In this document: piece by piece, positions 1-64,000 of the stretch
Layout of the letters: every line of letters starts with the position of its first letter
How positions within the stretch are numbered: position 1 is the first letter of the stretch
Assembly (NCBI RefSeq): GCF_900156505.1
Contig: NZ_FTPR01000001.1
Location: forward strand, 372,001 to 436,000
Source of the DNA: Yoonia rosea
GTDB taxonomy: Bacteria > Pseudomonadota > Alphaproteobacteria > Rhodobacterales > Rhodobacteraceae
Direction: 5' to 3'
Length of the DNA: 64,000 bases
Program-made: the position numbers and the translations under genes
The notes under the pieces: generated by a model
The model's input: the letters and a program-made list of their open reading frames with translations, nothing else
Told to the model about the DNA's origin: nothing
Databases searched by the model: none

Positions 1-152
1 GCTTCCAGCGCATCAATATGGCGGTTTACGGTTGCGCGGTGTAGCTGCAGCGCCTCGGCAGCCGTGCTCACAGTGCCAAGGCGTGCCACGTGATAGGCCG
101 TGCGCAATTCCGTCCATTTATCCAAAGAGCCACCTGTACAATTTTCGCGCAT
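1..152 (-). CDS. LysR-type transcriptional regulator, N-terminal fragment (cut by window edge)
   Basis: The first 50 or so codons of a regulator that runs off the left edge. The visible residues form a LysR-type winged helix-turn-helix: a helix ending in LRTAYHVARLGTVSTAA, then a recognition helix ALQLHRATVNRHIDALE. The ATG at 152 is the first in-frame start; a TTG at 125 behind an AGGTGG is an alternative. It is divergent from the DoxX gene at 237, the classic arrangement in which a LysR protein controls its neighbour. The effector-binding domain is outside the window, so the ligand cannot be guessed. Confidence 0.8.
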   Translation of the reverse strand, partial: MRENCTGGSLDKWTELRTAYHVARLGTVSTAAEALQLHRATVNRHIDALE

Positions 153-236
153 GTCATGCCTGAAATCGCGCGTTGATTGCGAATTTGCGGCGCTTTAGAT
201 CAGATATCAAGCAAAATGACATTCTAGGAGTTTTCA

Positions 237-599
237 ATGAAATATGTCTCGCTCGGCCTTCGCGGCCTTCTGACGCTCGCGTTTGTCGCCGCAGGTGGTG
301 CAAAACTTGCTGGCGTTGAAATGATGGTTGGTACCTATGATGCGATCGGCGTGGGCCAGTGGTTTCGCTATCTGACCGGCGCGCTTGAGGTCGGTGCCGC
401 AATCCTTCTGTGGTTGCCCGGCAAACAGGTACTGGCCGCAGCACTCCTCGGTGCAACGATGGTCGGTGCGGTTTTGGCCCATTTGTTCATCCTCGGTCCG
501 TCGGCTGTTCCTGCGGTGGTCCTTGGCCTCATCTGTATCGCCGTGATCTACTTGCACCGTGACCAGATCGCTGATCCCTTGGGCCGTGCGACCGCCTGA
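237..599 (+). CDS. DoxX-like small membrane protein
   Basis: A 120-residue integral membrane protein with four hydrophobic segments, roughly residues 5-22, 45-62, 65-85 and 90-108. The N-terminal pattern RGLLTLAFVAAGGAKLAG is the helix typical of DoxX/DoxD-like proteins, and the length fits the small DoxX_2 type. Family members are linked to redox or quinone processes, but most have no proven activity. It is divergent from the LysR fragment, which probably regulates it. Family assignment is good; the biochemical role is unknown. Confidence 0.75.
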   Translation: MKYVSLGLRGLLTLAFVAAGGAKLAGVEMMVGTYDAIGVGQWFRYLTGALEVGAAILLWLPGKQVLAAALLGATMVGAVLAHLFILGPSAVPAVVLGLICIAVIYLHRDQIADPLGRATA

Positions 600-953
600 T
601 CCGCTTTTCGCTAGGGTCGCGTGCAAACACTGTGCGCGGCCCAATCCCTGTTCCGATTAGTTGGACCAGACATGGAAATCGGTATCGACAGCTTTGCAGC
701 TTTCTTGCCCGAAATGTAGGACCGGACCGGTCTAGGGGCAGGATTCCTCGAATTTCATAGCCAGAATGGAACGGTTGCTGCGAAAGTGATTGTGGCAGAT
801 TCACCAGTTTGGCCATTTGCCAACTTTCGACCCATCCGAACACCGCAGTGTACCTGTCTTCGCACTCTGTAGGGTGGCGCGTCATGCATCGTTTGCGTAT
901 GCTGCGCCCCGTGCGTCTGTCCCCAATGCTATCGGACCCGAGGAGAAAGCTGA
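600..953. other. Intergenic stretch without a recognisable gene
   Basis: About 350 bases between the DoxX gene and dusA. No reading frame here has convincing codon use or similarity. It holds one short perfect inverted repeat, GACCGG-A-CCGGTC at 720-732, with no T-tract, so it is not an obvious terminator. The dusA ribosome binding site GAGGAG lies at its end near 940. Confidence 0.5.
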
Positions 954-1949
954 ATGCCCAACAACGCAGCCACTGCGGCAGCGAGATTGTCTATTGCGCC
1001 TATGATGGACTGGACGGACCGCCATTGCCGGTTTTTCCATCGCCTGATGTCGCGGCATGCGTTGCTGTACACGGAAATGGTGACAGCGCCGGCTGTGGTG
1101 CATGGCGATAAAGAACGCCTGTTGGGTTTTGATGCGCGCGAGCATCCCGTGGCGCTGCAGTTGGGCGGGTCTGATCCTGCGCAGCTCGCGCAAGCGGCGC
1201 GGATTGCCGAGGACTTCGGCTATGCCGAGATCAACCTCAATTGCGGGTGCCCCTCTGACCGTGTGCAATCAGGCAGCTTTGGCGCCGTGCTGATGGAAAA
1301 CCCGGCTTTGGTTGCCGAATGCGTGGCAGCGATGATCGCGGCAGTGCGCGTTCCTGTGACCGTCAAGTGCCGGATCGGCGTGGATGACCAGGACCCGGCT
1401 GTGGTGCTGCCCGATTTTCTGGCCCAAGTTTCTGCGGCGGGGGTCCACAGGTTTTCGGTGCATGCGCGGAAGGCATGGTTGCAAGGGCTGAGCCCCAAAG
1501 AGAACCGCGATATCCCGCCATTGAATTATGATTTAGTGATGGAAATGAAGGGGTTGTTTCCGCATCTTCATCTAAGCGTCAATGGCGGTATCGCGACATT
1601 GGATGATGCGGTGGATTTCCTCGATCGCGGATTGGACGGCGTTATGATCGGGCGCGCGGCCTATCATACACCTGCGGATATCCTGCTTGAGGCGGATGCG
1701 CGTATCTTTGACGATCCCTTAGGGCGCACAGCCGAAGAAGTCGTCCATCTGATGTTGCCCTATATCGCGGATCACCTTGCAAAGAACGGCCGTTTGGGGC
1801 AGGTGACGCGCCATATGTTGGGGCTGTTTCAGGGCCGCCCCGGTGCACGGGGTTGGCGCAGGCATTTGTCCGAGAACGCCCATGTTGATGGGGCAGGACC
1901 GGACGTTGTCTTGGCCGCTCTCGATCACGTGACGCGAAAAGCGGCCTAA
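954..1949 (+). CDS. dusA: tRNA-dihydrouridine(20/20a) synthase DusA
   Basis: FMN-dependent reductase that converts uridines 20 and 20a of the tRNA D-loop to dihydrouridine. The 331-residue TIM barrel begins with the flavin-binding strand SIAPMMDWTDRHCRFF. It carries the catalytic cysteine in NLNCGCPSDRVQSG near residue 90, and ends the barrel with the phosphate-binding VNGGIATLDD and DGVMIGRAAY segments. The WTDRHCR signature points to DusA rather than DusB or DusC. The start at 954 has GAGGAG about eight bases upstream. The TauE-type gene follows 12 bases later, so they may share a transcript. Confidence 0.95.
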   Translation: MPNNAATAAARLSIAPMMDWTDRHCRFFHRLMSRHALLYTEMVTAPAVVHGDKERLLGFDAREHPVALQLGGSDPAQLAQAARIAEDFGYAEINLNCGCPSDRVQSGSFGAVLMENPALVAECVAAMIAAVRVPVTVKCRIGVDDQDPAVVLPDFLAQVSAAGVHRFSVHARKAWLQGLSPKENRDIPPLNYDLVMEMKGLFPHLHLSVNGGIATLDDAVDFLDRGLDGVMIGRAAYHTPADILLEADARIFDDPLGRTAEEVVHLMLPYIADHLAKNGRLGQVTRHMLGLFQGRPGARGWRRHLSENAHVDGAGPDVVLAALDHVTRKAA

Positions 1950-1961
1950 AGGGAAAAACAA

Positions 1962-2780
1962 ATGGAAGATACGGTGCTGCTGGCCACGATGGCCGGTTTG
2001 CTTTTGGCGCTTGGGGCATTCTCGGGTGTGTTGGCGGGGCTTTTGGGTGTCGGCGGCGGGATCATTCTGGTGCCTGCATTTTTCTACGTCTTCAGCGGAT
2101 TAGGCTATAACAGCCCCGAATTGATGCAAATCTGTCTGGGCACATCGCTGGCGACGATCATTGTCACCTCGCTGCGGTCGCTGTCTGCGCACAGTAAAAA
2201 AGGCGCAGTTGACTGGTCTATCCTCAAAGGGTGGGGGATCGGGATCGCCATTGGCGCTGCAATTGGCATGTTGGTGGCCTCGACGCTGCGGTCCGAGGTT
2301 TTGCAGGCAATTTTCGGTGTGCTGGCGGCGATGGTGGGGGTTTACATGGCCTTCGGGCGTGAAAAGTGGCGCTTGGGCGCAGAAATGCCCAAAGGTGTTT
2401 TGCGGGCGGTTCTGTCGCCTGTTATTGGGTTCCTCTCGGTGCTCATGGGGATCGGCGGCGGATCATTCGGGGTTCCTCTCATGTCATTGTTCAACGTGCC
2501 AATCCACCGCGCCGTAGCGACGGCAGCGGGGTTCGGTGTCATTATCGCGGTCCCTTCGGTGATCGGGTTTCTCTTGGTCGATATCGCTGTGGTACCGCCC
2601 TTCACCATCGGTGCGGTGAACTTTCTTGCCTTCGGTCTGGTTGTCACGATGACCCTGATTACGGCACCGTGGGGGGCTGCATTGGCGCATCGGATGGATG
2701 CCAAACCACTCAAGCGCATTTTTGGCGTCTTTCTGATCCTCGTGGCGCTCAATATGTTGCGCAAAGCGCTGGGATGGTAG
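1962..2780 (+). CDS. TauE/SafE-family sulfite exporter-like permease
   Basis: A 272-residue protein with about eight transmembrane segments in two related halves, each opening with a glycine-rich loop: GLLGVGGGIILVPAFF near residue 27 and MGIGGGSFGVPLMSLF near residue 165. That duplicated GxGGG motif is the signature of the TauE/SafE (TSUP) family, which exports sulfite, sulfoacetate or other organosulfur anions. The substrate cannot be read from the sequence. The gene overlaps the following oxygenase-like gene by seven bases and so probably shares a transcript with it. Confidence 0.88.
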   Translation: MEDTVLLATMAGLLLALGAFSGVLAGLLGVGGGIILVPAFFYVFSGLGYNSPELMQICLGTSLATIIVTSLRSLSAHSKKGAVDWSILKGWGIGIAIGAAIGMLVASTLRSEVLQAIFGVLAAMVGVYMAFGREKWRLGAEMPKGVLRAVLSPVIGFLSVLMGIGGGSFGVPLMSLFNVPIHRAVATAAGFGVIIAVPSVIGFLLVDIAVVPPFTIGAVNFLAFGLVVTMTLITAPWGAALAHRMDAKPLKRIFGVFLILVALNMLRKALGW

Positions 2781-3502
2781 GGCAGGACGGCTTTTGCGTC
2801 TTTCCACCGGATGCCGCGGTGGCACGGTGGGCTGCAGCTGCAAAATTGGCCGCCATCACGGTGCTTGGCGATGGTGGCGCGCGACGGCATGGCGGCACAT
2901 GGTTTGTCGGGGTTGACGCTTTGCCTAATGCCCCTGACGGGAGCATCGGTGGCGTGCCTCTGGCAGGTGCTTGGCAAGCCCACGTAAAGGCGCCGCCCAA
3001 TTGGCACCGCGCGCAGCTTTCTGTTGTTTTTCCGGGGTATCCGCAACAGGACCCCGGCGAAAGTGAGGCGGCACATCGCTTTCGGCGGGATCGTGATGCC
3101 GCGCATGTGGACGGGCTTTTGCCGGAAGGGCCGCAAAAGCGGCGGCATTTGCGCGAACCACACGGGTTTATTCTGGGATTGCCGCTTGATGCGGTGCGTG
3201 CCAGCCCGCTGGTGGTTTGGCGTGGCAGCCATGACATCATGCGTACGGCTTTCCATGCGGCTTTCGCTGGCATCCCGCCTGCGCAATGGGGTCATGTGGA
3301 TGTCACCGAGGTCTATCAGGATGCGCGCCGCAAGGTTTTCGCGACCTGTGACCGGGTCGAAGTTGTTGCCGAACCCGGTCAGGCGGTCTTGCTGGATCGC
3401 CATATTCTGCACGGTGTCGCACCTTGGCCGCAGGATGTGCTGGGTGAGATGCGTATGGTGGCCTATTTTCGTCCGCAGATCAGCATAGAAGACTGGCTCT
3501 AG
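2774..3502 (+). CDS. 2-oxoglutarate/Fe(II) oxygenase-like protein
   Basis: A 242-residue protein that starts inside the end of the TauE-type gene. It contains AHVDG near residue 111 and LLDRHILHGVAPWP near residue 208, together matching the HxD...H iron triad of cupin-fold Fe(II)/2-oxoglutarate oxygenases, with a possible 2OG-binding arginine after the distal histidine. The substrate is unknown. Coupling to a TauE-type exporter suggests a small organic or sulfonated compound, but that is inference. The stop codon overlaps the stop of the convergent WYL regulator by four bases (CTAG). The start choice rests on the overlap, since the frame is open further upstream. Confidence 0.6.
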   Translation: MVGQDGFCVFPPDAAVARWAAAAKLAAITVLGDGGARRHGGTWFVGVDALPNAPDGSIGGVPLAGAWQAHVKAPPNWHRAQLSVVFPGYPQQDPGESEAAHRFRRDRDAAHVDGLLPEGPQKRRHLREPHGFILGLPLDAVRASPLVVWRGSHDIMRTAFHAAFAGIPPAQWGHVDVTEVYQDARRKVFATCDRVEVVAEPGQAVLLDRHILHGVAPWPQDVLGEMRMVAYFRPQISIEDWL

Positions 3503-4158
3503 GCCTTGAGCCGGTTGAAATCCTTAAGTGCCTTGCCGGGTTCATCGACAAAGAGGCTTGGCAGAATGCGCTGGCTGGCGATCTGGTCAACCCTGATCTC
3601 ATCAAATTGCGCAGTGGTTTCACACCAGACGACGCATGTCCAAAGGCGGCCCCAGTAATCAAGCTGGAGCGGCCGCACGATGCGCTTTTTGTTGTCCATG
3701 ACAAGTTCCAGTTTTTGCCGCGTCCGCATGGCCTGACGCAGGATCGGCAGATGCTGAAAGCCCCGCGCGGCATCGGCGAAAGGATAGATTGCAAAGCCAT
3801 AGCCGCTGGGTGCGCGACCACGGTCCTCGGGCATTACGGCATCAATCTTGCCCGAGAGGGCGCGGGCCGCCGCCGAAAGCTCAGGGTCGTTGCTTTGGAT
3901 CACGGCGTTTAGGCCCAGATGCAGCGCCTCGACCTCGGTCATGGTCAGGTTCAGCGGGGGCAGGGTGATTGCGGCGGTCACGCGGTAGCCGATCCCGCGT
4001 TCACCCTCGATCGGGACGCCCGATGCGGCGAGCGTTTCCATGTCGCGGTAAATGGTGCGCAATGATACGTCTGTCGCTTGCGCCAGATCACTGGCGCGGT
4101 GCAGTGATCCATCCCGCATGATTTGAACAAGACGCATAAGGCGGTCGGCACGGCGCAT
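3499..4158 (-). CDS. YafY-like HTH/WYL-domain transcriptional regulator
   Basis: A 219-residue DNA-binding protein. Residues 1-60 hold an HTH_11-type domain (MRRADRLMRLVQIMRDG, then SLRTIYRDMETLAASGVPI, the usual recognition helix). Residues 135-200 form a WYL-type ligand domain, seen in KLELVMDNKKRIVRPLQLDYWG. A strong AAAGGAAAA ribosome binding site precedes the ATG at 4158; a longer frame to 4296 lacks one. It is divergent from tatABC and overlaps the oxygenase-like gene at the tail. Its probable operator is the palindromic cluster at 4178-4227, so autoregulation is likely. The signal it senses is unknown. Confidence 0.85.
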   Translation of the reverse strand: MRRADRLMRLVQIMRDGSLHRASDLAQATDVSLRTIYRDMETLAASGVPIEGERGIGYRVTAAITLPPLNLTMTEVEALHLGLNAVIQSNDPELSAAARALSGKIDAVMPEDRGRAPSGYGFAIYPFADAARGFQHLPILRQAMRTRQKLELVMDNKKRIVRPLQLDYWGRLWTCVVWCETTAQFDEIRVDQIASQRILPSLFVDEPGKALKDFNRLKA

Positions 4159-4177
4159 GGTTTTCCTTTCGATTCGG

Positions 4178-4227
4178 GATAGTTTTGTCAATTTTCTGAC
4201 AACTGACAAGTTTTTGTCACAACTATC
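4178..4227. promoter_or_regulatory. Palindromic TGACA/TGTCA cluster, putative WYL-regulator operator
   Basis: A 50-base element whose ends are a perfect inverted repeat, GATAGTT (4178-4184) and AACTATC (4221-4227). Inside are two TGTCA and two TGACA pentamers (4186-4190, 4197-4201, 4204-4208, 4215-4219). It starts about 20 bases upstream of the regulator's start codon and about 140 bases before tatA. That is where an autoregulatory operator would sit. Confidence 0.55.
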
Positions 4228-4363
4228 AAAAAACCCTTGCAAAAAAGGCCTCTCCAGCCGCCAAAATCGCGAGTTCGCGCTTCCCTTGTGGCGCATCCGG
4301 CCCTATTTGTTCAATGAAGAGAATAAAATGACGCAGGGCACGCCCCGCTAAAGGAGAAGAGAC

Positions 4364-4576
4364 ATGCTTAACAATATCGGCCTTCCCGGCCTTCTTTTGA
4401 TCGCTGTTGTGGTTCTGGTTCTGTTTGGCCGCGGCAAGATTTCCAGCCTGATGGGCGAAGTCGGCAAAGGCATTACAGCGTTCAAAAAGGGCGTCGATGA
4501 TGGCAAAAAAGAAATCGAAGACGGCATGGCCGACGCCAAAGACGTGACGCCCGCAGAAGAAAAAGACAAAGTCTGA
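4364..4576 (+). CDS. tatA: Sec-independent translocase subunit TatA
   Basis: The pore-forming small subunit of the twin-arginine translocase, 70 residues. It has the short N-terminal transmembrane helix ([17 protein letters not shown]), the conserved [17 protein letters not shown] hinge and amphipathic helix, and a charged acidic tail rich in Lys and Asp. The ribosome binding site is AAAGGAGAAG. tatB follows after 31 bases and tatC overlaps tatB, giving the usual tatABC operon for export of folded, often cofactor-loaded proteins. Confidence 0.97.
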
Positions 4577-4607
4577 TCGCTTTGCCGCATAATAAGGACT
4601 GCGTCTG

Positions 4608-5036
4608 ATGTTTGGTCTTGGCTGGAGCGAATTGCTTGTTGTCGGCATTGTGGCCCTGATTGTGATCGGGCCCAAGGATTTGCCGGGCTTGTTCCGCACG
4701 ATAGGGCAATTCACCGGTAAGGCCCGTATGATGGCGCGCGAGTTTTCGCGTGCGATGGAGCAGGCCGCCGATGATGCTGGCGTCAAGGATATCTCCAAGA
4801 CACTGAACGCGGCAGCTAACCCCAAGAAATTCGGCGTCGACAAGATCAAGGAAGCGACCGGTGTCACCGAAACACCCTTGTCGCCCGAACGTCAGGCCGC
4901 AAAAGAGAAAATGAGCAAGGCGATGGGTGATGCAGCGCTTGCCCGTCAGGCGCGTGAGGCAGAAGAGGCCGCCGCCAAGGCCGCAGCTGCTGAGGCCCCC
5001 AAACCCGATACGCCCGCACCAGAGGCCAAGACATGA
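4608..5036 (+). CDS. tatB: Sec-independent translocase subunit TatB
   Basis: The substrate-receptor partner of TatC, 142 residues. It has the TatB-type N-terminus [27 protein letters not shown], in which the acidic residue at position 7 and the GPKDLP hinge separate TatB from TatA. A long amphipathic helix follows, then a low-complexity Ala/Glu/Lys/Pro tail. It overlaps tatC by four bases (ATGA), indicating translational coupling. Confidence 0.97.
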
Positions 5037-6016
5037 GCGCCCGAGACGAGATCGAAGACAGCGCAGCGCCGCTGCTGGAACACCTGACCGAACTGCGCTC
5101 GCGGCTGATTTATTCCGTGATGGCTTTCCTCGTCGGCATGATTATCTGCTTTTCCTTCGGCGGTGCCCTTTTGGATTTTTTGCTGGCGCCGATTGAGCGC
5201 ACCATGCGGTCCTTGGGCAATCCCAACCCTGTGATGCAGTATACGGCGCCGCAAGAGTATTTCTTTACCTTGATCCGCATTTCGGTTGTGGGCGGGCTGG
5301 CGCTGTCTTTTCCCGTGATCGCTTATCAGCTCTGGCGCTTTGTGGCGCCCGGCCTTTACCGCAATGAAAAGAACGCCTTTCTGCCGTTCATCATTGCCTC
5401 GCCTGTGTTGTTCCTGATCGGGGCGGCCTTTGCGCATTACATTGTCGTGCCGCTGGCGATGGCATTTTTCCTTGGGTTTGCGGATTTGCCTTCTTTTGTG
5501 CAGGCCATCGCTGCAGAGGCAGTCCCGAACCCCGGAACCGACCTTCTGCCGGCTGCGGGTGGCGGGCTGACATTGCCGAGTGTCGCGCCTGATCTATCGG
5601 AAGGCGGTGTCGATATCGTCTTCAACGGCAAGGTGAACGAGACGCTTGATATCACACTGAAGATGATCGTGGCCTTTGGCGTGTGTTTCCAGCTACCTGT
5701 GCTGCTGACCCTGATGGGATCGGCCGGATTGGCCAGTTCGCGCGGCCTGCGCGGGACACGCAAATACGCTGTCGTTGGTATCCTGATTGTGGCTGCCCTT
5801 GTCACACCACCTGATGTCACGACGCAGTTGATCCTCTTTGTCGTCGTCTATGGGCTGTATGAAATCTCAATTCATCTGGTCGCTGCGGTCGAGCGCAAGA
5901 AAGACCGCGCCGCCCGTGCAGAAGGCATCATTGGCGAAAACGAGAGCCTCTTTGACATCGATGAGGATGATCTTTCGGATGGCGAGGCTGCGGCTGATGA
6001 GGGTACCAAAGGGTGA
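5033..6016 (+). CDS. tatC: Sec-independent translocase subunit TatC, with an enlarged periplasmic loop
   Basis: The multispanning receptor for twin-arginine signal peptides, 327 residues. Typical elements are [16 protein letters not shown] at the N-terminus, then [22 protein letters not shown], and the segments around [15 protein letters not shown] and [14 protein letters not shown]. Escherichia coli TatC is about 258 residues. The extra length here is mainly a Pro/Gly-rich insertion of roughly 35-40 residues in the periplasmic loop before AFGVCFQ (about residues 165-205), plus an acidic C-terminal tail. Its stop overlaps the next gene's GTG. Confidence 0.96.
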
Positions 6017-6855
6017 GCAAGAAGGCCCTGAAACGGATCGCTGCCGCGCTTGAGCGCATCAGTCCGGCCCCCATCGGGACCCCTGATTTTAGCGCAGCCT
6101 CGGCCTTTGTCTGGCATCCTGATCCTGATCGCCTTGTCCCTGTCGCGCGGGTGAACCGCGTCGGTGTTGAACTGCTGGTTGGCGTCGACCGGTCACGCGA
6201 TACGCTGATGGCCAATACGGTTCAGTTTGCTGCTGGATTGCCAGCAAACAACGCGCTGTTATGGGGTGCGCGTGGCATGGGAAAATCAAGCCTTGTCAAA
6301 GCGATACATGGCGCTGTGAGTGCGGATTATCCGGCGTTGAAGATTGTCGAGGTCCAGCGCGAGGATCTGCCCAGCATCGGCCGTTGCCTGAACCTGCTAC
6401 GCGGCGCGCCCGAGCGCTTTATCATGTTTTGTGATGACCTGTCTTTCGGGCACGACGATGCACATTACAAATCGCTCAAGGCGGTTCTGGATGGCGGGAT
6501 CGAAGGGCGGCCTGATAATGTCGTTCTTTATGCGACATCCAACCGGCGGCACCTGATGCCGCGCGATATGATCGAGAATGAGCGCTCATCTGCGATTTCC
6601 CCGTCCGAGGCGGTGGAAGAGAAGGTGTCGCTGTCTGATCGCTTTGGTCTGTGGCTCGGCTTCCACCCCTGCGATCAGGATGAATACCTTGCGATGATCC
6701 GCGGCTATTGCGATGCCTATGGTGTCGCGATTGATGACGCGACACTGCGGGCCGAAGCCATCGAATGGCAGGCCACACGTGGCAGCCGCTCGGGCAGGGT
6801 GGCCTGGCAGTATTTCACAGACCTTGCCGGCAGGCGCGGTGTGAGCCTGTCGTAA
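6013..6855 (+). CDS. DUF815-family AAA-type ATPase
   Basis: A 280-residue P-loop ATPase starting with GTG inside the tatC stop codon (GTGA overlap), so it is coupled to tatABC. The Walker A motif is GARGMGKSS near residue 85, with a Walker B-like FIMFCDDLSF near residue 140 and a probable sensor region YATSNRRHLMPRD. This pattern matches the widely distributed DUF815 family (E. coli YcjX-unrelated), for which I know of no firmly established function. The stop codon lies inside the perfect palindrome at 6851-6878. Confidence 0.88.
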   Translation: MSKKALKRIAAALERISPAPIGTPDFSAASAFVWHPDPDRLVPVARVNRVGVELLVGVDRSRDTLMANTVQFAAGLPANNALLWGARGMGKSSLVKAIHGAVSADYPALKIVEVQREDLPSIGRCLNLLRGAPERFIMFCDDLSFGHDDAHYKSLKAVLDGGIEGRPDNVVLYATSNRRHLMPRDMIENERSSAISPSEAVEEKVSLSDRFGLWLGFHPCDQDEYLAMIRGYCDAYGVAIDDATLRAEAIEWQATRGSRSGRVAWQYFTDLAGRRGVSLS

Positions 6856-6878
6856 GGTGGATCATGATCCACCTTACG
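6851..6878. terminator. Perfect 28-base palindrome between convergent genes
   Basis: A perfect 28-base palindrome with arms CGTAAGGTGGATCA and TGATCCACCTTACG and no spacer. It includes the last three bases of the DUF815 coding sequence and lies before the convergent nlpD-like gene. It lacks a long T-tract, so it is a plausible bidirectional terminator or RNA end-stabilising hairpin rather than a textbook one. Its core resembles the hairpin at 52519-52540. Confidence 0.6.
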
Positions 6879-6889
6879 TAGATCAGCCC

Positions 6890-8086
6890 TTATTGCAGAA
6901 AATCATTCGGATCGAGGCTTTGCAGGCCACGGCGCACCTCAAAGTGCAAGAAGCTGGGGTTTGCGGCACGCACCTTGCCGATCACCTGTCCGCGTGACAC
7001 GCTGTCGTCCTTGCTGACGCTCAGATTGTCCATCTGTGTATAGACCGTTAGCAGACCATCACTGTGTTTCAGGACAACAATCGCGCCGCCACTGGTATCT
7101 GTGGTTACAGCGGCAACAGTGCCCGATCCCGCTGCGCGCACGTCCGAGCCGGCGGATGCGCCAATATCAATCCCTTCGTTCGTGCCGGGTGCGTAGTCGC
7201 GGATGATCGATCCCTGGATAGGCATGATAAAGCGCGCAGCACTGCTTGCGGGCTGTGCTGTTGTCGTGCCCAGATCAGGCGTCGCGGGAGCGGCGGCTGC
7301 GGCGACAGGGGCGGCGGGTGTCTCGCTTGGCAGGGGGAGCGCTGCACTCGGTGGCACAGGTGTCGCGGTGCCAACGCCCGGGGCTGTCACAGCCGCAGAG
7401 GCTGCCGCCGGTGCAGGCGCGCTGCCGCCTTGCGGGATCAGCAGATACTGGCCTTCGCGAATTGTGAATTCGGTATTGAGACCGTTCCATTCAGCGATGT
7501 TGGTGACAGGGACGTTATAGAGCCGCGAGATCGAGAACACGGTTTCACCGCGCTGCACCTGATGGCGAATTGGCTCGGTGCCGCGCACGACAGGTGCGGC
7601 GGGGGTCGTCGCTGCCGGCGCAATTGGCGTGGCCGTCACGGTGCCAGCCGCATCAGCGCGGTCAAGCGCTGTTGTGGCCACCGCTGTCACATCAAGCGGT
7701 TGGATCGGTCCGGTGCCGATGGCGCCGGTGGCAGGCGAAGGTTCGGTGACGCGCGACGGTAGGGCGATGATCTCATCGCGGCGCAGGATCACGTCAGGTC
7801 CGATCCCGTTATACTCCGCCAGCTCATCGGCATCGAGGCCCAGCCGGATCGCAATGCCGCGAATGGTGTCATCGCGGCGCGCCACAACAACCTGATAATT
7901 GGGATAGGAAATCACGCCACGATCATCGGGGCGCGGCCTGCCGGGCAGGCTTTGTACCGCTGCGGATGTATCAAATCCGTTGCCGATATCACGCAGGTCG
8001 GCGTCAAAGCCGTCACATGCCGCGAGTGCTGCCAATGTCATGCCTGTCAATGCAATGCGTCTTACAGGGTAATTCCTGTTCGCCAT
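6890..8086 (-). CDS. NlpD/EnvC-like LysM lipoprotein with degenerate M23 domain
   Basis: A 398-residue outer-layer lipoprotein. The signal peptide ends in a lipobox (LAALAAC, Cys24). Two LysM peptidoglycan-binding domains follow (about residues 65-110 and 168-212), then an Ala/Pro linker and a C-terminal M23/LytM fold (about 290-398). The zinc site is lost: GTNEGIDIG replaces the usual HxGxD, and VYTQMDN replaces the catalytic YxH, though HFEVR remains. Such degenerate LytM proteins (NlpD, EnvC) activate amidases rather than cut peptidoglycan, and an AmiC gene lies at 60951. It is last in surE-pcm-nlpD, as in enterobacteria. Confidence 0.87.
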   Translation of the reverse strand: MANRNYPVRRIALTGMTLAALAACDGFDADLRDIGNGFDTSAAVQSLPGRPRPDDRGVISYPNYQVVVARRDDTIRGIAIRLGLDADELAEYNGIGPDVILRRDEIIALPSRVTEPSPATGAIGTGPIQPLDVTAVATTALDRADAAGTVTATPIAPAATTPAAPVVRGTEPIRHQVQRGETVFSISRLYNVPVTNIAEWNGLNTEFTIREGQYLLIPQGGSAPAPAAASAAVTAPGVGTATPVPPSAALPLPSETPAAPVAAAAAPATPDLGTTTAQPASSAARFIMPIQGSIIRDYAPGTNEGIDIGASAGSDVRAAGSGTVAAVTTDTSGGAIVVLKHSDGLLTVYTQMDNLSVSKDDSVSRGQVIGKVRAANPSFLHFEVRRGLQSLDPNDFLQ

Positions 8087-8148
8087 CCTACCGCTCCTTT
8101 GCCTAAGTCGCCCCTTATCTATGGGATCATACTATATTTTGGGGTAGT

Positions 8149-8790
8149 TTACTCTTGTCCGAGCCCTTCTAGCAAGGGCACAAAGCGGACAGCGCGCAAT
8201 TCATCGTATTCGAGCCCTGTTTCCGTGCGCGTCACGCGGATCAGGCTTTGCACCGCGTCGGATTGACCGACAGGCAGAACCATGATCCCCCCCACCCGCA
8301 ACTGCGCCAAAAGAGGGCCCGGCGGGTCCTCTGCTGCGGCGGTCAGCAGGATGCGGTCAAAGGGGGCCTGTTCGGCAAATCCGTGGCTGCCATCGGCGGT
8401 GAAAGCGGTGATGTTGGTGATATCATTGGCTTCAAACACCGCGCGCGCGGCCTGCACCAGACGGCGATAGCGGTCCACCGTATAGACGCGTCGCGCGAGT
8501 TTGCTCAGGATCGCGGCCTGATACCCTGATCCGGTCCCGATTTCGAGCACCTTGTCGCGCGGGGTGATTTGAAGGGCTTGCGTCATCAACCCCACAACAG
8601 AGGGCTGGCTGATGGTCTGTCCGCAGGCAATCGGCAACGGCATATCGTCATAGGCGCGATCCGCGAAAGTGCCCTTCACGTAATCGGCGCGGTCGACCTG
8701 TTCCATCGCCGTGAGCACCCGCGTGTCCGTCACGCCCTTGCTGCGCAAGGCGTAAAGGAACTGCATCTTGGTGGCGGCATCGAATGTCAC
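8149..8790 (-). CDS. pcm: Protein-L-isoaspartate O-methyltransferase
   Basis: Repairs damaged proteins by methylating L-isoaspartyl residues with S-adenosylmethionine. The 213-residue Rossmann methyltransferase contains the SAM-binding motif [16 protein letters not shown] near residue 78 and the characteristic [20 protein letters not shown] segment near residue 33. The length is normal. It overlaps surE by four bases, the conserved stress-survival pair. Confidence 0.95.
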
Positions 8791-9572
8791 TTGAGCACGT
8801 CTTTCAGGGTCTCGACCATCGTATAGTCGGTCAGGTCCACCCGCATCGGTGTGATCGAGACATAGCCGTCAAGGTTTGCAGCTGCATCCGTGCCGGGAGC
8901 TGTCGGCTCATGCTGGGGGCCGCCACGCACCCAAAGGAACTTGCGCCCTGTGGGCGAGGTTTGCGCTTCGGCACGGAAACGTGTGTTCAGGCGGAAGCCT
9001 TGGGTCGTGGCTGCCATGCCTTTGACCTTTTCGGCTGGTATGGGGGGGAAGTTCACGTTGTAGAAAACCTGATAATCCGCATCGTCCCAAAGCGTGTCGT
9101 TCAAAAGCTTTCGCACAACTGCGGCGCCATGCGCCGCTGCGGCCTCAAATGGATTGGCCAGATTGGTATTCTCCGGGCCGTAGAACTGCGACAAAGCGAT
9201 TGACCGCACACCTTGCAGCGCCCCTTCGATGCACGCGCCAATTGTGCCGGAATAAAGCGTGTTTTCAGCAGCATTGTTGCCGCGATTGACGCCTGAGAGG
9301 ATCAGATCGGGCGCTTGATCCTTCAGAACATCATGGATCCCTGCAAGCACACAGTCCGCAGGCGAGCCCTCTGCCGCAAAGCGCCGGGGCTCCAGTTCGG
9401 TAATCATGGTGGGGTGCGTGTAGCTGATACAGTGGCCGACCCCCGATTGCTCAAAGGCGGGGGCCACGGTCCAGACTTCGCCGTCTTGGCCGGCTATCTC
9501 ATGGGCGATGTCGGTCAGGACCCGCAGGCCGGGTGCGTTGATACCGTCGTCATTGGTGATGAGAATGCGCAT
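8787..9572 (-). CDS. surE: 5'/3'-nucleotidase SurE
   Basis: Metal-dependent nucleoside monophosphate phosphatase. The 261-residue protein opens with the metal-binding [16 protein letters not shown] (Asp8, Asp9) and has the conserved [21 protein letters not shown] stretch near residue 95, which supplies further active-site residues. It is first in the surE-pcm-nlpD order and its stop overlaps the pcm start. In other organisms this trio is tied to stationary-phase survival; no rpoS gene would be expected here. Confidence 0.96.
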
Positions 9573-9684
9573 GCCGCCGCCCTTTTACTGTCGCCACGTT
9601 CCTAAGCCGTGACACGGGGGGCGGCAAGCACGGAACGCGCTAACGCGGCGTGTTGGGGCAAGACCGTAGACAAGCGGTCACGGT

Positions 9685-10338
9685 TTAGGCAGTCGCACCC
9701 TCCAGGATCGCTGGCAAAAGCCGTGCGGCCTCGTCTGCGGGCGTGGCCAATGCGTTGCGGTCTTCGCCGGGATAGAAGCGCGCGCGGGTCGCGGTTGGCA
9801 TCGGCGCCGGTGTCAGGATGGTTACCTGAGGGCCGGTCTTTGCGCTTTCAGCGGCCCAACTGCGTGCAAGTGCAATCTGAGCGGATTTTGTTGCGCCATA
9901 AGCACCAAAAAACTGATCGCCACCACGCGGGTCATCGAAAAAGACAGCCTTGCCTGTTTGCCCCAATAGCGGGCTGACATAGGCGATCAGACGCGATGTG
10001 GCCTCGATATTGACGGTCATGGATTTCGCCAGATCCTTCGGCCCGATATGGCCTGCAGGGGCCAACGGGGCGGCGTGAATGGCAGTGTGCAGCCAAAGAT
10101 CAAGGCTTGCCCATCGGTCAAAGATGCCGCGACAAAGCTGCTGCATGGCTTCATCAATGGTAATGTCCATCGGTGCCAGCGTCGCTTGGCCGCCTGCCGC
10201 CTGAATGGCGTCATCAAGTTCTTCCAGCGCGCCGACAGTCTTGCCGACGGCGATAATATGATGGGTCGGGGCAAGGGCCTTGGCCAAGGCCGCCCCGAGC
10301 CCGCGCGAGGCGCCAGTGATAAGTGCTGTTTTTGTCAT
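9685..10338 (-). CDS. SDR-family oxidoreductase lacking an obvious catalytic serine
   Basis: A 217-residue short-chain dehydrogenase/reductase. It has the N-terminal cofactor motif TGASRGLGAALA and the active-site YGATK near residue 150. In classical SDRs a serine sits about 13 residues before this tyrosine. Here that place reads FFDDPRGGDQFF, without serine, so activity may be altered. I start at the ATG at 10338 (MTKTALITGASRG), because the upstream extension adds residues not expected before the first strand. The substrate is unknown. Confidence 0.82.
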   Translation of the reverse strand: MTKTALITGASRGLGAALAKALAPTHHIIAVGKTVGALEELDDAIQAAGGQATLAPMDITIDEAMQQLCRGIFDRWASLDLWLHTAIHAAPLAPAGHIGPKDLAKSMTVNIEATSRLIAYVSPLLGQTGKAVFFDDPRGGDQFFGAYGATKSAQIALARSWAAESAKTGPQVTILTPAPMPTATRARFYPGEDRNALATPADEAARLLPAILEGATA

Positions 10339-10377
10339 GGACGCGGTGATGTGCCGAACCGTGCAAAAGGTCAAGAC

Positions 10378-10644
10378 TTAGCTGTGTGGCAATGCCAAGG
10401 AATGGGTCCGGCCCCAGCGATCTGTCAGCAGCACCTGCGCATCGCCAATTGCTGTGATCTGCACACCGAATGCACTATCACCCACCTGCACCCGCGCAAT
10501 CTCGCCACGCGAAGACCGGAGCAACGCGGCAATCCCGTCATGCGCATCCATCAGGCCGATCACCGACAATTCGCGCAATTCAAGCGTGTCTGGCAGCGTT
10601 GCCTTTTGTCCAGAAAGGGGGGATTGCGTTGTCTCGTTTGCCAT
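10378..10644 (-). CDS. Small hypothetical protein with PilP/GspC-like residue pattern
   Basis: An 88-residue soluble protein just upstream (in transcription order) of the SDR gene, 39 bases away. The pattern ELRELSVIGLMDAHDGIAALL, then ARVQVGDSAFGVQITAIG, then VLLTDRWGRTHSLALP loosely resembles the beta-rich core of PilP/GspC-type proteins, but it lacks a membrane anchor and any pilus neighbours. I do not recognise it firmly. Codon use matches the neighbouring genes, which supports it being real. Confidence 0.55.
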   Translation of the reverse strand: MANETTQSPLSGQKATLPDTLELRELSVIGLMDAHDGIAALLRSSRGEIARVQVGDSAFGVQITAIGDAQVLLTDRWGRTHSLALPHS

Positions 10645-10778
10645 GGGTCACTGCTTCAGCGTTAAGAATTTCTTACGCCGCCATGGCAGAACAGGATCGG
10701 AAGTAAAAGGGGCAGTTGTGACGCACCGCAAAACTGCGCGCGGGTTGCGCGTCTCGCCGCGCATTGCCGTGGCGGGGG

Positions 10779-12236
10779 TTATTCTGCGGCTGTCTTGGCC
10801 TCGAAACCCTGCTCAATCATATCAGAGGGAGCAACGGGATATTCGCCCGAGAAACACGCGTCACAATAGGCCGGTGCCTTGGGGTCGCGCCCCTCTGCTT
10901 CACCCACTGCGCGGTAAAGCCCGTCGAGCGAGATAAACTTGAGGCTGTCAACACCCAGATGCGCACGCATTTCTTCCTCGGACATGGTGGCCGCCAGCAG
11001 CTTTTCGCGCTGCGGCGTATCCACACCATAAAAACAGGGCCAAGCGGTGGGGGGGGACGCGATCCGGAAGTGCACCTCGGCGGCCCCTGCATCAAGGATC
11101 ATTTCCTTGATCTTGCGGCTTGTGGTGCCGCGCACAACGCTGTCATCCACCAAGATCACCCGCTTGCCTTTGATCAGAGCGCGGTTGACGTTAAGCTTCA
11201 GACGCACACCCATGTTGCGGATGCTCTCGGTGGGTTCGATAAACGTGCGGCCCATATACTGGTTCCGGATGATGCCCATCGCATAAGGAATACCCGATTG
11301 CAGCGAATAACCGATCGCTGCGGGTGTGCCGCTGTCAGGCACTGGACAGACCAGATCGGCCTCGACCGGTGCTTCTTTGGCCAGTTCGCGACCAATGTTC
11401 TCGCGTGTCTCATACACCGACCGCCCGCCCTGAATGCTGTCAGGACGGCTGAAATACACGTGTTCAAAGATGCAGAAACGGGACCGGGCAGGGCGGAAGG
11501 GATAGTGGCTGGACACACCTTTCTCGGTGATCACAACCATTTCGCCCGGTTTGATTTCGCGCACGAACTCGGCCCCGATGATATCCAGCGCGCAGGTTTC
11601 CGACGCCAGCGCCCAGCCGTCACCGATTTTGCCTAGCACCAGCGGGCGCACTCCCAGCGGGTCGCGGCAGCCGATCAGCTTGGTGCGGGTCATCGCCACG
11701 ATGGAAAACGCACCCTCGACCTTGCGCAGTGCCTCTTCCATGCGGTCGGGGATCGTGCGCCCCATGGACCGCGCCATCAGGTGGATGATGCATTCGCTGT
11801 CGGACGAGCTTTGAAAGATTGACCCGCGTTCGATCAATTCGCGCCGTAGTGACAGCGCATTGGTGATATTCCCGTTGTGGGCAATCGCTGCGCCCCCCAT
11901 GGAAAATTCGCCAAAGAAGGGCTGCACATCGCGCATCGCGGTCTGGCCCTTGGACCCTGCCGTCGAATAGCGTACATGGCCAATCCCGATCGTGCCGGGC
12001 AAGGTTTCCATCATGGAAGACGACGTAAAGTTGTCACGCACCAGCCCCATGCGGCGCTGTTGGTTGAACCCTGTTTCGGGAGCATGCGTGACAATGCCTC
12101 CCGCTTCCTGGCCCCGGTGTTGCAGGGCGTGCAGGCCGAGGGCTACAAAGTTGGAGGCGTCAGTGACACCAACGACACCAAAGACGCCGCATTCCTCCCG
12201 TAGCTTATCATCGTCGAAAGGATGGGCGGGGGGCAT
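10779..12236 (-). CDS. purF: Amidophosphoribosyltransferase (propeptide type)
   Basis: Catalyses the first committed step of purine synthesis: glutamine plus PRPP gives phosphoribosylamine. It is 485 residues from the ATG at 12236. The glutaminase nucleophile is the cysteine of EECGVFGVVG at residue 16, so the first 15 residues must be removed, as in the Bacillus-type enzyme. The phosphoribosyl domain holds the PRPP motif VILVDDSVVRGTTSRK. Later cysteines (FCIFEHVYF, YCDACFSGEYP) fit the [4Fe-4S] cluster of that type. A TTG-initiated extension to 12302 is less likely. Confidence 0.96.
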   Translation of the reverse strand: MPPAHPFDDDKLREECGVFGVVGVTDASNFVALGLHALQHRGQEAGGIVTHAPETGFNQQRRMGLVRDNFTSSSMMETLPGTIGIGHVRYSTAGSKGQTAMRDVQPFFGEFSMGGAAIAHNGNITNALSLRRELIERGSIFQSSSDSECIIHLMARSMGRTIPDRMEEALRKVEGAFSIVAMTRTKLIGCRDPLGVRPLVLGKIGDGWALASETCALDIIGAEFVREIKPGEMVVITEKGVSSHYPFRPARSRFCIFEHVYFSRPDSIQGGRSVYETRENIGRELAKEAPVEADLVCPVPDSGTPAAIGYSLQSGIPYAMGIIRNQYMGRTFIEPTESIRNMGVRLKLNVNRALIKGKRVILVDDSVVRGTTSRKIKEMILDAGAAEVHFRIASPPTAWPCFYGVDTPQREKLLAATMSEEEMRAHLGVDSLKFISLDGLYRAVGEAEGRDPKAPAYCDACFSGEYPVAPSDMIEQGFEAKTAAE

Positions 12237-12474
12237 CTGTGTGGACAAGAGGTCAGCTCCGAATCCGAGTATGGGCGGTTGTCCCTGTCTTAGTAGGTCC
12301 AAGGCCGCGTGTCACGGAACGATCATCGCCTAGACGCTAAAAACATGGCTGCCATCGCTGCTGAAACAGTTCCTGTTAAGGCTTGCGTGCAGGATCATCC
12401 GCTGTGCGGCAAGGACTTGCGCACCAAAAAGATGTGCATATTGAAACCGGCACCACGCCGCATAGTTTAGAAAT

Positions 12475-12669
12475 ATGACAATGCTCACAGCCTTATACTT
12501 TTTCGTCCCAGTCGTGATTTTCTTAATCATGGTGGTCGTTGCTTACCGTAAGATCGGCCCTGATCGCCCAACGCGATTTGACGAAGATATCAACCAAGCA
12601 GCGCAGCAGGCGTGGCAAGCAGGTCGCGAGGATGCACAGATGCGCCATGGCGACCGTGATGATCGGTAA
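12475..12669 (+). CDS. Small single-span membrane protein
   Basis: A 64-residue protein with one N-terminal transmembrane helix (LTALYFFVPVVIFLIMVVVAY, residues 4-24) and a charged cytoplasmic tail ending RHGDRDDR. It is alone on the plus strand between purF and cvpA, which both run the other way. The ribosome binding site is weak. No family is recognised. The clean hydrophobic-then-charged layout suggests a real small protein, but it could be chance. Confidence 0.5.
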   Translation: MTMLTALYFFVPVVIFLIMVVVAYRKIGPDRPTRFDEDINQAAQQAWQAGREDAQMRHGDRDDR

Positions 12670-12694
12670 GCCTTTCCAACGCCCCTAACGGAAA

Positions 12695-12718
12695 AGGCCA
12701 CCGACAAAGCGGTGGCCT
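12695..12718 (-). terminator. Rho-independent terminator of the radA-cvpA transcript
   Basis: A perfect 9-base-pair stem, AGGCCACCG with CGGTGGCCT, around a six-base loop. Read on the minus strand it is followed by TTTTCC, giving a normal terminator just after cvpA. On the plus strand the tail is weaker. Confidence 0.75.
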
Positions 12719-12743
12719 CTCAGATGTCTTTGGTTCGTGCGCC

Positions 12744-13334
12744 TTACTCGGTCGGAACGGTTGGCTCAACCGGTGCATCCGGTGCGCCACAGCTTCCGAC
12801 CAGCTGCTGGTACTGTTCAGTGATCCAGCCCAAGGCCTGCTCGGGGTTTTGCTGTTCGATCTGGCCCGTCAATTGGGCGAACACCTCGGCCGAGCGGCTG
12901 TCATCAATTGCGGCGAACTGCTGGGTGGCGAAGATTGTGTCGTAGACAAAGAATGCGACCGCAATCAACAGGATGCCGCGCAGGACGCCAAAGAAGAAAC
13001 CTAGGCCCTGATCGATACCTCCCAATGCGGAGCGCTGAACAACGCTCGAAAAGAGCGGTGTAAAGATGGAAACGACGACCAGTGCCACAGCAAACACAGC
13101 TGCGAACGCGGCGATGATGGCTAATTCACAGCTGTCGCCGATGAAATCGCCCAGGATCGGGATTTGGCGGACAAGGGGTTCGACCTGATCGGCAAAAATG
13201 AAAGCAACGATGGTTGCGCCGATCCACCCGACAATCGCCATCGCTTCGCGGACGAAACCCCGACTGTAAGCCAAGACGCCAGACACCAAAATAATGATTG
13301 CGACGCCTGCGTCGACAAGTGTGAAACCTTCCAT
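12744..13334 (-). CDS. cvpA: CvpA-family membrane protein
   Basis: A 196-residue inner-membrane protein with four or five transmembrane segments, opening with MEGFTLVDAGVAIIILVSGVLAYSRG. The LVDAG start and the second-helix SRGFVREAM motif are typical of CvpA (colicin V production/envelope homeostasis). AGGAGACGG sits well before the ATG at 13334. It follows radA by 22 bases and lies near purF, recalling the cvpA-purF pairing of enterobacteria, although here an opposite-strand ORF intervenes. The C-terminal tail is acidic and proline-rich. Confidence 0.88.
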   Translation of the reverse strand: MEGFTLVDAGVAIIILVSGVLAYSRGFVREAMAIVGWIGATIVAFIFADQVEPLVRQIPILGDFIGDSCELAIIAAFAAVFAVALVVVSIFTPLFSSVVQRSALGGIDQGLGFFFGVLRGILLIAVAFFVYDTIFATQQFAAIDDSRSAEVFAQLTGQIEQQNPEQALGWITEQYQQLVGSCGAPDAPVEPTVPTE

Positions 13335-13356
13335 GGTCCGTCTCCTGCGATTGACG

Positions 13357-14721
13357 CTATCTTGCGCCAAATACCTCTTCTACAAATCCAGCCAAGTCTG
13401 ACGCATTGCGCAGGCTTATGCCGTCCACGCGGGGCTGCTTGGCCTGTTGTGGTATTATCGCAGTTGTAAAACCAAGTTTTTGCGCTTCTTTCAATCTATT
13501 TTCAGTTTGAACGACAGGACGGAGCGCACCCGACAAACTGATCTCGCCGAAAACAACAGCTTCGGAAGGCAGGGCTGCGTCTTCACGCGCAGAGACGAGA
13601 GCGGCAGCAACAGCGAGGTCTGCACCTGGTTCAGAGATGCGCAAACCCCCTGCTACATTGAGGTAAACGTCCAATCCGGTGAAAGGGACGCCGCAGCGCG
13701 ATTCCAGCACGGCAAGGATCATGGCAAGCCGTCCGCCATCCCATCCGACGACCGAACGACGGGGTTGGCTGTGTGGCGAAGGTGCCACAAGTGCTTGTAT
13801 CTCGCAGAGCATGGGACGGCTGCCTTCAATGCCAGCAAACACGACCGAGCCAGGGGCAGGGGTGCCACGTTCGGACAGAAACAGCGCCGAAGGATTCTTC
13901 ACTTCTGCCAGGCCTTTGCCCGTCATTTCGAAGACACCAATCTCGTCAGCGGGACCGAAACGGTTCTTGACCGCCCGCAGAATACGGAACTGGTGCCCGC
14001 GTTCGCCCTCAAAATAAAGCACGGTATCGACCATATGTTCAACAACACGGGGGCCCGCGATGGTGCCGTCTTTCGTGACATGCCCCACCATCACCACCGC
14101 CATGCCGTTGCGTTTGGCGAATGTGGTCAACTCATGCGCGGATGAACGCACCTGGCTGACACTGCCCGGCGCGCTGTCGACGTTGTCGGCCCACATCGTC
14201 TGGATGGAATCGATGATCGCGAGGTCAGGTCTTTCGGCCTCAAGCGTCGTCAGGATATCGCGCAGGTTCGTTTCCGAGGCGAGCATGACAGGACTTTTCT
14301 CAAGTCCCAGTCGGCGCGCGCGCATCTGCACTTGCGCGTTTGATTCCTCGCCGGAAATATAAATGACTTTCAAACCGTTACGGGCAAATCTTGCAGCGGC
14401 TTGCAGCAGCAGCGTTGATTTCCCGATGCCGGGATCGCCGCCCACAAGCAGGGCCGAGGCCTTCACCAGACCACCGCCCAGGACGCGGTCCAACTCACCA
14501 ACACCCGCTTGGGTGCGGGGCGGCTCTTTCTCTTGTGTGTCCAGATCTGTCAGCAAGATCGTTTTGCCACGGATTGCGCCCAGTGACTTGCCTTTGGGGC
14601 CGCTGGACAGCGCCTTGGATTCGCTGATTGTATTCCATGCCTGACAGGCATCGCACTGCCCCGACCATTTGCGAAAGGATGCGCCACATTCAGAGCAGGA
14701 AAAGGTAAGATCTTTGGCCAT
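13357..14721 (-). CDS. radA: DNA repair protein RadA
   Basis: A RecA-like ATPase that helps branch migration in recombinational repair. It is 454 residues from the ATG at 14721, with a good AAGGTGAAC ribosome site. Domains in order: a C4 zinc finger (CSECG...CDACQ, residues 8-25), a RecA-type core with Walker A GGDPGIGKST near residue 95, the RadA-specific VKNRFGPADEIG near residue 254, and a C-terminal Lon-protease-like domain. The length is normal. Confidence 0.96.
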   Translation of the reverse strand: MAKDLTFSCSECGASFRKWSGQCDACQAWNTISESKALSSGPKGKSLGAIRGKTILLTDLDTQEKEPPRTQAGVGELDRVLGGGLVKASALLVGGDPGIGKSTLLLQAAARFARNGLKVIYISGEESNAQVQMRARRLGLEKSPVMLASETNLRDILTTLEAERPDLAIIDSIQTMWADNVDSAPGSVSQVRSSAHELTTFAKRNGMAVVMVGHVTKDGTIAGPRVVEHMVDTVLYFEGERGHQFRILRAVKNRFGPADEIGVFEMTGKGLAEVKNPSALFLSERGTPAPGSVVFAGIEGSRPMLCEIQALVAPSPHSQPRRSVVGWDGGRLAMILAVLESRCGVPFTGLDVYLNVAGGLRISEPGADLAVAAALVSAREDAALPSEAVVFGEISLSGALRPVVQTENRLKEAQKLGFTTAIIPQQAKQPRVDGISLRNASDLAGFVEEVFGAR

Positions 14722-14762
14722 GTTCACCTTTTGGACCAAAAGAACAGCCTTGGCAATGATGG

Positions 14763-15221
14763 TTAGACTTTGGCCTTGGCCTGCGGTGTCAGCGCCGAAA
14801 TCACGATCGAGGCGAGGATACAGGCGGTGAACATATAAAGCCCCCATCCAGTTTCGATCCGGCCAATGCCAACGCCCTTGAACAGCACGATGTAGAGCGC
14901 AATCAGGAACACATCTGCCATCGCCAGTTTCCCGATCCAGGACAGCACGGGCAGCGTCTTGTCTTTTAACAGATCGAAATGCACCAGCGCGATGCCGATG
15001 GTCTTGAGATAGGGCGCGAACATTGCAAAGGTAGTCACCAGCAGTGCCAGCGCAACATCACTTTCCCAAAGCGCCTGCATGCCCGAGATGACACTGATCT
15101 CGCTAAGGCCGAAAACGGGCAAAAGCCCTGCGTGCATCAGTGGCGCAAACCAAGCAATCGGAAAGAGAACAAGAAGGGCAAGGTTCGCGATGCGCAAGAC
15201 GTTCAACACAATAAATCCCAT
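14763..15221 (-). CDS. PqiA-like paraquat-inducible membrane protein
   Basis: A single PqiA unit of about 152 residues with four transmembrane helices. The first helix is followed by a polar loop (FGLSEISVISGMQALWES), and the third segment contains APYLKTIGI and the KLAMADVF motif that marks the PqiA family. PqiA proteins partner with MCE (PqiB) proteins in lipid transport across the envelope, but no MCE gene is adjacent. A TTG start at 15230 would add three residues. Confidence 0.82.
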   Translation of the reverse strand: MGFIVLNVLRIANLALLVLFPIAWFAPLMHAGLLPVFGLSEISVISGMQALWESDVALALLVTTFAMFAPYLKTIGIALVHFDLLKDKTLPVLSWIGKLAMADVFLIALYIVLFKGVGIGRIETGWGLYMFTACILASIVISALTPQAKAKV

Positions 15222-15266
15222 AAATGACAAAGGGTTAAGAAATGAAGCTCGTTCTTTGAGGCAAGT

Positions 15267-16304
15267 TTATTTGCCAAAAGTCTTGCGATTATAGCGCGCA
15301 CCAAGCTGTGTGAGCACCTCATACCCGATGGTATTTGCGGCGCGTGCCAGATCATCCACTGTCTGCTGCGGGCCAATCAGGGTCAGCTTGCTGGGTGTCT
15401 CCGGAAGGTCGGTGACGTCGATCGTCAGCAGGTCCATCGATACCCGTCCAACCAGCGGACAGGCAGTGTCGCCATGATAAAGCGTGGCCTTATCGGACAG
15501 GATCCTTGCGATGCCGTCCGCATAGCCACCCGATATGGTCGCAATGCGCGAAGGCCGTGCCGCTTGCCAGGCGTTGCCATAGCCCACGACTTCACCCTCG
15601 GCCACATCGCGCACCTGTACGACGGGCAAATCCAGTTCGATCACGGGTGTCGCATTCTCAAACGGCAGGCCGCCATAAAGCCCGATGCCAGGGCGCGTCA
15701 GATCAAAGTGATATTCCGGTCCAAGCAGGATACCCCCCGTCGCCGCCAAAGAGCGGGGCGCCGTGATCCCGTCGGTCATCTTTTTGAACTGGTCCAGCTG
15801 ATAGGGGTTCATCGGATGATCAGGCTCGTCCGCGCAGGCCAGATGCGACATCACCAGACGGGGGTCTTGCGACAGGGCCAACTCGGCTACGGCCGCCCAT
15901 TCCTGCATTTCCATGCCGAGGCGGTTCATGCCGGTATCAAGCTGGATGCCGAAAGGATGCGCGGGCAGGGCTTCAAAGTGGAGTGTCAGTTGTTCGACGG
16001 AATTCAACATGGGCGTCAGGCCCAGATCGCGGATCAGCCCCGTGTCGCCCTTCATATGGCCGGAGAATACACAGATTTCGGGCTTCGGGCCCAATTCCTC
16101 GCGGATCGCTACGGCTTCTTCGACGACGGCCACAAAAAACTGGCGCACGCCTTCTTTGAATAGCGCCTTCGCGACATTGCCTGCGCCCAGCCCATACCCG
16201 TTGGCCTTGACCACAGCGCCGGTTTTGCAATTCGTCATTGCATCCAGTGCGCGCCAATTGGCGACAACGGCGTCAAGGTCGATAATCAGGCGTCCAGTAC
16301 TCAT
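15267..16304 (-). CDS. alr: Alanine racemase
   Basis: PLP enzyme that interconverts L- and D-alanine for peptidoglycan. The 345-residue protein has the PLP lysine in [14 protein letters not shown] near residue 34 and the second-half catalytic tyrosine region around VGYGNAWQA, with [16 protein letters not shown] near residue 285. The length is slightly short but complete. It belongs to a minus-strand run from dnaB through the small secreted protein to alr, the PqiA-like gene, radA and cvpA. Confidence 0.96.
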
Positions 16305-16361
16305 GACGACCTTTTGTCAGGGGCATTCGCGTGGGGCAAGTGTTTTGCGAACGCATACCTG

Positions 16362-16745
16362 TTATTCTGGGCAGTCACCCAACCCGTTCAGCGCGTCTAC
16401 CATTTCTTGCGCACGTTCCAGCGGCATAGATTCGGTGATGGCAAAGCCGCTTTCGATGGGGGCCTGCACGGCAATGTTCTCAAACGATTGTCCGCAGACC
16501 GTGAAGGTGACGGACTGATTGACATGGGTGCGGGTGAAAAGCGCGAAGGCGGCTGTTGCCTCTTCATTCATCGCGATAGCCACTTGTGCGGTCTCGTCGG
16601 TTTCTCCCGACAGCCCTGCGCGCACGTCAGGCTGGAACAGCCGCAGGTCACCCAGAAATCCGGTAAACCGCACCAGATAATCTTGTGAAGTTTGCGCCGC
16701 AGCGGGCGGTGCCAACATGGCCAATACAAATACAAGTCTTTTGAT
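16362..16745 (-). CDS. Small secreted protein with apparent ATC start codon
   Basis: About 127 residues. The frame begins IIKRLVFVLAMLAPPAAAQ, a clear signal peptide with positive n-region, hydrophobic core and AAA-Q cleavage site, followed by a roughly 110-residue periplasmic domain with two cysteines. No ATG, GTG or TTG lies at the right place. AAAGGA sits upstream of two tandem ATC codons, and the second (16745) has ideal spacing; the nearest in-frame ATG would delete the signal peptide. It begins 13 bases after dnaB ends, so it is in the same transcript. The function is unknown. Confidence 0.65.
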   Translation of the reverse strand: MKRLVFVLAMLAPPAAAQTSQDYLVRFTGFLGDLRLFQPDVRAGLSGETDETAQVAIAMNEEATAAFALFTRTHVNQSVTFTVCGQSFENIAVQAPIESGFAITESMPLERAQEMVDALNGLGDCPE

Positions 16746-16758
16746 GATGCGTTCCTTT

Positions 16759-18246
16759 CTAGAACTGCTGGTCTTCTCCTTGTTGCCAAGGTTTGACCAG
16801 ATTGCCGAACCGCGTGAACTCTGCGGTAAACGAAAGCTCGACCGTGCCGATCGGGCCGTGCCGTTGTTTACCCACAATAACCTCAGCTTTGCCGTGAAGG
16901 CTCGACATTTTTTCCTGCCAGGCCGCGATTGCTTCCATGTTGTGGTCTTCAGGTTTCTCACGCTCGACATAGTATTCACCACGGTAAACGAACATAACGA
17001 CATCTGCATCCTGCTCGATAGAGCCGGATTCGCGCAAGTCCGAAAGCTGTGGGCGCTTATCTTCACGGCTCTCAACTTGTCGTGACAGCTGCGACAGCGC
17101 GATGACAGGTATGTTCAATTCCTTGGCGATGGCCTTGAGGCCCATCGAGATTTCACCAATTTCCTGCACGCGGTTGTCGGACGTGCCGCGTACGAGTTGC
17201 AAGTAGTCCACGATCAACAGGTCAAGCCCATGTGTCCGCTTGAGCCGCCGCGCACGTGCCGCCAGTTGCGAAATCGGGATCGCGGCGGTGTCGTCGATAA
17301 ACAAAGGACAGGATTCAAGCTCTTTGGCGGCATCCACGAAGCGGCGGAATTCGCCTTCGGTCATGTCACCTTGCCGGATTTTATGCGATGATATCTCGGA
17401 GGCTTCCGCCAAGATACGCCCTGCAAGCTGTTCGGCGCTCATCTCGAGCGAGAAGAACCCGACGACGCCGCCATCAACCGCGCCTTCGCTGCCGTCCTGC
17501 AACTGGCCTTTGCGGTAGGCTTTGGCGACATTGTAAGCGATGTTGGTCGCAAGCGAGGTTTTACCCATCGAAGGGCGACCGGCAAGGATCAGAAGGTCGG
17601 ATTTGTGCAGGCCGCCGAGTTTCTTGTCCATATCCACAAGACCGGTCGAAATTCCCGCCAGCCCACCATCGCGTTGATAGGCGGTATTAGCGACATTCAC
17701 GGCCTCGGTGACGGCAGCAAGGAACGACTGAAAGCCCTTTTCCGACACACCCTGTTCGGCCAGCGAATAGAGCGCCTGTTCGGCTTCGACAATCTGTTCG
17801 CGGGGTTCGTGATCGACATCGACCTTGGCGGCCTTGTCGGTGATGTCACGGCCCAGTTTGATCAATTCGCGCCGTGTCGCCAGATCATAGATCATCTGCG
17901 CATAGTCGCGCGCGGCGAAGGCAGAAATCGCAGCCCCTGCAAGGCGGGCAAGATAGGGCGGGCCACCCAGTTCCTTCAGACCTTCGTCGTCTTCCATGAA
18001 CGCCTTGAGCGTCACAGGGCTGGCCAGCATGTTGCGGCCAATGCGCGTGGCGGCGGTTTCAAAGATGCGCGCATGAACCGGATCGTAGAAATGTTTGGGC
18101 CCAATGATTGACGCCACACGGTCAAACACATCGTTGTTGGTCAGAATAGCCCCCAGAAGCTGCTGTTCGGCTTCAATGGAGTGCGGCATCAAGTCGGCGT
18201 CGGCTTCTTGAACGCCGGAGGCATTAAAAGTTGTTATTTCATTCAT
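16759..18246 (-). CDS. dnaB: Replicative DNA helicase DnaB
   Basis: The hexameric 5'-3' helicase of the replication fork, 495 residues. The N-terminal domain (MPHSIEAEQQLLGAILTNN) is followed by a RecA-like motor with Walker A LAGRPSMGKTSLATNI near residue 225, DLLIVDYLQLV as Walker B, and the DnaB motif SQLSRQVE. Length and domain order are normal, with no intein. The intergenic region before it carries DnaA-box-like sequences. Confidence 0.97.
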   Translation of the reverse strand: MNEITTFNASGVQEADADLMPHSIEAEQQLLGAILTNNDVFDRVASIIGPKHFYDPVHARIFETAATRIGRNMLASPVTLKAFMEDDEGLKELGGPPYLARLAGAAISAFAARDYAQMIYDLATRRELIKLGRDITDKAAKVDVDHEPREQIVEAEQALYSLAEQGVSEKGFQSFLAAVTEAVNVANTAYQRDGGLAGISTGLVDMDKKLGGLHKSDLLILAGRPSMGKTSLATNIAYNVAKAYRKGQLQDGSEGAVDGGVVGFFSLEMSAEQLAGRILAEASEISSHKIRQGDMTEGEFRRFVDAAKELESCPLFIDDTAAIPISQLAARARRLKRTHGLDLLIVDYLQLVRGTSDNRVQEIGEISMGLKAIAKELNIPVIALSQLSRQVESREDKRPQLSDLRESGSIEQDADVVMFVYRGEYYVEREKPEDHNMEAIAAWQEKMSSLHGKAEVIVGKQRHGPIGTVELSFTAEFTRFGNLVKPWQQGEDQQF

Positions 18247-18310
18247 TGCTGCTCACCTGTTCCCGTGGGCGTCCTAGCAGTTCAGGCCTGCGCTACGCCA
18301 GCCAAATAGC

Positions 18311-18442
18311 TGTGGATACTCTCGGATAACTTTCCAAGAGCATCACGGATTATGCCGATTCGATCAACATGTAGCGCCAGTGCCATCACCGCCGTCAGGA
18401 TATGCGCCGATCCCTCTGCATTTTATACACAGCTGTGGAAAA
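18311..18442. promoter_or_regulatory. DnaA-box-like sites upstream of dnaB
   Basis: Three nonamers in the 200-base gap between pyrE and dnaB: TTATACACA at 18423-18431 and TGTGGAAAA (reverse TTTTCCACA) at 18434-18442, both matching TTWTNCACA, and TGTGGATAC at 18311-18319, with one mismatch. The pair at 18423-18442 is separated by only two bases and in opposite orientation. They could put dnaB under DnaA control. Confidence 0.45.
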
Positions 18443-18447
18443 GAAAA

Positions 18448-19116
18448 TTACGCGGGTGTCCAGCCGGCCGGATCTTTCAGATAGGCCTCGACCGCAGTGA
18501 GTGTCGCGTCGTCATAGGCGCCGCGCGCTTTGGCCTCGGCCAAGACATCCCACCATGTGCACAGCGAAATCAATTGCACGCCGTGGTCGGCCAGTGTTTG
18601 TTCCACGCCTTCGAAAATACCGTAGTAAAAGATCACGGCAGTCGCCGAGCAGGTCGCACCTGTCTCGCGGATCGCGTCTACGAAAGAGAGTTTCGAGCCA
18701 CCATCGGTGGTCAGGTCTTCAACCAGAATGACACGCTGGCCTTCGGTCATTACACCTTCGATCCGCGCGTTGCGCCCGTATCCTTTAGGTTTCTTGCGCA
18801 CATAGGTCATCGGCAGGGCCAGCCGTTCCGCCACCAGCGCCCCAAAGGGGATACCCGCTGTCTCACCGCCTGCGACGTTGTCAAAGGCCTCGAACCCGGC
18901 TTCGCGCATGATCGATACCGCCATGAAATCCATCAGCGTGGACCGGATGCGCGGGAAGGAAATCAGCTTGCGGCAATCCACGTATGTCGGGGCTTTTTTG
19001 CCCGAGGCATGGGTGAAAGGTTCGGACGCGTTGAAGTCAATCGCACCGATTTCAAGCAACATACCGGCGGTGAGGCGGGCGATCTCTTCTTTGGCGGGAA
19101 AAGAGGTGGGGATCAT
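18448..19116 (-). CDS. pyrE: Orotate phosphoribosyltransferase
   Basis: Pyrimidine synthesis enzyme that joins orotate to PRPP to make OMP. The 222-residue protein has the PRPP-binding motif [14 protein letters not shown] near residue 122 and the flexible loop [15 protein letters not shown], both diagnostic. It follows pyrC by 12 bases, so the two act as a pyrC-pyrE operon covering two steps of the pathway. Confidence 0.96.
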
Positions 19117-19128
19117 CGGGTGGCCTTT

Positions 19129-20181
19129 CTATTCTTCGACACGCCAGTGCAGGTCAAATCCGGGGTCAAAGACGGTCACAGGCCCGTCCTCGGTGTCGAT
19201 ATGGGCAGGATAGCTGACAGGATCGCCCTTGGTCAGGGTGATCGTGTCTTCGTTCGGTTTCAGGCCATAAAAGCGCGGGCCGTTGAGCGAGGCGAAATCT
19301 TCCAGCTTGTTGATTTTACCGGCTGCATCAAACACTTCGGCCAGACAGGACATAGTGTTTGGCGCGGTAAAGATGCCTGCACAGCCGCAAGACTGCAGTT
19401 TCAGCGCATCGGTATGGGGCGCGCTGTCAGTACCAAGGAAGAACCGTTTATCACCCGAAACGGCGGCCTGCACCAAGGCGATGCGGTGCGCTTCGCGTTT
19501 CGCGACCGGCAGGCAATAGAAATGCGGTTTGATCCCGCCCGCCAGAATATGGTTACGGTTGATAATCAGGTGATGGGTGGTGATTGTTGCGGCAAGGTTC
19601 TTGATGCTGTCACGTACGTAATCCACGGCATCTTGTGTCGTGACATGCTCCATCACGACCTTGAGGTCCGGCACCTTCTTGCGCAGGGGTTTCAGGACCT
19701 TGTCAATGAACGTCGCTTCGCGGTCGAAGATATCAATCTCGTGATCTGTCACCTCGCCGTGCACACAAAGCGGCATGCCGATCTCGGCCATGACCTCAAG
19801 CACAGGGCGTACTTTTTCAAAGTCGCGCACGCCAGAGGCCGAGTTTGTCGTCGCCCCTGCGGGATAGAGTTTCACTGCTGTCGCAATCCCTGCGGCGTGG
19901 GCTGCGCGCACATCTTCGGGGTCGGTCGCTTCGGTGAGGTAAAGCGTCATCAGCGGGGTGAAATTGGCCCCAGCGGGCATCGCAGCCAGAATCCGGTCGC
20001 GATAGGCGGCAGCATGTGCCGCGGTCACAACAGGCGGCACCAGATTTGGCATGATGATTGCGCGGGCGAAATGCCGTGCGGTTTCAGGCAAAACGGCCCG
20101 CAGCATGGCACCGTCACGCAGGTGCAAATGCCAGTCATCAGGGCGGCGGATGGTGAGGCGGGTCGGGTTTTTATCTGGCAT
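19129..20181 (-). CDS. pyrC: Dihydroorotase (class II)
   Basis: Zinc amidohydrolase converting carbamoyl-aspartate to dihydroorotate. It is 350 residues, the short bacterial PyrC type. Metal ligands are visible in [13 protein letters not shown] (HxH near residue 18), CVHGEV and VVMEHVTT (histidines near residues 140 and 177), with the carbamylated lysine likely in [12 protein letters not shown] and the aspartate in FLGTDSAPH. It lies immediately upstream of pyrE. Confidence 0.96.
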
Positions 20182-20316
20182 GTTTTCCGATTACACCGTT
20201 GCGCCGCAGGACGCCATAGCCCTTTCGCACGCAAACCGCTTTCGTGAATGCCCTTGCACAGGCTGCGGCAATTCACGATATTTCGCCCCAAGACATGGGA
20301 TCACTGGAGAGACACG

Positions 20317-20604
20317 ATGCTTGGATTTCTGATTGCGGCAGCCGCCGGGTTTCTGACACCGCAGATTGAGGGCCCTGTCGCTGGTCCGATCGTGAAGACG
20401 CTTGAGGGCTATTTTGAAGTCACACTGGCGGAAAAACGTCTGATTGCTTTTATGGTGGCGCTACTTGGCGCGGCAATCATTGCTGCGGCTTTTGATAGCG
20501 GATCGGTCTTTGGAATCATCATCGGTGCAATCCTGGGTTATTTCGGCACGCGTATCTTCAATGTGCTGAAAAAGGTGATCGAAGGCCGCCACGACGCGGA
20601 CTAA
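20317..20604 (+). CDS. Small membrane protein, hypothetical
   Basis: A 95-residue protein from the ATG at 20317 (CTGGAGAGACACG upstream). It has hydrophobic segments at about residues 2-14, 42-58 and 62-78, and a charged end (KKVIEGRHDAD). The middle AFDSGSVFGIIIGAILGYFG looks like a helical hairpin. No family is recognised. A short perfect palindrome, GCTGCA-A-TGCAGC, follows at 20623-20635 without a T-tract. Confidence 0.65.
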   Translation: MLGFLIAAAAGFLTPQIEGPVAGPIVKTLEGYFEVTLAEKRLIAFMVALLGAAIIAAAFDSGSVFGIIIGAILGYFGTRIFNVLKKVIEGRHDAD

Positions 20605-20714
20605 ACACGCTGACATGCGTTTGCTGCAATGCAGCAATGCAGCTTTGGCTGTTTTCAAGGCTGATAGGGCGTCTATCTAGCGGGTGAGAAAATGATCCCG
20701 ATAGGATAGGCGTT

Positions 20715-20927
20715 ATGGCCCGACAGACACCCTCACAAACGGCACCAATGCCGTTCCTCGCTTTCTTTGGCGCCATCACAAACAGCGTGTCACGGCTCTT
20801 GGCCGCGCAAAACCGGTCTGCCCAAGTGCTTCGCTTGCAAAACCTCAGTGATGATGAATTGGCCGACATTGGTCTGAGCCGCGACATGATCCTGCGGCAT
20901 GTCTACCGCGACACCTATTACGTGTGA
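20715..20927 (+). CDS. DUF1127-domain small protein
   Basis: A 70-residue protein ending in LQNLSDDELADIGLSRDMILRHVY, the DUF1127 (YjiS-like) motif. The D-E-L-x-D-I-G-L-x-R core is invariant across alphaproteobacteria. Small DUF1127 proteins elsewhere have been tied to RNA turnover and to phosphate and carbon metabolism, but that work concerns particular members. Its last ten bases overlap the convergent gene at 20918. Confidence 0.85.
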   Translation: MARQTPSQTAPMPFLAFFGAITNSVSRLLAAQNRSAQVLRLQNLSDDELADIGLSRDMILRHVYRDTYYV

Positions 20928-21862
20928 ATATCCTCGGTCGGCGTGAGTTCCTCACGCTTGTCGATAAAGAACGCTTTGTGGCCGCGCCGGATCATGTATT
21001 CACAAACGATCAAGGCTAAGCGCGGATGACCCGTCACGATCAGACGGCGTACAAGCGCACGCACATAGGTCGGATCATAGCGCCGTGCGCGCAAAAGCCG
21101 CGTGAAACGGCGACGATCCAGCATATCGTCCATCGCCAGCTTGATGATCACGTCATGGATTCCCATCCGGTCAAACGCCTGATCGAGATCATCGCCCAGC
21201 AGCGGGCAGGGCAGGGCTGTCACTTGTGGCCGCCGAAAGAGTGCGGCGTGGCAGGCATCAAGCCGCTGGAACGGGTCGAAGGCGATAAAGACCTTGTCGG
21301 CGGCATCGATCATCTCGGGCGCATATCCATAGCGGTCATTGAAGCTTTTCTTGCGGGCGTGCTTATAGCGCGGGTCCCATCCGGCCAATTCCGCATCAAG
21401 TGTCGCTTGGGGACGCAGCGCGATGACCGTCGCGCCGGGGGCGGTGACGGAATAGGCTGCTGCGGCGTATGACGCTCCGCCGCCGCCGCCATGAAAAATC
21501 ATCTTTTCGAACTGGTCAAAAAAGCCCGCATCTACCAGGCGGTCAAAGAAATCATAAACGTGGTGATCGCGAAACCAGCCGTCCTTGAACGAAAACAGCG
21601 ACAGCAGCGACCAGCCTTCGTGACGGGTATAGGCAAAGCCGCGGGGTTCAGCATCGAGGTTGTTTTCGCGGACGAGTTGCGCGTTCTCAAAGGTGACCAA
21701 AAGCTTGTTGCCGGCCTCAAGAAAGCCTGCGCAATGCTCGCGTCCGAGCTGCTCAAAAAAACCGTGATCTTCGCAGAAATCGTCAAGACGACCCAGCCAA
21801 TCATTGGCGCTTAGGTCCGTCAAATTGATATCGATGGCTAACTGCCGGTCATTCATACTCAT
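20918..21862 (-). CDS. Unidentified protein with a possible alpha/beta-hydrolase-like core
   Basis: A 314-residue soluble protein that I recognise only as a type seen in marine Rhodobacterales, with no established function. A central stretch, FHGGGGGASYAAAAYSV, followed by the strand GATVIALRPQATLD, resembles a hydrolase nucleophile elbow (G-x-S-x-A) followed by a beta strand. The flanking GWDPRYKHARKKSFNDRYGYAPEM region is distinctive. The C-terminal third is helical and basic (RRRFTRLLRARRYDPTY). Automatic annotation may label such proteins as PAPS reductases, but no CysH motif is present. Confidence 0.6.
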   Translation of the reverse strand: MSMNDRQLAIDINLTDLSANDWLGRLDDFCEDHGFFEQLGREHCAGFLEAGNKLLVTFENAQLVRENNLDAEPRGFAYTRHEGWSLLSLFSFKDGWFRDHHVYDFFDRLVDAGFFDQFEKMIFHGGGGGASYAAAAYSVTAPGATVIALRPQATLDAELAGWDPRYKHARKKSFNDRYGYAPEMIDAADKVFIAFDPFQRLDACHAALFRRPQVTALPCPLLGDDLDQAFDRMGIHDVIIKLAMDDMLDRRRFTRLLRARRYDPTYVRALVRRLIVTGHPRLALIVCEYMIRRGHKAFFIDKREELTPTEDIHT

Positions 21863-21962
21863 AACTCCGGGGGCGGAACAACACCCGCCCCTGTCACCTG
21901 AGTATATACAAATTGGGCAGTAAAATAAGCAACAAAGACAGGTTTAATGTTGCGCTACTGGC

Positions 21963-23186
<1,224 letters not shown>

Positions 23187-23300
23187 TGTTCTTGCTCCCA
23201 ACTTGTTCCGCGCAGAGTAGGACGTCTGCACAGCGGGGGCAATGGACGGCTTGACGCGGCGGTGTGGGGATGCAGTTCTAAGGCGCGGGAGGATCATGGA

Positions 23301-24206
23301 ATGGCATTTGCAAATATTGACGAGGTGCAGGCCGCACTGGCCGCAGAAAACTATGTTTGCGGGCGGGCTCTGGCGACGGTGGTGTTTTTGAGCCTCAAGC
23401 TGGGCCGTCCATTGTTTCTTGAAGGCGAGGCGGGCACAGGCAAAACCGAGATCGCCAAGGTGATTGCGCAGGCTTTGGGCCGCCGTTTGATCCGTCTGCA
23501 ATGCTATGAGGGGTTGGATGCGTCTTCGGCGGTTTACGAGTGGAACTTTGCCGAACAGATGATCGCGATCCGCACCGCAGAAGCCTCGGGGGGAACAGAC
23601 CGCGATATGTTGAAATCGGAACTTTTCACCGAAGACTATCTGATTGAACGGCCGCTTTTACAGGCCATGCGCCCGCAACCCGGCGGCGCGCCTGTGCTTT
23701 TGATTGATGAAATCGACCGGACAGATGCCCCTTTCGAGGCCTTTTTGCTTGAGGCGCTCAGCGATTTTCAGGTCACAATCCCTGAACTCGGCACGGTCAC
23801 TGCGCCGGAACCGCCAATCGTGATCCTGACCTCGAACCGGACCCGCGAAGTGCATGATGCGCTGAAGAGGCGGTGTCTGTATCACTGGGTCGATTACCCC
23901 GATTTTGACCGTGAAATCGAAATTCTCCATGCCCGCGCACCCGAGGCCTCCGAGTCCCTGTCGCGCGAAATTGTGGCCTTCGTGCAGCGGTTGCGCGAAG
24001 AGGATCTGTTCAAGAAGCCCGGCGTTGCGGAAACGATAGACTGGGCCAAATGTTTGCTGGCTCTGGATGTGATTGACCTGTCACCTGCCACCATTGCCGA
24101 TACATTGGGGGCGATCCTGAAGTATCAGGACGATATCCAGAGGCTACAGGGGTCCGAGGCCAAACGTATCCTTGATGCCGCCAAGGCAGATCTGGAAAAG
24201 GCCTGA
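23301..24206 (+). CDS. MoxR-family AAA ATPase, CoxD-like
   Basis: A 301-residue AAA+ ATPase with Walker [17 protein letters not shown] near residue 40, Walker [20 protein letters not shown] near residue 130 and the sensor [22 protein letters not shown]. It starts the cox cluster and touches the CoxE-like gene by one base (TGATG). In Oligotropha, the MoxR-type CoxD and VWA-type CoxE mature the copper-molybdenum centre of CO dehydrogenase, so a chaperone role for the CoxL at 28127 is likely. A strong GGAGG precedes the start at 23301. Confidence 0.9.
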
Positions 24207-25453
24207 TGGTCCAATACCCCACACTGACCCTGCCGGATGATCCCAAACTGGCGCAGAACATCACGCATTTCGCGCGTGCGCTGCGCCGCGCGGGGCTTTC
24301 GATTGGTACGGGGCGGGTGATTGATGCGATCGATGCGGTCAGTGCAGTGGGGTTCTCGCAAAAGCAGGATTTCTTTTGGACGTTGCATGCGTGTTTTGTC
24401 AGCAAACCTGAGGAACATCTGATCTTTACCCAGCTATTCCGGCTTTATTGGCGGGATCCCGAGTATCTTGAACACATGATGTCTTTCCTGCGCCCGATGG
24501 TGCGCGGCACACAGGAGGAACGCGCAGCCGCCCCCGCAGAGAAACGCGCGGCAGAGGCGCTGCTTGACGGGGAAGACCGCCCGCTGCCGCCGCAATCCGA
24601 CACCGATGATGAGATCGAAATTGACATTGATGCGACGCAAACCGCATCGGCTGAAGAACGGCTGCGGACACTGGATTTCGAACTGATGAGCAACGCGGAA
24701 ATGAACGCGGCAAAGGCGGTTCTGGCAAAGCTCTCCTTGCCTGTGCCGCCGGTCCTCAGCCGCAGGACTGCGCGGCTTCCGGGGACGTTACCCGACTGGC
24801 AGGGCACGATGCGACAGGCCATGCGCAAAGGCGGGGAAGTCACCGATTTTGCAACGAAACGGCGCAAGCTGCGATATCCGAACCTTGTTGTGCTTTGCGA
24901 TATATCCGGCTCGATGTCGCAATACTCGCGTGCCGTTTTGCAGTTCGTCCATGCGGTGTCGAACCGGCAGGGGCAGGGGTGGGCGCAGGTCCACGCATTT
25001 ACCTTTGGCACACGGCTGACAAACATCACCCGCCACTTGCGCAGGCGTGATGTGGACGCGGCACTTGCCGCTGCTGGGGCCGAGGCGCAGGATTGGCAAG
25101 GTGGCACACGGATCGGGGCCTGTTTGCATGACTTCAACCGCGACTGGTCGCGCCGTGTGGTCGGGCAGGGTGCGGTTGTACTGTTGATCACCGACGGGCT
25201 TGATCGTGACGCGGGCCACGATCTGGGCCGCGAAATGGAGCGTCTGCGGCTGTCCTCGCGCCAGTTGATCTGGTTAAACCCATTGCTGCGCTGGGACGGG
25301 TTTGCGCCCAAGGCCAAAGGGATCATGCAGATGCTGCCGCATTGTTCGAGTTTTCGCGCAGGCCACAATATCGCGTCGCTGGCAGGCTTGGCAGAGGCGT
25401 TGTCACGTCCTGATGATAGTGGCGAAAAAGCGCGCCTTTTGGCGCGATTGTGA
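24206..25453 (+). CDS. VWA-domain protein, CoxE-like
   Basis: A 415-residue partner of the MoxR ATPase. The N-terminal half is helical with an acidic, proline-rich linker (about residues 95-145). The C-terminal half holds a von Willebrand A domain with the metal-ion site LVVLCDISGSMSQYSR near residue 230 (DxSxS) and LLITDGLDRDAG near residue 330. MoxR/CoxE pairs act together as metal-cofactor insertion chaperones. It leads into xdhC after about 60 bases. Confidence 0.9.
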   Translation: MVQYPTLTLPDDPKLAQNITHFARALRRAGLSIGTGRVIDAIDAVSAVGFSQKQDFFWTLHACFVSKPEEHLIFTQLFRLYWRDPEYLEHMMSFLRPMVRGTQEERAAAPAEKRAAEALLDGEDRPLPPQSDTDDEIEIDIDATQTASAEERLRTLDFELMSNAEMNAAKAVLAKLSLPVPPVLSRRTARLPGTLPDWQGTMRQAMRKGGEVTDFATKRRKLRYPNLVVLCDISGSMSQYSRAVLQFVHAVSNRQGQGWAQVHAFTFGTRLTNITRHLRRRDVDAALAAAGAEAQDWQGGTRIGACLHDFNRDWSRRVVGQGAVVLLITDGLDRDAGHDLGREMERLRLSSRQLIWLNPLLRWDGFAPKAKGIMQMLPHCSSFRAGHNIASLAGLAEALSRPDDSGEKARLLARL

Positions 25454-25511
25454 TGCGGGGAGTGTTGAGCTGTGATAAAGCTGGCGACATGTGAACGAGG
25501 GTATGGGTACC

Positions 25512-26486
25512 ATGACAGATGACATCAATGACCTGCCGAAACTGGCGCTTGAATGGTACCGCGCAGGCCGTGGTGTGGCGATTGCGACAGTGGTGCAGAC
25601 CTGGGGGTCCGCGCCGCGCCCGGTGGGCAGCCAACTGGTGATTGATGCCGATGGCGCAATGGAGGGGTCTGTATCAGGGGGCTGCGTCGAAGGGGCCGTC
25701 ATCACCGAGGCGATTGATGCCATCGCGGACGGCGAACAGCGCTTGCTGAGCTTTGGCGTGAGCGATGATGAGGCTTTTGCTGTCGGTTTGGCCTGTGGCG
25801 GCGAGATCAAGGTTCTGATTGAACCCGTGGGCCCTGTGATGCCGGTTGATATTCTTGAACGGTTGGCCGATGCCCGCGCGGAGGCCAGTGCTGTCGTCTA
25901 TGTCACCGATATCATCGCAAGCCGCCCACGATTGCAGGCGGCGTGGACTTATCCGGACCGGCAGCGGACCGATACGTCAGGGATTGAAGAGGACGGGCGC
26001 ACCTTCGTGGCCGTGCATAACCCGCCTTTGCGTATGGTCATTGTCGGGGCTGTGCATATTGCCCAGCACCTGGTGCCTATGGCGCGGGCTTGCGGGTACC
26101 GGCCGGTCCTGATTGATCCGCGTCCGGCCTTTGGGTCACAGGCACGGTTTCCGGACGAAACGATCCTTGATGACTGGCCCGACGAGGCCCTGCGCGCGCT
26201 CAGGATTGATGCCCGCACGGCGGTAGTAACGCTCACCCATGATCCAAAGCTGGACGATCCCGCGATTGTGACGGTGCTCGAGTCAGAGGCTTTCTATCTG
26301 GGCTGCCTTGGATCGACGCGCACCCACGCAAAAAGGGTCACGCGTCTGAAAGAGGTGGGGTTCACCGATGAAGAGATCGGGCGCATCCATGCGCCGGTCG
26401 GGCTTGATCTGGGGGGGCGACAGCCTGCCGAAATTGCGGTGAGCATCATGGCAGAGGTCACGCAGGCCTTGCGGAAAAAATCGTGA
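25512..26486 (+). CDS. XdhC/CoxF-family molybdenum-hydroxylase maturation protein
   Basis: A 324-residue protein of the XdhC/CoxF/CoxI family, which binds molybdenum cofactor and helps sulfurate and insert it. Signatures are TVVQTWGSAPRPVGSQL at the N-terminus, EGSVSGGCVEGAV near residue 50 and GLACGGEIKVLIEP. A Rossmann-like C-terminal domain contains AFYLGCLGSTRTHAKR and a GLDLGGRQPAEIA end motif. The gene overlaps the next by four bases (GTGA). Confidence 0.9.
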   Translation: MTDDINDLPKLALEWYRAGRGVAIATVVQTWGSAPRPVGSQLVIDADGAMEGSVSGGCVEGAVITEAIDAIADGEQRLLSFGVSDDEAFAVGLACGGEIKVLIEPVGPVMPVDILERLADARAEASAVVYVTDIIASRPRLQAAWTYPDRQRTDTSGIEEDGRTFVAVHNPPLRMVIVGAVHIAQHLVPMARACGYRPVLIDPRPAFGSQARFPDETILDDWPDEALRALRIDARTAVVTLTHDPKLDDPAIVTVLESEAFYLGCLGSTRTHAKRVTRLKEVGFTDEEIGRIHAPVGLDLGGRQPAEIAVSIMAEVTQALRKKS

Positions 26487-27463
26487 AATTCGGACCTATC
26501 CCAACGCAAGAGGCGGCGGGTACCGTGCTGGCGCATTCCGTGCCGGTGAAGACGGGGGCGCTTCGCAAAGGGCAGGTTCTTTCTGATGCGGATATCGCCG
26601 CGTTGCTGGCGGCCGGACATCAGCAGATCATCGTGGCGCGCTACGATCTTCGTGATCTGGACGAGAACACCGCTGCAGCCCAACTTGCCGCAACGATTGC
26701 AGGCCCGGGGTTGCAGATCAGCAAGGCCGCGACGGGGCGTGTGAACCTTTTTGCAACGGGACCTGGGATTGTGCAGATCGACGCGGCGCGGATTGATGCC
26801 TGCAATGCCGTCAATCCCATGATCACGGTCGCCACACTGCCACCACTGCAGCGGGTCGAAGAGGGAATGATGGTCGCGACCATCAAGATTATTTCCTATG
26901 CTGTTCCTGCCGATGATATCACCACCGCCTGCGCTGTTGGGAACGGGGCATTGACCCTCTTGCCACCCCGCGTGACGACGGCAAGTTTGATTGAAACCGA
27001 CATTGGTAAACCGCCTGCAATCAAAGGGCGACGCGCGCTGGCGTCACGTTTGTCACGATTGGGCGTCACGCTGACCCCCCGCGTGATTGTGCCGCATGCG
27101 CAAACGCCCTTGGCGGAAGCCATCATGGGGGCGGAAGGTGAGGTGGTGTTCATCCTCACCGCCTCGGCGACATCGGACGTGAACGATGTGGGGCCGGCGG
27201 CGTTGCGGCAGGCGGGTGGCAAGGTCACGCAATTCGGGATGCCTGTTGATCCGGGGAACCTGTTATTCCTCGGAAACCATGGGGAAAAACCCGTTGTAGG
27301 CTTGCCTGGATGCGCGCGTTCGCCGGCCTTGAACGGGGCGGATTGGGTACTGGAGCGGGTGATCTGCGGTCGCAGCCCCACACCTGACGAATTTGCAAAG
27401 ATGGGCGTCGGTGGATTGCTCAAAGAAATCCCGTCCCGCCCCAAACCGCGTGCCATTCTCTAG
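26483..27463 (+). CDS. Molybdopterin-binding (MoCF/MoeA-like domain) protein
   Basis: A 326-residue protein starting with GTG inside the xdhC stop. The N-terminal part (residues 5-60) has the MoeA-like pattern AAGTVLAHSVPVKTGALRKGQVLSDADI. The C-terminal part holds a MogA/MoeA-type molybdopterin site: ILTASATSDVNDVGPAAL, then MPVDPGNLLFLG and PVVGLPGCARSPALNG. It probably handles or cytidylates molybdenum cofactor for the cox enzyme. A closer assignment (MocA-like partner) is inference; the family is clear. Confidence 0.85.
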   Translation: MKFGPIPTQEAAGTVLAHSVPVKTGALRKGQVLSDADIAALLAAGHQQIIVARYDLRDLDENTAAAQLAATIAGPGLQISKAATGRVNLFATGPGIVQIDAARIDACNAVNPMITVATLPPLQRVEEGMMVATIKIISYAVPADDITTACAVGNGALTLLPPRVTTASLIETDIGKPPAIKGRRALASRLSRLGVTLTPRVIVPHAQTPLAEAIMGAEGEVVFILTASATSDVNDVGPAALRQAGGKVTQFGMPVDPGNLLFLGNHGEKPVVGLPGCARSPALNGADWVLERVICGRSPTPDEFAKMGVGGLLKEIPSRPKPRAIL

Positions 27464-27569
27464 GTGCAAATCGCCGCTACTGTGCAGGTGCAGCGGAAGT
27501 AGGGTGTTCTCAAGTCTCGTTTGGCGTGTTTAACTCGTCCCAAAGCACATAAGTTTTTGGGAGGAAACA

Positions 27570-28055
27570 ATGGCGTCGGTAACTATGACCGTGAACGGAA
27601 AATCCGTGTCGGGTGAAGTGGAGGGCCGCACGTTGATGTCGGATTTCCTGCGCAACGACCTGCGACTGACAGGTACGCACGTGGGGTGTGACACATCTCA
27701 GTGCGGGGCCTGTGTGATCCATGTCAACGGCGAGGCGGTGAAAGCCTGTACGATGTTCGCGGTCGAAGCGGATGGAGCCGAGGTGGCGACCATCGAAGGG
27801 CAGGCGAATGCAGACGGATCGCTGAATGTGATCCAGCAGGCGTTTCAGGATCACCATGGATTGCAATGTGGTTTCTGCACGCCCGGAATGGTGATGTCTG
27901 CGGCGGCACTGCTGAAAGAGAACCCGACACCCACGGAACGTGAAGTCCGTGAATATCTGGAAGGCAACATCTGCCGCTGCACCGGATACCACAACATCGT
28001 CAAAGCGATCATGGCAGCATCCGGTCAGGATGTATCTGCCATCGCCGCCGAGTAA
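27570..28055 (+). CDS. coxS: CoxS-type [2Fe-2S] small subunit of a molybdenum hydroxylase
   Basis: A 161-residue iron-sulfur subunit. It has two [2Fe-2S] sites: the plant-type [16 protein letters not shown] with a later cysteine (residues 40-60), and a C-terminal four-helix motif with [12 protein letters not shown] and [17 protein letters not shown]. It passes electrons from the molybdenum site to the FAD subunit. It is first in the S-L-M order, which is the form II arrangement. Two tandem hairpins separate it from coxL. Confidence 0.95.
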
Positions 28056-28056
28056 G

Positions 28057-28102
28057 CAAATTTTCGAGGAAAATTTGGGGCCAATTTTTCGATGAAAAAT
28101 TG
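28057..28102. repeat. Two tandem near-identical hairpins between coxS and coxL
   Basis: Two 21-base perfect inverted repeats, five to six bases apart. The first (28057-28077) has arms CAAATTTTC and GAAAATTTG around GAG. The second (28082-28102) has arms CAATTTTTC and GAAAAATTG around GAT. They are degenerate copies of each other and lie wholly between the coxS stop and the coxL ribosome binding site AGGGAGGA. Neither has a T-tract, so they probably shape mRNA processing or stability rather than end transcription. Confidence 0.8.
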
Positions 28103-28126
28103 CGGTCCCGACAGGGAGGAATGAGA

Positions 28127-30496
28127 ATGCCAAAAGATGGTGGAATAGGTGCCAGCACAACGCGCCGCGAGGACGTGCGCTTTCTGACTGGGAAGGGAAA
28201 ATACACCGCAGACATCAATGTCTTCGGGCAGGCGGCGGCGATTTTCGTCCGCTCGACCGTGGCCAATGGTGTCATTAAATCCATTGATACATCCGCGGCA
28301 GAGAGCATGCCCGGTGTGCTGGCGGTCTTTACCGGCGCGGATTTCGTCGATGTTGGGGGCAACCCTGCAGGCTGGCTGATCAACAGCCGCGACGGCGAGC
28401 CGATGAAAGAGCCCAAGCGTCCTGTGCTGGCCCATGGCAAGGTGCGCCACGTGGGGGACGCCTATGCCGCCGTGATTGCCGAGACCGAACAGCAGGCGCG
28501 CGATGCCGCCGAGGAGATCATTGCCGATATCGAGGAGCTGCCTGCGATCATCAACATGGCTGACGCCTTGGCGAGTGATAACTTCGTCCATGACGAGATC
28601 GGCACCAACCAGTGTTTCGACTGGGGCTGGATCGAGGACAACCGTGCCGCCACCGATGAGGCGATCAAGAACGCACCGCATGTGACCACGCTGGAGCTTG
28701 TGAACAACCGTCTGGTGCCCAACGCGATGGAGCCACGGGCCTCGATCGGGACCTATGATGCGGCTGGCGATTCCTATCTGCTGCAAACGACTTCGCAGAA
28801 CCCGCACCTGACGCGGCTGCTGATCTCGGCATTTGTATTGGGTATTCCCGAAAACAAGCTGACCGTCATTGCCCCTGATGTGGGTGGCGGTTTCGGCTCG
28901 AAAATCTACCACTACGGTGAAGAGGCGCTTGTACTGGCGGCCTCGAAAAAGGTTGGACGGCCTGTGAAATGGGTGGCCGATCGCACTGAAAGCTTCCTGA
29001 GCGATGCGCATGGGCGTGACCACGTGACCAAGATTGAGCTGGCCTGCGAAAAGGATGGTACCTTTATCGCTTTTCGCAGTGAAACGCTGGCGAACGTGGG
29101 GGCCTATCTGTCGAACTTCTCGACCGCAACGCCGACATTCCTGCATGGGACATTGATGGCGGGCAACTACACCGTGCCAAACGTCTACGTGAATGTGAAA
29201 ACTGTGTTCACGAACACAGCCCCCGTTGACGCCTATCGCGGCGCTGGGCGGCCAGAGGCGACCTATTCGATTGAACGTGTCATCGACATGGCAGCCCGCG
29301 AACTGGGGATGGATCCGGTGGAACTGCGGCGCAAGAACTTTATCAAGCGCGACCAGTTTCCTTTCACCAGCGCCGCCGGACTGGAGTACGACAGCGGCGA
29401 CTATGATGCGCTGATGGACAAGATGGAGGCAATTGTAGATCGCAAGGCCTTTGCGGAACGCCGCAAGGCCAGTGAAGCGAAAGGCAAGCTGCGCGGTCTG
29501 GGCATCAATGCCTATGTCGAAGCCTGCGGCATTGCGCCCTCAAACCTCGTCGGCGTGCTTGGGTCCCGTGTGGGCCTGTATGATGCAGCGACCGTGCGCG
29601 TGAACGCGACAGGCAACCTCAGTGTTATGGTGGGCGCGCATAGTCATGGGCAGGGCCATGAAACGGTGTTCCCGCAGATCGTGGCGGATATGCTGGGGAT
29701 TGATCCTGCAGCGGTCGATATCGTGCATGGTGACACCTCGAAAATTCCCTTCGGGATGGGCACTTACGGCTCACGCAGCCTCGCGGTTTGCGGATCGGCC
29801 ATGGTCCGTGCGACCGAAAAAATCATCGCCAAGGCCAAGAAGATCGCAGCGCATATGCTGGAAGCTTCTGCCGATGATGTGGATTTCGCCGAAGGGCAGT
29901 TCACCGTCAAAGGAACGGACAAATCCGTCAGCTTTGGTGAGGTCGCGCTCAAGGCCTATATCCCGCACAACTATCCCCTTGAGGATATTGAACCGGGATT
30001 GGAGGAAACCGCCTTCTATGATCCGGCCAACTTTACCTATCCATCAGGCGCCTACGCCTGTGAGGTGGAGGTTGATCCGGAAACCGGCAAAGTCACGATT
30101 GAAGCATTTACCGCCTGTGATGATTTCGGCAACGTCATGAATCCGATGATCGTCAGCGGACAGGTGCATGGTGGTGTTGTTCAGGGGATTGGACAGGCCC
30201 TGCTGGAAAACACGACCTATGACGAAAACGGCCAGCTGTTGTCGGCAAGCTATATGGATTACGTGATGCCGCGCGCCGATGATCTGCCCTTTATAGCCGT
30301 CAGTCATGACGGTGGCACGCCTTGCACGCACAACCCGTTGGGGGCCAAAGGCTGTGGCGAAGGCGGTGCCATCGGATCGCCGCCGACGGTCGTGAATGCG
30401 GTGATTGATGCGCTGCAATCGGGCGGCAAGAACGTGACCCATATCGATATGCCTTTGACGCCTGCGCGCGTTTGGGCTGCCATGAACAACGCATAG
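28127..30496 (+). CDS. coxL: CoxL-type molybdopterin subunit, form II (AYRGAGR)
   Basis: The 789-residue catalytic subunit of a xanthine dehydrogenase-family molybdenum hydroxylase. The active-site loop reads VDAYRGAGRPEATYS, the form II type, rather than AYxCSFR of true (form I) CO dehydrogenase. The catalytic glutamate is in LGAKGCGEGGAIG near the C-terminus. Other cofactor loops are DVGGGFGSK and GAHSHGQGHETVFPQ. Form II enzymes have uncertain substrates and often poor CO oxidation. I start at 28127, seven bases after AGGGAGGA. Confidence 0.93.
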   Translation: MPKDGGIGASTTRREDVRFLTGKGKYTADINVFGQAAAIFVRSTVANGVIKSIDTSAAESMPGVLAVFTGADFVDVGGNPAGWLINSRDGEPMKEPKRPVLAHGKVRHVGDAYAAVIAETEQQARDAAEEIIADIEELPAIINMADALASDNFVHDEIGTNQCFDWGWIEDNRAATDEAIKNAPHVTTLELVNNRLVPNAMEPRASIGTYDAAGDSYLLQTTSQNPHLTRLLISAFVLGIPENKLTVIAPDVGGGFGSKIYHYGEEALVLAASKKVGRPVKWVADRTESFLSDAHGRDHVTKIELACEKDGTFIAFRSETLANVGAYLSNFSTATPTFLHGTLMAGNYTVPNVYVNVKTVFTNTAPVDAYRGAGRPEATYSIERVIDMAARELGMDPVELRRKNFIKRDQFPFTSAAGLEYDSGDYDALMDKMEAIVDRKAFAERRKASEAKGKLRGLGINAYVEACGIAPSNLVGVLGSRVGLYDAATVRVNATGNLSVMVGAHSHGQGHETVFPQIVADMLGIDPAAVDIVHGDTSKIPFGMGTYGSRSLAVCGSAMVRATEKIIAKAKKIAAHMLEASADDVDFAEGQFTVKGTDKSVSFGEVALKAYIPHNYPLEDIEPGLEETAFYDPANFTYPSGAYACEVEVDPETGKVTIEAFTACDDFGNVMNPMIVSGQVHGGVVQGIGQALLENTTYDENGQLLSASYMDYVMPRADDLPFIAVSHDGGTPCTHNPLGAKGCGEGGAIGSPPTVVNAVIDALQSGGKNVTHIDMPLTPARVWAAMNNA

Positions 30497-30508
30497 GGGA
30501 AAACGCTC

Positions 30509-31300
30509 ATGTATGCTTTTGATATCGAACGGCCTTCCACGATTGCAGATGCGGTCAAGGCACTGAAAGAAGAAGACGCGCAGGCGCTGGGCGGGGGGCA
30601 GACATTGATCCCCACGCTGAAGCAGCGCCTGGCGATGCCCTCGGCCTTGGTCAGTCTGACGGGCATTGGCGAGATGAAAGGCGTGTGTTTGGCCGATGAC
30701 GGTGCGGTTTGCATCGGGGGCGCGACCAACCATGCGACTGTCGCCAAAGAGGCGGCAGCGCATTATCCGGGGTTGGCGGGGCTGGCCGCCAATATCGGTG
30801 ATCCTGCGGTGCGCAACCGTGGCACCATCGGCGGATCGCTTGCCAACAATGACCCGTCGGCTTGCTATCCTGCGGCGGCCTTGGGATCTGGTGCTACAAT
30901 CATCACCAACGCGCGCGAGATTGCGGCGGATGACTATTTTCAGGGGATGTTCGAGACCGCCCTTGAAGAAGGCGAAGTGATTACCGAAGTGCGCTTTCCG
31001 GTGCCGCAAAAATCGCACTACCAGAAATTCGTGCAGCCCGCATCGCGTTTTGCCTTGGTGGGTGTGTTTGTGGCGAAATTCGCAGATGGCGTTCGCGTGG
31101 CTGTGACAGGCGCGTCTGAGAACGGCGTTTTCCGCTGGCATGAGGCAGAAGCGGCACTTTCGGCAGATTTCTCGGCAGCAGCGCTTGATGGGCTGACTGT
31201 GTCCGCTGATGAGATGATTGCTGATTTGCACGGCTCGCCCGAGTATCGCGCGCATCTGATCAAAGTTATGACAGGGCGGGCGGTCACCGCTGCGGCCTGA
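30509..31300 (+). CDS. coxM: CoxM-type FAD subunit of a molybdenum hydroxylase
   Basis: The 263-residue flavin subunit. The FAD-binding motif LGGGQTLIPTLKQRL lies near residue 30 and the second, AVRNRGTIGGSLANNDPS, near residue 105. The C-terminal CO dehydrogenase-type domain begins near KFVQPASRFALVGVF. It completes the S-L-M trimer 12 bases after coxL. A strong terminator at 31304 ends the operon. Confidence 0.94.
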   Translation: MYAFDIERPSTIADAVKALKEEDAQALGGGQTLIPTLKQRLAMPSALVSLTGIGEMKGVCLADDGAVCIGGATNHATVAKEAAAHYPGLAGLAANIGDPAVRNRGTIGGSLANNDPSACYPAAALGSGATIITNAREIAADDYFQGMFETALEEGEVITEVRFPVPQKSHYQKFVQPASRFALVGVFVAKFADGVRVAVTGASENGVFRWHEAEAALSADFSAAALDGLTVSADEMIADLHGSPEYRAHLIKVMTGRAVTAAA

Positions 31301-31303
31301 ACC

Positions 31304-31334
31304 AAAAAGCCCCCGCGATTGCGGGGGCTTTTTT
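31304..31334. terminator. Bidirectional terminator between coxM and infC
   Basis: A stem of AAAAGCCCCCGC with GCGGGGGCTTTT around the loop GATT, with an A-tract on one side and a T-tract on the other. It ends coxM on the plus strand and infC on the minus strand. Confidence 0.92.
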
Positions 31335-31353
31335 CATTCAAAACGTTTCAGCT

Positions 31354-31899
31354 TTACTTCGTCAGTGGTCCGATCAGCATAACCATCTGACGGCCTTCCA
31401 TTTTCGGGAAGTTCTCGACCTTGCCGGTTTCCTTGGTGTCTTCGGCAACACGCTCCAACAATTGACGGCCCAATTCCTGGTGTGCCATTTCGCGACCACG
31501 GAACCGCAGCGTGATTTTCACTTTGTCGCCGTTTTCAAGAAACTTGAAAACGTTGCGCATTTTCACCTGGTAGTCGTTGATGTCCGTGTTGGGACGGAAT
31601 TTGACTTCCTTGATCTCGATGATCTTCTGTTTCTTACGTGCCTCAGCCTCTTTCTTCTGAGTCTCGTATTTGAACTTGCCGTAGTCCATGATCTTGCAAA
31701 CCGGCGGGTTGGCGTTTGGTGAGATTTCCACCAAGTCCAGGCCAGCTTCGTCGGCCATTTCCATTGCACGTGCGGGAGTAACAACGCCCACATTTTCGCC
31801 GTCCGCCCCGATCAGACGGATTTCATCCGATCTGATCCGCTCGTTGATACGTGGGCCGGTTTCGCGTTGTGGTGGTGCGTTATGAGGTCTGCGTCCTAT
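31354..31899 (-). CDS. infC: Translation initiation factor IF-3, apparent ATA start
   Basis: IF-3 checks start-codon pairing on the 30S subunit. The obvious GTG at 31791 would drop the conserved N-terminus. Reading upstream in frame gives [20 protein letters not shown], the usual alphaproteobacterial IF-3 start, beginning at ATA (31897-31899), with AAGGA eight bases before it. That gives 181 residues, the normal length, including [21 protein letters not shown] and the C-terminal domain. A rare start codon fits known infC autoregulation, in which IF-3 rejects its own non-AUG start (AUU in E. coli). Confidence 0.93.
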
Positions 31900-32095
31900 G
31901 GTCTTTATCCTTGCGTTGTTCCAAAAAGGTAAGCGGCAAACTAAACCTCTCGCTGGTTACCTTCAACCCGGAAAAGATGCGGTTTTCCGCCGATTTTTCC
32001 CCCGCAATTGCACTTTCGTATTCGTTGCCCATCTGACATACCGCATAGCAAGGCCCAGTGGGGGCCAAATATCTTGATTTGGAAGGAGATGACCT

Positions 32096-32872
32096 ATGCG
32101 TGCGATCATTATTCTCGTCGTTTTGGCGGTCGTTGGTTTTTTTGGATACCAGTATGCAGCCGAAGGCCGGACCCCGGGTGAGGCCGTTGGTGTCTTGACA
32201 GGGGCCACACAAGAAGCAGAACGCGCCGCTGCAGAAGCGCAAGCCGTCGCCGAGGCTGAAGCTGCGGCAGCAGCGGCATTGGCAGCCGAGCAAGCCGCTG
32301 CAGCTGAAGCTGCAGCAGCAGCCGAAGCCGCTGCCGCACAAGAAGCGGCCGAGCAAGCCGCTGCCGAAGCAGAAGCACTTGCCGCTGAACAAGCTGCCGC
32401 GCTCGAAGCTGCAGCGCAGGCTGCCGCTGAAGAGGCCGCAGCTGCAGCACAAGCCGCCATCGATTCCGCAACTGCTGCGGGCGATCAGGCAGCGGATGCT
32501 GTTCAAGACGCGCTGGATAGCGCAACGGACGCAGCAACTGATGCCGTCAACGCGCTGAGTGGTACAACCGAAGAAGCCGTTGAAGCGACCGAGGGTGCCG
32601 CAGAAGCTGCAACCGAAGAAGCCGTTGATGCCATGACCGAGGACGCAGCCCCGGCAGAAGCTGACGCCACACCGGACGCCATGCTGTCCGAGGATGGTGA
32701 AGTGCTGACGGTTGAAGGCTTCGACTTTGATAGCGTTCTCGAGATCGTGCAGAACTCCGAGCTGTCACAGATGCAGAAGACAGTGTTGACGACGTCGCTG
32801 GAAGGCGCACGGAACCAGCCGGAATTGCTGCAGCCTGTGCTTGAAAGCATCCGCGAAGCGCTTGGCATGTAA
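32096..32872 (+). CDS. Alanine-rich membrane-anchored coiled-coil protein
   Basis: A 258-residue protein with one N-terminal transmembrane helix (residues 3-20), then about 90 residues that are almost entirely Ala, Glu and Gln (roughly 40-130). This would be a long rigid helix or coiled coil. A further Ala/Thr/Asp-rich region follows, with a distinct C-terminal domain of about 55 residues (LTVEGFDFDSVLEIVQNSEL to the end). A clean AAGGAG ribosome site precedes it. No family is recognised. The layout suggests a periplasmic spacer carrying a small folded domain. Confidence 0.8.
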   Translation: MRAIIILVVLAVVGFFGYQYAAEGRTPGEAVGVLTGATQEAERAAAEAQAVAEAEAAAAAALAAEQAAAAEAAAAAEAAAAQEAAEQAAAEAEALAAEQAAALEAAAQAAAEEAAAAAQAAIDSATAAGDQAADAVQDALDSATDAATDAVNALSGTTEEAVEATEGAAEAATEEAVDAMTEDAAPAEADATPDAMLSEDGEVLTVEGFDFDSVLEIVQNSELSQMQKTVLTTSLEGARNQPELLQPVLESIREALGM

Positions 32873-32890
32873 AGCGCCACAGCTTGAAAC

Positions 32891-32926
32891 AAAAAAGGCC
32901 GCGTGATCACTCACGCGGCCTTTTTT
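32891..32926. terminator. Bidirectional terminator
   Basis: A ten-base-pair stem, GGCCGCGTGA with TCACGCGGCC, around TCAC, flanked by six A and six T. It serves the alanine-rich gene on the plus strand and fpr on the minus strand. Confidence 0.92.
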
Positions 32927-32943
32927 ATTTTACTTGCAATGAC

Positions 32944-33801
32944 TTAGTCGAGGAAAGCTTTTTCCACGACATAATGCTGGGGATTGGAATTTGCCCCTTC
33001 AACCAGCCCGTAGTCCTCGAACATTTCTTTCAGTTCAAGATTAAAGGCAAGGTTGCCGCAGATCATCGCGCGGTCAGTTTCAGGCGACAGCGGCGGCACG
33101 CCCAGATCGGCAAAGGCCTCGCCCGAGCGCATCAGGTCAGTGATCCGGCCCATCTTGGGGCTCTCTTCGCGCGTGGTTGTGGGGTAGTATTTGATCTTTT
33201 CCCAGAACCCTTCGCCGATGACTTCGTTCAACAGCTCATCGGTTTTGAGCGCTTCGATCAGGTCGCGGCCGTAGGTCAATTCACCGACTTCACGGCATGT
33301 GTGGGTGATGATCACCTCGTCATAATCTTCGTACGTCTGCGGTTCGCGCAGCAATGACGCGAATGGCGCGAAACCGGTGCCCGTGGCAAAGAACCAGATC
33401 CGCTTGCCGGGCAAAAGAGCGTCATGCACCAGCGTGCCCACAGGTTTGGGGCGCAGGATCAGTTCATCACCGGGCTGGATATGTTGCAGGCGGGATGTCA
33501 GCGGGCCGTCTTGCACCTTGATCGAATAGAACTCCAACTCTTCATCCCAAGAGGGCGACGCGATGGAATAGGCGCGCAGCAGCGGCTTTTGCTTGCCGGT
33601 TTTCGGATCAGGGTCGCCCATCAGGCCGATCATCACAAACTCGCCCGACCGGAACCGCAAGGATGCAGGCCGCGTCACCCGAAAGGAAAACAGACGGTCC
33701 GTGTAGTGTTTCACTTCAGTCACGGTCTGCGCATCGGGCAGGGTGGGCGCGGCTTTGGCGGTATCTAAAGTCACTGGTTTTTGCTCGGTCATATCATTCA
33801 T
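32944..33801 (-). CDS. fpr: Ferredoxin/flavodoxin-NADP reductase
   Basis: FAD enzyme that moves electrons between NADPH and ferredoxin or flavodoxin. The 285-residue protein has the FAD motif LLRAYSIASPSWDEELEFYS, then GPLTSRLQHIQPGDEL, the NADP-binding FFATGTGFAPFASLLR, and a C-terminal MICGNLAFN. The end reads NPQHYVVEKAFLD, typical of this subfamily. It follows the sulfite-reduction genes by about 80 bases. With no cysJ present, it is a candidate electron source for CysI. The ATG at 33792 is an alternative start. Confidence 0.92.
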   Translation of the reverse strand: MNDMTEQKPVTLDTAKAAPTLPDAQTVTEVKHYTDRLFSFRVTRPASLRFRSGEFVMIGLMGDPDPKTGKQKPLLRAYSIASPSWDEELEFYSIKVQDGPLTSRLQHIQPGDELILRPKPVGTLVHDALLPGKRIWFFATGTGFAPFASLLREPQTYEDYDEVIITHTCREVGELTYGRDLIEALKTDELLNEVIGEGFWEKIKYYPTTTREESPKMGRITDLMRSGEAFADLGVPPLSPETDRAMICGNLAFNLELKEMFEDYGLVEGANSNPQHYVVEKAFLD

Positions 33802-33836
33802 GGCAGCCCTGATAGGGCCGCCCTCCGGTTTAGTCG

Positions 33837-33850
33837 TTGATCTGGATCAG
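33837..33850. promoter_or_regulatory. FNR-like site upstream of fpr
   Basis: TTGATCTGGATCAG differs from the FNR consensus TTGAT-N4-ATCAA at the last base. It lies about 36-49 bases upstream of the fpr start codon, between fpr and the DUF934 gene. A single near-match like this could be chance. Confidence 0.3.
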
Positions 33851-33880
33851 GGAAAGGGGTGCGGGTCTATTCTTTGCCGA

Positions 33881-34291
33881 TTAGCCGCGCAAACGGGCCT
33901 GATAGTGGTGCTTTTGCCAATCTGCACGGTAAAGCCATTGGTCTTCGGGCTGGCGCGCGGCGAGGGCGTCATCAATCTCGACCTCGTCAAAACCGGACCG
34001 GCGCGCCATCGCGTATTGATCGGCCAGCACATGGCCCTTGGCGCGCAACCGTCCCTGATAGCCCGCCCGCCGCAACAGCGCGGCAAGCGTAAAGCCACGC
34101 CCGTCTGCCGAGGAGGGGAAGTCAATCCGGATCATCTTGGCCTGTGTCAGATTGGCCAAGGCGTCCGGTGACGTGTCGGACGGCAAGTCGATGCCATAAC
34201 CGCAATCATTTGCGGCTTTTTCACCCAAGCCGACAAAGCCGGCGGTGAAATCATCCGTGGTAAACCCGCGGTCTGTTACAATCACGCTCAT
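33881..34291 (-). CDS. DUF934-family protein of the sulfite reduction operon
   Basis: A 136-residue protein whose end (YADQYAMARRSGFDEVEIDDALAAR-like arrangement, then DQWLYRADWQKHHYQARL) matches the DUF934 family, found almost always next to cysI and cysH in proteobacteria. It overlaps cysH by four bases. A structural or assembly role with sulfite reductase is widely assumed but not established to my knowledge. Confidence 0.87.
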   Translation of the reverse strand: MSVIVTDRGFTTDDFTAGFVGLGEKAANDCGYGIDLPSDTSPDALANLTQAKMIRIDFPSSADGRGFTLAALLRRAGYQGRLRAKGHVLADQYAMARRSGFDEVEIDDALAARQPEDQWLYRADWQKHHYQARLRG

Positions 34292-35007
34292 GCTGCCTGT
34301 CCTTGTCGTACGGCTTTGCCGTTTTCAAAATGAATCCCGCATTCGGTTTTGTCGCTACCACGCCAGCGGCCTGCGCGCGGGTCTTCATGGTCACTCACGC
34401 GGGTGGTGCAGGGCAAACATCCGATGGAAGGATAGCCTTTGGCCACCAGCGGATGGCGCGGCAGGTTGTGATCCGTAATGTAAGCGTTCAGGTCGGCAGA
34501 ACTCCACTGGACAAGCGGGTTGATCTTGATCTTGCGGCCGTCCTTTTCAAACAGCGGGAGCGTCGCACGGCTGCCGCCTTGAAACTGTTTGCGGCCCGTG
34601 ATCCAGCCGTCAAAACCCTCAAGCGCCTCAGCCAAGGGCCGCGTCTTGCGCAAATCACAGCAGGCGTCTTTGTCGGCCTGATGCAAAAGCCCGTCCACAT
34701 CCTCGGTCAGAACCGCGTTGCGGTTTGGTGTAATCACGCGCACATCGCGCAGGCCCAGATGTTCTGCGACTTCTTTCTGATAGGCCAGCGTTTCCGCGAA
34801 CAGCATTTCGGTATCGAGGAAAATGACAGGTGCGTCCTTGTCGATCTCGGACAGCATGTGCAAGAGCACAACACTCTCGGCCCCGAAGGAGGACACGAGT
34901 GCGATTTTGCCAAGTTCCACATCATCCAGCGCATGGCGCAGCACAGTTTGCGCATCACTCTTGCGATGCAGGATATTGCGGCGTTCAACGAGTTCTTTAA
35001 GCGGCAT
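34288..35007 (-). CDS. cysH: Adenylyl-sulfate (APS) reductase type CysH
   Basis: Thiol-dependent reductase making sulfite from activated sulfate. It is 239 residues from the ATG at 35007. It contains the sulfonucleotide motif SSFGAESVVLLHM, and the paired cysteines DACCDLRK and IGCLPC of the [4Fe-4S]-containing APS reductase type, followed by the active-site TECGIHF. Those extra cysteines point to APS rather than PAPS as substrate. It overlaps cysI by 11 bases. Confidence 0.94.
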   Translation of the reverse strand: MPLKELVERRNILHRKSDAQTVLRHALDDVELGKIALVSSFGAESVVLLHMLSEIDKDAPVIFLDTEMLFAETLAYQKEVAEHLGLRDVRVITPNRNAVLTEDVDGLLHQADKDACCDLRKTRPLAEALEGFDGWITGRKQFQGGSRATLPLFEKDGRKIKINPLVQWSSADLNAYITDHNLPRHPLVAKGYPSIGCLPCTTRVSDHEDPRAGRWRGSDKTECGIHFENGKAVRQGQAA

Positions 35008-36667
35008 TTGCTTTATCCTCTCGTGGGTAAAGGATGGCTTTGAAAGGCTCCATGCCCAGACGGCGATAGGCCTGCAGGAAGGTCTCATCCGCGTCTTGGC
35101 GTAGTGACAGATAGCCAGTCACAAGGCGTTCAATGGCAGGCACGATTTCGTCAGCTGAAAAGCCGGGACCGGCGCGTTCACCGATTGTTGTGGTTTCGGT
35201 CCCGTCACCGCCCAGCGTGATCTGGTAGTTTTCCACGCCCGCACGGTCGAGCCCAAGGATACCGATGTGGCCCACATGGTGGTGCCCGCAAGCGTTGATG
35301 CAGCCCGAGATTTTGATCTTCAACTGGCCGATTTCGTGCTCGATCTTCAGTTCGTCGAAACGGGTCGCGATCTCTTGCGCAATGGGGATCGAACGGGCTG
35401 TGGCCAGCGCGCAGTAATCCATGCCGGGGCAAGCGATGATATCGGACGCAAGGCCGATGTTTGCCGTGGCCAGATCCGCCTCACGCAGTGCTGCATAGAC
35501 CGCTGGCAGGTCTGACTTGTGCACATGCGGCAGGATGACGTTTTGCTCGTGGCTGATGCGCAATTCACCGTGACCGTATTGCTCGGCCAGATCGGCCATC
35601 ACGCGCATCTGGTCCGATGTCGCATCGCCCGGTGTGGCACCGTGCTTCTTGATGCTGATCGACACGATGGCATAGCCGTCTGCCTTGTGTGCGGACAGGT
35701 TCGTGTCGCTCCATGACCGGAAGGCGGGGTTCGCAAGGCGTGCGGCCTCGTACCCGTCTGTGGATTTCGTCACAAAGGCGGGTGGTGCAAAGGCAGCCTC
35801 AATCTCGGTCAGCAGGGCTTGGTCGTGGCCTGTAAAATCAGCGCGGATATCGGCAAAGCGGGCTTCGACCAGTTCTTGTATCTTTTCCAGCCCGTTTTCG
35901 TGCACCGTGATCTTGATCCGCGCTTTATACTTGTTGTCGCGGCGGCCCAGCAGGTTGTAGACGCTGACGATCGCCTCGCAATACGGCAGCAGATCGGCCT
36001 TAGGCAGGAACGCCCGCAGCACCTTGCCCACCATCGGCGTGCGGCCAAGACCACCTCCGACGATAACCTCAAAGCCAGGCTCGCCCGCGTCATTGCGCAC
36101 CATGCGCAAACCGATGTCATGCGCTTTCGTCACTGCGCGGTCATGCGCCGCACCGGTCACGGCGATCTTGAACTTGCGCGGCAGGAACTGGAATTCAGGG
36201 TGATCCGTGGACCACTGGCGCAGCAATTCGGCAATGGCGCGCGGATCCTCGATTTCATCCGCGGCCGCACCGGCGAAATGATCTGCGGTGACGTTGCGGA
36301 TTGTGTTGCCCGAGGTCTGGATCGCATGCATGCCTACATCGGCCAGCGCATCAAGCATATCCGGCACGTCGCGCAGTTTTGGCCAGTTGTACTGGATATT
36401 CTGGCGCGTGGTGAAGTGGCCATAGCCCTTGTCCCAACGGTCCGCGATGTAGGCAAGCTGGCGCATCTGGGACGGGTTCAGCGTGCCGTAAGGCACCGCG
36501 ACCCGCAGCATATAAGCATGCAATTGCAGATAAAGCCCGTTCATCAGGCGCAATGGCTTGAATTCATCCTCGGTCAAAGACCCGTCAATGCGGCGCTCAA
36601 CCTGCGCGCGGAACTGGGCGACGCGGGTGCGCACAAAGGCTTCGTCAAAATCGGTGTAGGTATACAT
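34997..36667 (-). CDS. cysI: Assimilatory nitrite/sulfite reductase hemoprotein (CysI-like)
   Basis: Siroheme/[4Fe-4S] enzyme reducing sulfite to sulfide. It is 556 residues with two nitrite/sulfite reductase ferredoxin-like half-domains (GHFTTRQNIQYNWPK near residue 80). The cluster ligands lie in IACPGMDYCALA and ISGCINACGHHHVGHIG near residues 410 and 450. Context (cysG, DUF2849, cysH, DUF934) argues for sulfite rather than nitrite. No CysJ flavoprotein is adjacent, so electrons likely come from ferredoxin. Confidence 0.93.
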   Translation of the reverse strand: MYTYTDFDEAFVRTRVAQFRAQVERRIDGSLTEDEFKPLRLMNGLYLQLHAYMLRVAVPYGTLNPSQMRQLAYIADRWDKGYGHFTTRQNIQYNWPKLRDVPDMLDALADVGMHAIQTSGNTIRNVTADHFAGAAADEIEDPRAIAELLRQWSTDHPEFQFLPRKFKIAVTGAAHDRAVTKAHDIGLRMVRNDAGEPGFEVIVGGGLGRTPMVGKVLRAFLPKADLLPYCEAIVSVYNLLGRRDNKYKARIKITVHENGLEKIQELVEARFADIRADFTGHDQALLTEIEAAFAPPAFVTKSTDGYEAARLANPAFRSWSDTNLSAHKADGYAIVSISIKKHGATPGDATSDQMRVMADLAEQYGHGELRISHEQNVILPHVHKSDLPAVYAALREADLATANIGLASDIIACPGMDYCALATARSIPIAQEIATRFDELKIEHEIGQLKIKISGCINACGHHHVGHIGILGLDRAGVENYQITLGGDGTETTTIGERAGPGFSADEIVPAIERLVTGYLSLRQDADETFLQAYRRLGMEPFKAILYPREDKANAA

Positions 36668-36669
36668 GA

Positions 36670-36969
36670 TTAAAGTTCCACTTGCTTGCCGTGGGCGTAG
36701 TTTGAAGGACCGCGTGTGCGGAATTCTTCGCGGAAATGGGTCGGCGCAGGGCCGTCGTCGGTGGCTTTGGCATCGGCCAGATAGGCCCCCGCGATTTCAT
36801 CCCTGCGCGCTTGCGCCTCAAGCAGGCGCAGATCGGCGTGGGCTTCATCGGTCAGCAGCTCGGCTTTGCGGATGTCGCGGGTCCATGTGTCGTCCTCTGC
36901 CAACCAGACTGCATCGCCGTCCAGCAGGGCGTTGGCGGTGACCACTTTGGGGGTGAAACTACGGGCCAT
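36670..36969 (-). CDS. DUF2849-family protein
   Basis: A 99-residue protein between cysG and cysI, spaced two bases from cysI and touching cysG by one base. The start MARSFTPKVVTANALLDGDAVWLAEDDTW is typical of DUF2849, which is restricted to this operon in alphaproteobacteria. Its function is not established. The tight coupling suggests a helper of siroheme or sulfite reductase assembly, which is inference. Confidence 0.87.
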   Translation of the reverse strand: MARSFTPKVVTANALLDGDAVWLAEDDTWTRDIRKAELLTDEAHADLRLLEAQARRDEIAGAYLADAKATDDGPAPTHFREEFRTRGPSNYAHGKQVEL

Positions 36970-38360
36970 TATGCAAATTCCTTTTGGCTGATCGCTTGTG
37001 CTGCGGCGTCACGGGGGGCAAGGCCGAGAAAGGTGATGGCCGGGCCTTGCAAATTGGCTTGGGTCAGGGTGGGTTCCAACTCGGCCAGCGTCGTTGCGAT
37101 GATCTGTTGATCGGCGCGGCTGACGTTTTCGATGATTGTCACAGGCGTTGCGGGATCGGCGCCATGCATGAGCAAACGGCCCTGGATAAAGCGGGCTGAT
37201 TTCTTGCCCATATAGATCGCGGCCACTTCACCGGGGGCAGCCAGCGCCCGCCAGTCGTGATCGGCATAGCCTTTGGTGTCATGCCCTGTGATCAGGCGCA
37301 CCGCCGAATTACGCCCGCGTTTTGTCAGGCTTTGTCCGATGTTGGCAACAGCGGCAGATGCGGCTGTGATGCCCGGGATGATGGTGTAGGGAATGTCATG
37401 CGCCTCGATTGCGGCAATTTCTTCGTCCAAACGGCCAAAGACCGTGGGATCACCTGCCTTAAGCCGCACAACATGATGGCCGTCCAGCGCATGCTGTACG
37501 ATCAGCGCGTCGATATCGGACTGTGCCATCGCGCGGCCAAAGCCTTCTTTGCCTGCGTCGATGATAATCGCTTCGCGGCGGGCAAGTTCCAGAATCTCGG
37601 GCGTTACCAACCGGTCGTGAATAACCACATCGGCCTTATCCAGCGCATTGCGGGCCTTCAGCGTCAGAAGTTCCGGATCACCGGGGCCCGCACCAACAAG
37701 GTCAACAGAACCGGATTTCCGCTCTTGCATGATGTGGCTATCCAGAAGGCTTTCCAGTGCGGGCACAACCGCCTGTTCGCCCGCATCAGCCAGCGCCTTG
37801 GGGCCTGTCCCAAAGTAAAAGGCCGACCAGAAATCACGGCGCTTGCGGCCCATCGGCAGCACATCAACCGCATGGCGGAAGGTTTTTCCGATCCGCGCAA
37901 GGACACCTAGCGATGTGGGTAGCCGTGCTTCCAGATCGGCTTTGATTGCGCGCGCCAGAACAGGGGCGGCACCCTCTGTCCCGATCGCGATTGTCACCGG
38001 ATCACGGTCAACAATCGCGGGCGTGATAAACTGGCTGTCGGCAAGATTATCGACGATATTGACCAAAGCCCCCTCTGCAAGGGCAATCGTGGCCACGCGG
38101 GCGTCTTCGGCGTCATCCTCGTTGGCGCCATAGAACAGCGCAGCGCAGAGCGCGTCACCCGGTTCCATCGCGCGTTCAATGATCCGCAACTTGCCCTGAT
38201 CGGCCCATTTGCGGATATCGGGTGCGATCTCTGCAGCGATCACGGTCAGATGCGCTTCGGTCTTCATCAGCAAGCGCAGCTTGGCCATGGCGGCATCACC
38301 ACCGCCCGACAAAACGATGCGGCGGCCCTCTACGGCAAGGAAGATTGGAAAGTGCTTCAT
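36969..38360 (-). CDS. cysG: Siroheme synthase CysG (bifunctional)
   Basis: Makes siroheme from uroporphyrinogen III. It is 463 residues from the ATG at 38360. The N-terminal half is the precorrin-2 dehydrogenase/ferrochelatase (FPIFLAVEGRRIVLSGGGDAA). The C-terminal half is the SAM uroporphyrinogen methyltransferase (VDLVGAGPGDPELLTLKA near residue 218, then VRLKAGDPTVFGR and VVPGITAASA-like IPGITAASAAVAN). It leads the sulfite-reduction operon and supplies the cofactor for CysI. A GAACAnTGTTC palindrome sits on its promoter. Confidence 0.96.
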   Translation of the reverse strand: MKHFPIFLAVEGRRIVLSGGGDAAMAKLRLLMKTEAHLTVIAAEIAPDIRKWADQGKLRIIERAMEPGDALCAALFYGANEDDAEDARVATIALAEGALVNIVDNLADSQFITPAIVDRDPVTIAIGTEGAAPVLARAIKADLEARLPTSLGVLARIGKTFRHAVDVLPMGRKRRDFWSAFYFGTGPKALADAGEQAVVPALESLLDSHIMQERKSGSVDLVGAGPGDPELLTLKARNALDKADVVIHDRLVTPEILELARREAIIIDAGKEGFGRAMAQSDIDALIVQHALDGHHVVRLKAGDPTVFGRLDEEIAAIEAHDIPYTIIPGITAASAAVANIGQSLTKRGRNSAVRLITGHDTKGYADHDWRALAAPGEVAAIYMGKKSARFIQGRLLMHGADPATPVTIIENVSRADQQIIATTLAELEPTLTQANLQGPAITFLGLAPRDAAAQAISQKEFA

Positions 38361-38385
38361 GGCAAACCTCAAATTTCTTAGCTTC

Positions 38386-38402
38386 AATATAGAACATTGT
38401 TC
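38386..38402 (-). promoter_or_regulatory. cysG promoter element with Lrp-type palindrome (site 1)
   Basis: AGAACA-T-TGTTCT at 38391-38403 is a perfect palindrome. On the minus strand it is followed directly by TATATT (complement of 38386-38391), a good -10 candidate about 25 bases before the cysG start. The palindrome therefore fills the spacer of the presumed cysG promoter. The same core recurs at 38961 and 39014. Confidence 0.6.
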
Positions 38403-38495
38403 TGCTATTTGCCTCCCCACGCTGCTAGTTAAGGACATACGTTCTGCCATGCTGTGAATTTGGACTGCCTGTCCTGTGTTTAGGAGAATTTGAGA

Positions 38496-38957
38496 ATGTC
38501 AGTACGCATTGACGCCACAGACAAGAAGATTTTAGCGGCGCTTCAGGCGGATGCGGCGCAATCTCTGGACGATATTGCCAAGGCTGTGGGGTCTTCCAAG
38601 ACACCTGTGTGGAATCGCATTCGCAAATTGCGCGAAGCAGGGGTGATCGGCCAGCACACGGTTTTGCTCGATGCTGAGGCACTGGGATTCGAGGCTTGTT
38701 TCTTCGTCTTGATCCGCACCTCCGAGCATGACGCAGACTGGCAGGGGCGGTTTCTCAAGGCGCTCAAGTCACGGCCTGAGGTGCAAGAGGCGCACCGTCT
38801 AGCCGGTGATATTGACTATATTTTAAAGGTGCGCGTGCGCAATGCGCGGGCTTATGACACGTTTTATCAAGCCCTGATTTCCGAGGTCAAAGTCCATAAT
38901 GTGACCGCACTTTTGTCGATGGAAGAGATCAAATCGACCGTGGCCCTGCCGCTTTAA
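38496..38957 (+). CDS. Lrp/AsnC-family transcriptional regulator
   Basis: A 153-residue regulator with an N-terminal winged helix (RIDATDKKILAALQADA, then SSKTPVWNRIRKLREAGVI as recognition helix) and a C-terminal RAM ligand domain (residues 70-150, including AHRLAGDIDYILKVRVRN). TAGGAGAA precedes the ATG at 38496. It is divergent from the cysG operon, and the palindromes around it are its likely operators. Control of sulfur assimilation in response to an amino acid such as cysteine is a reasonable but untested guess. Confidence 0.92.
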   Translation: MSVRIDATDKKILAALQADAAQSLDDIAKAVGSSKTPVWNRIRKLREAGVIGQHTVLLDAEALGFEACFFVLIRTSEHDADWQGRFLKALKSRPEVQEAHRLAGDIDYILKVRVRNARAYDTFYQALISEVKVHNVTALLSMEEIKSTVALPL

Positions 38958-39025
38958 ATTGAACAATGTTCAATAATTGTGTTGACGGCGCCACTCCAGC
39001 TCTCTAGGTATGTGAACAATGTTCA
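38958..39025 (+). promoter_or_regulatory. Promoter flanked by two Lrp-type palindromes (sites 2 and 3)
   Basis: ATTGAACAATGTTCAAT (38958-38974) is a perfect 17-base palindrome, and TGAACAATGTTCA (39013-39025) a perfect 13-base one. Their centres are 53 bases apart, five helical turns. Between them lies TTGACG (38982-38987), then 17 bases, then TAGGTA, a plausible promoter for the lipoprotein gene at 39042. The geometry suits a looped or wrapped Lrp-type complex. Confidence 0.6.
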
Positions 39026-39041
39026 TATTTGGAGAGACACC

Positions 39042-39377
39042 ATGCAAACGATAAAGATCACAGTTGCCCTCGCAACGCTTGCTTTGGCAGCGGCCTGTGC
39101 CGCACCTAGCGCCCAGCATACGGCCCAGTCAGCCAACCACAGCGCGCAAGCCGCCAGCCATGGCGCGGCGGCGGTGGCATCGGGTGCTGCGACTGTTTCT
39201 GCGGTGCCGATCATCGCGACAGGGGCCGCGCTATCCGTAACCGGCGCGGCGATTGAAAGCGTTGGGACCACCTCCGTGGCGGTTGGTAGCGACGTGTTGG
39301 AGGCGGGACTGGGCACCTGCCAGACCACGCAAACGGCAACATGTGTAGCGGCTGATGGCCCGCCGCGGTTGGACTAA
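39042..39377 (+). CDS. Small Ala/Ser-rich lipoprotein
   Basis: A 111-residue protein with a lipoprotein signal peptide (TLALAAACAAPS, Cys near residue 19). An Ala/Ser/His-rich repeat-like stretch follows (QHTAQSANHSAQAASHGAAA), then a long small-residue hydrophobic segment and a C-terminal pair of cysteines. No family is recognised. It is transcribed with the DUF2145 gene nine bases later, from a promoter set between two Lrp-type palindromes. Confidence 0.8.
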   Translation: MQTIKITVALATLALAAACAAPSAQHTAQSANHSAQAASHGAAAVASGAATVSAVPIIATGAALSVTGAAIESVGTTSVAVGSDVLEAGLGTCQTTQTATCVAADGPPRLD

Positions 39378-39386
39378 GGGGAGGTC

Positions 39387-40187
39387 ATGATGAAACGTCT
39401 TTTTTTTATTCTTGTGTTGGCGATAACTGCCTTCACCACGCCGTCCTTCGCAGGCAGCAGTGCAGCCAGTAACCCCGTTCTGCCTGCCGATGAAGTGGCT
39501 GCTTTTGCCAACCGTGTGCAGCGCGATCTCGCGTCGCGTGGTGCCAATGTGGCCATTGTTTCGCGGGTCGGGCGTGATCCGTCCGTCCTGCCGGACGGGA
39601 TCAACTATACCCATGTCGCCTTTTGGGTTTATGCGCGGATCACCCGCGCTGACGGCTCAACAGGGCAGGGGTACCGTGTTTATAACCTGTACCAGCGCGA
39701 CGGTGATTTGACCCAGAGCGACCTTGTTCAGGATACGCCGGCCGATTTCTTTGCTGGTGCGCATAGTCTTGATGCCGGCGTGATCATCCCTGATCCGCGC
39801 CTGCAGCGCAAACTGCTGTCCGTGATTGCCAGCCCGACCTATGCCGCCCTGCACAATGCCAATTATTCGGTGCTGGCCAATCCGCACACATCGCAATTTC
39901 AGAACTGCACCGAGCATACGTTGGATGTGGTGATGGCAGCCCTTTACGACACGGATGATCGCGCCCAAATCAAAGCCAATATCGCGGCCTATTTTGCACC
40001 ACAGCCCGTGCCGATCAACGGATTGCAACGTCTTCTGGCCCCCGCTGCGTCACAGGCGCTGACCACGGTCGATCATGGTGCGCAGGTCGGTACGGCGACC
40101 TTCGGATCTATCGCGCGGTTCATGGGCGATAATGACCTTGCAGAAGAGATTTACCGGATCACGCCCACGGCGTTGACGCGGTTCTGA
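39387..40187 (+). CDS. DUF2145-family secreted protein
   Basis: A 266-residue protein with a signal peptide (LFFILVLAITAFTTPSFAGS). The mature part contains GQGYRVYNLYQ, the invariant-looking FQNCTEHTLDVVMAALY near residue 170, and LPDGINYTHVAFWVY. This matches DUF2145; the Asn-Cys-Thr-Glu-His region could be a cysteine-protease-like active site, but I know of no proof. It forms an operon with the preceding lipoprotein. Confidence 0.8.
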   Translation: MMKRLFFILVLAITAFTTPSFAGSSAASNPVLPADEVAAFANRVQRDLASRGANVAIVSRVGRDPSVLPDGINYTHVAFWVYARITRADGSTGQGYRVYNLYQRDGDLTQSDLVQDTPADFFAGAHSLDAGVIIPDPRLQRKLLSVIASPTYAALHNANYSVLANPHTSQFQNCTEHTLDVVMAALYDTDDRAQIKANIAAYFAPQPVPINGLQRLLAPAASQALTTVDHGAQVGTATFGSIARFMGDNDLAEEIYRITPTALTRF

Positions 40188-40189
40188 TC

Positions 40190-41359
40190 TCAACGGCTGG
40201 TGGAGACCATCAGCCGTTCCAGCCCGTGAAAGTGATAAACGTCGCCATAGACCGGAGCTTCGGTCAGGCGCAGGTCCGGGCAGCGTTCAAACAACACCTC
40301 GAGGGCGATTTGCAGCTCAAGGCGCGCCAGTGGCGCGCCAACGCAGAAGTGGATGCCACCCCCGAAACTGGTGTTCTGCGGGCCTTTGCGGGTCGGATCA
40401 AAAGAATCGGCATTCGTATAGACCTGCGAATCGCGGTTTGCAGAGCCCAGCAGACAGGCGATTTGATCACCGCGCTTGAAGGACTGGCCGCCCAAGGTCA
40501 CATCTTCATAAACCCAACGCGTGAATAGATGCAGGGGGGGATCGTAGCGGATCACTTCTTCGACCACGGTTTCATTGATCTCGCGGAGGCCATGTTCCAG
40601 CAGCGTCTTGGTGCCGTTGCCCAAGGTATGCACTGTCGCCTCGTGCCCTGCGTTCAAGAGTAGGATGCATGTGCTGATCAGCTCATCCTCGCTCAGACGT
40701 GCGCCGTCCTCTTCGGCGGCAATCAGGGTCGAGATCAAATCATCGCCAGGTGTCTTGCGGCGGACCTGGATGTAGCTGCGCATGAAGCCGACAAAATCAT
40801 TGGTGGCGGCCACAGCGGCCGCTTCGATTTCGGGGGTGCGGCGGGCCTGGTACATTGCCACCATGGCGTTGGACCAGCGTAGCAAATCATCGGCACGTTC
40901 TTCGGGTACACCAAGAAGGCGCGCGATGATGACCACCGGTACGGGTTGCGCATAATGGGCCAGTAAATCAAAGGGTTGATCTGGAAACGCGTCAATCAAC
41001 TCATGGCAGAGTTGGCGGATGTCAGGGCCGAGTGCGGCGACTGTCCTGCTCGTAAATGCACGCAGGACAAGGGATCGCAGGCGGGTATGGCGTGGCGGTT
41101 CAATGGCCAGCATCGAATGGGCCTCAACGTCGAAAAACGGCCTGAGATGTGACGGGATTTCTGGGGCCAGTTCCGGTGGACATTCGCGCCCCATCCGTTT
41201 GTCCCGCAGCACCGCATGCACCATTTTATGCGATACGGCACAGGCCATTTCAAAGTCGTCCCACCAGATGAAATCACCCGCAGCGCGGGCCTGCGCATAG
41301 AACGGATATGGGTCTTGAACAAAGGCCGGATCGGTGGGGGATTTTTGAAATTTCTGCAT
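40190..41359 (-). CDS. Cytochrome P450
   Basis: A 389-residue bacterial-type soluble P450 monooxygenase. The I-helix reads LLNAGHEATVHTLG near residue 240, the K-helix EEVIRYDPPLHLFTR near residue 275, and the heme-binding loop FGGGIHFCVGAPLARLE near residue 340. No ferredoxin or reductase is fused or adjacent, and the substrate is unknown. It is divergent from the B12-binding protein across about 200 bases. Confidence 0.94.
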   Translation of the reverse strand: MQKFQKSPTDPAFVQDPYPFYAQARAAGDFIWWDDFEMACAVSHKMVHAVLRDKRMGRECPPELAPEIPSHLRPFFDVEAHSMLAIEPPRHTRLRSLVLRAFTSRTVAALGPDIRQLCHELIDAFPDQPFDLLAHYAQPVPVVIIARLLGVPEERADDLLRWSNAMVAMYQARRTPEIEAAAVAATNDFVGFMRSYIQVRRKTPGDDLISTLIAAEEDGARLSEDELISTCILLLNAGHEATVHTLGNGTKTLLEHGLREINETVVEEVIRYDPPLHLFTRWVYEDVTLGGQSFKRGDQIACLLGSANRDSQVYTNADSFDPTRKGPQNTSFGGGIHFCVGAPLARLELQIALEVLFERCPDLRLTEAPVYGDVYHFHGLERLMVSTSR

Positions 41360-41556
41360 GGCAGAACATTTGTCCGACCGCTCTGTAGATTGCAAGCGAC
41401 TGCGCGACCCTTACACAAAATGCTGCACCTGCGCCGCGACGTTCTGACGCGCTCGTTGCCCAGTTTTCCTATGTTAAGCTGCATGCGGTTGGATACAAAT
41501 AGTCGTCGGAAACAGATGACATTATGAATTCAGTAGCCAACATGGGAGGGACGTTC

Positions 41557-42375
41557 ATGGCCAACGCGCCTATGGACGATAACGCGTTTGATCGCTCAGA
41601 GTATCGCAAGGCTGACCGGCATTTCCGGTTAGTCGAAGAGAAACTGCCGGAAGAGGCCGTCTCGGCCCTTGCGCGCGAAGTTGTGAGGCGTCTTGCTTTT
41701 CGAATGCCACACGCGTTGAAAAAAGAAGATCTGCCAACGCAGTCAGATATCGAGCAGCTATGCGGCGCATTGCTGTCGAAGAATAATGATGCGGCCGATA
41801 ACTTTATTCTGTCGGCGCGACGCGACGGGGTACAACTCGAGGCGATCTATCTGGGGTATGTTGCCGGTGCTGCGCGGCGTTTGGGCGATATGTGGGACAA
41901 TGACGACATTTCGTTCATTGATGTCACGCTGGCCTGCGGCAAGCTTTACCGGATCATCCGTGGCCTGCGCCACGTCATTGCACCCGGTATTCTGGGCGAC
42001 AGGGACGACTGGCCTGCGATGTTCGCGCTGGTGCCCGGTGAAACCCATACGATCGGGATCGAGATTGCCACAGATGTGTTCCGCCGTGAGGGCTGGGATG
42101 TGGATATGATGGTGGCGCTAGATCATGATACGCTGATTGAGAAATCCGAAAGGCGCAGTTACAAAGCGATCGTATTGGTGGCCAATTCAGACGGCATGCT
42201 TGAGGCGCTGACGCGTCTGGTGCTGGCTTTGCGTATCTCGCAACCGCTGGCGCATGTGATTGTGGCAGGCAACATACTCGATCATCACGCAGACATCATC
42301 GACGTGGTCGGCGCAGATGCGGTGATGAAAGATATGAAAACCGCCGTCGGTACACTGCGTGATTTGATCGCCTAG
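41557..42375 (+). CDS. B12-binding domain protein, AerR/PpaA-like
   Basis: A 272-residue protein. A helical cap (GDMWDNDDISFIDVTLACGKLYRI near residue 125) precedes a B12-binding domain whose base-off histidine motif is PGETHTIGIEIATDVFRREGW near residue 165. The architecture resembles AerR/PpaA, the cobalamin antirepressors of photosynthesis regulators, and related light or redox sensors. No photosynthesis genes are nearby. I start at 41557 because GGGAGGG lies six bases upstream; an earlier ATG at 41524 is weaker. It is divergent from the P450. Confidence 0.8.
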   Translation: MANAPMDDNAFDRSEYRKADRHFRLVEEKLPEEAVSALAREVVRRLAFRMPHALKKEDLPTQSDIEQLCGALLSKNNDAADNFILSARRDGVQLEAIYLGYVAGAARRLGDMWDNDDISFIDVTLACGKLYRIIRGLRHVIAPGILGDRDDWPAMFALVPGETHTIGIEIATDVFRREGWDVDMMVALDHDTLIEKSERRSYKAIVLVANSDGMLEALTRLVLALRISQPLAHVIVAGNILDHHADIIDVVGADAVMKDMKTAVGTLRDLIA

Positions 42376-42383
42376 GAGGCGCC

Positions 42384-43115
42384 CTAAGCGTCTTCCAGCG
42401 CCGAAATAATAGGCGAGAACGCCTCAGCGGTCAGGCTGGCACCGCCAACAAGCGCGCCGTTTACATGTGGTACCGCAAAGATTTCCGCAGCGTTACTGCC
42501 TTTGACAGATCCGCCATAGAGCAGTGACATTTCAGTACCGTCCGCAAACCGGTCTTGCAGGCGCTTGCGGACATGGGCGTGCACTTCGGCGATTTGGTCT
42601 GTCGTGGGGACTTTTCCCGTGCCGATCGCCCAGACGGGTTCGTAGGCAATGACTGTATTCAGTGCATCTGCTGTTGCCGGTACTGAGCCTGCAAGCTGCC
42701 GGTCAATCACATCAAGCGTTGTGCCATTTTCACGCTCATCAAGCGTTTCTCCGATGCAGATCACCGCAATCAACCCTGCATCATAGGCCGCTTGCGACTT
42801 TGCCGCGACCAGCGCGTCGGTTTCACCGTGGTCGGTGCGGCGTTCAGAGTGCCCCAGCAGTACATAGCTGGCGCCCGCATCTGCCAGCATCTCAGCGCTG
42901 ATATCGCCGGTATGTGCACCCGCTTGCGCAGTGTGGCAATCCTGACCGCCGATATCAAATGGCGTGTCCTCGCAGGCGCTGATCAGGGTAAAGGGGGGGC
43001 AGATCAGGATCGCAATATCCGCGTCGCCATGCTTGTCTTCGAGTTTTTCCAACTCAATCAATGTGCTCTGCATCCCGTTCATCTTCCAGTTGCCTGCGGC
43101 GATTTTACGGGGCAT
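42384..43115 (-). CDS. tpiA: Triosephosphate isomerase
   Basis: Glycolytic isomerase of dihydroxyacetone phosphate and glyceraldehyde-3-phosphate. It is 243 residues from the ATG at 43115. The N-terminal AAGNWKMNG holds the substrate lysine, LLGHSERR the catalytic histidine near residue 93, and AYEPVWAIGTGK the catalytic glutamate near residue 160, with the phosphate loop LYGGSVKGSNA. It is a single gene, not in a glycolytic operon here. Confidence 0.97.
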   Translation of the reverse strand: MPRKIAAGNWKMNGMQSTLIELEKLEDKHGDADIAILICPPFTLISACEDTPFDIGGQDCHTAQAGAHTGDISAEMLADAGASYVLLGHSERRTDHGETDALVAAKSQAAYDAGLIAVICIGETLDERENGTTLDVIDRQLAGSVPATADALNTVIAYEPVWAIGTGKVPTTDQIAEVHAHVRKRLQDRFADGTEMSLLYGGSVKGSNAAEIFAVPHVNGALVGGASLTAEAFSPIISALEDA

Positions 43116-43307
43116 GGCGGCGTCCTTATTCCAGTGATGCAAGAGTGCTTTTAGCTAACTTGCAGGCCTCCTTGCTTACGTCAAGGCCAGCCACGGCATT
43201 GGACCCGGAGCATTGCTGTTAAATCACATGTCAACGCCATTTCCCGGGAGAGGGGCCAACAACTGTGGCTTGTGTCAGAACGCGCAAAATGGATTGGGCG
43301 GGCGTGA

Positions 43308-43670
43308 TCAGCTCGCGGAAAGGTTCTCGTCAAACTTGATCGACTCGCCGCATCCGCATGCGTCAACAACGTTGGGATTGCGAAATTTGAAACCCGCTTC
43401 GAGGAGTGAGACTTCGTAATCAATCTCTGTGCCGAAAAGGAACATCTGCGCCATTGGCGCAATCATGACGCGCGCGCCGTCCTGTTCAACCACCTCATCC
43501 ATCGGATCAACCTCGGTGACATAGTCCATGGTGTATTCCATGCCCGCACAGCCACCTTTCTTCACGCCGATGCGCAAGCCCTGATGGCCGTCTTTCGCCA
43601 TCAGCTTGGCGATTTGCGCCGCTGCCTTGTCGGTGATGGTAACCGCTTGTTTGCCTGGAATGCCGAACAT
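43308..43670 (-). CDS. HesB/IscA-family iron-sulfur assembly protein
   Basis: A 120-residue A-type carrier that inserts Fe-S clusters. The three expected cysteines are visible: GGCAGMEY near residue 45 and ACGCGES near residue 108. TITDKAAAQI opens the fold. It is a neighbour of the SufT-like gene and could be SufA or ErpA in function; sequence alone does not separate these. Confidence 0.9.
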   Translation of the reverse strand: MFGIPGKQAVTITDKAAAQIAKLMAKDGHQGLRIGVKKGGCAGMEYTMDYVTEVDPMDEVVEQDGARVMIAPMAQMFLFGTEIDYEVSLLEAGFKFRNPNVVDACGCGESIKFDENLSAS

Positions 43671-43765
43671 GAAGTGCTCCTTTGCATTCAATGTAGGTGA
43701 GATAAACCGCGCACTCAAGGTGCGGCTGTGCCAATGCCGAAGAATGTGATCAGGCTGGCGTGAGT

Positions 43766-44128
43766 TTACATGAAGCCAAGTTCAAGGCGCGCTTCGTCGG
43801 ACATCATGTCCATGCCCCATTGCGGCTCGAACGTCATTTCCACATCAACCTGTTTCACCCCCGGCAGGGGTTCGACCGCATCGGCGACCCATCCGGGCAT
43901 TTCACCAGCCACAGGACAACCCGGGGCAGTCAGGGTCATGATGATACTGACAGCGTTATCTTCCTTAATATCAATCGTGTAGATCAAACCCAGGTCATAG
44001 ATGTTGACTGGAATTTCAGGGTCATACACAGATTGGCAGGCCTTGACGACATCCTCGTAAAGGGGGTGATCGGTCGTTGATGGCGCAATCATTGGCGCAC
44101 CTTCAAGCTGAGCGTTACTGTCTGTCAT
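43766..44128 (-). CDS. sufT: DUF59/MIP18 protein, SufT-like
   Basis: A 120-residue protein whose core PLYEDVVKACQSVYDPEIPVNIYDLGLIYTI and MTLTAPGCPVAGEMPGW define the DUF59/MIP18 family. SufT-type members help mature Fe-S proteins. It ends WGMDMMSDEARLELGFM, the usual end in this group. It lies 95 bases upstream of the IscA-family gene in the same direction. The rest of the suf cluster is outside the window or elsewhere. Confidence 0.88.
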   Translation of the reverse strand: MTDSNAQLEGAPMIAPSTTDHPLYEDVVKACQSVYDPEIPVNIYDLGLIYTIDIKEDNAVSIIMTLTAPGCPVAGEMPGWVADAVEPLPGVKQVDVEMTFEPQWGMDMMSDEARLELGFM

Positions 44129-44267
44129 GGTCTTGGTTCCCGCAATTCCTGAGCAAACATATAGGGATTGGGTGCGGGGGCGTAAAGGGGGTGTGAAGCA
44201 ATGCGCCAGATCGATGACATGGTCGGGCAGGGCAACATTAGCTCGCGCAGCCAACATTGGCGCGGGA

Positions 44268-44549
44268 TCAATGACGCCGTGTGGTGAAGGGCCACAAAGC
44301 AACCCAGTTCACGGTGTTCCAGTCGATTGTTTCTGGGGGCAGTTTCTGAATCAGTTCGCGCCTGCATTGCTGCGCATCCTTTGGGCAGGCGCTGGCGGAG
44401 CGCATCACCGCGACCAGTCTTTCGATATCGAGGTTGACCGGGACATCGCCCTTGGCGCAGTGCTGCGGGCGGATCGCCTTTGTTTGTTTTTGTTGCACGG
44501 GCTCTTGAACGGGGGGAACCGGTGCGAAGGTATGTGGGAACATTTTCAT
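44268..44549 (-). CDS. Possible small protein, hypothetical
   Basis: A 93-residue frame upstream of sufT. It contains PKDAQQCRRELIQKLPPETIDW, with a helical look and two cysteines 10 residues apart. The ribosome binding site is weak and codon use is unremarkable. It may be a real small gene or a chance frame in a stretch that otherwise lacks one. Confidence 0.35.
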   Translation of the reverse strand: MKMFPHTFAPVPPVQEPVQQKQTKAIRPQHCAKGDVPVNLDIERLVAVMRSASACPKDAQQCRRELIQKLPPETIDWNTVNWVALWPFTTRRH

Positions 44550-45125
44550 CAGACAGAACTTTCACTGGTACACTTACGGCCCAGCTGCATGTCCATGCCA
44601 AGGTTCGGCACATTCTTCGCCGGGATCGATAGACGCGATGACAACTGCCAAAGCGCTGAGTTTGCAGCAAATATACAAGCGGTCTATTCGCTGCGGCAGA
44701 CTGTGGCGACCACGCGATTGAGGCGGAGGCCACTGGTTGCAGCCTGATCAGTAAATTTCAGGAATAACTGAAAGACATTTACTCATCATAAGGCGCTGCG
44801 TTCTATTCGAAAGGCTAATTTTGATAAGCAATGTTCTATGGTTAACCATTTTTATGCATGAAGTACACCTGACCTAAAGGCTAGTAACTACTTGTAATCA
44901 TGTCTTTTTGGCCGCATTTTCGCACGTTTTCTGCCGTAATTCCCCACGTTTCCGCCGCCAGAAGCAGCATTTGGGTCTGCATTTCTGCTCTGCCCATCGT
45001 TTCCCTCAGCGGGCAACAGGCGCCTGATGCGCCCAGATTGATCTTGCGGGGTTACTCATCCGAAGGAGGCCTGCCAAAAACCGAAGCCCCTTGGCAAATT
45101 CAGCGATATCGGGGAAGAGGGGCGT
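44550..45125. other. AT-rich intergenic stretch with a CtrA-like half-site
   Basis: About 575 bases before tgt without a convincing gene. Around 44740-44900 the composition becomes clearly AT-rich. At 44838-44849 it holds ATGGTTAACCAT, a perfect palindrome containing TTAACCAT, the CtrA half-site known from Caulobacter and relatives. The final part carries the tgt leader. A short frame at 44900-45163 overlaps tgt and is not credible. Confidence 0.4.
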
Positions 45126-46256
45126 ATGACCCAACGCTTTTCATTCGCCCTGAACGCCACTGATGGCAAAGCCCGCACCGGCGTAATCTCAACCCCGCGC
45201 GGGGATATCCGCACGCCCGCATTTATGCCTGTCGGCACCGCGGCCACTGTCAAGGCAATGATGCCTGAAAGCGTGGCCGCGACCGGCGCGGATATCTTGC
45301 TCGGCAATACCTATCACCTGATGCTGCGCCCCACAGCCGAGCGGATCGACCGCCTTGGTGGGCTGCATAAATTCATGAACTGGGACAAACCGATCCTGAC
45401 CGACAGCGGTGGTTTTCAGGTCATGAGCCTGGCCGAGTTGCGCAAGCTGACTGAGAAAGGCGTGACGTTCAAAAGCCATATTGACGGGTCCAAGCATGAA
45501 CTGACGCCCGAACGGTCGATGGAAATTCAAAAACTGCTCGGGTCCGACATCGTGATGTGTTTCGACGAATGTCCGGCACTTCCTGCTGATCGCAAGCGGA
45601 TCGCGGAAAGCATGGAATTGTCGATGCGTTGGGCGCAGCGGTCGCGCGATGCTTTCGGTGACAGGCCGGGACATGCGCTTTTTGGAATCCAGCAAGGCGG
45701 CTTGGAAGAAGACCTGCGCGCGCAGAGTGCCGAAGCGCTGAAAGCGGTCGAGTTTGATGGCTATGCCGTCGGCGGTCTGGCCGTGGGCGAAGGGCAGGAG
45801 GCGATGTTCGGCGTGCTTGATTTCGCACCTGACCAATTGCCCGTCGATAAACCCCGCTATCTGATGGGCGTGGGTAAGCCCGACGATATCGTGGGTGCTG
45901 TCAAACGCGGGATTGATATGATGGACTGTGTGCTTCCCAGCAGGTCCGGCCGCACAGGCCAGTTGTTCACCCGCCGCGGTGTGATCAACATCAAGAACGC
46001 GCGCCATGCTGATGATCCAAGACCATTGGATGAACACTGCACATGTCCTGCTTGTTCGCATTACTCGCGTGCGTACCTGCATCATGTGTTCCGTGCGCAG
46101 GAAATGATTTCCGGTATGCTTCTGACGTGGCATAACCTGCATTACTTCCAGGAGATCATGCAGGGGATGCGCGATGCGATTGCCGCAGGCCGCTTTGCAG
46201 ATTGGGAGGCCGAATTCCATGCGACCCGCGCTTTGGGGGACGTCCCGCCGCTGTGA
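45126..46256 (+). CDS. tgt: tRNA-guanine transglycosylase
   Basis: Swaps guanine for preQ1 at position 34 of certain tRNAs. The 376-residue protein has [15 protein letters not shown], the catalytic aspartate region [13 protein letters not shown] near residue 90, the second aspartate in [17 protein letters not shown], and a zinc site [16 protein letters not shown] near residue 305. The next gene's GTG overlaps its stop. Confidence 0.96.
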
Positions 46257-47158
46257 CCCAGTCATCGGTTCTCATTAATGCAAGTGACGTGACACTTGCG
46301 GGAACACTGGTGGTTCCGGATGCGGCCAAAGCGGTGGTCATTTTTGTGCACGGCTCTGGCCCGATGGATCGGGATGAGAACAGCAAGGGCGCGAAGCTGA
46401 ATATCTTCAATACCTTGGCGGACGCGTTCGCTGAGATAGGCGTCGCGTCGTTGCGGTATGACAAACGTGGCGTCGGCGCCTCTGGCGGGGATTTCAAACG
46501 CTTGCGGCAGTCTGAGATGGTGGCCGATCTCGTAGCATGCATCGCGTGGGTGCAGGCCCAAGGGCTGGGGCCCATTTATCTGTGTGGTCACTCCGAAGGA
46601 ACCGCCATTGCGCCCGCTGCTGCGGCCCAGGCCGATGTTGCCGGATTGGTGCTGCTCTGTCCTTATCTGACGTCCGGTCCGGATTTGTTGCGCTGGCAGG
46701 CGCGAAACGCGCAAACCGATGTTGCGGGTCTGAAGGGCCTCACGGGGCTGGTCGCACGGTTGATCACCAAGGTGTTTGGCGGTCCTGTGGCGCTACAGGA
46801 AAAGCTGATTGCGCGCGTGCTCGGTGGCAATTCCGATTTCGTCTGGCTGGCGGGAAAACGTGTTCCGGCGCGCTGGTTGCGTGATTTCCTGACGGCTGAT
46901 GTCGCAGCGCTTCACCGGACCAACCAGCGCCCGACCTTGGTTTTGGCTGCCGGACGTGACTGTCAGTGCCCGCCTGCAGATGCAGCAGACATCGCGCGAA
47001 TGAACCCGCAGGCGCGTCTGGCACAGATTGACGATTTGTCGCATCTTTTGCGTGCGACCTCAGAGTTCGGTTTTATGGACTACAAAAGACAATTATCTCA
47101 GCCGATGGACACGCGTGTCGCAGGGTCCGTCTGCGCGTGGCTTGCCGAGAAAACCTAA
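46253..47158 (+). CDS. Alpha/beta-hydrolase family protein
   Basis: A 301-residue hydrolase starting with GTG inside the tgt stop codon. The oxyanion-hole strand [16 protein letters not shown] comes near residue 28, the nucleophile elbow [12 protein letters not shown] near residue 103, and DLSHLLR near residue 265 supplies the histidine. The acid is probably in [11 protein letters not shown]. The substrate is unknown. It may share the tgt transcript. Confidence 0.85.
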
Positions 47159-47274
47159 CGTTACGACAGGCGACGTGCCCCGAGCATCGCACATTTTGCG
47201 GAAAACTTTTCGTCTTTGCAGCTTGCGGTCACATCATGGGACAGGCAATCTGCGCGCAACAGGTGATCATTGAG

Positions 47275-47304
47275 TTGAAACCTCTGGCAGGTCACCCCAC
47301 ATAT
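47275..47304 (+). promoter_or_regulatory. Heat-shock (RpoH)-like promoter of lon
   Basis: GTTGAAA (47274-47280), then 14 bases, then CCCCACATAT (47295-47304). This closely follows the sigma-32 consensus CTTGAAA and CCCCATNT with the right spacing. It lies about 75 bases upstream of the lon start codon. lon is a classical heat-shock gene. Confidence 0.7.
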
Positions 47305-47378
47305 TGATCCCAAGAGGAGACGCCCCATGTTGCCGCTAAAGCGGGACCGGCGCGTCTTGCCGAGAAAAGGAAAAGAGC

Positions 47379-49784
47379 ATGCAAGAACCGTTGAGTTCAT
47401 CCTATCCCGTCCTGCCGTTGCGCGACATTGTGGTGTTTCCACATATGATCGTGCCGCTTTTCGTGGGCCGCGATAAATCTGTCCGCGCCCTTGAAGAGGT
47501 GATGCAGGACGACAAGCAGATTTTGCTGTCCAGCCAGATCGACCCCGGTGAGGACGATCCCAAAGAGGACGGCATCTACAAGACAGGCGTGCTGGCTAAT
47601 GTGCTGCAGCTGCTGAAACTGCCAGACGGTACTGTAAAGGTACTGGTCGAAGGCCGTGCGCGCGTCAAAATCACAGGTTTTGTCGCCAATGACAGCTACT
47701 TCGAGGCGTCATGTGAATATCTGACCGAAACCGATGGCGACCCTGCCGAAATCGAAGCACTGGTGCGCAATGTCTCGGCCGAGTTCGAGCGCTATGCGAA
47801 GGTCAAGAAAAACATCCCTGAAGAGGCCATGGCCGCTGTCGGCGATGCGACCGAACCTGCGAAACTGGCGGACCTTGTTGCCGGTCATCTGGGTATTGAA
47901 GTCGAACAAAAGCAGGGGCTTTTGGAAACGCTTTCCGTGTCCGAGCGGCTGGAAAAGGTCTTTGGCATGATGCAGGGCGAAATGTCCGTGCTGCAGGTCG
48001 AGAAAAAGATCAAGACGCGTGTGAAATCCCAGATGGAGCGCACCCAGCGTGAGTACTATTTGAATGAGCAAATGAAGGCCATTCAGAAAGAACTCGGCGA
48101 TGGCGAGGACGGCCAGAACGAGGTTGATGAGCTTGAGGCGAAAATCGCCGAGACCAAGCTGTCCAAAGAGGCCCGCGAAAAGGTGGATGCCGAGCTGAAA
48201 AAGCTCAAGAACATGTCGCCGATGAGCGCCGAAGCCACTGTTGTCCGCAACTATCTGGACTGGATCCTTGGCGTGCCATGGGGCACCAAATCCCGCACGA
48301 AAAAGGACCTGCACAAAGCGCAGGCGATCCTTGATGCGGATCACTACGGTCTTGAGAAGGTCAAAGAGCGCATTGTCGAGTATCTTGCGGTGCAACAGCG
48401 CTCAGCCAAGCTCAAGGGCCCGATCATGTGTCTGGTCGGCCCTCCGGGTGTGGGTAAAACAAGCTTGGGCAAATCTGTCGCCAAAGCGACCGGGCGCGAG
48501 TTTATCCGCATCAGTCTGGGTGGTGTGCGTGACGAAAGTGAAATCCGCGGTCACCGCCGGACTTATATCGGTTCGATGCCCGGCAAGATCATTCAGGCGC
48601 TGAAAAAGGCGAAAACCACGAACCCGCTCATCCTGCTCGATGAAATCGACAAGATGGGCCAGGACTTCCGTGGTGACCCTGCATCTGCCATGCTTGAAGT
48701 GCTTGATCCGGAACAGAACAGCACATTCGTCGATCACTATCTCGAGGTCGAGTATGACCTTTCGAACGTGATGTTCCTGACGACGGCGAACTCCTACAAC
48801 ATGCCCGGACCACTTTTGGACCGGATGGAGATCATTTCGCTCTCGGGTTACACCGAGGATGAAAAGGTGGAAATCGCCAAGCAACACCTGCTGCCCAAGG
48901 TCATGAAAAACCACGGTTTGAAGGCCAAGGAATTCTCGGTGTCTGATGACGCCTTGCTGGCGATGGTGCGGGTTTATACCCGTGAGGCCGGCGTGCGGAA
49001 CATGGAACGTGAATTGGCGAAAGTGGCCCGCAAGGCCGTGACCAAGATCGTCAAGAAAGAAGCCGACGTGATTGAAGTCACAGCCCAAAATCTGTCTGAC
49101 TTCCTTGGGGTCGAAAAGCACCGCTTTGGTCTTGCCGAGGAAAGCGATCAGGTTGGTGTTGTTACCGGTCTGGCATGGACCTCTGTGGGTGGCGAGCTTC
49201 TCAACATCGAAGCGCTGCGCCTGCCGGGTAAAGGCCGGATGAAGACTACCGGTAAGCTGGGCGATGTAATGAAGGAATCGATTGATGCGGCCTCATCCTA
49301 CGTGCGCTCGATTGCGCCCGAGATCGGGGTGAAGCCACCAAAGTTCGATACCATCGACATTCACGTTCACGTACCGGATGGCGCGACACCGAAGGACGGG
49401 CCAAGTGCGGGTCTGGCGATGGTGACATCCATTGTGTCGGTGCTGACGGGTATTCCGGTGCGCAAGGATATCGCCATGACCGGCGAGGTGTCTTTGCGCG
49501 GCAACGCGATGCCAATCGGTGGTTTGAAAGAAAAGCTGCTGGCGGCGCTGCGTGGGGGTATCACCACGGTGTTGATCCCGCAGGACAACGCCAAGGACCT
49601 GCCGGAAATCCCGGATAACGTGAAAGAGGGGCTGACGATTATCCCTGTCACCCATGTGTCCGAGGTGCTGGAGCACGCACTGGTCCGCAAGCCCGAGGCG
49701 ATTGAGTGGGACGAGGCCGCCGAAGAGGCCGCCGCCGCCGCGCTCAAGGCGCAAGGTGGCGGTGAAGTGGCGCGCGCGCACTAA
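47379..49784 (+). CDS. lon: ATP-dependent protease Lon
   Basis: The 801-residue serine/lysine AAA+ protease that removes damaged and regulatory proteins. The N-terminal substrate domain opens with YPVLPLRDIVVFPHMIVPLF. The ATPase has Walker A VGPPGVGKTSLGKS near residue 355 and Walker B LILLDEIDKMG. The protease domain has the catalytic serine in PKDGPSAGLAM near residue 675 and the lysine in GGLKEKLLAALRGG. A heat-shock-like promoter precedes it and an HU-like gene follows, as in the lon-hupB order. Confidence 0.98.
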   Translation: MQEPLSSSYPVLPLRDIVVFPHMIVPLFVGRDKSVRALEEVMQDDKQILLSSQIDPGEDDPKEDGIYKTGVLANVLQLLKLPDGTVKVLVEGRARVKITGFVANDSYFEASCEYLTETDGDPAEIEALVRNVSAEFERYAKVKKNIPEEAMAAVGDATEPAKLADLVAGHLGIEVEQKQGLLETLSVSERLEKVFGMMQGEMSVLQVEKKIKTRVKSQMERTQREYYLNEQMKAIQKELGDGEDGQNEVDELEAKIAETKLSKEAREKVDAELKKLKNMSPMSAEATVVRNYLDWILGVPWGTKSRTKKDLHKAQAILDADHYGLEKVKERIVEYLAVQQRSAKLKGPIMCLVGPPGVGKTSLGKSVAKATGREFIRISLGGVRDESEIRGHRRTYIGSMPGKIIQALKKAKTTNPLILLDEIDKMGQDFRGDPASAMLEVLDPEQNSTFVDHYLEVEYDLSNVMFLTTANSYNMPGPLLDRMEIISLSGYTEDEKVEIAKQHLLPKVMKNHGLKAKEFSVSDDALLAMVRVYTREAGVRNMERELAKVARKAVTKIVKKEADVIEVTAQNLSDFLGVEKHRFGLAEESDQVGVVTGLAWTSVGGELLNIEALRLPGKGRMKTTGKLGDVMKESIDAASSYVRSIAPEIGVKPPKFDTIDIHVHVPDGATPKDGPSAGLAMVTSIVSVLTGIPVRKDIAMTGEVSLRGNAMPIGGLKEKLLAALRGGITTVLIPQDNAKDLPEIPDNVKEGLTIIPVTHVSEVLEHALVRKPEAIEWDEAAEEAAAAALKAQGGGEVARAH

Positions 49785-49808
49785 CTGCGGACTAATTTGA
49801 TGAAAGAC

Positions 49809-49839
49809 AAAGGCGCCCTTGCTTGCGGGGGCGCCTTTT
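49809..49839 (+). terminator. Terminator after lon
   Basis: AAAGGCGCCC pairs with GGGCGCCTTT across a loop of about ten bases, then a short T-run. It separates lon from the HU-like gene. Confidence 0.85.
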
Positions 49840-49913
49840 GCATGCGCTATCCGCTTGACGTTGCTGGCCGCAAAGGACGTAATGCTCGCAACACATGAAA
49901 GGGACGAATGCAC

Positions 49914-50228
49914 ATGGCACGTCAGCCAAAAGAAACGCCGGAAACCGCAAAGACCGAGGACGGAACGCTGAAAAAGCCGGAGCTTCTTGATGCGGTTGTG
50001 GCGCGTACGAACCTCAAAAAGCGGGATGTCAAACCTGCCGTTGAGGCCGCCCTCGCGGTCTTGGGCGAAGCGCTGCGCGAGGGCGCAGTTGTGAATTTGC
50101 CGCCTTTGGGCAAGCTGCGCGTGGTCAAGACAAAACCGCTTGATGGCGGTGCTGCGGTTGTCACGTTGAAATTGCGCACGCCCAAGGATGCCACGGTTGC
50201 TGCCGAGGCCGCTTCTGACGACGCCTGA
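49914..50228 (+). CDS. HU-family DNA-binding protein
   Basis: A 104-residue nucleoid protein. The core LKKPELLDAVVARTNLKKRDVKPAVEAALAVLGEALREG matches the HU/IHF helical dimerisation part, and VNLPPLGKLRVVKTKPL the start of the beta arms. N- and C-terminal tails are longer and more charged than in E. coli HU, and the C-terminus is alanine-rich. The position just after lon repeats the E. coli lon-hupB order. Confidence 0.85.
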   Translation: MARQPKETPETAKTEDGTLKKPELLDAVVARTNLKKRDVKPAVEAALAVLGEALREGAVVNLPPLGKLRVVKTKPLDGGAAVVTLKLRTPKDATVAAEAASDDA

Positions 50229-50240
50229 TGCGGGCCAGCG

Positions 50241-50795
50241 ATGCGGTATCCTGAACTCTATATCCTGCGCCACGGCCAAACGATGTGGAACGCCGAGAAC
50301 CGGATGCAGGGGGAGCTGAATTCGCCGCTGACCGAGAAGGGCCTGCGCGATGCTGCAAAGCAAAGAGAAATTCTTGCGATGCGTGATCTGGGCGATTTTG
50401 TCTTTATCAGCAGCCCGCAGGGGCGGGCGTTCCAAACAGCGGGAATCGCTTTGGCCGGAATTGCTGATCATATTCGGACAGATGATCGTTTGCGCGAGAT
50501 CGGTGTCGGCGATTGGTCGGGCCGTCTTCGGGATGAACTGCCGATGCCAACCAACCCCTATCAATCACAATATGAAATCGCCCCGAATGGCGAGGGTTTT
50601 GCACGGCTCAAACTGCGGTGCCGTGCGTTTCTTGCTGATTTGAAAGGGCCTGCCGTCCTTGTCACGCATGGGATTACCAGCAGTATGATCCGTGTGTTGG
50701 TCGTTGGCGAAAAGGCGCATGCCGAGCGTCACAGCCACGGCGGGCAGGGCCGCGTATATCACCTGAAAGATGGCGAACAATTCCTCTTGGAATAG
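50241..50795 (+). CDS. Histidine phosphatase family protein
   Basis: A 184-residue phosphoglycerate-mutase-like enzyme. The phosphohistidine motif LYILRHGQTMWNAENRMQG lies at residues 7-25, and the second histidine in VLVTHGITSSMIRV near residue 142. It is 12 bases downstream of the HU-like gene. The substrate is not evident; such proteins dephosphorylate small metabolites. Confidence 0.88.
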   Translation: MRYPELYILRHGQTMWNAENRMQGELNSPLTEKGLRDAAKQREILAMRDLGDFVFISSPQGRAFQTAGIALAGIADHIRTDDRLREIGVGDWSGRLRDELPMPTNPYQSQYEIAPNGEGFARLKLRCRAFLADLKGPAVLVTHGITSSMIRVLVVGEKAHAERHSHGGQGRVYHLKDGEQFLLE

Positions 50796-50836
50796 GCTTG
50801 CACTACCCTGAACACTCGTCTAAATGATGCCGCATC

Positions 50837-50912
50837 GGGTGATTAGCTCAGTTGGTAGAGCGCTTCCTTTACACGGAAGATGTCGGGAGTTCGAGCCTCT
50901 CATCACCCACCA
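50837..50912 (+). tRNA. tRNA-Val (TAC anticodon)
   Basis: A 76-base cloverleaf including encoded CCA. The acceptor stem is GGGTGAT with ATCACCC and discriminator A. The D-arm is GCTCAGTTGGTAGAGC, and the anticodon stem CTTCC/GGAAG carries loop TTTACAC with anticodon TAC. The T-arm contains TTCGAGC. Confidence 0.96.
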
Positions 50913-51048
50913 TTCCTTCCCATAAAATGCAAATTGCGATTACACGGATGTGTTCTGCGCATCTGCGCACATAGACCCTTCGCCGGGCGCTCTATCTTAA
51001 TTTTTCGCACCAATTATCTTGTTGGTAACGTAGGAATGGAGTGCAGAT

Positions 51049-51987
51049 ATGAGCTGGAACCCAACACTGAATGCCCATAATCCGACCGGTGACGCGATTG
51101 ATGCGATCGACACTGTGATCGTGTCGCGCGCGCGTGACATTGGTGGTTTTGAAGTGCGGCGTGCTTTGCCCGCGCCGCGTCGGCAGATGGTCGGCCCCTT
51201 TATCTTCTTTGACCAGATGGGCCCTGCTGAATTTCTGACGGGCGAGGGCATTGACGTGCGCCCGCATCCGCATATCGGCTTGGCGACCGTCACCTATCTG
51301 CATAGCGGCACCATTCATCACCGCGATAGTCTGGGGACGGACCAGTGGATCGAAGCGGGTGATGTGAACCTGATGGTGGCAGGTCACGGGATCACCCATT
51401 CGGAACGCGTTGACGGGATCCAGCGGATGAAGCCGCAGCGGATGTTTGGCGTCCAGTCATGGATCGCGCTGCCCAAAGGGGCCGAGGATCGCGAAGCGGG
51501 ATTTATCCATGCGCCCAAAGCGGAATTGCCGTTCTTGGAAGGCGAGGGCAAACAGGTACGCCTGATTATGGGCGAGGCTTACGGCGAACGCGCGCCGGTC
51601 GAGACGCCGTCTGAAATGTTCTACCTTGACGCGGTGCTGGAACCTTATGCGGCCATGCCGCTGCCGGACAACCACGAAGACCGTGGGGCCTATGTTCTTG
51701 AAGGTGAAGTAGAAATCGCAGGGCAGGTGTTTGATCAGGGCAAGATGGTCACCTTCCGTCCCGGTGACCGGATCAGCATGAAAGCGGGGCCGTGGGGCGC
51801 CCGTGTGATGTTGCTGGGTGGGGCGACCATGGAAGGCGAGCGCTATATCTGGTGGAATTTTGTGGCGTCGAGCAAAGAGCGGATTGAGGAGGCGAAAGAG
51901 GCCTGGCGTGCCGGAGATTGGCAGAATGGCCGCTTTCAATTGCCCCCCGGTGATGACACGGAATTTATTCCGCTGCCTAAGCGTTAA
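51049..51987 (+). CDS. Pirin family protein
   Basis: A 312-residue double-cupin protein. The N-terminal cupin holds the metal-binding pattern DVRPHPHIGLATVTYL and HSGTIHHRDSLG, giving the histidine cluster near residues 66-90, plus the histidines of VAGHGITHSER. Pirins include quercetinases and transcription cofactors; the function here is unassigned. It stands alone between tRNA genes. Confidence 0.92.
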   Translation: MSWNPTLNAHNPTGDAIDAIDTVIVSRARDIGGFEVRRALPAPRRQMVGPFIFFDQMGPAEFLTGEGIDVRPHPHIGLATVTYLHSGTIHHRDSLGTDQWIEAGDVNLMVAGHGITHSERVDGIQRMKPQRMFGVQSWIALPKGAEDREAGFIHAPKAELPFLEGEGKQVRLIMGEAYGERAPVETPSEMFYLDAVLEPYAAMPLPDNHEDRGAYVLEGEVEIAGQVFDQGKMVTFRPGDRISMKAGPWGARVMLLGGATMEGERYIWWNFVASSKERIEEAKEAWRAGDWQNGRFQLPPGDDTEFIPLPKR

Positions 51988-52058
51988 GGGCGCTTGACGG
52001 GGCGGGTTTGCGCACTTAGAAGCAGCGCACGTCCAGCGCTTGCTGGACAAGCAGATGC

Positions 52059-52135
52059 GCGGTTGTAGCTCAGTTGGTTAGAGTACCGGCCTGTCACGCC
52101 GGGGGTCGCGGGTTCGAGCCCCGTCAACCGCGCCA
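52059..52135 (+). tRNA. tRNA-Asp (GTC anticodon), copy 1
   Basis: A 77-base cloverleaf with encoded CCA. The acceptor stem is GCGGTTG/CAACCGC with discriminator G. The anticodon stem CCGGC/GCCGG carries loop CTGTCAC, anticodon GTC. The T-arm contains GGTTCGAGCC. It is identical to the copy at 52421. Confidence 0.97.
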
Positions 52136-52420
52136 CTGCCTTCCCCCCACCGATCAGAAGATGACGCAACGCCCTTGGCGGCACCGTGGCGTTGGACTGC
52201 GTTTACCGTTATTTTCCTGGCAAAAGTCCGGTGCACAGGCGGTACAGCATCCGTACACAGCCTGTACACACAGATGCGGACATCCGCGCAGTTTAACGCA
52301 CCGCGCGCGGTCAAGTCTGAACAAGATTTAAATTCCGCCAGACCATTTTGGAAAAACCGCACTGCGATGAAGATTCGGCGTTGACGCCCCGCGCATCCAC
52401 GACTATTCCGCCCCCTACGC

Positions 52421-52497
52421 GCGGTTGTAGCTCAGTTGGTTAGAGTACCGGCCTGTCACGCCGGGGGTCGCGGGTTCGAGCCCCGTCAACCGCGCCA
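52421..52497 (+). tRNA. tRNA-Asp (GTC anticodon), copy 2
   Basis: Identical over all 77 bases to the tRNA-Asp at 52059, including the encoded CCA. The two are separated by 285 bases of non-coding sequence. A hairpin terminator follows at 52519. Confidence 0.97.
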
Positions 52498-52518
52498 TTT
52501 TCCCAAGTTGCTGCTTAA

Positions 52519-52540
52519 AAGGTGGGTCATGGCCCACCTT
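52519..52540. terminator. Hairpin terminator between tRNA-Asp and the aldo/keto reductase gene
   Basis: AAGGTGGG and CCCACCTT pair around TCATGG, followed by CTTTTTG on the plus strand and TTTTAA on the minus strand. It can end both the tRNA transcript and the convergent gene. The stem shares AAGGTGG and CATG with the palindrome at 6851-6878. Confidence 0.85.
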
Positions 52541-52555
52541 CTTTTTGACGCGCGC

Positions 52556-53623
52556 TTAATCCAACTCCGACGAGCGGGCCCAGAGGTTGATCGCTTCCTC
52601 GGAACTGATCTCGTCGATCTGTTTCAGCTCAGCCTCGGTAAAGTCGAGGTTGTCGATGGCACCAGCGCAATCAATGATCTGTTCGGGCCGTGACGCGCCG
52701 ATCAGTGCTGTGGTCACGCGACCGCCGCGCAGAACCCATGCGATGGCCATTTGCGCAAGGGTTTGCCCCCGTGCCTGTGCCATGTCATTGAGTGCGCGCA
52801 CGCTCGCCAGCGAGCTTTCGTTGATCATGCCGTCGAGCAGCGATTTACCTTGTGTCGCCCGGCTGCCTTCGGGAATGCCACCCAGATATTTTGACGTCAG
52901 GATGCCTTGCGCCAATGGTGTGAAGGCGATGGAGCCGACGCCAAGCTCATCCAGTGTATCCAGGAGCCCGTCATGTTCCACCCAGCGGTTCAGCAGGTTG
53001 TAGGACGGCTGGTGGATCAGGCAGGGTGTGCCAAGGTCCTTCAGGATCGCCACTGCCTCGCGGGTCCGTTGGGAATTGTAGCTGGAGATGCCCGCATAGA
53101 GCGCGCGGCCCGAGCGCACGATATGATCAAGCGCGCCCATGGTTTCCTCAAGCGGGGTATCGGGATCAAAACGGTGCGAATAGAAAATATCGACATAATC
53201 CAGCCCCATCCGTCTCAGTGACTGGTCGCAGGAGGCGATCAGGTATTTGCGCGATCCCCATTCGCCATAAGGGCCGGGCCACATGTCGTAGCCTGCTTTG
53301 CTTGAAATGATCAGTTCGTCGCGGTGGCCGTTGAAATCGGTTTTGAGGATGTCGCCAAAGGCCTCTTCCGCCGATCCTGCGGGCGGGCCATAGTTATTGG
53401 CCAGATCGAAATGCGTGATCCCCAGATCAAAGGCCGTCTGGCACATAGCGCGTTTGGTGGCGTGCGGCGTGTCCTCGCCGAAATTGTGCCACAGGCCAAG
53501 GCTGATCGCGGGGAGTTGCACGCCCGAATTGCCACAGCGGCGGTAGACCATTTTGTCATAACGGTCAGCGGCCGGGTGGTAGGGGGATGTGCTCATATAC
53601 GGGGGGCGTGATGCATTACTCAT
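52556..53623 (-). CDS. Aldo/keto reductase, YghZ-like
   Basis: A 355-residue NADPH-dependent reductase. The catalytic tetrad is visible: aspartate and tyrosine in FDLANNYGPPAGSAEE, lysine in IISSKAGYDMWPGPYG, and histidine in FYSHRFDPDTPLEE. The start YRRCGNSGVQLPAISLGLWHNFG closely resembles E. coli YghZ (L-glyceraldehyde-3-phosphate reductase). An ATG at 53596 is an alternative start with nine fewer residues. Confidence 0.92.
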   Translation of the reverse strand: MSNASRPPYMSTSPYHPAADRYDKMVYRRCGNSGVQLPAISLGLWHNFGEDTPHATKRAMCQTAFDLGITHFDLANNYGPPAGSAEEAFGDILKTDFNGHRDELIISSKAGYDMWPGPYGEWGSRKYLIASCDQSLRRMGLDYVDIFYSHRFDPDTPLEETMGALDHIVRSGRALYAGISSYNSQRTREAVAILKDLGTPCLIHQPSYNLLNRWVEHDGLLDTLDELGVGSIAFTPLAQGILTSKYLGGIPEGSRATQGKSLLDGMINESSLASVRALNDMAQARGQTLAQMAIAWVLRGGRVTTALIGASRPEQIIDCAGAIDNLDFTEAELKQIDEISSEEAINLWARSSELD

Positions 53624-53680
53624 CCGCCTAACATGGGCGAATGCGGGGGCATGTCAAACGGATCATGCCCCCGCACTATT

Positions 53681-55054
53681 TTAGCTTGTCATTGCGTGCA
53701 GGATACGTGCCCAGCTGCGGATGCCTTTGTGAAAGGACGACAGGTCATATTTCTCGTTCGGGGAATGCAGCCCGTCATCGTCTTTGCCAAAACCGATCAG
53801 CATCGTGTCCATATCAAGGATTTCCTTGAAGTGCCCCGCAATCGGGATCGACCCGCCGCCGCCGGTAAAGGCCGCCGCGTTCGGCCATTCATCCGAGAGC
53901 GCCTTGCGGGCCTGTGCAAAGGCCGGATGCGTGGTGGTCATCACCGAGGCCTTGCTCGCGCCATGGTCTTTGAAGCTGACGCTGCAATCGGCAGGCAGCA
54001 TATCCTGCACCATTTTCCGGAAGGCTTTGCGGATTTCGTGGGGGTTTTGTGTGCCGACAAGCCGGAAGCTGATCTTTGCGGAGGCCTTGGACGGCAGCAC
54101 GGTTTTGAAGCCATCGCCGGTATAGCCCGACCAGATCCCGTTCACCTCGCAGGTGGGACGTGACCAGATCATTTCCAGCGGGCGGCGGCCTTTCTCGCCT
54201 GCAGGCTCGGAGAGACCGACTTCGCCCAGAAAGCTTTCGTGATCGAATTTCAGGTCGTCCCAAGCGGCCGCAAGTTCGTTCGAAAGCTCGGGTACGCCTT
54301 CATAGAAACCGGGCACGGTGATCCGGCCTTCATCGTCGTGGAGTGCCGCAATGATGCGCGCCAGCACGCGGGCAGGGTTCATCGCGACCCCGCCGTACAT
54401 GCCCGAGTGGAGGTCGCGGCTTGGGCCTGTGATGGTCAGCTCTTCGCCCAAGAGACCGCGCAGTTGCGTCATGATCGCGGGTGTGTTTTCGTCGAAGAGC
54501 GAGGTGTCCGAGATCAGCGCGATATCGGCGGTGAGCTCGGCGCGGTTTTCTTCCATGAATGGTGTCAGTGAGGGTGAGCCGGATTCCTCTTCGCCCTCAA
54601 AGAACATCGAAATATTGGCGGGCAGGGTGCCATGTACGGCTTTCCACGCACGGCAGGCCTCGACGAAGGTCATCAGCTGGCCTTTGTCGTCCGCGGTACC
54701 ACGACCGCGGATAACCTTGCCCTTTGGCGTTTCCTCGATGCGGGGATCAAAAGGGTCGTTGTCCCAAAGCTCAAGTGGATCAACGGGTTGCACGTCATAG
54801 TGTCCGTAGAACAGTAAGTGCGCTGCGTCCCCGCCGGAGTGGCCGACGACCATCGGATGGCCGGGTGTCGGGCGCTTGGAGGCGTCAAAACCGATGGATT
54901 TCAGATCCGCCACAAGCCAGTCAGCGGCCCTGTCACAATCTGCCTTGAAAGCAGGGTCGGTCGAGATCGAGGGGATGCGCAGCAGTTCAAACAGGCGCTC
55001 TGTGGCTTGGGGGAGATCTGCGTCGATCCGTGCAAGGACGGGGTCTAGGGTCAT
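53681..55054 (-). CDS. M20-family metallopeptidase (dipeptidase-like)
   Basis: A 457-residue zinc peptidase. The first metal ligands are in LLFYGHYDVQPVDPLELW near residue 90 and the bridging and catalytic acids in ADDKGQL and MFFEGEEESGSPSL near residue 150. A lid domain (about 200-340) follows, then FTGGGGSIPIAGHF at the end. The size and EGEEESGS motif suit the dipeptidase-type M20 group. GAGG lies seven bases before the ATG at 55054. Confidence 0.92.
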   Translation of the reverse strand: MTLDPVLARIDADLPQATERLFELLRIPSISTDPAFKADCDRAADWLVADLKSIGFDASKRPTPGHPMVVGHSGGDAAHLLFYGHYDVQPVDPLELWDNDPFDPRIEETPKGKVIRGRGTADDKGQLMTFVEACRAWKAVHGTLPANISMFFEGEEESGSPSLTPFMEENRAELTADIALISDTSLFDENTPAIMTQLRGLLGEELTITGPSRDLHSGMYGGVAMNPARVLARIIAALHDDEGRITVPGFYEGVPELSNELAAAWDDLKFDHESFLGEVGLSEPAGEKGRRPLEMIWSRPTCEVNGIWSGYTGDGFKTVLPSKASAKISFRLVGTQNPHEIRKAFRKMVQDMLPADCSVSFKDHGASKASVMTTTHPAFAQARKALSDEWPNAAAFTGGGGSIPIAGHFKEILDMDTMLIGFGKDDDGLHSPNEKYDLSSFHKGIRSWARILHAMTS

Positions 55055-55178
55055 AACGGGCCTCATATTTAGGATTTTGGCGCAGGGTTGTCGGAAACCG
55101 GCGCAAGGTCAATGGGGGCGCTGAAAGGGGCGCTGCCCCTCGCGCTCACCCCGAAGTTTGAGGAGACATGGAAAGTTG

Positions 55179-55192
55179 TTGATGCAGATCAA
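55179..55192. promoter_or_regulatory. Perfect FNR/FnrL box upstream of hemA
   Basis: TTGATGCAGATCAA matches TTGAT-N4-ATCAA exactly. It lies about 160 bases before the hemA start codon. A possible promoter (CTTGTC near 55254 and TATATG near 55272) is about 80 bases downstream, which suits activation from an upstream position. In Rhodobacter, hemA is a known target of FnrL. Confidence 0.75.
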
Positions 55193-55346
55193 TGAACCCG
55201 CGGGGGGTGCCCTTCAAAAAGGGACGCAAAGGGGGGTGACACTTTGTAACGGCTTGTCCCGTGCGGTTGTGCCCTATATGACGCTTAGAACGATTCAAAA
55301 ACCGCTGCAAAAAGTGGCTTTTGGTCCGACAAAGAGGACGAAAGAC

Positions 55347-56570
55347 GTGGATTATAACGCCAAGTTGGACATTGCGATCGAACGGTTGCACACTGAGGGT
55401 CGCTACCGGACCTTCATTGATATCGAGCGCAAACGCGGTCAATTCCCCCATGCGACGTGGCGTAAGCCTGACGGATCAGAGGCGCCAGTTACCGTGTGGT
55501 GCGGGAATGATTATTTGGGTATGGGGCAGCATCCTGTCGTTCTGGCCGCCATGCACGAGGCAATAGAGGCCACCGGCGCGGGGTCGGGCGGGACACGCAA
55601 TATCTCTGGCACAACGGTTTATCACAAGCGTCTCGAGGCCGAACTGGCCGACCTGCACAACAAGGAAGCGGCGCTGCTGTTTACCTCGGCTTATATCGCG
55701 AATGATGCGACGCTGAGCACGCTGCCAAAGCTGTTTCCGGGTCTGATTATCTATTCCGACGCACTGAACCATGCGTCGATGATCGAAGGTGTGCGCCGCA
55801 ACGGGGGCGCCAAGCGGATTTTCCGCCATAATGATGTGGCCCATCTGCGTGAACTTCTGGCGGCTGATGATCCTGATGCGCCAAAGCTGATCGCGTTTGA
55901 ATCAATCTATTCGATGGACGGCGATTTCGGACCGATCGAGGACATCTGCGATCTGGCTGATGAATTCGGCGCACTGACCTATATCGACGAGGTACATGCA
56001 GTGGGCATGTACGGACCGCGCGGGGCTGGCGTGGCCGAGCGTGATGGCCTGATGGGGCGGATTGATATTATCAACGGCACTTTGGCCAAGGCTTATGGTG
56101 TGATGGGTGGCTACATCGCCGCCAGCGCAAAAATGTGTGACGCCATCCGCTCTTATGCGCCGGGCTTCATCTTTACGACATCGCTGCCGCCTGCTGTTGC
56201 AGCAGGTGCTGCGGCATCCGTGGCGCATCTGAAGACAGATCAGGCACTGCGCGCGCAACACCAGACACAGGCGAAAATCCTCAAGCTGCGGCTCAAGGGG
56301 ATGGGCCTGCCGATTATTGATCATGGCAGCCATATTGTGCCGTTGATCGTAGGGGACCCTGTGCATACCAAGAAGCTGTCCGATATGCTCCTGTCCGACT
56401 TCGGGATCTACGTGCAGCCGATCAATTTTCCGACTGTCCCACGTGGCACCGAGCGTTTGCGGTTCACCCCGTCGCCGGTCCATGGGCCGCGCGAAATGGA
56501 TGCATTAGTAGGCGCTTTGGACGGTTTGTGGTCACATTGTGCGCTGAATCGTGCTGACTTGGCCGGTTAA
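55347..56570 (+). CDS. hemA: 5-aminolevulinate synthase
   Basis: PLP enzyme joining glycine and succinyl-CoA to make 5-aminolevulinate, the alphaproteobacterial (C4) route to heme. It is 407 residues from the GTG at 55347 ([21 protein letters not shown]), the usual length and start. PLP features include [17 protein letters not shown] near residue 80 and the lysine in [16 protein letters not shown] near residue 245. The frame is open upstream, but that segment is leader. An FNR box lies upstream. Confidence 0.97.
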
Positions 56571-56686
56571 CACTATATACACCTGTGCATAACTTTATGA
56601 GACGTGCTAACGTCTTGGAGGGCGCAGGCATTGTTTCGATTCGTTGGACGGTAGGCGCTTAGGGGCATTAAGCGACGGGACAGTCG

Positions 56687-57883
56687 ATGATCGGGAAGAC
56701 CTTCAAGCGTGCAGACGCGTCGGGGGACGCAGAGGCAAGAGGCTTTGACGCCTACGACCTGCGTCTGGGCGACGTGATGCGTGGAGAGCGTGCGACGATG
56801 GGCAAGAGCCTGTTGGATGTGCAGCGTGAACTGAAGATCAAGGCCGCCTATATCGCCGCAATTGAAAACGCCGATCCTTCTGCTTTTGATACACCTGGAT
56901 TTATCGCAGGCTACGTGCGCTCATATGCGCGATACCTTGGCATGGACCCCGAAGAGGCTTTTGCAGGTTTTTGTGCCGAAAGCGGTTTCGCCACCGCCCA
57001 CGGTATGTCGGCTGAGGCCTCTTCACTGAAGGGCAAGACCTATGATCCTGCGGGTGTGCCGCTTGGCAAGGATATTTTCTCCGCCTCCGCGACCCCCTTT
57101 GTGCCGGCAGGTGACGCGATGCTGGCGGGTATTGAACCCCGCGCTATTGGCTCTGTGCTGGTGCTGGTCGCGTTGATTGGCGGGTTGGGCTTTGGCGGTT
57201 GGACCGTTTTGCAGGAAGTGCAGAAGGTCCAGTTCGCGCCTGTTGAGCAAACACCTGTTGTTGTTTCTGATCTTGATCCGCTGGCCGGTGCCACAAATGC
57301 GATCGAGCCAAGCGACGCTTTGGCCGGATTTGAAGCACCCTCCGCGCAGTCTTTGGACCGCCTTTATCGCCCACAAGCGCTTGATGTGCCTGTGTTGGTT
57401 GCGCGGGATGCGCCGATTTCCACGTTGCGGCGTGAAAGTATCGGCGCGATCCTGCCGCAAGAAGACCGCGCATTGTCGCCTGATTTACAGCTGGCAGAAG
57501 CCGAAACTGGCGAGCCTGTGCCGCCTGTTCAGGTGGTGGCGCCTAACGTGCCGGAACTTCAGCTTGTCGCCGTGCGTCCCGCGTGGGTGCGCATCCGGGC
57601 GGCTGACGGGACAATCATCTATGAGGGCGTGATGGAGCCGGGACAAAACTTTGTTGTGCCCGCGACCGAAGAGCCTGCAACGCTGCGTGTTGGTGAAAGT
57701 GGCGCCATGTATTTTGCCGTCAACGGCGTGCATTACGGCCCTGTTGGTCCATCGGGTGTTGTGACGTCCAATGTGGCTTTGAGCACCGACAATCTGACAC
57801 AGACTTATGCTGTTGCGGATCTAAGCGCAGATGATGATCTCGCCGAAATCGTGAATGTGGCCGAGGTTGTCGCAGAGGAATAG
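56687..57883 (+). CDS. RodZ-like protein (HTH and DUF4115)
   Basis: A 398-residue membrane protein. An N-terminal helix-turn-helix of the HTH_25 type (LRLGDVMRGERATMGKSLLDVQRELKIKAAYIAAIE) is followed by a single transmembrane segment near residue 147-167 (IGSVLVLVALIGGLGFGG). A long periplasmic part ends in a DUF4115 domain (VRPAWVRIRAADGTIIYEGVMEPGQ). RodZ organises MreB and cell shape. Placement right before ispG repeats the E. coli rodZ-ispG order. Confidence 0.87.
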   Translation: MIGKTFKRADASGDAEARGFDAYDLRLGDVMRGERATMGKSLLDVQRELKIKAAYIAAIENADPSAFDTPGFIAGYVRSYARYLGMDPEEAFAGFCAESGFATAHGMSAEASSLKGKTYDPAGVPLGKDIFSASATPFVPAGDAMLAGIEPRAIGSVLVLVALIGGLGFGGWTVLQEVQKVQFAPVEQTPVVVSDLDPLAGATNAIEPSDALAGFEAPSAQSLDRLYRPQALDVPVLVARDAPISTLRRESIGAILPQEDRALSPDLQLAEAETGEPVPPVQVVAPNVPELQLVAVRPAWVRIRAADGTIIYEGVMEPGQNFVVPATEEPATLRVGESGAMYFAVNGVHYGPVGPSGVVTSNVALSTDNLTQTYAVADLSADDDLAEIVNVAEVVAEE

Positions 57884-57960
57884 CGCGACTGTCGCTTGAT
57901 GATGTGCGCCTGCCGACATAGGTTGGGCGCAACGCTAACGCATCTGAAAGTCGATCTGAC

Positions 57961-59082
57961 ATGTCTCTGAACCATATCCGTCCGTGGCGCAATATCTACC
58001 GCCGCAAGTCGCGCCAGATCATGGTGGGTAATGTCCCCGTCGGGGGGGATGCGCCGATTACCGTGCAAACCATGACGAACACGCTGACCACGGATGTCAA
58101 AGCAACCATCGCGCAGGTGCAGGCCGCCGCCGATGCCGGTGCCGATATCGTGCGTATTTCTGTGCCGGATGAGGCGTCAAGCGCTGCCTTGAAAGAGATT
58201 GTGCGCGAAGTGTCCGTGCCGATCGTGGCGGATATCCATTTTCACTATAAACGTGGCATAGAGGCGGCAGAGGCGGGTGCGGCCTGTTTGCGCATCAATC
58301 CGGGCAATATTGGCGATGAAAAGCGCGTCAAAGAAGTGATCAAAGCAGCGCGTGATCACAATTGTTCCATCCGTATTGGCGTCAACGCGGGTTCGCTCGA
58401 AAAGCATCTGCTGGATAAATACGGTGAGCCGTGCCCCGATGCGATGGTCGAAAGCGGGCTGGATCATATCAAAATCCTGCAAGACAATGATTTCCACGAA
58501 TTCAAAATCTCCTGCAAAGCCTCTGACGTGTTCATGGCCGCCGCCGCCTATCAACAGCTGGCCGATGCCACCGACGCGCCGATCCACCTCGGCATTACCG
58601 AAGCCGGTGGTTTGACCTCTGGCACCATCAAATCGGCGATTGGGCTGGGAAATCTGCTCTGGATGGGGATCGGTGATACGATCCGTGTCAGCCTTTCTGC
58701 CGATCCGGTAGAAGAGGTGAAGGTCGGTTATGAGATCCTGAAGTCTTTGGGCCTGCGCCACCGTGGTGTGAACATTATCTCTTGTCCGTCCTGTGCGCGG
58801 CAGGGATTTGATGTGATCAAGACGGTTGAGGCGCTTGAAAAGCGTCTTGAGCACATCAAAACACCGATGTCGCTGTCGATTATCGGCTGTGTCGTGAACG
58901 GCCCCGGAGAGGCGCTGATGACCGACGTGGGCTTTACGGGCGGCGGGGCAGGGTCCGGGATGGTCTATCTTGCAGGCAAGCAGAGCCACAAGCAATCCAA
59001 CGAAGATATGGTCGATCATATCGTCGAACAGGTCGAGAAAAAGGCCGCTGAACTGGAAGCGCAAGCCGCAGCAGCGGAGTAG
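57961..59082 (+). CDS. ispG: 4-hydroxy-3-methylbut-2-enyl diphosphate synthase
   Basis: The [4Fe-4S] enzyme of the penultimate MEP isoprenoid step. It is 373 residues. The TIM barrel has [19 protein letters not shown] near residue 30 and [17 protein letters not shown], and the cluster ligands [12 protein letters not shown] and [13 protein letters not shown] near residues 275 and 310. It follows the rodZ-like gene. Confidence 0.97.
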
Positions 59083-59089
59083 GCGCAGG

Positions 59090-59746
59090 TTGCGCGGCCT
59101 GCCTGTCTTGCTGGTTTTGCTGCTCGGCAGTTCTGCCGCATCTGCGCAAACCTGCCCTGATTTTCACCGTTTTGTGGATTTTGGCCTGACAGGCGGCGAT
59201 GGCGTGACTTATCGTGGCGGCATTGTGCTGCGCGCCGAAGGGTTTGATGGTGCGCCCTTGCTTCTGACAGCGCAGACCCTTTGCCGTGATGTACGTGATC
59301 TGGCGGTGGACGGGCGCGGCAATCCGATCCCTGTGGTTGCCGAGGTTGCCTATGATCCTGCGGCGGCGGGGATTGCACTGCGCGACTTGCGCGTCGCGCT
59401 CTGGCCTGATGCCTTTACCGAAGCGCAAGTGGCGGCGGCGGCGCATCTGGCGGCGGTCTATAATCCCAATATGACGGTGACGCGCGGAGAGGATTACCTC
59501 TGTGCACTGGCGCCAACCGGCGCAGTCAGCTGTCAGGTGCAGCCGCCCTTTCCCAATCAGGCACCTGTTGTCGCCTATTGTGATGCGGGGCTGTGCCGGA
59601 TGCCAGTGATGGCGATCAATGCAACTTTGGCCGTCAATGCGACATGGGCCAGTGACGTGGCCGATCCCGCAGCGATCGGCGCGCAAGTGTCGCAAAAGGC
59701 GCGGCAGATCCATGATTTTCTGGTGCCGCTTTCCGCGGCTTTCTAG
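59090..59746 (+). CDS. Secreted six-cysteine protein, hypothetical
   Basis: A 218-residue protein from a TTG at 59090, seven bases after ispG. The signal peptide (LRGLPVLLVLLLGSSAASAQ) is clear. The mature part has six cysteines (QTCPD, TLCRD, YLCAL, VSCQV, AYCDA, GLCRM), an even number suited to three disulfides. The middle (NPIPVVAEVAYDPAAAGIALRDLRVALWP) looks beta-rich. No family is recognised. The frame runs further upstream into ispG, but the TTG fits the signal peptide. Confidence 0.72.
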   Translation: MRGLPVLLVLLLGSSAASAQTCPDFHRFVDFGLTGGDGVTYRGGIVLRAEGFDGAPLLLTAQTLCRDVRDLAVDGRGNPIPVVAEVAYDPAAAGIALRDLRVALWPDAFTEAQVAAAAHLAAVYNPNMTVTRGEDYLCALAPTGAVSCQVQPPFPNQAPVVAYCDAGLCRMPVMAINATLAVNATWASDVADPAAIGAQVSQKARQIHDFLVPLSAAF

Positions 59747-59808
59747 CGGGCCATTGACCTTGACCGCCAGACAGGGGCAAACAGGCACCCAAACATAAGA
59801 GGCAGGCT

Positions 59809-60954
59809 ATGCGACGCTCAGACAGAGGGAATGTCGATCCTTTCATCGTGATGGACGTGATGGAGGCTGCGCGTCAGGCCGAGGCGGCAGGACGGCATAT
59901 CATCCATATGGAAGTGGGCCAGCCGGGCACCGGTGCGCCGGAGGCGGCGAAGGCGCGGTTGATTGACGATCTGGCGGATCCTTTGGGTTACACGGTGGCG
60001 CTGGGGCTGCCGGAGTTGAAAGAGCGGATCGCGAAGCATTACGCCGAATGGTACGGGGTGACGCTTGATCCGGCGCGCGTGGTGATCACCAGCGGGGCGT
60101 CGGGGGCGTTCCTGCTCGCGTTTTCGGCCTTGTTTGACAATGATGCGCGGGTCGGGCTGGGCACGCCGTGCTATCCGTCCTATCGCCAGATCTTGCGGGC
60201 TGTGGGCCTGACCCCGATTGATATTCCCACGACATTTGCGCAGCGTTTTCAGCCGGCACCTGCTGATGTGGCAGCGCATGATCTGGACGGGCTGATCGTC
60301 GCCTCGCCCGCGAACCCGACGGGGACGATGCTGGATCGTGACGGTTTGGCGGATCTGGCGGCGGCCTGTGCGGCACAGGGGGCGGCCTTTATCTCGGACG
60401 AGATTTATCACGGAATTGATTATGACGTGGCCCCTGTTTCGGCGTTGCAGGTCACCGATGACGTCTATGTGGTGAATTCCTTTTCCAAGTATTTCTCGAT
60501 GACCGGTTGGCGCGTGGGCTGGATGATTGTGCCCGAGGACCACATCCGGCAGGTCGAGCGTCTGGCGCAGAACATGTTCATCTGTGCGCCCCATGCCGCC
60601 CAGCGGCTGGCGTTGCATGCGATGGATTGCACCGATGAGCTTGAGGCCAACAAGGCCGTGTACCGCGCCAATCGGGCGCTGATGATTGAGGGGTTGCAGG
60701 CCGCTGGCCTGACCCGTTTCGCGCCGCCTGACGGGGCATTTTATGTCTATGTGGATGTGTCGGAATACACCGATGATGCCTTGGCTTTTGCAGATGAGAT
60801 TCTAGAGAAAGCGGGTGTTGCGGTCACGCCGGGACTCGATTTTGATGCCGCACGCGGCCACCACTGGTTGCGGTTTTCCTATGCGCGCTCCACGGCGGAT
60901 ATCACCGAAGGGCTGGACCGGCTGGCGCGGTTCATGCAGGGGCGGCGGGCATGA
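59809..60954 (+). CDS. Class I/II PLP-dependent aminotransferase
   Basis: A 381-residue aspartate-aminotransferase-fold enzyme. Key elements are HMEVGQPGTGAP at the N-terminus, SGASGAFLLAF for the PLP phosphate, DEIYHGIDY, the PLP lysine in VNSFSKYFSMTGWRVGW near residue 230, and the carboxylate arginine in WLRFSYARS near residue 360. The substrate is not evident. It touches amiC (ATGA overlap). Confidence 0.92.
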   Translation: MRRSDRGNVDPFIVMDVMEAARQAEAAGRHIIHMEVGQPGTGAPEAAKARLIDDLADPLGYTVALGLPELKERIAKHYAEWYGVTLDPARVVITSGASGAFLLAFSALFDNDARVGLGTPCYPSYRQILRAVGLTPIDIPTTFAQRFQPAPADVAAHDLDGLIVASPANPTGTMLDRDGLADLAAACAAQGAAFISDEIYHGIDYDVAPVSALQVTDDVYVVNSFSKYFSMTGWRVGWMIVPEDHIRQVERLAQNMFICAPHAAQRLALHAMDCTDELEANKAVYRANRALMIEGLQAAGLTRFAPPDGAFYVYVDVSEYTDDALAFADEILEKAGVAVTPGLDFDAARGHHWLRFSYARSTADITEGLDRLARFMQGRRA

Positions 60955-62105
60955 TCCGCTGGCTGCTGTCTTTCCTCTTTATCGGCAATCTGGCCACCGC
61001 TCAGGTGACGGTTGACCCCGAGCGCACCAGTGTCAGCGACGGCTGGTGGACGCTTGAGGTTGCCATCGGGCTGGACCGGATCACGCCATACCGCGTGTTC
61101 ACGCTGGATGACCCGCGTCGTCTGGTACTGGATGTGGAAGGGGCCTCGTTTGCGGGGCTTGATGCCGCTGCGCTGTTGTCGGGGGATCGGGCAACAGATG
61201 TGCGCTTTGGCCCGCTGCGCCCCGGGTGGTCGCGGATGGTGGTTGATCTGGCCGAACCCCTCGTCATTACCGAGGCGGGTATGGTGCGCACCGATGCGGG
61301 CGCTGATCTGACAATCGTGCTGGAGCGTGCAAGCGCCGAAGAATTTGCCGCCGCCGCAGGCGCGCCACCTGATCCGGGCTGGGATGTCGTGACAGGGTTT
61401 GATCCCGATGCCGCCGCGGCCCTTGCCGCAAGCGAGGATTTCATCGTGGTGATTGACCCCGGACATGGCGGCATTGACCCCGGGGCCTATCAGGGCGGGA
61501 TCAAAGAGGCTGATCTGATGCTGATCCTTGCAGCAGAGCTTGCGGTTATGTTGAACACGCAAGAGGGGGTGCAGGCGGTGCTGACCCGCGAGAATGACGT
61601 GTTCGTCCCGCTTTCAGCGCGAATGACATTTGCGCGGCAGGTGGGGGCGGATCTGTTTCTGTCGTTGCATGCGGATGCCTTGGGTGACGCGGATGTGCGG
61701 GGCGCTTCGGTCTATACGCTTTCATCCGATGGTGGCGATGCTGCAGCACAGCGGATCGTCGAACGGCATGAGCGCGGTGATCTTTTGGCGGGTGTTGATC
61801 TGAACGACGCCGAGGACCGCGTGGCGACCACGCTGATGGACTTGGCGCGCGCGCGGACAGGGCCAGAGGGCGTGCGGATTGCCGACGCACTTGCAGCAGC
61901 GATGCAGGCGCAGGGTGTTCCGATGAATTCGCGTCCGCGCCGCGAGGGGCAGTTTGTGGTGTTAACGGCTGCGGGCTTTCCCAGCGTGTTGATCGAGGCG
62001 GGGTTCTTGTCGAATGCGCAGGACCGCGCGTTTCTGGCAACCCCCGAAGGACGGGCACGGATTGCCCGCGCGATCCGCGATACGGTGGTTTTGTTGGCCC
62101 GCTAG
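60951..62105 (+). CDS. amiC: N-acetylmuramoyl-L-alanine amidase (AMIN and Amidase_3)
   Basis: A 384-residue periplasmic cell-separation amidase. A signal peptide (LLSFLFIGNLATAQ) is followed by an AMIN domain (about residues 25-125) and a zinc amidase domain with ligands in VVIDPGHGGIDPG near residue 170, LSLHADALGD near residue 238 and the catalytic VLIEAGFLSN near residue 345. Such amidases need LytM-type activators, and a degenerate NlpD-like candidate lies at 6890. Confidence 0.93.
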   Translation: MIRWLLSFLFIGNLATAQVTVDPERTSVSDGWWTLEVAIGLDRITPYRVFTLDDPRRLVLDVEGASFAGLDAAALLSGDRATDVRFGPLRPGWSRMVVDLAEPLVITEAGMVRTDAGADLTIVLERASAEEFAAAAGAPPDPGWDVVTGFDPDAAAALAASEDFIVVIDPGHGGIDPGAYQGGIKEADLMLILAAELAVMLNTQEGVQAVLTRENDVFVPLSARMTFARQVGADLFLSLHADALGDADVRGASVYTLSSDGGDAAAQRIVERHERGDLLAGVDLNDAEDRVATTLMDLARARTGPEGVRIADALAAAMQAQGVPMNSRPRREGQFVVLTAAGFPSVLIEAGFLSNAQDRAFLATPEGRARIARAIRDTVVLLAR

Positions 62106-62713
62106 GTGCCGGTGAATTGCGCCAGCCAGATCGTATGATGCCCGCAGGTCGGATCCTCAGACGTGTAACGGAGAACCTTGAATCCGTTGTCCGCCAATAG
62201 CGTTTGGTATTCGGCTGGATCAAGGGAGGCGTGATAGATCGGCGCGTCTGCGACCTGTCCTATCGCCTCGCCTGCGATATGGCCGGACGTGAACATCAGC
62301 GTTGCAAGAGGGGCGCTATGGGCGGCAAACCGTGCAAACATCGCCCGTTGGTCATCTGCGCCAAGATGGAAGAAACTATTCCACGCAAGAATGGCGTCAA
62401 AGTTCTGATCGAGGTTCAGGCTGCGCATGTCTTCTTTGATCACCTGCGCCTTTGGCAGGTTTTGTGCATAAAGCCGTGTCATGGTGTCGGTCGCATCGAC
62501 ACCTGTTAAAACCGCCCCCCGTTCGGCAAGATAGGTCGCCATTGGCTGGCCTGACCCGCACCCGAGATCAAGGACGCGGACCGCGCCTGTTGCGCGGGGG
62601 GCTGTCGTCAGAAAACGGTCCAGCCACTGCTTTTCCATCAGGCTGCGGTTGCGGCTTTTGGCCCAGATGTGGCCAATGCGTTCGTAGGTGGGAATGACAT
62701 CATTTGCTGGCAT
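62102..62713 (-). CDS. Class I SAM-dependent methyltransferase
   Basis: A 203-residue methyltransferase with the SAM motif VRVLDLGCGSGQPMATYLAERG near residue 46 and GVDATDTMTRLYAQN following. The DAILAWNSFFHL motif IV comes later. The substrate is unknown. Its stop overlaps the amiC stop by four bases. A GTG at 62728 could add five residues. Confidence 0.87.
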   Translation of the reverse strand: MPANDVIPTYERIGHIWAKSRNRSLMEKQWLDRFLTTAPRATGAVRVLDLGCGSGQPMATYLAERGAVLTGVDATDTMTRLYAQNLPKAQVIKEDMRSLNLDQNFDAILAWNSFFHLGADDQRAMFARFAAHSAPLATLMFTSGHIAGEAIGQVADAPIYHASLDPAEYQTLLADNGFKVLRYTSEDPTCGHHTIWLAQFTGT

Positions 62714-62872
62714 AGGGGCGATATGCACATGGCATGATGCGATAGCAATGCCTGTTCAAAAAGTGACCATCTTGCCGGCACCTTCTGGCCGAAAGCGGCA
62801 TTTGGCCTTTTGACCCTAGGGGTGTGAGCGCGTATAACGGTCGGTGAAATTATCAGGACTGGGTTCCCTTTC

Positions 62873-64000
62873 GTGTTGCGCTTTATCTTTTCTTTTCTTG
62901 GCGGCTTGTTCACACTGCTGACGCTTGGGGCCTTTATGGGGGCGCTGGCGATTGGTGCTGTGCTCTACATGTATGGCCGCGATTTGCCGAGTTACGAGAC
63001 CCTGTCGCAGTACACACCCAAGACAATCAGTCGGATTTATTCAGGTGAAGGGCAGATTATCGACGAATTTGCCGTCGAGCGCCGCCTGTTCACACCCGCT
63101 GAGGAAATCCCCGATATCGTCAAGCAGGCCTTCATTTCTGCCGAGGACAAAAACTTCTACGAACATGGCGGTTATGATGCCATGGGTATGGTGTCGGCCT
63201 TTGTGGATGCGGTGGAATCGCGCGGCGAAAACCTGCGCGGGGCGTCTACGATCACCCAGCAGGTGATGAAAAATTTCCTTCTGGATGGATCACGTTCGGT
63301 TGAGCGCAAGATCAAAGAGATCATTCTGGCGGTACGCATTGAGGGCGCAATGCCCAAAGAGCGTATTCTGGAGCTCTACCTGAACGAGATTTTTCTGGGC
63401 CAGAACAGTTTTGGCGTGACCGCTGCCGCTCTGACCTATTTCAACAAACCTCTGACCGAACTGACCCCGGGCGAGGCGGCTTATCTTGCGTCTTTGCCAA
63501 AGGCGCCCAGCAACCGTCACCCCGTGCGCGACCGTGACGCCGCTATCTTTTGGCGTAACAACACCCTGCGCGAGATGTTCGAGAACGGCTATATCGACGA
63601 AGAGACCTATGAGACCGAGCGCGCAGCCCCGCTTCTGTCTGTGCAGGGCGGCGACTATGAGGATTTCCGCGAGACATTGCCGGAGCGGGATTATTTCACT
63701 GATGAAATCCGCCGCCAGCTCAGCCAGAACTTCGGGGAAGAGGAATTCTTCTCGGGTGGTTTGTCGATCCGCGCGACCATTGATCCCGAGTTGCAGGTGA
63801 CGGCGGCCCATTCCCTGCAGCGCGCACTTGAAGAGTATGACCGCGCGCAGGGTGCTTGGCGAGGCACCGAACTGACGATCCCGCAAGAGGCTTTGGCCAG
63901 CGAAGAAGACTGGCGCGCAGCCCTTGCCGGTTTGACTGTGCCGCGCAGCATTGATCTGGACGGTCAGTGGTATCCGGCGGTGATCCGCGAGGTGGCCGAA
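62873..64000 (+). CDS. Penicillin-binding protein 1A, N-terminal part (cut by window edge)
   Basis: 376 codons of a bifunctional peptidoglycan synthase that runs off the right edge. A membrane anchor (residues 10-40) is followed by the GT51 glycosyltransferase domain: the catalytic AFISAEDKNFYEHGGYD near residue 90, then GASTITQQVMKNFLL and KIKEIILAVRIE, LYLNEIFLGQNSFGV and SLPKAPSNRHP. The transpeptidase domain has just begun. The start is GTG at 62873 (or the TTG after it), with a weak ribosome site. It has no visible frameshift. Confidence 0.94.
   Translation, partial: MLRFIFSFLGGLFTLLTLGAFMGALAIGAVLYMYGRDLPSYETLSQYTPKTISRIYSGEGQIIDEFAVERRLFTPAEEIPDIVKQAFISAEDKNFYEHGGYDAMGMVSAFVDAVESRGENLRGASTITQQVMKNFLLDGSRSVERKIKEIILAVRIEGAMPKERILELYLNEIFLGQNSFGVTAAALTYFNKPLTELTPGEAAYLASLPKAPSNRHPVRDRDAAIFWRNNTLREMFENGYIDEETYETERAAPLLSVQGGDYEDFRETLPERDYFTDEIRRQLSQNFGEEEFFSGGLSIRATIDPELQVTAAHSLQRALEEYDRAQGAWRGTELTIPQEALASEEDWRAALAGLTVPRSIDLDGQWYPAVIREVAE

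Follow-up and report, generated by a model that had tools for sequence, protein, structure and literature searches.

The three look-alike palindromes that surround an Lrp/AsnC gene in the window analyzed here (the whole 64-kb stretch of Yoonia rosea DNA) appear, from sequence comparison, to be two kinds of site for two regulators. They very probably mark two side-by-side circuits, one in which Lrp would act on cysG and another in which an autoregulated TetR-family protein would govern a PspA-centered envelope-stress regulon that includes a lipoprotein-DUF2145 operon. A first-pass annotation of this DNA had assigned both sulfite reduction and the secreted lipoprotein-DUF2145 pair to a single Lrp-type regulator. 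That assignment is supported at cysG, where the site has the form of an Lrp-family box, but not at the lipoprotein-DUF2145 operon, where the sites match a putative TetR operator rather than an Lrp site, so that the predicted link between sulfur and the secreted pair falls away.

The palindromes lie where the annotation had placed them and share the core GAACAnTGTTC, which occurs in the window at 38392-38402, 38961-38971 and 39014-39024; shuffled windows hold 0.03 on average, and none of 100 reached three. At full length they read AGAACATTGTTCT (38391-38403), ATTGAACAATGTTCAAT (38958-38974) and TGAACAATGTTCA (39013-39025). The bases flanking the common core differ, being A..T at the cysG site and T..A at both lipoprotein-DUF2145 sites, which argues for two motifs rather than one. 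Furthermore, 30 of the 48 genomes of the genus (the Y. rosea genome counted in) have GAATA, not GAACA, in the left half of the site at cysG, and the identity of the 11-base core in Y. rosea is therefore partly coincidental. Across the 3.51-Mb genome the core was found at eight places, compared to none for the reversed control and about three expected by chance under a dinucleotide model: the three in the window, two before pspA, one before a gene between murC and murB, and two inside ORFs. Matches L011 and L012, inside large ORFs and without the outer T..A, were set aside.

The cysG-lrp region and its Lrp-type box

The siroheme synthase gene cysG (36969-38360, minus strand; NCBIfam siroheme synthase CysG, E = 4.1e-156), first gene of a sulfite-reduction operon, diverges from the gene encoding the Lrp/AsnC-family regulator (38496-38957, plus strand; Pfam AsnC_trans_reg and HTH_AsnC-type). 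The Lrp-type box between them, TAGAACATTGTTCTG (38390-38404), agrees at 13 of 15 positions with YAGHAWATTWTDCTR, which the consulted part of one study gives as the E. coli Lrp consensus, together with a second Lrp/AsnC form, AGAATwwwATTCT (PMC5554404). The box overlaps the presumed cysG -10 element TATATT (38386-38391, minus strand), read from the sequence and located in a highly conserved block. The palindrome that the annotation had placed over this element thus fits an Lrp-family box and is kept with the divergent cysG-lrp pair.

To score the box, the best match to the E. coli consensus in the 150 bp upstream of lrp was compared with letter shuffles. In 46 of the 48 genus genomes, including all 11 without TetR, the best match falls between -105 and -107 of lrp; in the two exceptions (G009 and G020) a box with one extra base was read by eye. 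Scores reach 15/15 in G033 and G034, and their mean is 13.2, against 10.9 in the shuffles. No more than 5 of 100 shuffles attained the observed score in 39 genomes (2/100 in Y. rosea), and more than 5 did so in the other nine (71/100 in G016). Beyond the genus, in 25 genomes chosen for their TetR, the best match lies at -105 or -106 in 22, with scores of 11-14. Within the genus the site occupies the same place in the divergent intergenic region and varies mainly at inner bases; a match to the consensus coincides with a fixed place beside the regulator gene. The site fits the consensus of known Lrp/AsnC boxes and differs from them in being one strong site beside cysG. The conserved best match and the scores above shuffles leave the Lrp-cysG idea standing, and action of Lrp at the cysG site can be inferred from these alignments with good reason.

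A genome-wide search for a wider Lrp regulon with AGAAYANNRTTCT returned two forward and five reverse matches, hardly above the one and two of the control. Two more conserved blocks, TTAAGGACATAyGTTC and a GGACnGyCTGTCC-like stretch, were observed between the box and lrp (window positions 38428-38490) and are possibly further regulator sites.

Putative TetR-type operators at the DUF2145 and tetR-pspA loci

The lipoprotein-DUF2145 operon has a promoter, TTGACG-17-TAGGTA (38982-39010, plus strand), that was read from the sequence; a plain sigma-70 consensus scan did not score it (0 found). As the annotation had described, its -35/-10 pair is flanked by the other two palindromes, spaced 53 bp apart. 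Both contain exact instances of TGAACnnnGTTCA, the putative TetR-type operator. Operator 1 (38960-38972), one of eight exact sites in the genome and kept before DUF2145 operons, is separated from the -35 by 9 bases, and 2 bases separate the -10 from operator 2 (39013-39025). At least one exact TGAACnnnGTTCA site precedes the operon in all 30 genomes that carry it. Two exact sites are present in 19 of these, spaced 47-49 or 53-54 bp apart, while seven others have a second site changed by one base and four show one site. Alignment of the 30 DUF2145 promoters revealed conservation of the operator arms and of TTGAC, with most other positions diverged, and TTGAC lies at most 22 bp past operator 1 in 27 of them.

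The operon encodes a small lipoprotein (39042-39377, plus strand), identified as an ORF with a LAAAC lipobox read by eye and without a Pfam or NCBIfam match, and a DUF2145 protein (39387-40187, plus strand; PF09916, Pfam E = 3.7e-49) with a signal-like start, also judged by eye. A survey of papain-like folds, in the part consulted, lists PF09916 among papain-like families in which serine replaces the catalytic cysteine and treats their activity as speculative (PMC10318531). The motif NCTEH (residues 173-177) and H76 are more than 97% conserved across 30 aligned DUF2145 orthologs, and might form a permuted papain-like active site with a cysteine, as opposed to the serine of that survey.

The eight exact TGAACnnnGTTCA sites in the genome (0 in the reversed control; about three expected per genome under the dinucleotide model) lie before five genes: one before tetR, two before pspA, two before the lipoprotein-DUF2145 operon, two before a small membrane protein gene located between murC and murB, and one before a gene for a predicted membrane protein of 400 residues. 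These eight do not include the cysG site, AGAACATTGTTCT. The tetR gene is located 1.39 Mb along the contig, and its own operator, TGAACTGCGTTCA, starts 29 bp before the ATG. The adjoining pspA gene, which follows tetR, is preceded by two operators 57 bp apart. Before the murC-murB small membrane gene, the second site, TGAACATCGTTCA, lies 29 bp beyond the GAACAnTGTTC match. One-mismatch hits inside an ORF (L019) and overlapping an ORF start (L020) were set aside.

The proposed regulator has a TetR_N helix-turn-helix domain (PF00440, 28.3 bits against a cut-off of 24), and among named records Loktanella sp. PT4BL has its closest relative (97%), with other Loktanella/Yoonia-type records next. Its neighbor is a PspA/IM30 protein (PF04012, E = 5.7e-20). 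After pspA comes a gene for a 92-residue protein (L010:3537-3812) with a weak likeness to YiaAB, below the Pfam cut-off, and then genes for an acyltransferase and a CTP_transf_1-family protein.

Candidate regulon members were also observed in relatives, where the counts cover the fetched part of the listed places. A murB-upstream operator pair was found in 12 genus genomes, 10 of them with a murC match on the opposite side; the small membrane ORF lies behind the pair in 11 of the 12 and was not recovered in G019 (L101). A site before the 400-residue membrane protein was found in six genus genomes. This protein has no Pfam match, and the name "DUF2157-like", tried for it, was dropped for that reason. 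Two further families, of 399 and 489 residues, have sites in three and four genomes, respectively; their starts are signal-like by eye, and neither matches Pfam. Loci L092 and L172 fit none of these four families. In G032, L172 holds an exact operator pair (L172:1264-1324) 48 bp apart before a 354-residue protein with a signal-like start, possibly a lineage-specific regulon member. Just upstream of the murB-side operator pair, G016 has another small membrane ORF, which carries its own TGAACAGCGTTCA (L106:1166-1178). Outside the genus, 12 of the 25 genomes were searched with TGAACnnnGTTCA, which gave 79 sites in total versus 14 in the reversed control. Among 18 loci fetched from other-genus genomes, eight match tetR/pspA or the 400- or 399-residue protein, and 10 match no query protein.

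Co-occurrence of regulator and operator

Across the 48 genus genomes, an Lrp ortholog is present in all and a TetR ortholog in 37, the other 11 having no match or weak matches (best 3.7e-7). PspA orthologs occur in the same 37 genomes as TetR; in G009 a run of N splits the protein in two, and in G025 (L168:1694-1840) it matches to about residue 47, after which the frame breaks, with no N and with the operators intact. DUF2145 orthologs occur in 30 genomes, all of them among those with TetR (30/37 vs 0/11). Exact TGAACAnTGTTCA follows the same division, being found in 32 of the 37 TetR genomes and in none of the 11 without TetR (Fisher P = 1.9e-7, ancestry ignored). The five TetR genomes that lack it (G009, G022, G025, G030 and G038) carry TGAACnnnGTTCA variants with another center. 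Outside the tetR-pspA and DUF2145 loci, TGAACAnTGTTCA is present in at least 21 of 37 genomes versus 0 of 11 (Fisher P = 0.001, ancestry ignored). Its absence from the TetR-minus genomes, one of which (G001) is 83% complete, is a genome-level count, since the murC-murB and 400-residue genes were not located there. A quick tree built from the DNA of cysG and lrp has at least seven changes in TetR presence. In four supported independent pairs differing in TetR, too few for significance (median P = 0.125), the motif follows TetR in an average of 3.7 pairs and runs opposite to it in none.

At the tetR-pspA locus, the tetR operator is present in 36 of the 37 genomes and starts at -24 to -34 in 35; in G016 it lies upstream of a partial-gene match, and G021 is the genome without it. 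The pspA operator pair, spaced 56-59 bp, is found in 36 of 37, both sites being exact in 35 and one end base being changed in G027, and a run of N occupies this place in the remaining genome (G009). We also compared 80 TetR loci from named records, partly overlapping with the 48 genomes and extending down to 48% TetR identity, among them Octadecabacter, Litoreibacter, Roseovarius, Tateyamaria and Planktomarina. The tetR-side operator is present in 74 of these, and on the pspA side, taken as within 250 bp, at least one exact site is found in 77 and two or more in 73. The palindromic operator at the tetR promoter is the same as that at the targets. A third operator, the sites being about 23 and 34 bp apart (L255-L281 region after tetR), precedes pspA in 21 of the 80 loci, all of them more distant relatives (Litoreibacter, Tateyamaria, Roseovarius and others). 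The annotation had likened the 53-bp spacing to five helical turns, but the pairs before DUF2145 (47-49 or 53-54 bp) and before pspA (56-59 bp), together with the third operator in these 21 loci, led us to reject five-helical-turn cooperativity. Variable spacing points to blocking rather than phased looping.

These comparisons bear on whether the Lrp/AsnC protein binds all three palindromes, coupling sulfite reduction to the lipoprotein-DUF2145 operon. Such an arrangement would suit the 11-base core common to the three sites, all within less than 650 bp around lrp, and the fact that 18 of 30 genomes have lrp no more than 1.5 kb ahead of DUF2145. It is nevertheless extremely improbable, as TGAACAnTGTTCA is missing from all 11 TetR-minus genomes although every one of them has lrp, and as the sites recur at tetR and pspA. 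Moreover, lrp is absent from the 1.5 kb upstream of DUF2145 in the other 12 genomes (ten have it on a different contig, and in G030 and G021 it is about 958 kb and about 1.8 kb off, respectively), and the operators are still there. Against the E. coli Lrp consensus, the DUF2145 operators reach 11 and 9 of 15, where shuffled upstream regions have a mean best of 10.9 and the cysG site scores 13; the lipoprotein-DUF2145 promoter thus lacks a box that is both above background and present wherever lrp is. The annotation had looked to conservation in relatives to decide the matter, and the sites are indeed conserved, at cysG-lrp in 46 of 48 genomes and at the DUF2145 promoter in 30 of 30, but the latter track TetR and not Lrp. 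The link it had drawn between sulfur assimilation and the secreted pair is accordingly not borne out.

A dual arrangement, with TetR repressing the lipoprotein-DUF2145 operon and Lrp touching it in Y. rosea through converged operator cores, is likewise very unlikely. In its favor, the two cores do not differ in this genome and Lrp proteins accept degenerate sites; against it, relatives maintain the flanking-base difference between the two motifs. Because the tie between TetR and its site is comparative, TGAACnnnGTTCA could also be bound by some other factor that co-occurs with tetR-pspA. We regard this as very improbable, given that tetR itself carries the site in nearly all genus genomes and named loci, and that conservation of the TetR helix-turn-helix residues 46-54 (GAIYNVFGD) exceeds 97% across 117 sequences (partly from overlapping records), which a conserved operator would lead one to expect. 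TetR repressors, furthermore, typically control their own gene beside a conserved target.

Proposed circuits and relation to known systems

The favored reading remains that of two separate circuits. From the site conservation, site positions and TetR co-occurrence observed here, we infer binding and repression, a signal and a role in stress, which would operate as follows. In the first circuit, the Lrp/AsnC protein would bind the TAGAAyAttgTTCTG box over the cysG -10, upstream of its own gene; since the box overlaps the one and precedes the other, Lrp would control cysG with the sulfite-reduction genes behind it and, probably, lrp itself. In the second, the TetR-family repressor encoded beside pspA would bind TGAACnnnGTTCA, repressing its own gene via one operator and using two operators apiece to clamp the promoters of pspA and of the lipoprotein-DUF2145 operon. 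In the DUF2145 case, operator 1 lies immediately before the -35 and operator 2 immediately past the -10, and TetR dimers flanking the -35/-10 pair would shut out RNA polymerase until TetR is released by a signal, perhaps a membrane-derived one. Further targets would be the small membrane protein encoded between the murC and murB genes and the 400-residue predicted membrane protein. The nature of the targets, PspA among them, suggests membrane stress as the signal of the TetR regulon, and TetR control would make the lipoprotein-DUF2145 pair an output of envelope stress instead of a sulfur-regulated one.

The second circuit resembles the PSP response in having a PspA/IM30 protein in the regulon, followed by the small protein weakly like YiaAB, and differs from it in its proposed control by a TetR repressor that has a palindromic operator. 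A PSP survey names PspF, LiaRS and PadR-, GntR- and sigma-type regulators, and "TetR" occurs 0 times in its main text, as far as that text was available (PMC11237479). Partial texts of two further papers, on other Alphaproteobacteria, mention a TetR gene together with pspA. In Zymomonas mobilis, a pspA gene goes up on deletion of the TetR gene ZMO0281, an effect that the authors tie to an RND pump and energy imbalance and ascribe to a side effect of the efflux pump (PMC10998469). In Rhizobium tropici, where TetR is tied to efflux, the locus-tag numbers of a TetR gene (RS28830) and of a pspA induced by acid (RS28825) are neighbors (PMC5936775). Both are leads, and neither partial text describes an operator or a PspA regulon (PMC10998469, PMC5936775). 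The available part of another paper gives a PspA gene and a TetR gene separately (PMC11406972), and one lead was discarded because the "tetr" matches in the text available are chemical words, such as tetrapyrrole (PMC6069883). We found no description of a TetR-run PspA regulon in the open-access literature searched, and an earlier description elsewhere is possible.

With TetR/AcrR repressors, the regulator shares the TetR_N domain; the nearest solved chain, 3cjd_A of PDB entry 3cjd, matches residues 1-193 (E = 2.5e-54), and no paper on this structure was found in the open-access literature searched. It differs from such repressors in its proposed, scattered envelope regulon, where they control one adjacent pump or enzyme. 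Each part is thus of a known kind, and the regulon itself seems undescribed.

On balance, we lean towards a broader view, in which many Rhodobacteraceae would run their PspA response via one TetR instead of PspF/sigma-54, with TetR sensing a membrane-derived molecule directly. Its scattered envelope regulon would comprise pspA, the murC-murB protein, the 400-residue membrane protein and exported proteins, and one genus would have added the lipoprotein-DUF2145 operon. DUF2145 was not found in the 25 other-genus genomes with TetR, using the query that matched in 30 of the 48 genus genomes, and among the genomes searched its recruitment therefore looks limited to this genus.

Together, these results replace a tempting but poorly supported sulfur link with a testable regulon, in which a conserved TetR and its 13-bp operator would link PspA with genes for the cell wall and the envelope in marine Rhodobacteraceae. 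They also suggest a role for the relatives of 3cjd and give context to the uncharacterized DUF2145 protein; if the proposal is true, it would be the first regulatory assignment for both.
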